The position numbers and the translations under genes are program-made. This document shows, piece after piece, positions 1 through 34,196 of a DNA stretch of 34,196 nucleotides. Source of the stretch: a virus; the IMG/VR virus record IMGVR_UViG_3300028883_000098, positions 1 to 34,196 of that record; one strand, written 5' to 3'. The notes beneath the pieces were generated by a model. That model was not told the DNA's origin and did not search any database. It saw only the letters and a list, made by a program, of their open reading frames with translations. The first letter of the stretch is position 1. Each line of letters opens with the position of its first letter.

Positions 1-168
1 ATCGTGTAGAGAAATAATCTGCAAGTCACTCTGGTCCCGGTAGAGAACTTTGGATTCTTCTTTGCCGTTTAGATGTGATAGGAACGGTTCTTGAATGTTT
101 CCGGATGAGCGATATGTGCAAAAAAAAAGCAAACACCTACTATGTAGATATCTGCCTTGCTATTTTAG
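1..168. other. Host chromosome flank left of the prophage
   Basis: These 168 bases lie outside the left attachment repeat. I see no tRNA, no terminator and no convincing gene. A minus-strand frame is open from about 118 to the window edge and could be the end of a host gene, but it is too short to identify. A 38-codon plus-strand frame beginning at 114 runs across the attachment site and is probably accidental. Confidence 0.6.
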
Positions 169-181
169 CTCCCCCGGACGG
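169..181. repeat. Left attachment site (att core, copy 1)
   Basis: The 13 bases ctcccccggacgg match 34070-34082 exactly and in the same orientation. They equal the last 13 bases of the tRNA-Asn gene, including the discriminator base. The match stops sharply on both sides (g/a before, t/a after). This is the copy left at the end of the prophage far from the integrase. Confidence 0.85.
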
Positions 182-233
182 TATAACGCATATACTGTCA
201 TGGGTAAAAGCTGTAAATCTGGTATATTAAATG

Positions 234-268
234 CTTATTTGACTAGCAACATAACCCAGTCAAATAAG
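234..268. repeat. 11-bp perfect inverted repeat in the left attachment arm
   Basis: CTTATTTGACT at 234-244 is repeated in inverted form at 258-268, with a 13-base loop. A smaller palindrome, TTGGTtACCAA, follows at about 273-283. The site sits between the attachment core and the end of the minus-strand operon at 300. It could terminate that operon, although no T-run follows on the minus strand, or it could bind integrase or excisionase. The rest of 182-299 holds no gene. Confidence 0.6.
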
Positions 269-299
269 TGAATTGGTTACCAACTGGTGACCGGGGTAT

Positions 300-1061
300 C
301 TAAGCCGAAAACTTTTCGACGATTCTATCTCGATCTTTCCATGGGAAGGTGTCTATCTCGTACTCTTCGAACGCATTTATCACAGATGCTGAGATATCGC
401 TACGGCTGTCATTCAGGAATACGAAAAGTCTCGAATCATCATCACGTTGGACATGGATATCAGTCCATTCGAATAACGTAAGCTGAACAGCATTTTTATT
501 CGGATTGTTCACGGCCTGAATGATTGTTTCGGGAGAATCGTTCGTCTTTGGAATGAGGATGTCAAACTTATGCGACAAACCTGACTTACCTTGCAGCTGA
601 ATATCACGACTTCCCCATATGCGCTTGCTTTGAAGGTATGAGAATACATTGTCTGAAAACACACCAGGTACACGTGAACCTGACATAGCCATCAGATCGC
701 TGACAGATAACATAGCCTGAATGAGAGAGTGTTTTTTCTGAGGGAAGGTAGACATGCCAGCTTTGACTACAAGTTCATCACCATCAACTCCAATGCCGAA
801 TCGGTTCACTATGCGGTTAAGAATAAGTCTTCTTTTCGAATTTCTCAGGTCAACACCGGAGGCTCTTAGATCACCAATAGTCCACCCATCATCACTGAGT
901 AAAAGAGAGTTCCCGTCCTGCTGGACGTATATCTGAATCATATCATTGTGGCTGTCGACGAAAGGAGTTGTAATCTCAGTGTATCCATTCTTATCACTGA
1001 AACTGACACCTTCGCGAAACCATTTTATGTATGATTCAATGAAGTCGTTTCCTGTAATCAT
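300..1061 (-). CDS. DUF1828/DUF1829 domain protein
   Basis: This 253-residue protein looks like the two-domain family with DUF1828 at the N-terminal side (about residues 20-110, with the family-typical LLLSDDGWT stretch) and DUF1829 at the C-terminal side (about 150-250). No signal peptide or membrane segment is visible. Its molecular function is not established to my knowledge. It overlaps the end of the DUF6978 gene by 4 bp, and GGAGGAGA lies 8-10 bases before the ATG, so the two are one translation-coupled operon. The operon points away from the lytic genes, next to the repressor and attachment site, where phages carry accessory genes expressed during lysogeny. A role in phage defence or toxin-antitoxin function is inference only. 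Confidence 0.75.
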   Translation of the reverse strand: MITGNDFIESYIKWFREGVSFSDKNGYTEITTPFVDSHNDMIQIYVQQDGNSLLLSDDGWTIGDLRASGVDLRNSKRRLILNRIVNRFGIGVDGDELVVKAGMSTFPQKKHSLIQAMLSVSDLMAMSGSRVPGVFSDNVFSYLQSKRIWGSRDIQLQGKSGLSHKFDILIPKTNDSPETIIQAVNNPNKNAVQLTLFEWTDIHVQRDDDSRLFVFLNDSRSDISASVINAFEEYEIDTFPWKDRDRIVEKFSA

Positions 1062-1501
1062 TCGAATAGATCTCCTCCGACGGCCAAGGCCTCTGTGTTC
1101 ATGATATTACAGAAACGTAGGAAGTCAATCAATGCCTCTGAAGGGATATCTGTTTTCGAAAGCTCTGGAGGTGCCGGTATCGCCCAGGCATCATTATCTC
1201 CTTCTCGGTAGATGTGAAGGTGAGCGCCTTTTATCACTTCGTCATCAGGATTCGTGTGAGGTGGGCAATTGATATCGAGCCTGTACAGGATGGGGTTATC
1301 TTTTGATTTATGTCTCAGATTATAGGATGCTTTACTCGGGTTTTTCGTTCCTCGATGGATAAACATAGGAAAGAAATTCTTTCCCTTTTCACAGGTTACA
1401 ACCAGGTCAACTCCTCCGACATCCGGGAAGACAAATAGATCAGGGTCTTTGATCTTCTTCAGGATCTTCATGAGTTTTTCAGCGTCTTCTTGTGAGAGCA
1501 T
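1058..1501 (-). CDS. DUF6978 family protein
   Basis: This 147-residue protein resembles the DUF6978 family of phage and bacterial proteins. That assignment is from memory of motifs such as the YNLRHKSK and HLHIYREGD regions. No catalytic motif is obvious; several conserved His and Arg residues sit between about 85 and 125. The ATG follows CAGGAGGT by 4-5 bases. It is the first gene of a two-gene minus-strand operon and overlaps the DUF1828 gene by 4 bp. Families of this type often sit beside DUF1828 proteins in prophages, which suggests the products work together. Function is unknown. Confidence 0.65.
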   Translation of the reverse strand: MLSQEDAEKLMKILKKIKDPDLFVFPDVGGVDLVVTCEKGKNFFPMFIHRGTKNPSKASYNLRHKSKDNPILYRLDINCPPHTNPDDEVIKGAHLHIYREGDNDAWAIPAPPELSKTDIPSEALIDFLRFCNIMNTEALAVGGDLFE

Positions 1502-1559
1502 GCTTACCTCCTGTTTTTGTCTATCACCGATCCCGGATCGTCATCCATAAGGGGTAGGG

Positions 1560-1988
1560 TTATGGAGTAAAATCTAGCGCATATTTCCCCTCAACATCAA
1601 ATCTCTGCGTCATACCCATTGTTGTGATAATGAACGAGCCGGCACTTGATATGGTTCGGAACTCGATACCGTATTTTACATTGTAACCATTAGAGCTAAG
1701 CTCAATATAATAACCTTTATACGCCGTTGTCGTGCTTAAATCACGCGTGCTTTCGGTTACCTTGTAGTCACCTGTAGCGATCATATTTTTAAGATTAAGA
1801 CTCAAACTAGGAAGATCTACTATAAAATTATCTGATGTGATTGTTATTGTTAAATCAGCATCCGTGTTTAGGAATTTTCCCTGAAAAAACTCGGGTGGCG
1901 ACAGTTTGTATTTACTCTGGAACATGTCGCATCCTGTCATGAAAATCAAGACAGCCAAAATAAGACAAATAGATAAAAATTTTTTCAC
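1560..1988 (-). CDS. Small lipoprotein, probable lysogenic-conversion gene
   Basis: This 142-residue protein begins with a classic type II signal peptide: KK, a hydrophobic stretch, then a lipobox with Cys20 in FMTGC. The mature part is mostly predicted beta strand (alternating T/S/hydrophobic residues), as in small lipocalin-like domains. It should be anchored in an envelope membrane. The start is GTG, with AAGGAG six bases upstream. A TATAAT sequence on the minus strand at 2003-2008 may be its own -10 box, although it lies very close to the ribosome site. Lipoproteins beside a repressor are often superinfection-exclusion or conversion proteins; that role is inferred from position. Confidence 0.75.
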   Translation of the reverse strand: MKKFLSICLILAVLIFMTGCDMFQSKYKLSPPEFFQGKFLNTDADLTITITSDNFIVDLPSLSLNLKNMIATGDYKVTESTRDLSTTTAYKGYYIELSSNGYNVKYGIEFRTISSAGSFIITTMGMTQRFDVEGKYALDFTP

Positions 1989-2037
1989 CTTTCGCTCCTT
2001 TTATTATAAGATTTATTCCATTGGTAAAATTGGTATT

Positions 2038-2382
2038 CTATGCACTTGTGGTTTTCGCTGTTTGCTCAGTATCCAGTCCGAGCAAAATATTAATCACCCT
2101 CCGATTCTCTTCGCTCGACTTTAAATACTCACGGTACAGCTTGTTAGAAAATCGTATCTGAGACGTTACACCATCTACTAAGTATTCAACAGTGGTTCCC
2201 ACTTCTCTGGCTAGTGCTACGGCTACAGGCAACTTTGGAAGAACGTGTCTTGTTCTTTGGACTCGAACGAGGTTGTATTCTACGCCTATTGCCTCTGCGA
2301 TATCCTTAACGGTTCTACCTTTTCGAAAAGAATCAAACCTTTTCCAGAATTCAATCGCTTCGTTGGCACTCTCGTCTGCCAT
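2038..2382 (-). CDS. CI-like phage repressor (XRE-family HTH)
   Basis: This 114-residue protein has a lambda-repressor-type helix-turn-helix at about residues 20-70: a TVKDIAEAIGV helix, a recognition helix around YNLVRVQRT, and the VEYLVDG ending typical of Xre/CI proteins. A short C-terminal helical tail follows, with no S24 peptidase domain, so induction would not use RecA-stimulated self-cleavage. It is divergent from the early operon and faces the control region at 2431-2499. AAGGAA lies six bases before the ATG. It most likely keeps the lytic operon silent. A Cro-like role is the alternative. Confidence 0.8.
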   Translation of the reverse strand: MADESANEAIEFWKRFDSFRKGRTVKDIAEAIGVEYNLVRVQRTRHVLPKLPVAVALAREVGTTVEYLVDGVTSQIRFSNKLYREYLKSSEENRRVINILLGLDTEQTAKTTSA

Positions 2383-2430
2383 TTCTTATTCCTTATACAT
2401 TCATATTTTAATACCACATGGATATAAAAA

Positions 2431-2499
2431 GCAACAAATTGTGAAAAAAAATGTTGCAAAGGATATGTTTATGTCCTATATTGGAGTCATGAAGGACAT
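2431..2499 (+). promoter_or_regulatory. Early rightward promoter with operator-like repeats
   Basis: TTGCAA at 2454-2459 and TATATT at 2477-2482 are spaced by 17 bases and form a good sigma70-type promoter. The -10 box is only six bases before the ATG at 2489, so the transcript should start at or next to that ATG. Two inverted repeats overlap the promoter. GCAACA (2431-2436) and TGTTGC (2452-2457) abut the -35. ATGTCCT (2471-2477) and AGGACAT (2493-2499) bracket the -10 and start codon. A related AGGATAT occurs at 2460-2466. These are likely sites for the divergent repressor and/or the ribbon-helix-helix protein encoded just downstream. Confidence 0.7.
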
Positions 2500-2683
2500 A
2501 AAAGTAAACATTCAGAATAACGACGGAGTTCATCTCCGGGCGAATATCACACAGACACAAAAACTCGAGGCAAGGAAAATTGCCAAGAGCAAGGGCATGA
2601 CATTTCAGGGATGGCTTGGCCAGATCATCGAAAGAGAAATTGCGAATCAGGAGGCGACACATGGAACTGGCGACGCTCGATGA
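2489..2683 (+). CDS. Small ribbon-helix-helix-like regulator
   Basis: The protein has 64 residues from the ATG at 2489. A short beta strand (VHLRANIT, about residues 12-19) is followed by two helices (QTQKLEARKIAKSKG and TFQGWLGQIIERE), the pattern of Arc/MetJ-type ribbon-helix-helix proteins, which bind DNA as dimers. I chose 2489 because the promoter's -10 box ends six bases before it, giving a leaderless message. In-frame ATGs at 2465 and 2471 (the latter after AAAGGA) are alternatives that would need a start further upstream. As first gene of the early operon, with repeats around its own start, it is probably autoregulated. Confidence 0.65.
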   Translation: MKDIKVNIQNNDGVHLRANITQTQKLEARKIAKSKGMTFQGWLGQIIEREIANQEATHGTGDAR

Positions 2684-3008
2684 TGTCAACCGGATTGAAG
2701 GTAAGCAGGACCGCATGGAGAAAATGATGATTCTCATGCTGAGGCATCCACGTGGCCGGAATGTCGTCACGGTCAAGGACATTGCGGAAATGGAAGGAGA
2801 GAGCACCACCAAGCTGTATCAGGGAGCACGCTATCTTCTTCCCCGCTTTGGTCAATCGGCCTATCCGGAGGGATACGCACGCTGGCCACTGGAGGAATAC
2901 CTGGCATGGTCTGCACGCGATCCGGAAGAGCGGCACCGGGAATGGCTCCAGCACCTCGAATCCGAACGTAAGCGGGAAGTCAAGAATCTACAGCGAGCAA
3001 CAGGCTGA
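2661..3008 (+). CDS. Helix-turn-helix protein, excisionase/early regulator type
   Basis: The protein has 115 residues from the ATG at 2661, six bases after AGGAGG; the start overlaps the preceding gene by 23 bp. Residues about 10-25 are a short charged helix. Residues about 35-85 look like a winged HTH of the MerR/excisionase type, with TVKDIAEMEG as the first helix and the YARWPLEEYLAW segment typical of such domains. The C-terminal 30 residues are a charged helix. Its position as second early gene suggests an excisionase or transcription regulator; the sequence alone does not separate these. Confidence 0.6.
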   Translation: MELATLDDVNRIEGKQDRMEKMMILMLRHPRGRNVVTVKDIAEMEGESTTKLYQGARYLLPRFGQSAYPEGYARWPLEEYLAWSARDPEERHREWLQHLESERKREVKNLQRATG

Positions 3009-3056
3009 ATGCCGATAACCATAAAGAGGTTCCCGCACCTCGGCACTGAAACGCGG

Positions 3057-3118
3057 AAGCTGGCTGGTGCAGGAGGGGCTCATATCCCTTCCGTCCCGTT
3101 CGAATCGGGAGACAGCTT
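3057..3118 (+). other. tRNA-like fold with CAU in a 7-base loop
   Basis: AAGCTG (3057-3062) pairs with CAGCTT (3113-3118) and closes a multi-branch fold. Inside, GGAGGGG/CCCTTCC (3072-3078 and 3086-3092) presents a 7-base loop, CTCATAT, with CAU where a Met anticodon would be. TCCCG/CGGGA (3094-3098 and 3106-3110) presents TTCGAAT, which fits the T-loop consensus. The D-arm is nearly absent (GC/GC around a 4-base loop), the variable loop is too short, and no CCA or proper discriminator follows. It is not a normal tRNA. It may be a decayed or mimic tRNA, or a chance resemblance. Confidence 0.3.
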
Positions 3119-3261
3119 GAACACTCGGCCCGCATGGGTGAGTGAACAAACATTCAGGAGGTCTATTTTCCTTTTCACTGGAAGTGAGTTCAGAATACAT
3201 AGTTTCGCAGACCAGAAGGTACGAGCGCATGGCCCCGGCGTCCTGCACAGCAGGGGCAAAT

Positions 3262-3295
3262 AAAAAACCACCGAATCCCGCTAAAGCTTCGGTGG
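3262..3295 (-). terminator. Intrinsic terminator on the minus strand
   Basis: Read on the minus strand, CCACCGAA, a 12-base loop and TTCGGTGG form an 8-bp stem followed directly by six T's and then ATTT. That is a textbook Rho-independent terminator. No minus-strand gene lies upstream of it, so it would end a short antisense RNA starting near 3380-3450, or stop leftward readthrough toward the repressor. Read on the plus strand it lacks a T-run, so it should not block early transcription. Confidence 0.65.
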
Positions 3296-3385
3296 CAGGT
3301 TGGTTCGATCATCAGATCGAAATGACACAAGCAGAATACACCCTATTCTGCACGATGACAACCGCTAAGCGGTTAGGAGTCACTT

Positions 3386-3769
3386 ATGAATAAGTCAGAT
3401 GAAATGGTGAAAAGCCTCGTGGCCAGCACGGCATCACAGGCAGTCGGCATCTATCAGCAGCTGAAGAGAGAGCATGAGCTTGAGATCATGCAGTACCAGG
3501 CAGGAGTAAGGTCATTTAATTCTCGCGTGAACGAGCTCAAGAAAGAGAGGGAGAAGCTCCTGAAGGAGCTCGAAGCTGATCGGAACGAATTGCAAAAACT
3601 CCGAGAAGATTACGCCGTCCTTGAGAAGGAAAGCGAACAGCACCGGCGTTGGTGGCTCAAAGCTACCGAAGATCGCAATGCCGCCCAGAAGGAACTCAAG
3701 GATCTCAAGGACCAGCATGCCTCAGAGTCGGATGATCTTGAGGAAGAGGTGAAGGAGGCGCTGGCATGA
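3386..3769 (+). CDS. Coiled-coil protein of unknown function
   Basis: This 127-residue protein is almost wholly alpha-helical. Residues about 25-125 are rich in E, K, L and R in heptad-like spacing, indicating a coiled coil. There are no membrane segments or Cys clusters. TAGGAG stands six bases before the ATG, directly after the AACCGCT/AGCGGTT hairpin, so that hairpin could affect ribosome access. The stop codon overlaps the start of the exonuclease gene (ATGA). Small coiled-coil proteins often precede recombination genes in phage early operons, but no function can be assigned. Confidence 0.75.
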   Translation: MNKSDEMVKSLVASTASQAVGIYQQLKREHELEIMQYQAGVRSFNSRVNELKKEREKLLKELEADRNELQKLREDYAVLEKESEQHRRWWLKATEDRNAAQKELKDLKDQHASESDDLEEEVKEALA

Positions 3770-4476
3770 GTGAGCAGTTCACAAGAACGAAATTCCCGGA
3801 CCGGGCCTCATGGCTCGCCGGGAGGGGAGAAGGCCTCGGCGCATCGGACGCTGCGGCCTTCATGCAGCTTTCCCCATGGACAAGTATCACAAAGCTCTGG
3901 CAGGAGAAGACGGGCCAGATCGAGCGAGAGGACATATCAGGCAAGCCGGGTGTCCAGCGTGGCATCGATGAGGAGCCGATCATCAGGAATCAATTCATCG
4001 AAGATCACCCCGAGTTCGAAGTCTACCACCACCCCTACGAGATCCTCGCACTCAAGCGCAAGCCGTTCATCAGAGCTTCCCTCGACGGGGAGCTCATAGT
4101 CGTTAAAGAGAACCACTATGGACTTCCTGTAGGCTCTCGCGGTGTCCTGCAGATCAAAACCGGATCCTATTCGGCCAAACGGTATCTGGACAAGTGGACA
4201 GGGAGAGAGATGCTGGATTTCTACTTCGCTCAGGAATGCCAGGAACTCCTCGTGACCGGGTGGGACTTCGCATGGGTTCAGGCGAAGCTGTTCCGCATCG
4301 ACCGTCGGTATGCCACGGGAAGAACCAACGGATACCTCCCGGATCAGTACGAAACATATTTCCTGATCAAGGCCGGGAATCCTGTCGTGCAGGAGTCTAT
4401 TCAGGCTGTAGAAGAAGCAGCAACAACCTTCTGGGATGATGTACAGAACATGCACTCCCCGGACGTAGCCGTATAA
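3766..4476 (+). CDS. YqaJ/lambda-exonuclease-family recombination nuclease
   Basis: The 236-residue protein has the YqaJ layout: GASD at 25-28, the RGIDEEP segment at 65-71, ASLDGE with Asp107, QIK at 129-131, and YFAQECQELLVTG at 153-165. The family resects double-stranded DNA 5' to 3' so that a RecT-type protein can anneal the strands. The usual Glu of the final ExK motif is Gln here (Q129-I-K131). QxK versions exist in active PD-(D/E)XK enzymes such as TnsA, so activity is possible but worth testing. AAGGAGG precedes the ATG by seven bases. The DUF1351 and RecT genes follow directly. Confidence 0.88.
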   Translation: MSEQFTRTKFPDRASWLAGRGEGLGASDAAAFMQLSPWTSITKLWQEKTGQIEREDISGKPGVQRGIDEEPIIRNQFIEDHPEFEVYHHPYEILALKRKPFIRASLDGELIVVKENHYGLPVGSRGVLQIKTGSYSAKRYLDKWTGREMLDFYFAQECQELLVTGWDFAWVQAKLFRIDRRYATGRTNGYLPDQYETYFLIKAGNPVVQESIQAVEEAATTFWDDVQNMHSPDVAV

Positions 4477-4489
4477 CAGGAGAATACAC

Positions 4490-5464
4490 ATGGCAACAGC
4501 AGCAGAAAAATCAATCATCATATCAGCAGAAGTACAGAAGGAAGGATTTATCGCCCATAACTTCGATGCGATCAAGAATGCGGTCGAAGATAAGATCAAG
4601 CCGTACATGGGCCTTATATTCCAGGACGAAGATATCCGGGACGCTAAAGGAACCCTTGCAGATCTCCGCAAGATGCGCACTTCGATCGAGGACAAGCGCA
4701 AGGCGATCAAGAAGCAGTGGAACCAGCCCTATGATGAATTCGAGGCAAAGGTGAAAGAGATCGTCGCTGTCATCGACAAGCCGATCGCTGAGATCGACGA
4801 CCAGGTCAAAGATTATCAGGCTCGCAAGAAGGAAGAGAAGAAGACCGAGTGCGAAGGCATTATCGAGGGCATCCTTGCAAGCATCGACGACGACAACGAT
4901 CGCGAGTTCGTCACCGCATGCGGGGTTACTTTCGACGAACGCTGGCTCGACGCTACCACTGCAATCAGTCAGGTTGAGAAAGATGTCTTCGATCAAGTGA
5001 AGAAGATCCTCGGCGATGCTTCTTCCATCGCTGATGTATGTGAAGGCGATGAAATGCTCACGGATCTCCTTGTTGACTACAAACGCAGCAAAGATCTGTC
5101 AGCGGTTCTACGGAGACGGAAGGACATTCTCGAAGCACGTGTAGCTGCAAAGAAGCGGAAGGAAGAGCAAGAAGCAAAGAAAGCTGCAGAGGCCGAGAGA
5201 AAGGCTCAGGAGCTCAACGAAACATCCACATCTACAGAAGACACGCCTGTCCCTGAAAACGTCTCACAGGGCCCTGATGAGGCTCCTGTGGAACAGGAGG
5301 CGCCCAGCCGCCTCAACCTGGCTTTCAGCCTTGAAGGCACGAGCGGAGATCTCGCAGACATCATGGCCATCATCCGCTCGAAGACCGACGTCAGGGTCAC
5401 ACGACTGTACGGACACGTCGATTCAGAAGGTTCATCTTTCTGGACAGCAAAAAAGGAGAACTGA
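4490..5464 (+). CDS. DUF1351 phage protein
   Basis: This 324-residue protein matches the DUF1351 pattern: an N-terminal part ending in DLRKMRTSIEDKRKAIKKQW and then PYDEFEAKVKEIVAVID (about residues 60-100), typical of phage proteins that sit between a YqaJ nuclease and RecT. A helical middle follows. A charged linker of E, A and K (about 220-270) leads to a small C-terminal alpha/beta piece (about 272-320). Its biochemical role is unknown; conserved synteny suggests it assists recombination. AGGAG precedes the ATG. It ends one base before the ATGGAA start region of recT. Confidence 0.82.
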   Translation: MATAAEKSIIISAEVQKEGFIAHNFDAIKNAVEDKIKPYMGLIFQDEDIRDAKGTLADLRKMRTSIEDKRKAIKKQWNQPYDEFEAKVKEIVAVIDKPIAEIDDQVKDYQARKKEEKKTECEGIIEGILASIDDDNDREFVTACGVTFDERWLDATTAISQVEKDVFDQVKKILGDASSIADVCEGDEMLTDLLVDYKRSKDLSAVLRRRKDILEARVAAKKRKEEQEAKKAAEAERKAQELNETSTSTEDTPVPENVSQGPDEAPVEQEAPSRLNLAFSLEGTSGDLADIMAIIRSKTDVRVTRLYGHVDSEGSSFWTAKKEN

Positions 5465-5465
5465 A

Positions 5466-6497
5466 ATGGAACCAAGATACGCACAGAATCAGAGTCTCGC
5501 GAAGACTCAGGCACCGAAGACTTCACTCGAAGCAGTGAAGAGAATGACAACAGATCCGAAGATGCTCGCCCGCTTCCAGGATGTGCTCGGAAAGAAGGCA
5601 CCTCAGTTCCTGGCATCTGTTGTTTCGGCTATGGCATCGAACAAGCAGCTGCAGAACGCAACCCCTATGTCAGTCATGGGGGCTGCAATGGTTGCAGCAA
5701 CTCTCAACCTCGACATCAACCCCTCTCTCGGATTCTCAGCCATCGTTCCCTACAAGAAAAAGTTTAACGACAACGGGGTGTGGCGCGAGCAGATGGAAGG
5801 CCAATTCCAGATCATGACGAAGGGTTTCGTGCAGCTTGCGATCCGCAGCGGCCAGTACCGGAATATCAATGTCACAGAAGTCTATGCTGATGAGTTCGAA
5901 GGCGAAGATATCATCACCGGTGAAGTCATCATGCACCCAGTTGCAGACGGGTTCAGAAGCAAAGGTGATAGCTCCAAGATCGTTGGATACGTCGCCTACC
6001 TTGAGCTGGTATCAGGTTTCCGGAAAACCGCTTTCTGGTCGATGGAAAAGATCCTGAATCACGCGAAGAAGTTCTCGAAATCATGGGACACCAAAAACGG
6101 CCGGTTCTTCAAAGGTTCCGGGTGGGACTCTCACTTTGAAGCGATGTGTCGCAAAACAGTCCTGAAGAACACGCTTTCCTCCTGGGGGATCTTGTCTGTC
6201 GAGATGCAGAGAGCCGTCGTGTCTGATCAGGGGCTTATCGACGATGTAGACAACATCGATGACATCGAATACCTGGACAACCCGGATAACGACGGTGAAG
6301 AGATCGAAGGAGAGGTGGAAGAATCCAGCGAAGATCCTGCTCCTGCTCCCCCTGAGAAAAAGTCGACTTCGAAGGTTGCTCCTAAGAAAGAGCACGTAGG
6401 TCCGGTTGTTCCTCCGGAAGGATTCGAAGACGATTCAGCTCCTTTTGAAATGTCTTCAGACGAACAGAAGGCGCTTGACGCCTTGTGGAATCAGTGA
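5466..6497 (+). CDS. recT: RecT single-strand annealing protein
   Basis: The protein has 343 residues from the ATG at 5466, seven bases after AAGGAG in the end of the preceding gene. Residues about 20-260 match the RecT family: LNLDINPSLGFSAIVPYKKK, then QFQIMTKGFVQLAIRSGQYR, then VGYVAYLELVSGFRK and the HFEAMCRKTVLKNTLSSWG segment near the end of the core. RecT coats single-stranded DNA and pairs complementary strands. The last 80 or so residues are an acidic, proline-rich disordered tail, a common site for partner binding. It forms a recombination cassette with the upstream YqaJ nuclease. Confidence 0.93.
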   Translation: MEPRYAQNQSLAKTQAPKTSLEAVKRMTTDPKMLARFQDVLGKKAPQFLASVVSAMASNKQLQNATPMSVMGAAMVAATLNLDINPSLGFSAIVPYKKKFNDNGVWREQMEGQFQIMTKGFVQLAIRSGQYRNINVTEVYADEFEGEDIITGEVIMHPVADGFRSKGDSSKIVGYVAYLELVSGFRKTAFWSMEKILNHAKKFSKSWDTKNGRFFKGSGWDSHFEAMCRKTVLKNTLSSWGILSVEMQRAVVSDQGLIDDVDNIDDIEYLDNPDNDGEEIEGEVEESSEDPAPAPPEKKSTSKVAPKKEHVGPVVPPEGFEDDSAPFEMSSDEQKALDALWNQ

Positions 6498-6505
6498 GGT
6501 GAACC

Positions 6506-7024
6506 GTGGTAGATGTCAACAAAGTAATCATCAAGGATGACACCCTTGTCGTCGATTTCAAAGACGAGAAAGGCTCATTCAAAATGAGCGTAAACACCAC
6601 CGGGGAGAACGAGCCCTCCCCGGACCTCTTCGTATCTATCCGAAAAATGATCGATATCTTCGCATACCGGATGGATCTCGAAGCGAAACGGGACAGCCTG
6701 ACTGTGCTGGGCCTCGAATCCGGGCGCGATCAGAGGGGGTTATGGTTTCGCATCCATGGATCCTATACCGCGCATACTCTTGAGCACAAGGTTGCTACCG
6801 GAAAGCTCAGGGAGATCATCTATTACCCCGGGGACTATGACGAGCAAGGAAATCTCATCGACATATCCAGTCCGGAACGGGAAGAGGAGCTCGTGAGTGA
6901 GTATCCATCTCTTCTGACCGAAGATGAGCATGGGATCCTGATCGACTGTCTGGCCGAGGCTCAGGCATTCGTCGGTGGAAAGAGGCTGCAGAAGCAGTTT
7001 GAGTTCGAGGAGGATGCACCGTGA
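6506..7024 (+). CDS. Hypothetical early protein
   Basis: This 172-residue protein is not recognised. The start is GTG, about four bases after GAGGTG. The N-terminal 40 residues look beta-rich (VIIKDDTLVVDF). A helix at about 42-62 and an acidic C-terminal half follow, ending in FEFEEDAP. It has no Cys cluster, no membrane segment and no known catalytic motif. It lies between recT and a run of tiny genes, and its stop overlaps the next GTG start. A role in DNA metabolism is possible from position only. Confidence 0.7.
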   Translation: MVDVNKVIIKDDTLVVDFKDEKGSFKMSVNTTGENEPSPDLFVSIRKMIDIFAYRMDLEAKRDSLTVLGLESGRDQRGLWFRIHGSYTAHTLEHKVATGKLREIIYYPGDYDEQGNLIDISSPEREEELVSEYPSLLTEDEHGILIDCLAEAQAFVGGKRLQKQFEFEEDAP

Positions 7025-7233
7025 CAGCGAATGTTCTAGGCAGGAAGGTCTATCTACATGAGATCGATGAATCGACAATAAGGTTTGTCAATGGGAAAGG
7101 CCTTACCGGAAAGTGTAAGCATTGTGGAACAAAGGTTGTTCTTGAGCGCAGGCATAGTGTCACTCCCAGACGGAAGCCGAAGATGAGCAAGAAGGAAAGG
7201 AGGAGTTATCGTGAATCTACGAGAAAGATATGA
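7021..7233 (+). CDS. Small basic protein with one CxxC pair
   Basis: This 70-residue protein starts at a GTG that overlaps the previous stop by 4 bp. A CKHCG pair at about residues 32-36 suggests half of a metal knuckle, and the last 25 residues are strongly basic (RRKPKMSKKERRSYRE). Such a layout fits a nucleic-acid-binding protein. It overlaps the next gene by 23 bp. No family is recognised. Confidence 0.6.
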   Translation: MTANVLGRKVYLHEIDESTIRFVNGKGLTGKCKHCGTKVVLERRHSVTPRRKPKMSKKERRSYRESTRKI

Positions 7234-7510
7234 GAAAGAGACGGGGAAAAAATCTCATCAGTACGGAGGCTTACCGAATGAGGATTATGTAGAGTGGATC
7301 GAAGATAAGTTTTCATGGATCCCTACGAGCAAGGAACAGCCTGAGCAAGACGTTACGGTGCTTGTATTCAATAAAGACGGTTTTATCTACAAGTGTTTTC
7401 GTGATCAGGATCTTTATTTCGATGACGATATGTACCATTTTGATGCAGAATCGATCACACACTGGATGCCGATACCAGATCCTCCGGCAGAAGAGGAGGG
7501 AACCTCATGA
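7211..7510 (+). CDS. DUF551-like phage protein
   Basis: The C-terminal 65 residues of this 99-residue protein match the small DUF551 pattern: WIPTSKEQPEQDVTVLVF, a central stretch of aromatic residues, and the ending ITHWMPIPDPP. DUF551 proteins are common in phage early regions and have no known biochemical role. The start is GTG after AGGAG. The gene overlaps both neighbours. Confidence 0.75.
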   Translation: MNLRERYEKETGKKSHQYGGLPNEDYVEWIEDKFSWIPTSKEQPEQDVTVLVFNKDGFIYKCFRDQDLYFDDDMYHFDAESITHWMPIPDPPAEEEGTS

Positions 7511-7755
7511 GCATAAATGGAAGAGATTGGAAAGTAAGTGATGTAAACCCTCGTAGAATCGACATCGAATCCATATCAGCGCATATCTACTGTCCGGATG
7601 AAGAGCATGCCCGCCATATTGTTGATTGTGTAACCGCATGCACTGGAATCCGCAAGGACGTTCTCAGATCTGGGCTGGTGATAGACTCACTGAAGCTTGT
7701 TGAAGACGCAATGCGCCATACGGGAGTGCTCGTTAAGGAGGATCCTCGTGAGTAG
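7507..7755 (+). CDS. Hypothetical small early protein
   Basis: An 82-residue protein of mixed alpha/beta character with no recognisable motif. Cys residues are scattered (positions about 29, 41 and 45) without a metal-site pattern. The ATG overlaps the preceding stop (ATGA) and the gene overlaps the RusA start by 8 bp, so translation is coupled to the resolvase gene. Confidence 0.65.
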   Translation: MSINGRDWKVSDVNPRRIDIESISAHIYCPDEEHARHIVDCVTACTGIRKDVLRSGLVIDSLKLVEDAMRHTGVLVKEDPRE

Positions 7756-8188
7756 AAAGATCCTCATCATCATCATGGGCGAACCTGTCGCTCAGGGACG
7801 TCCTCGGATGTCTACATTCAACGGCCACGCCCGGGCATACGACCCTGCAAAAAGTCGGAACTGGAAGCAGATCGCATCGATGATCGCAGGGAAAAAGATG
7901 GAAAACAAGAGTCTAATGGAGGGGGAACTTTCCCTCTCTATCCGTGCATATCGTAGCATCCCGAAGTCATTCAGCAAGAAGAAAACAGCAGCCGCGATCG
8001 CCGGGAAAATAAGACCTACGACAAAGCCCGATCTGGATAATATTGTCAAGAGCGCGACCGATGCCTGTAACGGGATCTTGTTTCACGACGACAGCCAGAT
8101 AGTGGCTTTTCATGAACCGTTCGGAAAGTGGTTCAGCGATAAGCCGAGAGTCGAGATCGAGGTGAAGGAGATCAGTAATGGACGATAA
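7748..8188 (+). CDS. rusA: RusA-family Holliday junction resolvase
   Basis: The protein has 146 residues from a GTG at 7748, six bases after AAGGAGG. The N-terminal strand IIIMGEPVAQGRPR and the acidic centre KPDLDN (Asp95, Asp97) with FHDDSQIV (Asp114, Asp115) are the RusA signature; the Asp cluster binds the metal that cuts four-way junctions. The ending PRVEIEVKEI is the usual last strand. RusA works as a dimer and resolves branched DNA made during recombination and replication before packaging. A longer reading from 7697 lacks a ribosome site. Confidence 0.9.
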   Translation: MSRKILIIIMGEPVAQGRPRMSTFNGHARAYDPAKSRNWKQIASMIAGKKMENKSLMEGELSLSIRAYRSIPKSFSKKKTAAAIAGKIRPTTKPDLDNIVKSATDACNGILFHDDSQIVAFHEPFGKWFSDKPRVEIEVKEISNGR

Positions 8189-8750
8189 TTTTTTCTTAGA
8201 AATAGGCAAGATCGATGAAGAAAAGGGCGATCACATCATGCGTATTGTTCAGCTTTCCGGAGAACAGATCAGCAAGCTCGAAGCAGTGGTCAATCTGTTG
8301 AATCGTGAACTGAAAAATAAACGAGAAACACTTTCTGCCAGTCACCGGAATTATGATGACCTGGTGGATAAGTTCAAGCGTTGTGAAGATCGCGCTCTGT
8401 ATGCCGAAAGATCTGCAGAAGAACGGGGAAATGAGATCGCGAAACTGTCAGAAGACAATAAGCATCTCAGGAGTATTCTAGTACAGAAGCAGTGGGATCA
8501 GCCAATCGAAATTCAAGGATCAATTTTCAATGCGCATGACATTCTTATTATCCGCACTCAAGGCAACTGGAAAGCTCAAAGGGTAGATCAGCCATCGAAT
8601 CAGTTTGAAGGAATAACAGCGTACGGCCCTACTCCTGTATTAGCACTGAACAAGATGCTTGCGATTGAAAGAAGGGAAAACAGCATCCACTACGGCGAGA
8701 AGGAGATCAAGGTTGAGGAACGAACAGGAAACGCCCTACACGAAGGATGA
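8178..8750 (+). CDS. Hypothetical coiled-coil early protein
   Basis: This 190-residue protein has a long helical, coiled-coil-like segment at about residues 25-110 and a small compact C-terminal part of about 70 residues. No family is recognised. The ATG lies within the end of rusA (11-bp overlap). Residue 21 is an internal Met and an alternative start. The 3' end overlaps the next gene by 38 bp. Confidence 0.65.
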   Translation: MDDNFFLEIGKIDEEKGDHIMRIVQLSGEQISKLEAVVNLLNRELKNKRETLSASHRNYDDLVDKFKRCEDRALYAERSAEERGNEIAKLSEDNKHLRSILVQKQWDQPIEIQGSIFNAHDILIIRTQGNWKAQRVDQPSNQFEGITAYGPTPVLALNKMLAIERRENSIHYGEKEIKVEERTGNALHEG

Positions 8751-9630
8751 TCACATTCCTTCCGACTGGGTAAGAACACTGAGGCCATGTGCTGAGTGCA
8801 GAGCCTCCCACACATGGATCGACAACGAAAAGGTCTGGCACTGCGTACTATGCGGCTGGACAAGCGAGGATGAAAGAATGGGTAAGAAGATAACACTTGA
8901 AGATAAGAAGATCATAAAGAAGATGTATGAGGAAGGCGCTTCAATGAAGGAAATCGCAGAAGCGATTGACAGATCTGAAGGCTCGGTTACCTCGACTCTG
9001 TATGCACTGCGAAAGGAAGGCAAGGTTTCTCCTGACCAGCGAACACATGCGATCAGAGAGAAGACGAACACTGAGAAGAAAGAGGAAGACGACAAGAAGA
9101 TCTCCAAATTCCTGAAACAGCACCACGAGGTAGAGAACGAACCGAAGGAGACTGGGGACGAAGAAACTGCTCCGGAGAAAGTTGAAAATATCCGAGACAA
9201 CGAGGTGTCTGACAAAGAAGTCGACAACCTTACCCGGATCCTCCAAAGCATCCCGGAAGGAGATGAAGAAGAGGATCTTCCCGATGATAATGAAGAGCCG
9301 ATCATCACTCCTGAAATCAACCAGTATCCTGATCCGACCGTTCTTCCCTCACACCCAAAGTTCACTGAAAAGCAGGACGATACTGTCACAGTCAAAGAAG
9401 CGTCTCCGGAGAGTGGAAATCCTGCCCCGTCAGCTTCACTTTCCGAAGAAGTCGAAGAAGAACACGTCGATCAAGAAGAAGCGTCTCACAGCAACATGAG
9501 GCACGTCATTGAGCTCACGGCTCTTGAAGGTCTGGCGGAGCTACTCGACCGGGGCCAGATCAGGATCAACCGTCTCGTTCTTGACAACAAGTTCGGCGTG
9601 TTCTCGATGCAGTTCGAGGAGGTGGTTTGA
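8713..9630 (+). CDS. Zinc-ribbon plus HTH protein with long acidic tail
   Basis: The protein has about 305 residues from a TTG at 8713, seven bases after AAGGAG. Residues 26-47 hold CAEC and CVLC, a four-Cys zinc ribbon. Residues about 60-105 look like a homeodomain/Myb-like HTH (DKKIIKKMYEEGASMKEIAEAI, then SVTSTLYALRKEGK). Residues about 120-265 are a strongly acidic, probably disordered linker, and the last 45 residues form a small domain. The layout suggests a DNA-binding early regulator. Starts further upstream in this frame would lack a ribosome site. It is coupled to the MazG-like gene by overlap. Confidence 0.65.
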   Translation: MRNEQETPYTKDDHIPSDWVRTLRPCAECRASHTWIDNEKVWHCVLCGWTSEDERMGKKITLEDKKIIKKMYEEGASMKEIAEAIDRSEGSVTSTLYALRKEGKVSPDQRTHAIREKTNTEKKEEDDKKISKFLKQHHEVENEPKETGDEETAPEKVENIRDNEVSDKEVDNLTRILQSIPEGDEEEDLPDDNEEPIITPEINQYPDPTVLPSHPKFTEKQDDTVTVKEASPESGNPAPSASLSEEVEEEHVDQEEASHSNMRHVIELTALEGLAELLDRGQIRINRLVLDNKFGVFSMQFEEVV

Positions 9631-9899
9631 TGGAACGTAACTACCGAGAACTCCTGGAACACGGAAACAAGGCGCAGCTTGAGAAGCTGCTTGAGAACAA
9701 GCACAAAGAAGACTGGCCGAATGAAATCGACTACACGTACGCCTGTATGGACCTCGAAATGAAAGAGCTGCAGAAAGAAGTGTATTCCGGGTATGGAGTA
9801 GATTTTTCGAAGATCCGTCGCGAAGCTGCAGACGTAGCGAACTTCGCACACATGATCATCCTTGCCTGTGATCGGAGGCTGAATAATGAACAGCCATAA
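9630..9899 (+). CDS. MazG-like nucleotide pyrophosphohydrolase
   Basis: The protein has 89 residues from the ATG at 9630, after GAGGAGGT. It contains the MazG-type metal motif: E43xxE46, eighteen residues, then E65xxD68 in REAADVANFAHMI. All-alpha MazG enzymes split nucleoside triphosphates to monophosphate and pyrophosphate. Phage versions are thought to cleanse the dNTP pool or to lower the alarmone ppGpp. It has a single compact domain, shorter than full MazG, as is usual in phages. The stop overlaps the next gene by 14 bp. Confidence 0.72.
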   Translation: MERNYRELLEHGNKAQLEKLLENKHKEDWPNEIDYTYACMDLEMKELQKEVYSGYGVDFSKIRREAADVANFAHMIILACDRRLNNEQP

Positions 9900-10092
9900 A
9901 GGACCGGGGCTTTTCGCGTATGTTGTCTCGGCCGCGATTCCCTTTTACCCGGAGACAACGACCGTAACACGTCTCTCGAAAAGATTCCACGTGAACTCCT
10001 TCAGGATCATAAGGGCTGTCGATTCACTACACCAGCAAGATCTCATATGCCAGGAAGGGAGTACTCTCACGAAACTGAGGAGGGACTGGTGA
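9886..10092 (+). CDS. Small winged-helix-like protein
   Basis: A 68-residue protein starting at an ATG seven bases after GGAGG. The stretch TVTRLSKRFHVNSFRIIRAVDSLHQQDLI (quoted by position: residues about 26-54) reads like the core of a winged HTH, with a following turn for the wing. It is likely a DNA-binding protein; no family was recognised. It overlaps the next small gene by 4 bp. Confidence 0.6.
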   Translation: MNSHKGPGLFAYVVSAAIPFYPETTTVTRLSKRFHVNSFRIIRAVDSLHQQDLICQEGSTLTKLRRDW

Positions 10093-10229
10093 AAGCGATT
10101 GAGTCACTTACATTCATTGCGACGATGGCGATATGCGCGAAGCTGGGGATGGTGTATGTCATCCTCGGCTGCATGCTCACCTATGTGATCGCGCTCGCGA
10201 TCGAGAGCAGAAGGAACAGGAGGAAATAG
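10089..10229 (+). CDS. 46-residue membrane protein
   Basis: Starting at the GTG at 10089 after GAGGAGGG, this tiny protein is nearly all hydrophobic between residues about 6 and 38 and ends in a basic tail (RRNRRK). It could form one long or two short membrane helices. Its position among early genes, far from the lysis region, argues against a holin. Superinfection exclusion or host takeover are possible roles, with no direct evidence. Confidence 0.55.
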   Translation: MKAIESLTFIATMAICAKLGMVYVILGCMLTYVIALAIESRRNRRK

Positions 10230-10483
10230 TGAACCCAGTAAAATTTAAAGGGTATAACACCGTATATGCTAAGGATCAGCCTGAATATCGTCAATTGCCT
10301 GTTCACAGGACAAAAGACGGCGATGTGACGAGCTGTTGGAAGCTGACGATCAGAGAGCGGATCGCGATCATGTTCGGTAAGAATATCTGTATCAGCGTTC
10401 TGACGTTCAATCAGCCTCTTCAACCTATCCTGCCGTACGTTGGGAAGCCTGACATCGAGGAGGCAGCACATGGCAACAAGTGA
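10229..10483 (+). CDS. Conserved small phage protein (WKLTIRERI type)
   Basis: The protein has 84 residues from a GTG five bases after AGGAGG. The layout LPVHRTKDGDVTSCWKLTIRERI, then FGKNICISVLTFNQPLQP (residues about 21-70), matches a family of uncharacterised proteins seen in many unrelated phages. It may have one amphipathic or membrane-associated stretch near FGKNICISVL. Function unknown. It overlaps the replication gene by 14 bp. Confidence 0.7.
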   Translation: MNPVKFKGYNTVYAKDQPEYRQLPVHRTKDGDVTSCWKLTIRERIAIMFGKNICISVLTFNQPLQPILPYVGKPDIEEAAHGNK

Positions 10484-11222
10484 AACATTCTGGTTCCGGC
10501 ATGACGTCGGAGCTTCAAACGACAGGCTTATGCAGCGCCTCATGAGACGGCACGGCATGGAAGGTGTAGGGGTGTACTGGGGGATCATCGAGATAATGTA
10601 CCAGGAGGAAGGACACATCCAACTCGGCCATATAGAGGACCTTGCTTTCACGTTCCACGTTGATCCTCAGCTAGTCGACCTGATTGTCCGTGAAAGCGGA
10701 CTGTTCGTGGTCGAAGACGACTGGTTTTACAGTGAAAGAGTGGCACGCGAATTCGAAGTGAAAAACGAGAAATCCGAGCAGGCAAGAGAGAAGGCGAATA
10801 AACGCTGGAATAAGGAAGAAAATGCACCTGCAATGCCTCAGCAATGCCAACCCAATGCCAGAACAGAACAGAACAATAAAGAATATAATACCCCCCTAGA
10901 TACTAAAGTATCTATCCCCCCTACTGGGGGAAAACGCTCCAAATTCCAAAAACCTTCAGTCGATGAAGTGGCTGAGTATTGCAGCGAACGAAAGAACTCC
11001 GTGGATCCTGAACAGTTCATAGCCTTCTACGACTCGAACGGGTGGAAAGTAGGCAAGAATCCGATGAAGGACTGGAAAGCAGCTGTGAGGACGTGGGAAA
11101 AGCGACAGGTGAACGATAGGTCATCTCCGCCAGGCAAGCCTTCTCAACGGACCCTCGGAAACAAAGACCGCTGGGATGAATTCTACGCCAAGGAGGATGC
11201 CAAGCATGCAGCAAACACGTGA
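10470..11222 (+). CDS. Replication initiator, DUF4373/DnaD-like
   Basis: The protein has 250 residues from the ATG at 10470, six bases after GAGGAGG. The N-terminal 90 residues (FWFRHDVGASND, MRRHGMEGVGVYWGIIEIMY) match the Lin1244/DUF4373-type winged-helix domain of phage replication proteins. A low-complexity linker at about 110-150 is encoded by the repeats described separately as a possible origin. The C-terminal part (VDEVAEYCSERKNSVDPEQFIAFYDSNGWKVGKNPMKDWKAAVRTW, residues about 163-210) is the short helical module that often ends such initiators. It probably binds the origin and hands DNA to the DnaC-like loader encoded next. Confidence 0.83.
   Translation: MATSETFWFRHDVGASNDRLMQRLMRRHGMEGVGVYWGIIEIMYQEEGHIQLGHIEDLAFTFHVDPQLVDLIVRESGLFVVEDDWFYSERVAREFEVKNEKSEQAREKANKRWNKEENAPAMPQQCQPNARTEQNNKEYNTPLDTKVSIPPTGGKRSKFQKPSVDEVAEYCSERKNSVDPEQFIAFYDSNGWKVGKNPMKDWKAAVRTWEKRQVNDRSSPPGKPSQRTLGNKDRWDEFYAKEDAKHAANT
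10820..10930. repeat. Iterons, AT-rich DNA and palindrome: probable phage replication origin
   Basis: CAATGCC occurs at 10831, 10842 and 10853, exactly 11 bp apart, with a weaker copy (AAATGCA) one period earlier at 10820. The 11-bp spacing is not a multiple of three, so a protein repeat cannot explain it. Next come three GAACA units (about 10861-10875), an AT-rich stretch (about 10875-10890), a perfect palindrome TAGATACT-aa-AGTATCTA (10897-10914), repeated C6TA blocks (10891 and 10916) and a C5/G5 hairpin (10916-10930). All of this lies inside the initiator gene, as in lambda O. Confidence 0.72.
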
Positions 11223-12009
11223 AGAATTTCTGAACCTGTTCATCAGAGCCAACCCGACCTACGAAATCAAGCAGATCATTACCCGGACCTGTGAGAAGCA
11301 CGGCGAGCACACAAACCACCAGCTCGTGCAGACGCTCGATGACGGGACGAAGCATCTGCTGCCGTTGATGGGGTGTCCCCGATGCCGGGATGAGGAGAAT
11401 ATCCGAAACTCTGTGCGAATGCACGAGACCGATGTCACTGACGAGCGCATCTTGTCCGCCGGGATCCCGAAGAAGCACCTCGGGTGTACACTGCGGGGTT
11501 TTGTCGTTGACGACGATCCTCAGCACGAGGAAGCGAAGAGAATCGTCCGGTCGAAGGCAATGGACTTTATCACCGAGAAGATCCGCTCTCTGGTCCTTCT
11601 CGGCGGGACCGGACTCGGAAAAACCCACCTGGTGGCATCGATGCTCAAGGGCTGTGCCCGGGAAGGAATGAGCGCTCTGTACACCACCGAGCGAAAGATC
11701 TACCGCGAGATCCATGAGAGCTACCTCGGACGGAAAGATCTTCCCACTGAAGGTCAGGTGATCGCGAAGTATTCCAACGCGGACGTGCTCGGCATCGACG
11801 AGATCGGTAGGGCAAGCTGGACCGAGCATGAGGCTCAGATCCTGTACGAGATCATCGACAACCGTGACGGAGATGGCAAGAAGACTGTCATGTCCGGGAA
11901 TATTACTCCTGATGAGTTCCGAGAGAAGTTCGATGATTCCTTCCGGAGAAAACTCGATGCTCACATCGTGATCTGCAGGTGGGATCAATACCAGGGAGGA
12001 AATGCTTGA
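11206..12009 (+). CDS. dnaC: DnaC-like helicase loader (AAA+ ATPase)
   Basis: The protein has 267 residues from the ATG at 11206, nine bases after AGGAGG. It has a Cys/His cluster at about residues 29-60 (CEKHGEH and CPRC) like the N-terminal metal site of some loaders, Walker A GGTGLGKTH at 133-141, Walker B VLGIDEIG at 194-201, a sensor region TVMSGN near 224, and the arginine-finger segment RRKLDAH near 250. The family (DnaC/IstB-like) loads the host replicative helicase at the origin. It follows the initiator gene with a 17-bp overlap, the standard phage pairing. Confidence 0.9.
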   Translation: MQQTREEFLNLFIRANPTYEIKQIITRTCEKHGEHTNHQLVQTLDDGTKHLLPLMGCPRCRDEENIRNSVRMHETDVTDERILSAGIPKKHLGCTLRGFVVDDDPQHEEAKRIVRSKAMDFITEKIRSLVLLGGTGLGKTHLVASMLKGCAREGMSALYTTERKIYREIHESYLGRKDLPTEGQVIAKYSNADVLGIDEIGRASWTEHEAQILYEIIDNRDGDGKKTVMSGNITPDEFREKFDDSFRRKLDAHIVICRWDQYQGGNA

Positions 12010-12254
12010 GTAAAAAGCACAAGAGAGGCAGAAACTTTGAAAACCCTAGAGGGGTTCTGGCTTACGAACGGAACAGAACGGTTTTCTACGAATCGATGAG
12101 CCAGTGCATGCAGGCTTATGATATCAGGTCAACATCAATTCTCGAGCGCCTGATCGAAAACGGCTGGAGCTGGCATGACGGGTATACTACCTTCGACTGG
12201 GCGACAGAGGATCCACCTAACCGCTACCCCCTTCCAACCGAGAAGAAACGATAA
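12006..12254 (+). CDS. Small phage protein, NUMOD1-like
   Basis: The protein has 82 residues from a TTG five bases after GGGAGGA, overlapping the loader's stop. The core AYERNRTVFYESMSQCMQAY, then STSILERLIENG and a YTTFDW ending (residues about 20-68) resembles the NUMOD1-type short DNA-binding modules found beside homing nucleases and alone in phages. No nuclease motif is present. It closes the early region. The 20-bp repeat also found at 17216-17235 lies in its last codons. Confidence 0.6.
   Translation: MSKKHKRGRNFENPRGVLAYERNRTVFYESMSQCMQAYDIRSTSILERLIENGWSWHDGYTTFDWATEDPPNRYPLPTEKKR
12214..12233. repeat. 20-bp direct repeat, copy 1
   Basis: CACCTAACCGCTACCCCCTT here is identical to 17216-17235. 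This copy lies at the end of the last early gene, just before the small terminase gene. Here it has no hairpin partner or T-run, unlike the second copy. It may mark a module junction or be a control site for late transcription. Confidence 0.6.
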
Positions 12255-12266
12255 TACGCTTAACGC

Positions 12267-12818
12267 ATGGCCAAGTCGAAGACCAGGAAAAAGACAGGAC
12301 GCAGGACGCTCTACAAGCCCGACATGAACGAGTTTGTTGAGCGTCTTTGTATGCTTGGCCTTACCGACGAGGAACTCGCTCATACGTTGAAAGTCACGGA
12401 CAGAACCGTGTATCGATGGAAGCTCAGTCACCCCGAGTTTCGTCAGGCAATAAAAAACGGCAGGGAGGAAGCTGACGGAAGAGTCGCTCATGCGCTGTTC
12501 AATCGTGCCACCGGTGCAAGGGTAAGGAAGCAGCAGCCGTTCAAGCTCAAGAAGGTTTTCTACGACGATCAGGGACATCGATGCGAGGACGAGAGAATCG
12601 AGATCGCTGAGTTCGAGGAAGAAGTTCCACCCGACACCGGGGCAGCTGCTTTCTGGCTCAAGAACAGACGGCCGGACAAGTGGAGCGACAAACCTGTCAT
12701 GGATCACCCGACCAACGATGAAGACGAAATGAATGAAGCGCTGTCTGAAGCTGCAGGAAAGCTCTGGGAAGAAGCTGACAAACCTGAACCAGAAGAGCAG
12801 GCGGAGGACGATCAGTGA
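12267..12818 (+). CDS. terS: Terminase small subunit
   Basis: The 183-residue protein opens with a basic tail. A helix-turn-helix follows at about residues 25-65 (CMLGLTDEELAHTLKVTDRT, then YRWKLSHPEFRQAIKNGREEAD), a pattern typical of terminase small subunits, which recognise the packaging site. FWLKNRRPDKW near residue 130 is another family hallmark. The C-terminal 45 residues are acidic and probably contact the large subunit, whose gene overlaps by 4 bp. The ribosome site is weak, so translation may depend on the upstream gene. Confidence 0.9.
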   Translation: MAKSKTRKKTGRRTLYKPDMNEFVERLCMLGLTDEELAHTLKVTDRTVYRWKLSHPEFRQAIKNGREEADGRVAHALFNRATGARVRKQQPFKLKKVFYDDQGHRCEDERIEIAEFEEEVPPDTGAAAFWLKNRRPDKWSDKPVMDHPTNDEDEMNEALSEAAGKLWEEADKPEPEEQAEDDQ

Positions 12819-14125
12819 GAACGAGAAAGAAATTCGAGTGGAAGTTCTCAAGACGTCACCTGCAGATCATGTCATGGTGGCTTCCGACATCTCCTGTTCA
12901 GGGTAGTTTCGGCATCATTCTCGACGGATCCGTTCGAAGCGGGAAGAGCCTACCAGGATCCGTGTCGTTCGTGAAGTGGGCGTTCCACACGTTCCCTGAC
13001 GGAGGTGAAGAATTCTTCATAGCAGGGAAGACAATCTTCACTGTTACCAGGAACATTGTGAAACCGCTCATGAAAGTCGCGTCTTATCTCGGCATGAAAA
13101 TCGAGCTCAAGAAGGCTGACAACCTGGTGCTGATCACGAACAAGTCCGGAGCTCAACATAGTTTCTATCTGTTCGGTGGACACAACGAAGCATCGCAAGA
13201 TCTCATTCAGGGACTTACTTCATCCGGAGGGTTTTTCGATGAGGCTCCACTCATGCCTCAGTCGTTCGTAGACATGGCGATCTCCCGTCTTTCAGTGGAC
13301 GGAGCAACAGCGTGGTTCACCAGCAACCCGCTCAACCCCGGCCACTGGTTCAAGAAGGATTTCATCGACAGAGCAAGCGAGAAAGGCCTACTGTACCTTC
13401 ACCTCACGATGGACGACAACGAGAGCCTGTCGGATCGCGTGAAGGCTCGGTACAAGAGCCTGTTCACCGGGGTGTTCTACAAGCGCTACATCCTCGGACT
13501 GTGGTGTGCTGCTGAAGGGCTGATCTATCCCGAGTTCTCCGATCGCGAGGATCTCGCTTTCGACTGGGACGGCAAGACTGAAGCATACGGCCAGATGTTC
13601 GTCGCATGCGACTACGGGGTGCAGAACGCACAAGTGTATCTTTTGTTCGCCTGGCACAAAGAGCGCAGGCGTTTCGAGATCCTGAAGGAGTGGTACCACT
13701 CAGGACGTGAGAGTGAGGTTCAGATGACCGACGCTGAGTACTACCACCACCTAGTCGAGTTCGTCGGCAACCTTCCTGTCAAGGATATCATCGTGGATCC
13801 TTCAGCGACTTCATTCATCGCAGTGATCCGCAAGGCTCATCGTTTCCGTGTGTTCAACGCTAAGAACGATGTAAACCCCGGAATCAGCTACACCGCAAGC
13901 CTGTTCCATATCGGCAAGCTGGCCATCGCCCGGGGATGCGAACACACCATCGAAGAGATCGGCGGGTACGTGTGGGACGAGAAGAAGGCGATCCGCACCG
14001 GGGAGGAAGTTCCCGTGAAGATCGGAGACCACACGATGGACGCCATGCGATACGGCTGTTTCACCTACATCAAGCGCTATGAATCACGGTTCGGAATTAA
14101 AATCTCAACACAGGAGGCCGCGTAA
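12815..14125 (+). CDS. terL: Terminase large subunit
   Basis: The 436-residue protein begins at a GTG seven bases after GGAGG. It has the packaging-motor ATPase with Walker A GSVRSGKS (38-45), Walker B GGFFDE (138-143) and coupling motif WFTSNP (167-172). The C-terminal RNase-H-like nuclease has Asp266 (VACDYG), Asp328 (IIVDPS) and Asp405/Asp409 (GDHTMDAMRY). This is the PBSX/Terminase_3 type. It cuts concatemers and pumps DNA into the prohead through the portal encoded next (1-bp overlap). Confidence 0.95.
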   Translation: MRTRKKFEWKFSRRHLQIMSWWLPTSPVQGSFGIILDGSVRSGKSLPGSVSFVKWAFHTFPDGGEEFFIAGKTIFTVTRNIVKPLMKVASYLGMKIELKKADNLVLITNKSGAQHSFYLFGGHNEASQDLIQGLTSSGGFFDEAPLMPQSFVDMAISRLSVDGATAWFTSNPLNPGHWFKKDFIDRASEKGLLYLHLTMDDNESLSDRVKARYKSLFTGVFYKRYILGLWCAAEGLIYPEFSDREDLAFDWDGKTEAYGQMFVACDYGVQNAQVYLLFAWHKERRRFEILKEWYHSGRESEVQMTDAEYYHHLVEFVGNLPVKDIIVDPSATSFIAVIRKAHRFRVFNAKNDVNPGISYTASLFHIGKLAIARGCEHTIEEIGGYVWDEKKAIRTGEEVPVKIGDHTMDAMRYGCFTYIKRYESRFGIKISTQEAA

Positions 14126-15618
14126 TGAGTTGGTTCTCTGGGCTCTGGGACAGAGCAAAGGAGTGGTTTATGTCTAAGCTGCCAGTACAGGACATCTACA
14201 ACAAAATGGGCGTAAAGCCTCAAGTGTCTGTCGATATGCAGTCTCTCATCGATGCATGGAAGGCAACGTATCAGGGGCATCCGTCATGGAAAAGTGAAGA
14301 TATGCTTACTCTCAGCTTTCCCTCGATCGTCTGCTGGGATATCGCAAAGAAAGCGATCGGAGAGCTTGAGATCTCTGCGTCGCTTCCGACACCTGAAGGC
14401 CAGAAGGCCGTAATCGACGAGAACTCGACAGATTACATCAAGCGCAACATCCGACCGTTCATTCGTTCTCAGGTCGAGTATGGTCTCGCTATGGGTGGCA
14501 TCGTTGCCAGGCCGTGGTATGACCAGGACACGAAAAAGACGCGCATCGGCTTCTACACCGCAGACAACGCACTCCCCACAAAATGGGACGGGAAGAAGAT
14601 GACCGGGGTGATCCTGATTGACCAGATCACGAAAAACTCTGCAGGATCCTATACGACCTACACAAAGCTGGAAAGCATTGAACCTTCAGACAGCCTGTAC
14701 GACCCGCAGACGAATCAGACTGCATCAGGGTGGATGATCAAGACGCGCATTTTCAAGAGCACAGTAAAGTCAAGCATAGGTCAGGAAATCACATTCGCAA
14801 GCGCCCCTTCTCAGTGGGCCGGGATAACCCCGGATGTTCCAGTTCTCGGGAATGTCTGCCCCTTCGCGTACATGGGAACCCCGTGGGCAAACAACCAGGA
14901 TCTCAACAGTCCGCAGGGAACCAGCATCTTCCGTGACGCTATGGAGAACCTCGAGGAGCTGGACCGGACATACACGAACCTGAGCTGGGAGATCGAGGCC
15001 GGAAAGGCAGCGCTCTTCATTGACGAGTCTCTGCTTGATATTGACGAGAGCGGTAATATCAAAGAGACACAGACCGAGAAACGGCTGTACAGGAAGACAG
15101 CATCAGGAGACGGCAATCTCCTCGAGCCGTACAACCCGCCGATTCGCATTGAGCAGCTTAACGCTGCGCTGAAGACTCAGCTCTCAGTGATCTGCATGCT
15201 CTGTCACCTTGATGCAGGAGCTTACGTGTACGACGCTGCTCAGACCTCAGTTACAGCGACAGAGGTTCGCACAAAGCAACAGCAGACATACGGAACGATT
15301 CTCGATATCCAGGACAATATGATCCGTCCGTTCATCAAAGACCTGATCGACACCGTCCGGGGAGTGCAGATCCTCTACGTGCAGGACAAGGCAGAGTGGA
15401 TCCGTGAAGACATTGAGGTCGGCATCGACTTTGGAGACAGCATCCTCGTTGACGAGGAGACGGATCGGGCAACCGCACAGAGTGAGGTGTCGCTTGGTCT
15501 ACGATCTAAGCTCGCCTACCTGATGGAGTGGAGGGGGATGACCGAGGCGCATGCCCTCGCGGAAATCAAGAGGATTCAGGAGGAAACTCCGGTCCAGCAG
15601 ACCTTCTTCGGAGCATAG
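14125..15618 (+). CDS. Portal protein (SPP1 Gp6-like)
   Basis: The 497-residue protein has the length and pattern of Gp6-type portals: a helical N-terminus, the wing domain (about 60-330) and a C-terminal helical stretch with TATEVRTKQQQTYGTILDIQ at about 373-392 followed by IRPFIKDLID. Twelve copies form the ring at one capsid corner through which DNA enters and leaves. It sits between the large terminase and minor capsid genes, the usual order. Confidence 0.92.
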   Translation: MSWFSGLWDRAKEWFMSKLPVQDIYNKMGVKPQVSVDMQSLIDAWKATYQGHPSWKSEDMLTLSFPSIVCWDIAKKAIGELEISASLPTPEGQKAVIDENSTDYIKRNIRPFIRSQVEYGLAMGGIVARPWYDQDTKKTRIGFYTADNALPTKWDGKKMTGVILIDQITKNSAGSYTTYTKLESIEPSDSLYDPQTNQTASGWMIKTRIFKSTVKSSIGQEITFASAPSQWAGITPDVPVLGNVCPFAYMGTPWANNQDLNSPQGTSIFRDAMENLEELDRTYTNLSWEIEAGKAALFIDESLLDIDESGNIKETQTEKRLYRKTASGDGNLLEPYNPPIRIEQLNAALKTQLSVICMLCHLDAGAYVYDAAQTSVTATEVRTKQQQTYGTILDIQDNMIRPFIKDLIDTVRGVQILYVQDKAEWIREDIEVGIDFGDSILVDEETDRATAQSEVSLGLRSKLAYLMEWRGMTEAHALAEIKRIQEETPVQQTFFGA

Positions 15619-15621
15619 GCA

Positions 15622-15819
15622 GTGGAATACAAGTATCCTGAAGCTGCACTAGTCGAAATGCTCACGAAAGATAACAAGGCGATGCGAGAGGCTGGGTGCG
15701 AACTTGCAGAAGCTGCCATGAGAGTCATCAGGACATACGACGGGGTTCATCGTCTCGGGCTTGCTGTCGCAAAGTGGAACACTACTCTCGCAAACGAAGG
15801 TGGAAGAGATGCTCGATGA
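15622..15819 (+). CDS. Small helical protein between portal and minor capsid genes
   Basis: A 65-residue, probably all-helical protein starting at a GTG three bases after the portal stop, with CGGAG about 11 bases upstream. No family is recognised. Its end overlaps the next gene by 11 bp, so it may serve partly to couple translation between the portal and minor capsid genes. Confidence 0.6.
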   Translation: MEYKYPEAALVEMLTKDNKAMREAGCELAEAAMRVIRTYDGVHRLGLAVAKWNTTLANEGGRDAR

Positions 15820-16933
15820 CAGGATCCTTTTCAGCCTGGAGACAGAGATCAACCGCATCTACTCAGAGGTCGAGACAGAGTTCGTCTCGGCGATTGCTCG
15901 TGAGCTGGCGCGTGGATCTTCTGCGTCCGTTTCACCGATCGCCTGGCGAACCGAGAAACTCAGGCAGATGGGAAGGTTAGAAGGGAAGCTCACTACTCTC
16001 CTGCAGAAACGCTCCCGGGCGATCACTCCGGAGATCGAGAAAGCTGTCTTCTCGGCCATGCTCTCGGCTGGTGAAGCGGATGACAGCATTCTGAAGCAGA
16101 TCGCTTCAATCAAGGCACAGGTTGACGCAGGAACCTTCATTCCCACTTCGAAATCAAGCGTGTTCGAGCAGCTCGCAGCCTCTGCGATCGCCAACGCCAA
16201 GACGGGAATGAACCTGACAAATACCGGAGCTCTGCAGGCTGTTTCCCAGATGTGGACCGGAGCCGTAAACGATGCATACGTGCGAACACTCACAGGATCC
16301 ATGTCGCTCGACCAGGCTGTGAAGCGATCAATCAGGACTATCGGGAAGCAGGGTGCCTACGTGAACTACATCTCAGCGAACGGAAAGCAGACAAGGAACA
16401 CCCTCGAGGTTGCCATCAGACGTGATGTCGTCACCTCAGTGAACCAGGCAGCCGCCGAGGTTACGATGGGCCGCTGCGACGAAAACGAGCTGGATCTTGT
16501 CGAAGTCACTTCACACGCAGGATCCCGCCCGGAGCACGCGCAGTGGCAGGGTAAAGTGTATTCCCTCCACGGGAAGACAGCGGGCTATCAGCTCCTCGCG
16601 ATCGCTACCGGGTACGGAGAGGTTGATGGACTCTGCGGGGTGAACTGCAGGCACTCGTTCTACCCGTACTACCCCGGACTCTCGAAGCAGAACGAGAACG
16701 ACACGACCAAGCGCGAGAATGAGAATATCTACCAAAACACCCAGAAGCAGAGAGCACTCGAAAGCAACATCAGAAAAGCAAAACGTGAGGCACGTGTGTG
16801 CGATGCTGCAGGAGACTCGGCCGGAGCTGAAGCAGCTGCACAGCGGGTCAGAGGATACCAGGAGAAGATGAGACAGTTTATCCGGGAGACAGGCCTGACC
16901 AGGCAGTACCCGAGAGAACAGATCTACGCATAG
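15809..16933 (+). CDS. Minor capsid protein 2-like head protein
   Basis: The protein has 374 residues from the ATG at 15809, five bases after AAGGTGG. The C-terminal half carries the signature of phage minor capsid protein 2/head morphogenesis proteins: VTSHAGSRPEHAQWQGKVY (about 234-252), then GYGEVDGLCGVNCRHSFYPY (about 273-292). The first half is helical. A final basic coiled segment (about 310-370) follows. Such proteins are packaged in the procapsid in low copy beside the portal and may be ejected with the DNA. Confidence 0.88.
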   Translation: MLDDRILFSLETEINRIYSEVETEFVSAIARELARGSSASVSPIAWRTEKLRQMGRLEGKLTTLLQKRSRAITPEIEKAVFSAMLSAGEADDSILKQIASIKAQVDAGTFIPTSKSSVFEQLAASAIANAKTGMNLTNTGALQAVSQMWTGAVNDAYVRTLTGSMSLDQAVKRSIRTIGKQGAYVNYISANGKQTRNTLEVAIRRDVVTSVNQAAAEVTMGRCDENELDLVEVTSHAGSRPEHAQWQGKVYSLHGKTAGYQLLAIATGYGEVDGLCGVNCRHSFYPYYPGLSKQNENDTTKRENENIYQNTQKQRALESNIRKAKREARVCDAAGDSAGAEAAAQRVRGYQEKMRQFIRETGLTRQYPREQIYA

Positions 16934-16943
16934 GAGGAAAAAC

Positions 16944-17210
16944 GTGCAGATAGATTTCAGGCTTTCATTCAAGTTCGACGAGAAGACGGGAGGGGTAAGC
17001 GTCGCGTATGCTCCCCTTGTTCCCGAGCAGTTCGAGAAAGGGCAGAAGAAGCTCATGGTGTGGCAGGACGCTTACATGCACGCCACTCTCGGCGCAATCG
17101 ATGAGTTCCTTCACAAGAACGGTCATATCGGGAAGCGCGAAGTCAAGCGCTTCATGAAGACTCGCAATAAGAATATCAAGGCTCAGAAAAAGGCTCGGAA
17201 AGCGGGGTGA
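16944..17210 (+). CDS. Hypothetical protein in head module
   Basis: An 88-residue protein starting at a GTG six bases after AGGAGG. The N-terminal 30 residues look beta-rich, the rest helical, and the last 25 residues are very basic (KTRNKNIKAQKKARKAG), suggesting contact with DNA or RNA. No family is recognised. Its stop codon lies within the stem of the terminator-like hairpin at 17201-17239. Confidence 0.65.
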   Translation: MQIDFRLSFKFDEKTGGVSVAYAPLVPEQFEKGQKKLMVWQDAYMHATLGAIDEFLHKNGHIGKREVKRFMKTRNKNIKAQKKARKAG

Positions 17211-17239
17211 AATCTCACCTAACCGCTACCCCCTTTTTT
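17201..17239 (+). terminator. Terminator-like hairpin between packaging and capsid genes
   Basis: AGCGG-GGTGA, loop aatc, TCACC, a three-base bulge and CCGCT form a 10-bp interrupted stem (17201-17227). ACCCCC and six T's (17234-17239) follow. It could end or attenuate transcription after the packaging genes so that capsid genes are expressed separately. Five bases lie between stem and T-run, which weakens it as a terminator. It contains the second copy of the 20-bp repeat (17216-17235). Confidence 0.5.
17216..17235. repeat. 20-bp direct repeat, copy 2
   Basis: This copy is identical to 12214-12233, about 5 kb upstream. The two copies flank the terminase-portal-minor capsid block. Here the repeat forms the right arm of a hairpin and runs into a T-tract. 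Confidence 0.6.
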
Positions 17240-17344
17240 CTGACCGAAAGATGCTTGACAATAGAAAGTGCCTGTGAGTGAGGGCATATTCACTCGACTC
17301 CTACGCCGGGGCGACCGGCATACAAAACCGCATGGAGGAAACGG
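17240..17344 (+). promoter_or_regulatory. Leader of the scaffold/capsid genes
   Basis: This gap before the scaffold gene has TTGACA at about 17252-17257 but no -10 box at normal spacing (CATATT lies 24 bases on). It also has two inverted repeats, GAGTGA/TCACTC (about 17276-17298) and GCCGG/CCGGC (about 17306-17321). GGAGG lies before the ATG at 17345. It may hold a late promoter using a non-standard factor, or an RNA leader stabilising the abundant capsid message. Confidence 0.4.
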
Positions 17345-17947
17345 ATGCTGAAAGGATTGAAAGAGCTGCTGAAGAAAAAAACAGAGCAGGCGGACTTCAC
17401 GGACGAACAGTTCCAGGAAGAGCTCAACAAGCTCCTCGCTGAGGAGTGGGTTCCGAAGGGAACGTTCAACGAGACGAATGAGGCGAAGAAGCTGGCGGAA
17501 GGTCAGCTCAAGGACGCGAACACTCAGCTCGACAACCTGAAGAAAAACGCTTCGCTCACCGATGAGCAGAAGAAGGAGCTCGATGATCTCAAGGCAAAGA
17601 TGGATGAACAGGAAACGACCTACAAGAAAGAGCTTCAGGAAACGAAGAGGGGTTACGCCCTCGAGCAGGCGCTCACCGGTGCGAAGGCAAGAGACGTTAA
17701 AAGCGTTCTTCCTCACATCGATCAGAGCAAACTGGCATGGTCCGACGACAACTCCCTTGCCGGTGGCCTGAAGGAACAGCTTGAAGCGCTGCAGAAGGAT
17801 AAGAGTTTTCTGTTCGAAGAATCAGGAGGAGACCAGACTCAGGGCAAACCCCGGTTCGGTGGATCTCCTGGCGAACAACCCAAAGCCGGCGAAGCTGCAA
17901 TTCAGGCTCGATTCGCTGAAAAGCTTGGGGTTAAACCACAGGCATAG
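17345..17947 (+). CDS. Scaffolding protein (GP20-like)
   Basis: A 200-residue acidic protein, mostly coiled coil at about residues 45-105 (repeated LKDANTQLDNLKKN-like heptads), followed by ALEQALTGAKARDVKSVLPH at about 102-121, which is typical of phage scaffold GP20 proteins. A Gly/Pro-rich linker then leads to a short C-terminal helix that usually binds the capsid protein. It shapes the procapsid and leaves before DNA fills it. Located directly before the major capsid gene. Confidence 0.9.
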   Translation: MLKGLKELLKKKTEQADFTDEQFQEELNKLLAEEWVPKGTFNETNEAKKLAEGQLKDANTQLDNLKKNASLTDEQKKELDDLKAKMDEQETTYKKELQETKRGYALEQALTGAKARDVKSVLPHIDQSKLAWSDDNSLAGGLKEQLEALQKDKSFLFEESGGDQTQGKPRFGGSPGEQPKAGEAAIQARFAEKLGVKPQA

Positions 17948-17956
17948 GAGTGAAAC

Positions 17957-19174
17957 ATGGCCGTTAACTACGCAACAATTTTCAGCCCTGTGATCGATCA
18001 GGCACTGGCTGTCGGAATGACTTCCGAACTTATGCAGGCAGATGCAGCCGACGTCAAGTACGAAGGCGGGAATTCGGTCAAAGTGGCAACCATCACAGCC
18101 CCCGGGCTGGGTGACTATTCGAGGACTTCAGGATACAAGAGCGGCACGATGAGTGTTGACTGGACTGAGTACACCTTCGAAAAAGACAGAGCTGTCGAGA
18201 TCAACATTGACAAGTATGATCTGGACGAGACGAACTTCGTCGACAGCGTCGCCAATGCGATGAAGGTGATGAAGGAGCAGAACTCTGATCCTGAGATCGA
18301 CGCATATCGCTACGCAAAGGTTTTCAGTGCTGTGGCAGCCACTGCTCTGGCAGCGACCCCGGCTCCTATGGAAGCCTACACCCCTGCAGCAGCAACCATT
18401 CTCAGCAAACTGCAGAATGACATGACTGAAGTACAGGACATTGCAGGCGAGACAGCTCCGATCGTGTGTTACATGAGCCGAAAAGCTTATGGCGTACTCA
18501 CCCAGAGTTCCGAACTCTCGAAGCAGCTTCAGGTCCTTGAAACAAACGTCAACGGTGTAATGACCAAGGTCAAAGGCATCGATGACATGCCGATTATCCC
18601 CGTTCCTTCTCTGCGTATGAGAACCGCGTACACGTTCAACAGCGGTGAATCTTCATTCGGGTTCGCAGCGGCTGCAACCGCAGGCCGGATCAACTGGATC
18701 ATCGCACCCCGCGGATCGCTCAAGGGTGTCATCAAAGGTGATGACGTCAAAGTCTTCGATCCTCCCAACAACATCAAATACAGCGGATGGCTTATCCAGC
18801 TCCGGCTTTACCACACGCTGATCGTGATGTCTGAGAAGATCACTTCCATGCGGATCAGCTTCCAGCCTGGAACAAGCGCTCTGTCTGTGACTGTAGCTGC
18901 AGGAGCAGCCGCAGGAACCAAGGCAACAGCAACTGCAGGAACCGGGAACGCTCTCCGCTATGCGCTCACCGACGCTTCAATCGGCGGGACTGCGCTGAAG
19001 GACGTGCACATCTCGGAGCTGGAAGATCTGTCCTCTTCGGACTACACCAGTGGGGCCGACATCGCAGCCGCTACCGCTGGCAAGTATCTCACGGTTGTCG
19101 CATACAACACGACCACCGGACTGATCGCAACTTCCTACGAGAAGCTGCTCGCGTCAGGAGATATCTACTCCTAA
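17957..19174 (+). CDS. Major capsid protein with C-terminal extra domain
   Basis: A 405-residue protein, RBS AGGAG. Residues about 1-300 look like the HK97-fold capsid proteins of siphophages (extended N-arm, long helix around VDSVANAMKVMKEQN, and a C-terminal IKYSGWLIQLRLYHTLIVM strand region). Residues about 305-405 are an added Ala/Thr/Gly-rich, beta-like domain (SLSVTVAAGAAAGTKATA type). The extension probably sits on the outer face of the shell as a built-in decoration. No protease gene is seen nearby and no N-terminal delta domain is obvious. Confidence 0.9.
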   Translation: MAVNYATIFSPVIDQALAVGMTSELMQADAADVKYEGGNSVKVATITAPGLGDYSRTSGYKSGTMSVDWTEYTFEKDRAVEINIDKYDLDETNFVDSVANAMKVMKEQNSDPEIDAYRYAKVFSAVAATALAATPAPMEAYTPAAATILSKLQNDMTEVQDIAGETAPIVCYMSRKAYGVLTQSSELSKQLQVLETNVNGVMTKVKGIDDMPIIPVPSLRMRTAYTFNSGESSFGFAAAATAGRINWIIAPRGSLKGVIKGDDVKVFDPPNNIKYSGWLIQLRLYHTLIVMSEKITSMRISFQPGTSALSVTVAAGAAAGTKATATAGTGNALRYALTDASIGGTALKDVHISELEDLSSSDYTSGADIAAATAGKYLTVVAYNTTTGLIATSYEKLLASGDIYS

Positions 19175-19344
19175 TGTTTCTGCTGAAGAAGTCTGACTTC
19201 GACTTTGTTGCGCGGTCAGACGTGAAAGGCGCACAGCAGGCAATCGACGAGGGGTACGAACTTGTAGGTGAATGCGATGAGAAGACCTACAAGATCACGA
19301 AAGATCTCCACGTCCTGCCGAAGGAAACGAAGAAGAAGGGGTAA
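19174..19344 (+). CDS. Short protein after the capsid gene
   Basis: A 56-residue frame starts at an ATG overlapping the capsid stop by one base (TAATG) and ends three bases before the next gene. The product is compact alpha/beta with a Lys-rich end (ETKKKG). Its perfect fit between two real genes and the TAATG restart junction support it as a real gene. Small proteins here can be capsid stabilisers; no family is recognised. Confidence 0.75.
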   Translation: MFLLKKSDFDFVARSDVKGAQQAIDEGYELVGECDEKTYKITKDLHVLPKETKKKG

Positions 19345-19347
19345 CCG

Positions 19348-19737
19348 ATGGCGTACATAGACCAGACCTATTACAACAGCATGAGTTCAACCACCATAGC
19401 CGAAGCTGAGTTCTCGCCGATGGCGGAAAGGGCATCAGACATTGTCGATGCTCTGACCTTCCGAGCCGTCGCCAGATACTCTCTCGTCGAGGGTGACACG
19501 CTTTATGCTCTCGTGAAGAAGGCGGTCATGTACCAGATGGAGTTCATCCAGCGAACATTCGGATCTCTCGATGCCTGGGAGAATGACGGAGCATCCCCGG
19601 AAGGAAGCGAATCGATCGGGAATTATTCCTACTCGAGGAAGGCCTCCAGCCGACAGACAGTCAATGGTCTTGCGGTAGCACCGCACATCCATTCTGTGCT
19701 TGCTCCTGTCATCGCTCTCGGGAGGAGGATAGGCTGA
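19348..19737 (+). CDS. Head-tail connector (adaptor)
   Basis: A 129-residue, largely helical protein (about residues 25-85) of the size and position of gp15/YqbG-type adaptor proteins that bind the bottom of the portal. RBS AAGGGG. It is the first of four connector-type genes between capsid and major tail protein, each overlapping the next by 1-8 bp. Assigned by order and fold pattern rather than motif. Confidence 0.72.
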   Translation: MAYIDQTYYNSMSSTTIAEAEFSPMAERASDIVDALTFRAVARYSLVEGDTLYALVKKAVMYQMEFIQRTFGSLDAWENDGASPEGSESIGNYSYSRKASSRQTVNGLAVAPHIHSVLAPVIALGRRIG

Positions 19738-20108
19738 TGGTATCACCGCAGGCGCTATGCGACACATTCACGCTCTTCGGTCAGGCGACCGTAGATCATG
19801 ACGATCCGTTTGAAACTTCAGGCGGTTCTGCTGTCGTGCTCACCCGCGTGAGATTCAGTCAGAGTTCCGGAGACCGCACTGTGGACGCGCATGGGGAAAC
19901 TTCCGCACGTCAGGCGATACTTTTCCTGTTTCACACGATAAGTCGCGCTGACGGCTCCCTGACGCTTCCCACGATTACAGTCGGCGATAAGCTGGCAGAG
20001 GGTTCACACACAACACAGCCGACAGACGTGCGTGTGTGGACAGTGAAGGGAGTAAAGATCCTGAAGGCCATGAGCCGGAATCATCACATGGAGGTGAGCC
20101 TTGTCTGA
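19737..20108 (+). CDS. Head completion / minor capsid protein
   Basis: A 123-residue, beta-rich protein in the head-closure position (gp16-like). The central part (AILFLFHTISRADG and VGDKLAEGSH) and VRVWTVKGVKIL near residues 97-108 fit the beta-barrel of stopper proteins and the minor capsid family found in Gram-positive phages. It probably plugs the portal complex after packaging. Confidence 0.7.
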   Translation: MVSPQALCDTFTLFGQATVDHDDPFETSGGSAVVLTRVRFSQSSGDRTVDAHGETSARQAILFLFHTISRADGSLTLPTITVGDKLAEGSHTTQPTDVRVWTVKGVKILKAMSRNHHMEVSLV

Positions 20109-20460
20109 CGACAAATTCTTTGACATCAAAGTACTCATCAACAATCGTGAGATCTTGGCAAGGTACGGCCGAAGGACCGAAGAGGCACAGAGGTTCCTGG
20201 ACAACGAGGTTCTCAGACAGTCACGGCCGTTCGTGCCGTTTCTGCAGGGGATCCTCGCGAACACTGCGCTGATCGAAGAGCCCGGTCGTATCATCTACGT
20301 CCAGCCATACGCGAGACGACAGTTCTATGGTGACTACTTTGATTTCACCCAGACCTATCACCCGCAGGCAGGGGCAAGATGGACGGACAGGGCGAAGGCG
20401 TCTCACATGCCAGCCTGGACGAAAGGTGTCGAGGCGATACTGCGAGGGGGTAACGCGTGA
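20101..20460 (+). CDS. Minor capsid / head-tail joining protein
   Basis: The protein has 119 residues from a TTG start after GGAGGTG, overlapping the previous gene by 8 bp. The segment FVPFLQGILANTALIEEPGRIIYVQPYARRQFYGDYF (residues about 41-78) and the ending ARWTDRAKASHMPAWTKGVE match the phage minor capsid protein 2-type joining family. It lies between the stopper and tail terminator genes, consistent with an HK97 gp10-like joining role. Confidence 0.78.
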   Translation: MSDDKFFDIKVLINNREILARYGRRTEEAQRFLDNEVLRQSRPFVPFLQGILANTALIEEPGRIIYVQPYARRQFYGDYFDFTQTYHPQAGARWTDRAKASHMPAWTKGVEAILRGGNA

Positions 20461-20876
20461 GTGCACTTGTGTATGACCTGGTCATGCTGATCGTGAACAA
20501 CCGCACGGAGCTCGGTATCCCCACTACCGTTCGCATGGATCGTCTTGAAGAATCCGGAGACAGTATTTCGGTGGCCATGAACGGCACACCGAAAACGCTC
20601 AAGGAGTACATCAACGGCACCAAAGTGAGGAAGGCTTCATTCGATGTCCTGGCAATCACGACCGAGACAGCCTCAGATGCTCAGAACCTGCAGGCAGTCG
20701 AATGGCTGGAAGCGATCGGTGCCCTTTTCGAAGGGATGAACAGATTCACACTATCGGGAACAAGGACGATTGTTGGTGCAACGCAGGTTACGATGCCGAC
20801 TATCGTGTCGCGAAATGAATCAGGGCGCGTGAGTTACGTCCTGAACATCTCTATCGAATACAGAGAGGAGGCTTGA
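20457..20876 (+). CDS. Tail terminator / minor capsid protein 3-like
   Basis: A 139-residue alpha/beta protein starting at GTG with a 4-bp overlap. Size, strand pattern and place immediately before the major tail protein match tail terminator proteins, which cap the finished tail tube. WLEAIGALFEGMNRF near residues 83-97 and the final strand VSYVLNISIEYRE are typical. Confidence 0.78.
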   Translation: MSALVYDLVMLIVNNRTELGIPTTVRMDRLEESGDSISVAMNGTPKTLKEYINGTKVRKASFDVLAITTETASDAQNLQAVEWLEAIGALFEGMNRFTLSGTRTIVGATQVTMPTIVSRNESGRVSYVLNISIEYREEA

Positions 20877-20878
20877 AA

Positions 20879-21358
20879 ATGGCCCAACTTACAAACACTG
20901 ACAAGTGGATGTTCATCAACAAGACACCCAGCACTACTGCATCGTATGTGCGCGTAGGTGAAGGGGTGACCGGGATTACTCCTGCCAACAACCCTATCAC
21001 CGACACCAAGCACTATGTGAACCATCAGAACCCCACAACGAAAGTCCTTGGCACCGCGAAGCAGTTTGCATTGGCCATGGAGCGCTATGTGGGCGACGAT
21101 GCGAACGACTTCATCGCCGGGCTTGCCGAGAAGATCGGAACTGACCTTGTGACCGACATCGTGATCGTTGACCACTACAGTACCGAGCTTGTGACCGCAA
21201 AGCCTGCGCGCAAGTACAGTGTGACGGTGATCGTGAACAACGAAGGTTCGATCGTCGGCGGTGGCGCTGCTGATATGGACGTGTCGATTCACGTGAACGG
21301 AGATCCGGTAGAAGGGACGTTCAACGAGACGACCAGCGCGTTCACCGAGGCTGAATAA
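20879..21358 (+). CDS. Major tail (tube) protein
   Basis: The protein has 159 residues from the ATG at 20879, eight bases after GAGAGGAGG; the in-frame TTG at 20873 is too close to that site. It is a beta-rich protein with TPSTTASYVRVGEGVTGI near the start and KYSVTVIVNNEGSIVGG in the second half, the usual pattern of siphophage tube proteins. Many copies stack into the tail tube around the tape measure. Confidence 0.85.
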   Translation: MAQLTNTDKWMFINKTPSTTASYVRVGEGVTGITPANNPITDTKHYVNHQNPTTKVLGTAKQFALAMERYVGDDANDFIAGLAEKIGTDLVTDIVIVDHYSTELVTAKPARKYSVTVIVNNEGSIVGGGAADMDVSIHVNGDPVEGTFNETTSAFTEAE

Positions 21359-21378
21359 TCAGCGATGACAACAGACAG

Positions 21379-21396
21379 CCGGGGGTAACACCCCGG
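21379..21396 (+). terminator. CCGGGG/CCCCGG hairpin after the major tail gene
   Basis: A 6-bp G/C stem with a 6-base loop lies in the 59-bp gap between the major tail gene and the tail chaperone. No real T-run follows, so it is more likely an RNA-stabilising or attenuating hairpin that lets the abundant tail-tube message outnumber downstream genes. Confidence 0.45.
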
Positions 21397-21417
21397 TTCA
21401 CTTCATAAGGGAATAAT

Positions 21418-21834
21418 ATGGCAAACGAAAAAACTGTCGGGATCTCAACAACGAACCAGGCAACTCTTTCACTGAGTATAGACGGAGCAAAGGTAGAGAT
21501 CCTGTTTCCCAGGACAGACCTCGAAGGGTATCGAAAGGCTGTTGAGGCGTTTAGGAACTTCGATGCGATCAAGGCGAAACTCGAGCAGAACGCTGAGGAT
21601 GAGACTGCATCAGATTCGATAAGGGGCGCAAATGCCCTCGAGCTTATCTCTGACATGATCGAAGAGTTCCAGGGAGTCGTGAAGTTCGCGATCGGCGAAG
21701 AAGAGTGGGATGAACACTTCAGGAAGATTGCTCGGCTTGTTTCTCTGGATGCCTGGGAAGCACTTGCTGTCCAGATCATCTCAGCCTACACGGAGTACGT
21801 TCGGCTCGCCACATCGACGGAAGGGAAGCTGTAG
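21418..21834 (+). CDS. Tail assembly chaperone (gpG-like)
   Basis: A 138-residue acidic, helical protein directly after the major tail protein, the position of tail assembly chaperones that coat the tape measure before tube assembly. AAGGGA precedes the ATG. Many phages make a longer form by -1 frameshifting into the next gene. I see no convincing slippery heptamer near the end of this gene, and the next gene has its own start. Confidence 0.75.
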   Translation: MANEKTVGISTTNQATLSLSIDGAKVEILFPRTDLEGYRKAVEAFRNFDAIKAKLEQNAEDETASDSIRGANALELISDMIEEFQGVVKFAIGEEEWDEHFRKIARLVSLDAWEALAVQIISAYTEYVRLATSTEGKL

Positions 21835-21836
21835 GG

Positions 21837-22400
21837 ATGGGCGGATGGTGCATCCTGACCGATGCGCTTCCAGAGTACATCGATGTCGGGGGAAATCAGA
21901 TCAAGATCGACACTCGGGCATCAACAGCGATCGACTGTAGCGCGAGGATCTCTTCAGGAGATCCTGATGTTATCAAGCTGCAGTATGTCTGCAAGCGATT
22001 CGGAGTCCCTGTCTCAATAGAAGGCTTCAAGGCTGCTGTGAAATTCATTCAAGGACCGGGCGAATCAAAAAAGTCGGCCAGACCTTCAGAGAAGGTCATG
22101 GACTACATACAGGATGCAGACCTGATCATCTCAGCTTTCCAACAGACATATAGCATGCAGTACAGCGAAGTCGTTTCACTCCACTGGTGGCACTTCCTTG
22201 CACTGTTTCATGGCCTTCCACATGACACGAGAATCATGGAAGTGATCAGGATCAGGTCGATGACGATCAATCCGAAAGACTCCGCCGATGAGAAGAGAAG
22301 AAAGCGTGAGCTGAAAAAGGCTGTCGCTCTGAAGGACACGAGAACAACTACCCAACGAAAAGATGACGTACAGCGTCAGTTCAACGAGCTGGGATTGTGA
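21837..22400 (+). CDS. Gp15-family tail protein (second chaperone)
   Basis: A 187-residue protein of the phage Gp15 family. The marker is the aromatic segment SLHWWHFLALFHGLP at about residues 115-129, followed by a basic C-terminal helix (DEKRRKRELKKAVAL). It sits between the first chaperone and the tape measure gene, where the second chaperone (gpT counterpart) is found. It starts two bases after the previous stop. Confidence 0.8.
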   Translation: MGGWCILTDALPEYIDVGGNQIKIDTRASTAIDCSARISSGDPDVIKLQYVCKRFGVPVSIEGFKAAVKFIQGPGESKKSARPSEKVMDYIQDADLIISAFQQTYSMQYSEVVSLHWWHFLALFHGLPHDTRIMEVIRIRSMTINPKDSADEKRRKRELKKAVALKDTRTTTQRKDDVQRQFNELGL

Positions 22401-22407
22401 GGGTAAT

Positions 22408-25326
22408 ATGCCAGGATATGACGGACAGGTAATCATCAACACCAAGCTGGATACGAAGGAGTTCGAATCCGGGGTACGTGGCCTCGAGGGCGTTACTCAG
22501 AAATCGATCGGGAGAATAAAGAAGATCATCGGGACCGCAGCGATCGCCACGCTCGTGACCAGCGGGATCAAGCAGGTAATCTCCGGAACATCAGCTCTCG
22601 ATACAGCAATGGCGAAGACGTCAACTTTGTTTGGTGATGTGGACGTAAACACATCGATTTTGAACAGAAGCATGCTGGCACTCTCATCAGCTAGCGGTCT
22701 TGCAGCTGATGGCATCGGATCTTCTCTTTACAACGCTCTTTCAGCCGGCGTGGAGGTCACCGAGGACATGGCAGAATCTACTGCCTACATGGAGAAGAAT
22801 GCACGCCTAGCGAAAGCTGGTTTCGCTGACATCGACACAACGGTTACCGCAACGGCAAAAGTACTGAACGCCTATAAGCTCGGTGTAGAGGAAACTGACA
22901 GAATCCACAAGGTTCTCATGCAGACCCAGAACAAGGGCATTACAACAGTCGGAGAGCTCGGCGGGGTATTAGCTCAGGTTACTCCTACGGCAGCAGCTTT
23001 CGGAATTAAGTTCGAAGAAGTCGGGACTCAGATCGCCATCCTCACAAAGAATGGAACGCCCGCAGCGCAGGCAGTTACTCAGATCAACCAGATGATCGCC
23101 GAGCTCGGCAAGAGCGGGACGATCGCAAGCAAGAATCTTATGGACGCTTCCGAGGCAGCAGGACACGGAAGGAAGTCTTTTTCTGAGCTCATTGACGAAG
23201 GGTTTAATGTCGGAGAGATCCTGAACATGGTGAAGACGTATGCAGACGAAAACAATCTGTCTATGGTTGATATGTTCTCATCTATCGATGCGGGAAAGGG
23301 TGCTCTTGCAATTGCTTCTAAGGGCGTGAAGGAATACAACTCCTACCTCGACGACATGAGCACGGAAAGTGATGTCGTCACAGAGGCATACAATAAGATG
23401 ATGAACACTTTCTCGGCGCAGGCAGACAGGCTTTCCGTCGCGATCGGGAATGCCGGAACTGTCATCGGCAAAAGGTTCCTTCCAACACTCACCAACACCA
23501 CAAAGAACCTTGCAGATGCGATCAACAGAATGAGCGGAGTCACTACCGCATCGTCTGAGCTCAAAGGGGCATATGAGAATCTGTCGATCGCTCAGGGTAA
23601 CTACAACCAGGTACTCGACAACACACAGGGCAAGTCTGACATAGTTTCTGAGTCCCTCCGGGAGCAGGCACGAGCTGCTCGGGATCTTGCTCTTGCAGAC
23701 CTCACGAAAAAGTACGCCGATTCCCAAAGAGCTCTATCAAAGATGAATGACTCCTTCGATGAAAACAGAAGAATATTCGAGGAAGGAAGCAGGGTCGTCG
23801 ATGAGCTGGCGAATAAATATCACATAACAAGATCGGAACTCATCAACCTTGATGCGGCTGGAAAGAATGATCTTTTCGGGTCGAATATTGAGGATGCTAG
23901 GGACCTCACTATTGCACTGATGAACATGAACGGAGTGAGGGAAGATTATATCTTAGGATCTGCTTCGATAAAAGAAGCGCAGGTCAACGAGAAGGCATTC
24001 ATCGAGGCGATCGCCCAGGCCTATTTGGCGGAAGATGAATCTGTTCAGCTACTCATCGATGCATATCCTGAGCTCGAAGAAAAGATTATGAGCGGTGTGA
24101 CTGCTATCAAAGACCGCACCACTGCACAGAAAGATTTCGAGCAGGTCACATGGGATTCAGCCGATGCTCTCAAGGAAGAAATTTACTATGTAGAAAGCTG
24201 GGGCAAGTACGGAAAATCCGCAGCATACAATGCTGAATATCTAGCACTCGCAAAAAAGAAACTTGCTGAGATGACAAAAATAGAGGCAAAGTCATCAGAA
24301 GCCGCTACCAATGCCACTGATGATGAGACAGAAGCTACGAATAGACTCACTCTTGCTCAGTGGGAAGCTCAGAACGCTCTCATCGCAGCAGACGAAGCAC
24401 GACAAAGAGCGTTTGATAATATGGGCAAAGATGATCCGTTTGAAGACATGGAAGACAGTCTCGAGAAATTCTCCGAGGATCTGAAGGACGAGGCTTCCTC
24501 CTGGGAAAATTACTTCGCTCAGTCTGCACGCACCATGTACGATGCTTTCGGAAGTGCATTTCAGTCACTCGGACAGGAACTCGGTATGATGGGTAAGAAG
24601 GTTAAAGATCTTGAAGGATCCATATCAAGTGCTGAGGATGAATTAAAATTTGCAAATAACGACCTGCTGGATGCGCAGGAAGAATATAATGAAGCTGTTC
24701 TTTCCGGTGATGCGGATGCTATAGATGCTGCAAAAGACAAACTTGAAAAGCAAAAAAGAATCGTAAGCGGAATAGAGGAAACAATTGCATCTCTTGAAGA
24801 TGAGAAGGATGCTGTCGAATCTGGTGAAGAGGCCTTCAAGGCTATGGGCAAGACAGCTCTTCTTGCACTTGCAGACGTGCTCGAAGGTCTTGGTGCCGAG
24901 CTTGCTGCACGTGCTGTTGCTGCCGCTCTCGGGTTTAACTGGGGAGGAGCTGCTCTTGCAGCTGCAGGAGCTATTGCAGCATACACCGCTTCCGGAGTGA
25001 TTCAGGGTTACGCAGGATCCTACGCAGAAGGTGGTATCGTTCCACAGATAGCCGGTGTTCCTTCCACCGGAGACAAGCATATTGCCGGCGTGAACCCCGG
25101 GGAACTGATACTCGATTTCGCTGATCAGATAAGTATTGCTACTCAACTTACCGAGTATTCCAGAATCTCTGAAATGCTCGGATCTCTGCAGTCAGGATCC
25201 GGCACAGTTATCCAGGTAAATCTCTCAGGATCGCAGATCTACGGACTCAACGAGGAAGCAGTCGGCCGGGCGATCTACCGCAATATCAAGACACTGCAAC
25301 ATGAGGGGGTTCTCAAGAAATGGTGA
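22408..25326 (+). CDS. Tail tape measure protein
   Basis: The protein has 972 residues from the ATG at 22408; a start further upstream would overlap the Gp15 gene. The TP901-type core (about residues 30-330; ALDTAMAKTSTLF, YNALSAGVEVTEDMA, AVTQINQMIAELGKSG) is followed by coiled-coil stretches (about 430-660 and 735-830) and an Ala/Gly-rich hydrophobic segment at about 845-890. The C-terminus carries GGIVPQIAGV. Length sets tail length: at about 1.5 angstroms per residue it predicts a tail near 145 nm. The stop overlaps the next gene by 7 bp. Confidence 0.93.
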   Translation: MPGYDGQVIINTKLDTKEFESGVRGLEGVTQKSIGRIKKIIGTAAIATLVTSGIKQVISGTSALDTAMAKTSTLFGDVDVNTSILNRSMLALSSASGLAADGIGSSLYNALSAGVEVTEDMAESTAYMEKNARLAKAGFADIDTTVTATAKVLNAYKLGVEETDRIHKVLMQTQNKGITTVGELGGVLAQVTPTAAAFGIKFEEVGTQIAILTKNGTPAAQAVTQINQMIAELGKSGTIASKNLMDASEAAGHGRKSFSELIDEGFNVGEILNMVKTYADENNLSMVDMFSSIDAGKGALAIASKGVKEYNSYLDDMSTESDVVTEAYNKMMNTFSAQADRLSVAIGNAGTVIGKRFLPTLTNTTKNLADAINRMSGVTTASSELKGAYENLSIAQGNYNQVLDNTQGKSDIVSESLREQARAARDLALADLTKKYADSQRALSKMNDSFDENRRIFEEGSRVVDELANKYHITRSELINLDAAGKNDLFGSNIEDARDLTIALMNMNGVREDYILGSASIKEAQVNEKAFIEAIAQAYLAEDESVQLLIDAYPELEEKIMSGVTAIKDRTTAQKDFEQVTWDSADALKEEIYYVESWGKYGKSAAYNAEYLALAKKKLAEMTKIEAKSSEAATNATDDETEATNRLTLAQWEAQNALIAADEARQRAFDNMGKDDPFEDMEDSLEKFSEDLKDEASSWENYFAQSARTMYDAFGSAFQSLGQELGMMGKKVKDLEGSISSAEDELKFANNDLLDAQEEYNEAVLSGDADAIDAAKDKLEKQKRIVSGIEETIASLEDEKDAVESGEEAFKAMGKTALLALADVLEGLGAELAARAVAAALGFNWGGAALAAAGAIAAYTASGVIQGYAGSYAEGGIVPQIAGVPSTGDKHIAGVNPGELILDFADQISIATQLTEYSRISEMLGSLQSGSGTVIQVNLSGSQIYGLNEEAVGRAIYRNIKTLQHEGVLKKW

Positions 25327-28300
25327 CCTACACAATCTTCATGAAAGAACTCTCGGCTACAACCTCATGGCAGGACATCACCCACGCAGTGGCAGAAAAC
25401 AAGATCCCGATCCGTAAAGGATTCGGGTCACTGTCTGAAGCGATCGATATGGGGTCTGTCTCTCTGAGTATCCATATGGAATCACTTGAAGCGGCTGCGC
25501 TCCTGCACACCTCACAGAAACAGGTGCTTATCCAGAAAGACGAGGTGACGATTTTTGAAGGGATCTCCTACAACGATGCTGACGTCGAGATGCAGATGAA
25601 CACGGATGTGGTCTATGCCTCGCTGAAGTTCAAGCCGTACTCTTCCCAGTTTGAAAAGGCCATCGTTCCGGAAGATACCGTCTACACAGATGTGAAGATC
25701 TGTGACCCGACAGACACTTCGAACTCTCTTGTTCACATCCTGTTCAGCCTCATGATCAACAATCTTCCCGGGGATCTTCCTTCTCTGCTGTCTAGCGTGA
25801 CCTCTTCTACCGCGATCAGCAACACAAAGACGCTCTCGATCGTACTCCTTGAGAAAGGCAAGAAGATCCAGGAATACCTCACAGACGTGCTCTACCAGAA
25901 TGGATATGCCTACTACATGGATCTGTTCTCGATAGTAGTCATAGAGCCGTACAAGGATGCCCGGGTAGTAGATCAGATCGTCGATATCAGAAACCTTGTC
26001 GAGGATCCTTCCATCTCACAGGAACCGTACATCATTGAGAAGAAGGCAGTCGTCAGGTTCCCGAAGGTCGAGGAATACAGCGAAGAGGTTGTCTATGAAT
26101 TGAACGAGGACAGGAACACAGACGGGACGCCGACTCAGATGGAAGTACTCGATGCGGGTGATTACTATCCGTTGGATGAAGAAGATCCTGCTGAGCTCGA
26201 TGCAGAATATGAGCCGGCTCGCGAGACTGATAACACCGAGTTCGTTTATGCAGAGAATCCTCGCCTGGATGTGCACACACGCAAAGCTGACCCCACAGGA
26301 GGCGTCTCTACGGTTCCGGCATACATTTCAGTATCAGAAATCGAACTAACGCCTACAGGGGCCACAGTTCAGCTCTACAACAATCTTACGGAAGAAGTCT
26401 CTCTCCGGAACATCCGTGTGATTGCCGGGACCGCTTACTACCGGAACTGGTCAAACATCTACGAGGATAATGACACGGACGCTACCGAAACAGAAGATCT
26501 TGACGGAATCTACATGCCTGACAAAGCAACGGCCGAGGACTTCATCAGGCGCTACCGTATGGAGGTGAACGCCGAGAAGACTCCGATCGCTTTCGAATCC
26601 TCCCTGTTCATTGCTCCGAATACGCTCATCTCTATCGCCGAGATCCCGTATGACATTCTTATCCGAACTGTCACAGACAAGAACGATCTCTCTGACGTGT
26701 ATGAGTACGAAGCAGTCGCTTACAGGGTCATCACTGTCTCCGTCGGCACCAGGATCCGCGTGAGTGGTCAGGGCAGAGCTCAGGACGGGAAATCCCCTAT
26801 CCCGGTCCGCCTTTACGCGCTCGGAGATGCAGACGCCCCCTTCGACACAGGAACGCGCGTCGCTGACGATACCGGAGGCGTGGCAGATGATACACAGACA
26901 CTCGGCACCGGAGCTGACTGGTCGCTCTCCCGGCCGACTCCCGGAGAGGGTCAGTACGTCTGGTACGTTATCGGGTACTACACTCCCCCATCGACATGGC
27001 CGACCGAGTGGACAACCCCGGTCAAGGATTCAGGACTCAACGCCTACGCCTTGCAACTCAGCGCTCCCCTGGGAACGACGATCAGCATGAGTGGACGGGG
27101 TGTACTGCAGACAGCGAGCCTGAAGTTCACCGCAGTACTCTCGAACATCTTGCCCGCATCCGTGAACTGGGCAATCTCTAACGGGACTTTGGCCGACGTT
27201 GCAGGTGATGACTACTCCAAAACATTGGATTGCTCTACGGTCTCTCTGGACAGCCTGACGATCACGATCACTGCGACTATCGAGGGGGTGACCTACTCTG
27301 CATCGATCGGGGTTCAGCGGGTATGGGGAACGATCGTTCCGGAGAACCTCGGAACCGTGACAGCCCTGCCTACCAGCGTATCAGGACAGCCTATCGCTTC
27401 CGGAGACTATTTCCTCGTAGGGACCACTTTCACAGAAGGGGCTACGACTTACACCAAGGGCGAGATCTGGGAATACAACGGAACCGCATGGATCCTGAGC
27501 ACAGACAAGGCGAAAGCTATGAGCCTGATGGCCGACTTCGCAGATCTGGAAGTAGATGTCGCATCACTGGTCATGGCAAACGCGGTGATCAAGAAGCTCG
27601 TGGCCATCGATGCGATGGTGAAGACTCTCCTTGCACAGAACATCACGGCCGGGCCCGGAGATGGAACTGCAAGCTCCGGTTTCCGATTCCGGGCAATGAG
27701 CGACGAGGATCTCACCGGTGCTGACAATCCGGTATTTGATGTGATGTACGACGACCAGTTACTTTTTAAGGTTGATATTGCAACCGGGAAGATCTACTTC
27801 GGTAACAGTTTCTGGTATGACCCGGCCGACGGGAAAATCCACACGCCGGAAGACAAGACTGTAATCGGTTCCGATGGGAAACTCAAAGCGGTAGATGCAG
27901 ACCTTACCGGGGCGCTTTCTGCAAATATCATTGAAATGAATGAGAATGCCTTCGTGGCTGGAAATGTCGCCCGCTACATCGCCGATTCTATTACATTCGA
28001 CAGCGGATTAGATACCAGCGACAAGGTCACCATGACGGCGATCTGTTCCGGATCTGCTAGATGCAAGGTAACCATTACGAAAGTCACTGAAGACGGCTCT
28101 CATTATGCTGACCTGGTATTCAGAGTCAAGAAGAACGGGACAACAGTTCATACTACCACGATAACTCACGGGACGTTGCCTTCCTCTCCCGTCACCTACA
28201 CATACGATGTTTCGTATGTATACGGTGATGTGATTGAAATTACGATCGGGATGTCCTTATACAACAGCGGATTCAATTATTTTATCGAAGGGCTCGGCCT

Positions 28301-28373
28301 TTACTTCGATACATCTTTCAACACAAATGACGTTTTCTACTTTCTGCAGACAGAAAAGGTGGTTATTGCATGA
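25320..28373 (+). CDS. Large tail-tip / baseplate protein
   Basis: A 1017-residue protein right after the tape measure, where distal tail and tail-associated proteins are encoded. No separate short Dit gene is present, so this may be a single protein doing several tip jobs. The first 450 or so residues look like the hub (alternating beta and helices). Residues about 480-700 are repetitive beta modules including WEYNGTAWIL (about 718). Then come helices (about 730-780) and a C-terminal jelly-roll-like beta domain (about 870-1010) that may bind carbohydrate or receptor. The roles are inferred from position and composition. Confidence 0.75.
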   Translation: MVTYTIFMKELSATTSWQDITHAVAENKIPIRKGFGSLSEAIDMGSVSLSIHMESLEAAALLHTSQKQVLIQKDEVTIFEGISYNDADVEMQMNTDVVYASLKFKPYSSQFEKAIVPEDTVYTDVKICDPTDTSNSLVHILFSLMINNLPGDLPSLLSSVTSSTAISNTKTLSIVLLEKGKKIQEYLTDVLYQNGYAYYMDLFSIVVIEPYKDARVVDQIVDIRNLVEDPSISQEPYIIEKKAVVRFPKVEEYSEEVVYELNEDRNTDGTPTQMEVLDAGDYYPLDEEDPAELDAEYEPARETDNTEFVYAENPRLDVHTRKADPTGGVSTVPAYISVSEIELTPTGATVQLYNNLTEEVSLRNIRVIAGTAYYRNWSNIYEDNDTDATETEDLDGIYMPDKATAEDFIRRYRMEVNAEKTPIAFESSLFIAPNTLISIAEIPYDILIRTVTDKNDLSDVYEYEAVAYRVITVSVGTRIRVSGQGRAQDGKSPIPVRLYALGDADAPFDTGTRVADDTGGVADDTQTLGTGADWSLSRPTPGEGQYVWYVIGYYTPPSTWPTEWTTPVKDSGLNAYALQLSAPLGTTISMSGRGVLQTASLKFTAVLSNILPASVNWAISNGTLADVAGDDYSKTLDCSTVSLDSLTITITATIEGVTYSASIGVQRVWGTIVPENLGTVTALPTSVSGQPIASGDYFLVGTTFTEGATTYTKGEIWEYNGTAWILSTDKAKAMSLMADFADLEVDVASLVMANAVIKKLVAIDAMVKTLLAQNITAGPGDGTASSGFRFRAMSDEDLTGADNPVFDVMYDDQLLFKVDIATGKIYFGNSFWYDPADGKIHTPEDKTVIGSDGKLKAVDADLTGALSANIIEMNENAFVAGNVARYIADSITFDSGLDTSDKVTMTAICSGSARCKVTITKVTEDGSHYADLVFRVKKNGTTVHTTTITHGTLPSSPVTYTYDVSYVYGDVIEITIGMSLYNSGFNYFIEGLGLYFDTSFNTNDVFYFLQTEKVVIA

Positions 28374-28633
28374 AAAAAATCATCATAACAACAATCTTGT
28401 TTCTCCTGGTCAGCTGCGCCTACGACTACGATCCTTGGGTCGATGATGCAGTGAAGGTGACATCTGACAGCATATTCTCGATAGGTGGAGAGCTCATGCT
28501 TTCAGCGACTTGCTACCCTCCTGTGACTGTCTACAATCCGAACGTATACGAGATCACGATACTCTGTAATGAGACGGAGTATGAGATACAAGGATATGAA
28601 GAAATAACTATTGAGACGGGGGTAAGCAAGTGA
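28370..28633 (+). CDS. Small lipoprotein in the tail module
   Basis: An 87-residue protein with a type II signal peptide: MKK, a hydrophobic run and the lipobox LLVSC with Cys16. The mature part is short and beta-rich. The ATG overlaps the tail-tip gene stop (ATGA). A lipoprotein amid tail genes is unusual. It could block the receptor after lysis or prevent reinfection, as in T5 Llp, but no similarity is seen. Confidence 0.75.
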   Translation: MKKIIITTILFLLVSCAYDYDPWVDDAVKVTSDSIFSIGGELMLSATCYPPVTVYNPNVYEITILCNETEYEIQGYEEITIETGVSK

Positions 28634-28884
28634 GCGATATCGTCATTGTCGCGATCATCACAGGAGCCTTTGGGCTGGCACCGCACGTTATGGCTAGATT
28701 CGGGGGGCAGAAGCGCGCTCTTGATCGCGTCGCAAAGGCAACAGAGATCAACTTGAAAAGTATCAAGATCATATTCAAAGCACTGCGCGAGCAGTCAATC
28801 AACGGTGAGAGCATAGAACAAGAAAGAAAGATCGACGAGTTCCTCATGGACTCGACGAGCTCTGGATTCTTCAGGAGGAAATAG
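28630..28884 (+). CDS. Small N-terminally membrane-anchored protein
   Basis: An 84-residue protein starting at GTG with a 4-bp overlap. Residues about 3-20 are hydrophobic (one membrane helix), followed by a charged helical region ending in a basic tail (FFRRK). It pairs with the lipoprotein gene before it. A holin, an inner-membrane partner of the lipoprotein or a tail accessory protein are all possible. Confidence 0.6.
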   Translation: MSDIVIVAIITGAFGLAPHVMARFGGQKRALDRVAKATEINLKSIKIIFKALREQSINGESIEQERKIDEFLMDSTSSGFFRRK

Positions 28885-28886
28885 AG

Positions 28887-31439
28887 ATGCCAGATTCAGC
28901 AATAAACGGGCATGACCCAGTGGCAACATGGGAGTGGACCAGGAATTTTCTCACACAGGCAGCATCAGGCTCTGAGTCCGGTGCGATCGGATCCGGAGCA
29001 AAACATCGATGGATGAGCCTTGACGCTCTTCGTGCCCTGTTGGTCGAGGTGGCCAATGTGGCCAACGTCCTCACTACTACCACGGCGGGCAAGGTCCTAG
29101 ACGCTCGCCAGGGGAAAGCCCTGAAAGATCTCATCGATGCGATCGTCGCCAGTGAAGGCATGGCCAACGGGATCGCCACTCTCGATTCTTCCGGGAAGGT
29201 CACGGCTTCGCAGATCCCTGCTCTCGCTCTGGTCGACGTGTACACCGTGGCCTCGGAAGCTGAGATGCTCGCATGTGGTGCTGAGCAGGGTGATATGGCG
29301 ATCAGGACAGATGAGAACATGATCTACATACTCGCCACAGCCCCGGCTACCACACTCGGTAACTGGGTGGAGCTGACGGTTCTTCAGGATCTCATTCAGA
29401 GCTATATTGACGATCTGGCCGGAGCAGAACGGACTACTGAGACTGTGTACGGAAATGCCGTCGCGATTGCTGAGGAAGCTGCTGCAAGAGCTGACGCGGA
29501 TACTGCAATCCAAACCTCACTCGACTCCGCAAACATCGAAATCGCCCAACTCCGTGAAGAGAACAATGGACTCAAGCACTCTCTCGATACTGCCAATGCT
29601 CTGAACTCTGAGACAGGCGAAGAAACAGGCAACGGTGCTGTCTCTCTCCCTGCGAACGCTATCAACGGAAGACTTGGATTGCAGATAGCAGGTAAGACGC
29701 TTGGTAATATTGCAGAACAGAATTTAACCGAATGGTCTGGAAAAGCCTACCACTCTATTGTTGATAATGGCGATGAATACGAAGTTACAGTAACAAATGC
29801 TTCAGGAGATTACCTTGTAGATAACATCATGACGATTGGTGATACATTCTTTGCAATGGTGAGAGTCAAAACATCTATGGCAGGGCTGTATTTTGGAACT
29901 ACTATTAATAAGACATACCATAGTGGTTCTGGGAATTATGAAATAATTGCAATAAAAGGAACGGCAACGGATACAAACTTAGGCTTTAACTCTGATACGA
30001 CAGGAATCTACTATGTAGACAAGACTTTCGGTATTAGAGTATTCAACCTCACTCAATCATACTCATCCACTGCACTTGCGACTATCACAGCAGAGAAGAT
30101 GATGAGAACCACACCTTACTACTTTGATGGTTTGAAGAGTGTCGCTGGCTACGGTCGGTTCAGGTTTGTGAATGCGAATTTGTTGAACAATGAAATATCG
30201 TGGGGTTCAACGTGGTCAAACGATATTGCTATATACACAAATATTGCACCTTACAAGACGTATAGATTTTCTTGTGTGTCAGTTGACAACGCCACATCTT
30301 GGAGATGGGCTTTCAGATTCTATAAAAACGGTGTTGATGTATCAGCAAATATTACACCTTTTTCTAGTGGATATTTTTATAGCTCGGGATTAGGTTGTTG
30401 GTTAAATAGCGCAAACACCACATCAAAAGAAATTACTATTTTCCCTTCAGCTGATATTGACTGTGATGAAATAGCCATTATGCTTTTACTTGGTGATTCA
30501 ACTTCCTCATTGACAAGAACTGTAAATGCACAACTCAACATCGGCTCCTCCGCTCTCGACTTCATCCCTCACGAACACAACGATGTGTTCTACAAGTCTG
30601 CTGACGATTTCCTCAGTGTTCCATCCATCGAGGACAAGCTCGTCTATATCAATGGAGCGTGGAAGCATAAGCATAATGTAGAAAGGAAAGTACTTGAGGC
30701 GAGTGATATTCTTTCATACAATGACGGTTCTGGTGCTGGGTGGGGAATCGATTATATGGAGCTGTCATTATCTGGATTAAACGTTTCAGATGTTGGTGGC
30801 TCTGCAAATGTTGGCAAAGCATATATTGATGTAGCAATAGAATTCCCCTACAATAACAGGTCAACAATATCCATCACTACTCTTCGCCATTATATAAACA
30901 GTTCTGGCAAAGTCTTTCTCGCAGTTCCCACAGGCACATATACGGATTTGGCTGATGCAAAAGCTAATATCTTTACAGATTATTCACTTTCCGAAATTTA
31001 CTACCAGCTTGCCGAACCATACTACACCGACGTTGAAGTCTCAGGCATCCCCACCGCATACGCAAACGGCTCAGTGTTCAACGACCCTGTTGTACCCGAT
31101 GCAGGGGTGTACGATTCAGGTATCACAATTCTCAACAGCGACTATCCTATTGAGTCCTTCGAGAGAATCAGCGTGTATGCAAATGGCGTGTTCACCGACC
31201 TTGATATCTCTACAGCGGTTATCACAGGAGACGGACTCAGCTTCACCCATCCCGACTTGTCTAAAGATGACATTGTGACCTTTGACTACAGATATGCTCA
31301 GGCATCACCGATGGGTGAGATGACAGCGGAATATTACAACAGTGCAGTAATTCTCAAGGATACCGTGACAGGTGCGTTATACCGGAAAGTAGATACCGTG
31401 GCGAGCGGTGTTCTAGCTACGACATTGGAGGCAGTATGA
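28887..31439 (+). CDS. Tail fibre / receptor-binding protein
   Basis: An 850-residue protein with AGGAGG before its ATG. The N-terminal 200 residues include a fibre-like region (TTTTAGKVLDARQGKALKDLID, about 71-92, and SGKVTASQIPALALVDVYTVAS, about 107-128) common in phage tail fibres, then a short coiled coil (about 205-240). The remainder is a chain of beta domains. From about 29690 to 31010 the DNA turns AT-rich, and the whole of 29416-31612 lacks GATC, which is frequent in the rest of the phage. This marks a recently exchanged receptor-binding part. Confidence 0.83.
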   Translation: MPDSAINGHDPVATWEWTRNFLTQAASGSESGAIGSGAKHRWMSLDALRALLVEVANVANVLTTTTAGKVLDARQGKALKDLIDAIVASEGMANGIATLDSSGKVTASQIPALALVDVYTVASEAEMLACGAEQGDMAIRTDENMIYILATAPATTLGNWVELTVLQDLIQSYIDDLAGAERTTETVYGNAVAIAEEAAARADADTAIQTSLDSANIEIAQLREENNGLKHSLDTANALNSETGEETGNGAVSLPANAINGRLGLQIAGKTLGNIAEQNLTEWSGKAYHSIVDNGDEYEVTVTNASGDYLVDNIMTIGDTFFAMVRVKTSMAGLYFGTTINKTYHSGSGNYEIIAIKGTATDTNLGFNSDTTGIYYVDKTFGIRVFNLTQSYSSTALATITAEKMMRTTPYYFDGLKSVAGYGRFRFVNANLLNNEISWGSTWSNDIAIYTNIAPYKTYRFSCVSVDNATSWRWAFRFYKNGVDVSANITPFSSGYFYSSGLGCWLNSANTTSKEITIFPSADIDCDEIAIMLLLGDSTSSLTRTVNAQLNIGSSALDFIPHEHNDVFYKSADDFLSVPSIEDKLVYINGAWKHKHNVERKVLEASDILSYNDGSGAGWGIDYMELSLSGLNVSDVGGSANVGKAYIDVAIEFPYNNRSTISITTLRHYINSSGKVFLAVPTGTYTDLADAKANIFTDYSLSEIYYQLAEPYYTDVEVSGIPTAYANGSVFNDPVVPDAGVYDSGITILNSDYPIESFERISVYANGVFTDLDISTAVITGDGLSFTHPDLSKDDIVTFDYRYAQASPMGEMTAEYYNSAVILKDTVTGALYRKVDTVASGVLATTLEAV

Positions 31440-31564
31440 TGGATAAGGCGTATATCAAAGTGCTGATAGCACGAATTGGGAAGGGGGAGATTCTGCTTGA
31501 GTCTCTTCCACAGGAGATTCAGGACGAGATACAGGCGGTGAGAAATGAAACAGCCGAGACCTGA
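31439..31564 (+). CDS. CD1375-like small protein
   Basis: The protein has 41 residues from the ATG at 31439, seven bases after GGAGG; an in-frame ATG at 31436 is the alternative. The pattern YIKVLIARIGKGEILLESLP, then QEIQDEIQAV, fits the short CD1375 family that follows tail fibre genes in many phages. Function unknown. It overlaps the next gene by 20 bp. Confidence 0.65.
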   Translation: MDKAYIKVLIARIGKGEILLESLPQEIQDEIQAVRNETAET

Positions 31565-31799
31565 CCACGTGAAGCACTTCTTCGTCTGCTTTATTGCTTC
31601 CGCTCTTCTGCTGATCGTCGCCCAGTGGATCCGCTGGTGGATCATCCCGGCGGTGCTTCTCACGCTTACGATTGGAGTATGGAAGGAGATCCACGACATT
31701 AAGACAACCGGCTTTGACTGGACCGACATCGCTGCAGATCTTATCGGGATCCTGACATCTCTCGCCCTGTTCGGGCTGACACTTGTAGGAGGAATCTAA
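31545..31799 (+). CDS. Membrane protein in lysis region, YfiM/DUF2279-like
   Basis: The 84-residue protein has a membrane helix at about residues 11-40 (possibly two), then GVWKEIHDIKTTGFDWTDIAADLIGIL, whose KExxD and D..AD..G spacing recalls the YfiM/DUF2279 group, and a final hydrophobic helix. In this place it may be a holin or antiholin. The assignment to a family is tentative. Confidence 0.62.
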   Translation: MKQPRPDHVKHFFVCFIASALLLIVAQWIRWWIIPAVLLTLTIGVWKEIHDIKTTGFDWTDIAADLIGILTSLALFGLTLVGGI

Positions 31800-32014
31800 T
31801 GGAACAGAAGAAAGGAACAGCAAAGATCGTGACGATCACTCTGCTTGTCGTGATGTTCATCGTAGGGGCTGTAGGGAGCTTCGTCTCGACCTTCGGGATG
31901 CCGGGGTACATCGACTTTCTGAAGGCCTACTCTCCGCTCTATATCTCGCTGATCGCATCGATCGGAGCAAACTCAGCGGTCAAGAAGGTGAAGGAAGCAA
32001 AGACCGATGTCTGA
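31799..32014 (+). CDS. Putative holin
   Basis: A 71-residue protein with a basic start, two membrane helices (about 9-30 and 40-58) and a charged tail (KKVKEAKTD), the size and layout of class II holins. AGGAGG precedes the ATG. It lies directly before the spanin genes. It would form the inner-membrane hole that triggers lysis. Assigned by topology and position. Confidence 0.65.
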   Translation: MEQKKGTAKIVTITLLVVMFIVGAVGSFVSTFGMPGYIDFLKAYSPLYISLIASIGANSAVKKVKEAKTDV

Positions 32015-32360
32015 CATTATCTATGCTGTACTCGGAGGATTAGTCCTCATTCTCGGCGCACTGTTCGGCCTGCAGAAAGGCAAGACGAAGAAAGAAACCA
32101 AGGAAAAGGAAGAAGCCCAGCAGGAAGTCCAGCGTCTCACCGTCGTCACGGCCGTACAGGCGCAGGCGAATGAGGTGAAGGACGAGCTGGCCGGGAAGCA
32201 GAAGGATCTCTCCCGGGAGAAGGAAGAGGTCGAGAAGGAGATCGAGGAGATCCCCCAGGAGGAAACGCATGAACTATCGCCGGAACTCAAGAAGCTGGCT
32301 GCTGCTCAGTATGATCGCACTCACTCTCGTTACAACGGGGTGCTCGACGACAGCGACTGA
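32007..32360 (+). CDS. Inner-membrane spanin (Rz-like)
   Basis: A 117-residue protein with one N-terminal membrane helix (about residues 5-23) and then a long coiled coil (about 28-88) rich in E, K and Q, the layout of i-spanins. These span the periplasm and meet the outer-membrane lipoprotein. The gene encoding that partner starts inside this one in another frame (32269), the classic Rz/Rz1 arrangement. Overlaps the holin gene by 8 bp. Confidence 0.85.
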   Translation: MSDIIYAVLGGLVLILGALFGLQKGKTKKETKEKEEAQQEVQRLTVVTAVQAQANEVKDELAGKQKDLSREKEEVEKEIEEIPQEETHELSPELKKLAAAQYDRTHSRYNGVLDDSD

Positions 32361-32562
32361 GCCGCCTCAGTACATCCTACCGACCCTTGATGCGTTCGAG
32401 CCACCGAGGATCCCGCCTGATCTGATCGCAGAGCCTCAGACCGATGCTGACATTCTTCACAACGGCATTCAGTATGAATTTGGTATGTACGCATGGCAGG
32501 ATGCATACGATGCGCTGAAGAAGTATCTTGCAGAGATCCGGAAGATCTTCGCAGGAGAATAA
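32269..32562 (+). CDS. Outer-membrane spanin lipoprotein (Rz1-like)
   Basis: A 97-residue protein with a lipoprotein signal peptide (LVTTGCS, Cys25) and a proline-rich mature N-terminus (PPQYILPTLDAFEPPRIPP, about 32-50), as in Rz1-type o-spanins, then a short helical end. GGAGG precedes the ATG. The start lies 92 bp inside the i-spanin gene in a different frame. Together the two fuse inner and outer membranes at the last step of lysis, which implies a two-membrane host. Confidence 0.85.
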   Translation: MNYRRNSRSWLLLSMIALTLVTTGCSTTATEPPQYILPTLDAFEPPRIPPDLIAEPQTDADILHNGIQYEFGMYAWQDAYDALKKYLAEIRKIFAGE

Positions 32563-32565
32563 GAC

Positions 32566-32590
32566 CCACCCCTCAGGTGTGGAGGGGTGG
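32566..32590 (+). terminator. Terminator-like hairpin ending the late operon
   Basis: CCACCCCTC, a 7-base loop and GAGGGGTGG form a perfect 9-bp stem three bases after the o-spanin stop. The bases after it (AATAATTCG) are AT-rich but not a T-run on the plus strand. It probably ends or protects the late transcript and separates it from the convergent integrase gene. Confidence 0.7.
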
Positions 32591-32797
32591 AATAATTCGA
32601 ACGCGAATTGACAAGGCACATCAGAATAATTATTCATTGATTTTACAAAGTTATCGTCAAGTAAATCACAGTTTCATGCAGATCTGTAAAGTTCACTAAA
32701 CCTACAAAATCAAAATGGAATCTTTAGTGCGGGTGCAATTCCCTGGGAAATGCTCACAGCAAAATACATCTTTCACGATATTCCTGCATGAAAACCT
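32591..32797. other. Intergenic space between lysis and integrase genes
   Basis: No gene is supported here. It contains an inverted repeat AATTCG/CGAATT (32594-32609), a TTGACA box (32608-32613) with only a weak -10 match (TATTCA at 32631) on the plus strand, and a hairpin GCA-TTCCC/GGGAA-TGC (32735-32753) just past the integrase stop that may end the integrase message. If the TTGACA promoter is real, it would transcribe into the integrase gene in antisense. Confidence 0.5.
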
Positions 32798-33946
32798 TTA
32801 GTCTCTCACATCCTCAAGGATCTCTCTCACCGGCTGAAGCTGCTTAAGCACGTGCTCCGGGGTTCGGTGGTCATACTCCGGGTGAAACGTCGTGTGAGCC
32901 ATAAGCTCCAGGAGAACCTTGTTTTCAACCCGCCCGGCCAAAGTGGTTTCAAAGGCATGCCGGAAGCTATACTGAGTTCTTCCGTCAAGATCCACATGCG
33001 CACGTCTCGCAGCTCCCTTGAGATGCTTGTTCGCGATGTCCGGAGAAATCAGCCTGGAACCGACCATGAAGAGAAACTGATTGTCTGACATATCTGCAGA
33101 TAGATCATTGAGGATCCTGCACGTTTGATCTGTGAGGATCCCTGTCTTGTACTTCTGACCGCTCTTCGATGTCTTGATAGAATCCTTGATCTGCCTTGTC
33201 CGAAAGCTCACAGACTGCTCAGTGTAGATTCCGTGAAGATCCGGGAAGTAGTTCCGCTTCTGGATGCCAGCAACTTCCCCCGGCCGGAACCCGGTGTCCC
33301 GGAGTATGAGGAAATAACCGGCCCACATCTTAGACAGCCAGATCCGCATAAGCTCGTCGTAATCAGGCGGGAAGAGTAGGGCAAGCTCACCTTTCGTGAT
33401 CTCACGCCTCGGCTTGTTCCTGGCATTGATCATCCTGACATTGTCGGCCGGGTTGATTTCTATGTGCCCCTGCCTCTTCGCCTCGTGCATGATCATCCGG
33501 AAACAGATAAGCACCTTGTTCTTCGAATCATCTGATAGAGGTGGCCTCTTCCCTTTCGTGCTCCTGAGAGACAGGATCCAGTCTTCGATGGCGACATCGG
33601 TGATAGAGTCGATGAGGTGAGATCCGAACTGGGGAATGATGTGGTTTTCGACCCTCCCCTGGTGCTGATCCCAGTACGCCTCAGAGTACCCCTGATGTCT
33701 GGCTTCTGATCTTCGTATCACTCCGTAAGGATCCTTCTCAGTGAAGATCTCCTTCGCGAAGGCGCTCATCGTCGGGATCCTAGTATCGTTCAGCAGTCCA
33801 CCCCGGCGAAGCTCATCCTCGGCAAACCTGACAGCTCCGGGCATGTCAGCAGATCTTGTACTGAACCATCTCCCGGGGATGTGCCGGAACGTTACATAAT
33901 AAACGCCCTTGTCTTTCTTGTAAGTGAATCGGTACGGGTTTTTCAT
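32798..33946 (-). CDS. int: Tyrosine integrase
   Basis: A 382-residue tyrosine recombinase. The N-terminal arm-binding part is about 1-70, the SAM-like core-binding domain about 85-170 and the catalytic domain about 185-375. Catalytic residues are Arg221 (GFRPGEV), Lys near 260-267, Arg329 in YSFRH, His351 (LMAH) and the nucleophile Tyr358 (PEYDHR). The usual first His of HxxR is Tyr326, a known variant. It joins the phage attachment site to the tRNA-Asn 3' end 120 bp away. Its promoter places the -10 box six bases before the ATG. Confidence 0.94.
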   Translation of the reverse strand: MKNPYRFTYKKDKGVYYVTFRHIPGRWFSTRSADMPGAVRFAEDELRRGGLLNDTRIPTMSAFAKEIFTEKDPYGVIRRSEARHQGYSEAYWDQHQGRVENHIIPQFGSHLIDSITDVAIEDWILSLRSTKGKRPPLSDDSKNKVLICFRMIMHEAKRQGHIEINPADNVRMINARNKPRREITKGELALLFPPDYDELMRIWLSKMWAGYFLILRDTGFRPGEVAGIQKRNYFPDLHGIYTEQSVSFRTRQIKDSIKTSKSGQKYKTGILTDQTCRILNDLSADMSDNQFLFMVGSRLISPDIANKHLKGAARRAHVDLDGRTQYSFRHAFETTLAGRVENKVLLELMAHTTFHPEYDHRTPEHVLKQLQPVREILEDVRD

Positions 33947-33952
33947 GCTTTT

Positions 33953-33994
33953 AGTATACAGCTAAAAATGTCCATGTAAAGAGTTTTTGTATAC
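33953..33994 (-). promoter_or_regulatory. Integrase promoter with inverted repeat, leaderless
   Basis: On the minus strand, TTTACA (33980-33975) and TATACT (33958-33953) are spaced by 16 bases, a strong sigma70-type promoter. Only six bases separate the -10 box from the integrase ATG, so RNA should begin at about the start codon with no ribosome site. GTATAC occurs at 33954-33959 and 33989-33994 with flanking A5 and T5 runs, forming an inverted repeat over the promoter. It is a likely operator or integrase-binding site. Confidence 0.72.
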
Positions 33995-34017
33995 CGTTTT
34001 GGTGACCTTTTTCGCAT

Positions 34018-34061
34018 ATAAAAAAGAGGCAACTACTTTACATTAAAGTAATTACCTCTTG
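34018..34061 (-). terminator. Terminator downstream of tRNA-Asn, supplied by the phage
   Basis: AAGAGG (34024-34029) and CCTCTT (34055-34060) with TACTTTA/TAAAGTA inside make a long stem with small mismatches and a 3-base loop. On the minus strand it ends in CCTCTT followed by more T's (34018-34024), an intrinsic terminator for the tRNA transcript. It lies on the phage side of the attachment site and also shields the integrase gene from tRNA readthrough. Confidence 0.75.
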
Positions 34062-34069
34062 TTTTAGGA

Positions 34070-34142
<73 letters not shown>

Positions 34143-34196
34143 ATGTTCTCATGCTACGAACAATGGCTAATGTATCTGAATCATCAACTCCTGTCA

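Follow-up and report, generated by a model that had tools for sequence, protein, structure and literature searches.

Most of what is known about antisense RNAs of phage early operons (OOP, sar), and about switches that combine a pseudoknot with an antisense RNA (IncI plasmids), comes from enterobacteria and the plasmids they carry. In phage lambda, OOP is a leftward RNA that starts at pO and ends at tO, between cII and O; 52 of its bases overlap cII, and the decay of cII mRNA involves RNase III (PMC5869508). Phage P22 has oop and sar RNAs of the same kind (PMC13397905). In plasmid ColIb-P9 the translation of repZ depends on a pseudoknot, which is blocked by binding of the antisense RNA (PMC8383071), and this control hinges on a kissing interaction of RNAI with stem-loop I (PMC10724649). 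All descriptions of type I toxin-antitoxin systems come from Proteobacteria, Firmicutes and Tenericutes, with Cyanobacteria as a recent addition (PMC12390103).

Here we analyse a hairpin array in the early operon of a temperate phage. The window, i.e. the whole stretch of DNA that was analysed, is an IMG/VR virus record of 34,196 bases. We suggest, with a probability of about 0.58, that the array is a small minus-strand antisense RNA gene that lies in the leader of the first gene of the recombination operon and controls its translation.

The early operon and its hairpin-rich gap

The window has the gene order of a temperate siphophage (Table 1). Terminase, head and tail genes are also present; the large terminase is backed by search, and the names of the head, tail and integrase genes were given from sequence and gene order. 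A gene for a DUF1828/DUF1829 protein (300-1061, minus strand) lies near the repressor at the left end. The excisionase-like gene is kept in relatives at 39-46%. The coiled-coil protein is charged, and since the stop codon of its gene overlaps the start of yqaJ (ATGA), translation of the two genes is probably coupled. Early regions like that of the window were found in the Spirochaetia genomes L018 and L019, as well as in additional genomes of this class, which makes a spirochaete the likely host of the phage.

The gap between the excisionase-like and the coiled-coil gene (3009-3385) was described in the sequence-only reading as the only sizeable one of the early operon and as filled by about nine hairpins. 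The former is not established, as the segment 9631-10132 wholly contains no plus-strand ORF of at least 100 aa. As to the hairpins, four are present as exact inverted repeats between 3268 and 3374, i.e. in the last third of the gap. The five shorter ones are not borne out: the preceding 254 nt (3009-3262) fold with a z of only -1.0, and 30 of 200 shuffles are as good. Hairpin 4 had been drawn as 7 bp with a 1-nt loop (3360-3366/3368-3374), which is foldable only as 6 bp with a 3-nt loop. The claim that the density of hairpins is far above that of ordinary spacer DNA holds for the four-hairpin part: the RNA of 3260-3388 folds at -43.5 kcal/mol as compared to -24.8 +/- 3.2 for shuffled sequences (z = -5.9; 0/200 shuffles).

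The segment 3246-3355 has the second-lowest fold z among the 620 segments tiling the plus strand. The lowest (-4.7) belongs to 32506-32615, beyond the integrase gene and between convergent genes, and the third-lowest (-4.25) to 6546-6655, at the start of the gene 6506-7024. In this last region a terminator-like hairpin, CCGGGGAGGGCTCGTTCTCCCCGG, is seen on the minus strand.

Two ORFs cross the gap (3009-3263 and 3142-3393). Neither has a family match in protein family searches, and their codon scores are -0.08 and -0.04 as compared to 0.14-0.49 in 14 clear phage genes; one other small ORF that was treated as a gene scores even below them. A protein-coding reading of the gap was dropped. The gap also gave no gathering-score match in Rfam 15, in agreement with the earlier remark that the array resembles no nameable RNA family.

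A truncated tRNA-like cloverleaf lies further upstream in the gap. It has a 7-bp arm with the 7-nt loop CTCATAT (CAT) and the T arm TCCCG-TTCGAAT-CGGGA; the only other perfect T-arm motif of the window is that of tRNA-Asn. The cloverleaf is the minimum-energy fold of its segment, at a z of only -1.6. It is not recognised by ARAGORN or Rfam, and the sole ARAGORN model at the 80% threshold is a poor tRNA-Ser that extends over a longer segment. Related phages have comparable pieces. In L003 this gap holds a complete tRNA-Met(CAT), and tRNA genes (Leu, Gln, Ser) occur in L037, L046 (gap downstream of the ribbon-type gene) and L065 (rc ~830-1200), the early-operon gaps of which also contain odd, apparently interrupted or minimal tRNA-like pieces.

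Table 1. Coordinates of the genes and predicted features of the window
Feature	Position	Strand	Remarks
Repressor-like gene	2038-2382	minus	
Excisionase/HTH regulator-like gene, 115 aa	2661-3008	plus	phrog_66; RYLLPRFG motif; upstream of the gap
Truncated tRNA-like cloverleaf	3057-3118	plus	acceptor stem, 2-bp D arm, perfect T arm; outside the antisense unit
Predicted intrinsic terminator, GCCACCGAAGCTTTAGCGGGATTCGGTGGT + TTTTTATTT	3262-3296	minus	hairpin 1 (3268-3295) with TTTTTT tail
Predicted antisense RNA, ~66 nt	3262-3326	minus	hairpin 2, then terminator hairpin 1 and U-run
Hairpin 1, inverted repeat	3268-3275/3288-3295		8 bp, exact
Hairpin 2, TTCGATC-ATCA-GATCGAA	3304-3310/3315-3321		7 bp, exact; within the sense leader and the predicted antisense RNA
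Hairpin 3, GCAGAATA-CACCC-TATTCTGC	3331-3338/3344-3351		8 bp, exact; overlaps the -10 and spacer of the minus promoter
Predicted sigma70-like promoter, TTGTCA-17-TATTCT	3361-3333	minus	-35 at 3356-3361, -10 at 3333-3338; 9/12 consensus positions
Hairpin 4, AACCGC-TAA-GCGGTT	3360-3374	plus	directly before the Shine-Dalgarno AGGAG (3375-3379)
Coiled-coil gene, 127 aa	3386-3769	plus	first gene downstream of the gap; weak coiled-coil match only
YqaJ-type exonuclease gene	3766-4476	plus	followed by the DUF1351 and RecT genes
Early operon with YqaJ exonuclease, DUF1351 and RecT genes		plus	family matches
Integrase gene	32798-33946	minus	adjoins tRNA-Asn

A predicted minus-strand RNA gene in the gap

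The strongest feature of the array is found on the strand opposite to the operon. The hairpin at 3267-3296 reaches a score of 18.9 as a minus-strand intrinsic terminator, a value attained by none of 100 shuffles. The same scan detected no plus-strand terminator in the gap region, and a plus-strand terminator reading was dropped for this reason. The four strongest terminators of the 34-kb window, of which this one is the second, all belong to the minus strand. The other three are situated after the 300-2382 cluster (129-155), after the integrase gene (32565-32591) and after tRNA-Asn (34026-34058). As each of these follows a known minus-strand gene or gene cluster, the terminator at hairpin 1 asks for a minus-strand gene to its right.

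A candidate promoter for such a gene is present. It is the best minus-strand promoter of the region and is weak when taken alone, as 9% of shuffled regions contain one as good. When both strands of the 34 kb were scanned for a promoter followed by a terminator within 100 nt, with cut-offs that were set with knowledge of the site, a single site was returned, 3361-3262, and none of 2000 region shuffles contained one. In other words, by its sequence the array has a promoter and an intrinsic terminator of its own opposite to an early operon, as RNAs of the OOP/sar kind do. With the +1 placed near G3326 from the position of the -10, the predicted RNA of ~66 nt folds as hairpin 2 plus the terminator (z ~ -3.6). 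The sequence-only reading had placed a structured RNA in the early transcript, but the opposite strand is the more probable one. With its minus-strand terminator and promoter, the array looks like an antisense RNA gene and not like one structured RNA of 370 nt.

We infer that the RNA is transcribed, that it pairs with the leader and in which direction it acts. Transcription from the promoter at 3361-3333 would yield an RNA that carries hairpin 2, ends at hairpin 1 and the T-run, and could base-pair as an antisense strand to the coiled-coil/yqaJ/recT mRNA within its leader. Such a duplex would alter the fold of the leader and would offer a target to RNase III. The RNA is predicted to end ~50 nt short of the Shine-Dalgarno sequence, so its effect on translation would have to be indirect. 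In this manner the antisense RNA may set the translation of the coiled-coil gene and, via coupling, also that of the recombination genes; one possible role would be to silence leaky early transcripts in the lysogen. The earlier suggestion of a structured RNA, or of a leader controlling the coiled-coil and recombination genes, stands with respect to the leader position, and it is supported by a covarying structure at the same place in relatives.

Related leaders in spirochaete prophages

Searches for homologues of the array itself yielded none. A nucleotide search of phage records gave no match, IMG/VR protein searches with the coiled-coil and excisionase-like genes gave no relative or distant ones without a gap, and a scan of IMG/VR for the exact pattern of hairpin 2 gave none. 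Short isolated DNA matches to the query in the spirochaete genomes L048, L049 and L051-L053 were taken as chance. Relatives were reached via the RecT and YqaJ anchors. Even the nearest ones are only distantly related, with identities of no more than 64% in RecT and ~47% in YqaJ, and the gaps they carry are unlike that of the window.

The relatives are prophages with the order repressor, ribbon-type gene, excisionase-like or other HTH gene, gap, small gene, yqaJ, DUF1351. Seven prophages of this order have a well-aligning leader in the gap, which consists of a small stem-loop, a GC-rich hairpin after an A-run, and an H-type pseudoknot. P1 of the pseudoknot has 4-6 bp (GAGGG/CCCTC and variants), the first loop is 1 nt in most, and P2 has 7 bp: the 7-nt loop strand GCUAUAC pairs with GUAUAGC directly before the Shine-Dalgarno AAAGGAG. 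In the MAFFT alignment of the leader both sides have changed in 9 of 26 pairs, and 92% of cells are paired as compared to 31-44% when slid. A covariance model, R1, found more members in other spirochaete genomes. Among the 14 R1 members both-sided changes are seen in 13 of 21 pairs, and 94% are paired as compared to 25-40% when slid, in an alignment that was fitted to the covariance model and leans towards it. Variants of P2 are CCAUGC/GCAUGG (L087), GCUAUC/GAUAGC (L089) and GUUACAC/GUGUAGC (L040 and L101), and the P1 strand changes along with its partner in several ways. Two further R1 matches, L095 and L096, were discarded as false, as they have no conserved Shine-Dalgarno context and hardly any P1.

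The R1 elements also have a minus-strand side. The GC-rich hairpin together with the A-run is a predicted minus-strand intrinsic terminator in 12 of 14 members by the automatic scan (0/100 shuffles each); in the remaining two, L040 and L087, it was recognised on visual inspection, as the loop is longer or the T-run shifted. A minus-strand promoter is found in 14/14 loci, as the best or second-best one, and its extended -10 (TGCTATACT) lies in the 3' strand of P2. The -35 TTG is at a spacing of 17 bp (9 loci) or 18 bp (5 loci), and at 30 other spacings from 8 to 39 a TTG occurs twice in total. The promoter lies in two codon phases of the downstream gene and at four distances from the start codon, so the protein sequence does not account for it. 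Outside the R1 family, L063 has a strong minus-strand terminator hairpin in the same place by the automatic scan, and L064 one recognised by eye, TTTTCTTTTT after GGCAGGCGG...CCGCCTGCC. The antisense RNA predicted for the relatives is ~75-100 nt long and contains the complement of the P1 hairpin, with a loop complementary to the one whose partner is the Shine-Dalgarno-proximal strand. In the relatives, then, the loop of a short hairpin probably pairs with the strand just before the Shine-Dalgarno sequence, and the antisense RNA probably covers this loop.

The genes downstream of the element (L084-L101) encode proteins of 54-65 aa that begin with a hydrophobic stretch at the N terminus and have, at the C terminus, a motif around W-I-(I/T)...E-(F/Y)-(I/V); those searched have no significant Pfam or PHROGs match. 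The coiled-coil gene of the window differs from these small membrane-like proteins. In members beside yqaJ the stop of the small gene overlaps the start of yqaJ (e.g. AATGGCTGA), so that control of the small gene could pass to the recombination cassette. Members that do not adjoin yqaJ include L087 and L090-L094. The element is missing from several phages that have related genes (L068, L105, L035, L019), which indicates that the module is optional. The only Rfam matches of the relatives were tRNAs, at two loci that do not belong to the R1 family.

A second conserved structured leader was seen at ~1700-1793 of L038 and in the same gap of L041, L042, L043, L045, L034 and L058, between the ribbon-type gene and the one after it, which is often excisionase-like. 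It reads GGGAC...GAGGctGGCCacCTC tGTCCC gaaaCGGCC, then Shine-Dalgarno, and resembles another pseudoknot (loop GGCC with a downstream GGCC). It is absent from the window, where the ribbon-type and the next gene overlap.

The window is best described as working like the relatives, judged by its position, between the HTH/excisionase-like gene and the gene preceding yqaJ, and by the same minus-strand terminator on the upstream side, with a sequence of its own. We do not count it as an R1 member, because the covariance models R1 and R2 of the relatives' element reach only 5.3-5.4 bits in the window gap, which is chance level (accepted members score 23-140), and because the pseudoknot cannot be recognised in it. 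The sole complementarity between a loop and the region of the Shine-Dalgarno sequence, CCGCT (3278-3282) with AGCGG (3368-3372), is 5 nt long and arises in 8% of shuffles. The array is a presumed counterpart of the relatives' element.

Alternative readings and comparison with known systems

The hairpins could also act in the sense strand only, i.e. hairpins 1-4 could be mRNA structures for stability, processing or translation, such as RNase III sites or a stable hairpin placed immediately before the Shine-Dalgarno sequence, and no minus-strand transcript would be made. The strong plus-strand folding of the array and the position of hairpin 4, which abuts the Shine-Dalgarno sequence, are consistent with this. 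Moreover, in the relatives G-U pairs outnumber A-C cells by 6 to 2 on the plus strand, so the plus-strand fold is probably under selection as well. A sense-only leader nevertheless leaves unexplained the run of six A directly 5' of hairpin 1, i.e. the T-run of the minus strand, which recurs in the relatives, and also their conserved minus promoter at 17-18 bp. We consider it unlikely.

It is quite improbable that the gap is just a hotspot in which tRNA fragments and stray hairpins pile up without function. The corresponding gap of related phages does hold tRNAs or tRNA-like pieces, hairpins or nothing, the window has its truncated cloverleaf, and the array has no close homologue with which conservation could be compared; four mismatch-free stems are, however, not expected from decay, and the promoter-terminator layout is ordered.

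Least probable is a cluster of DNA operators, in which palindromes of 15-21 bp would bind dimeric regulators (the repressor, the excisionase-like protein) at an internal early promoter: TTCGATC-N4-GATCGAA and GCAGAATA-N5-TATTCTGC are operator-like and an HTH gene adjoins, but palindrome scans of the window, after which this candidate was dropped, showed that the palindromes are unlike each other and occur as single exact copies, none being repeated near the repressor or the early promoter, that other matches carry 2-3 mismatches and are scattered along the window, and the arm distance in the relatives varies widely (14 to 27 nt for the P1-to-second-arm loop alone), which fits RNA pairing and not a dimeric protein.

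A hairpin-rich gap that might otherwise be passed over as "structured spacer" would find a concrete explanation in the antisense RNA gene. We tentatively go one step further, to a proposal we hold at somewhat less than even odds: temperate phages of Spirochaetota may share an undescribed module in which the -10 of the antisense RNA lies inside the pseudoknot stem that sets the ribosome binding site of an early gene, and the window may have kept the antisense gene and replaced the pseudoknot, in a fast-evolving element. If so, one sequence would encode both an mRNA switch and its antisense inhibitor, often coupled to a recombination cassette. No report of such an element in the spirochaete phylum was found in the literature searched, and the covarying element of the spirochaete prophages would constitute a new RNA family.

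Compared to the described systems, the R1 relatives are like type I toxin-antitoxin pairs in that a 54-65-aa protein with a hydrophobic N terminus is opposed by a predicted antisense RNA that has a promoter and a terminator of its own. The likeness does not extend to L035 and L017, which keep a similar small protein without the antisense element, nor to the window, where the facing gene encodes a charged coiled coil of 127 aa and not a hydrophobic protein of less than ~60 aa.

The R1 relatives are also like IncIalpha ColIb-P9 (and IncB and IncL/M), in that a loop of the leader pairs just upstream of the Shine-Dalgarno sequence and the predicted antisense RNA covers this loop. By analogy, the pseudoknot of the relatives may activate translation. 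The covarying loop-to-Shine-Dalgarno pairing of this group is found in the R1 relatives and not in the window. The plasmid systems differ in that they serve a replication gene and not the early operon of a spirochaete phage, and the R1 relatives differ in turn in that the -10 of their antisense RNA lies inside the 3' strand of the pseudoknot.

Among phages, lambda OOP comes closest in layout. Like the predicted RNA of the window, it is a short antisense RNA against an early operon, situated between a regulatory HTH gene (cII in lambda) and the next gene (in lambda O, the first replication gene), with its own promoter and a terminator hairpin. The likeness is one of layout, between phages whose hosts probably belong to different phyla. 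The two differ in position: OOP reaches into the 3' end of the upstream gene, and the RNA predicted here stays within the gap, opposite the leader of the next gene.
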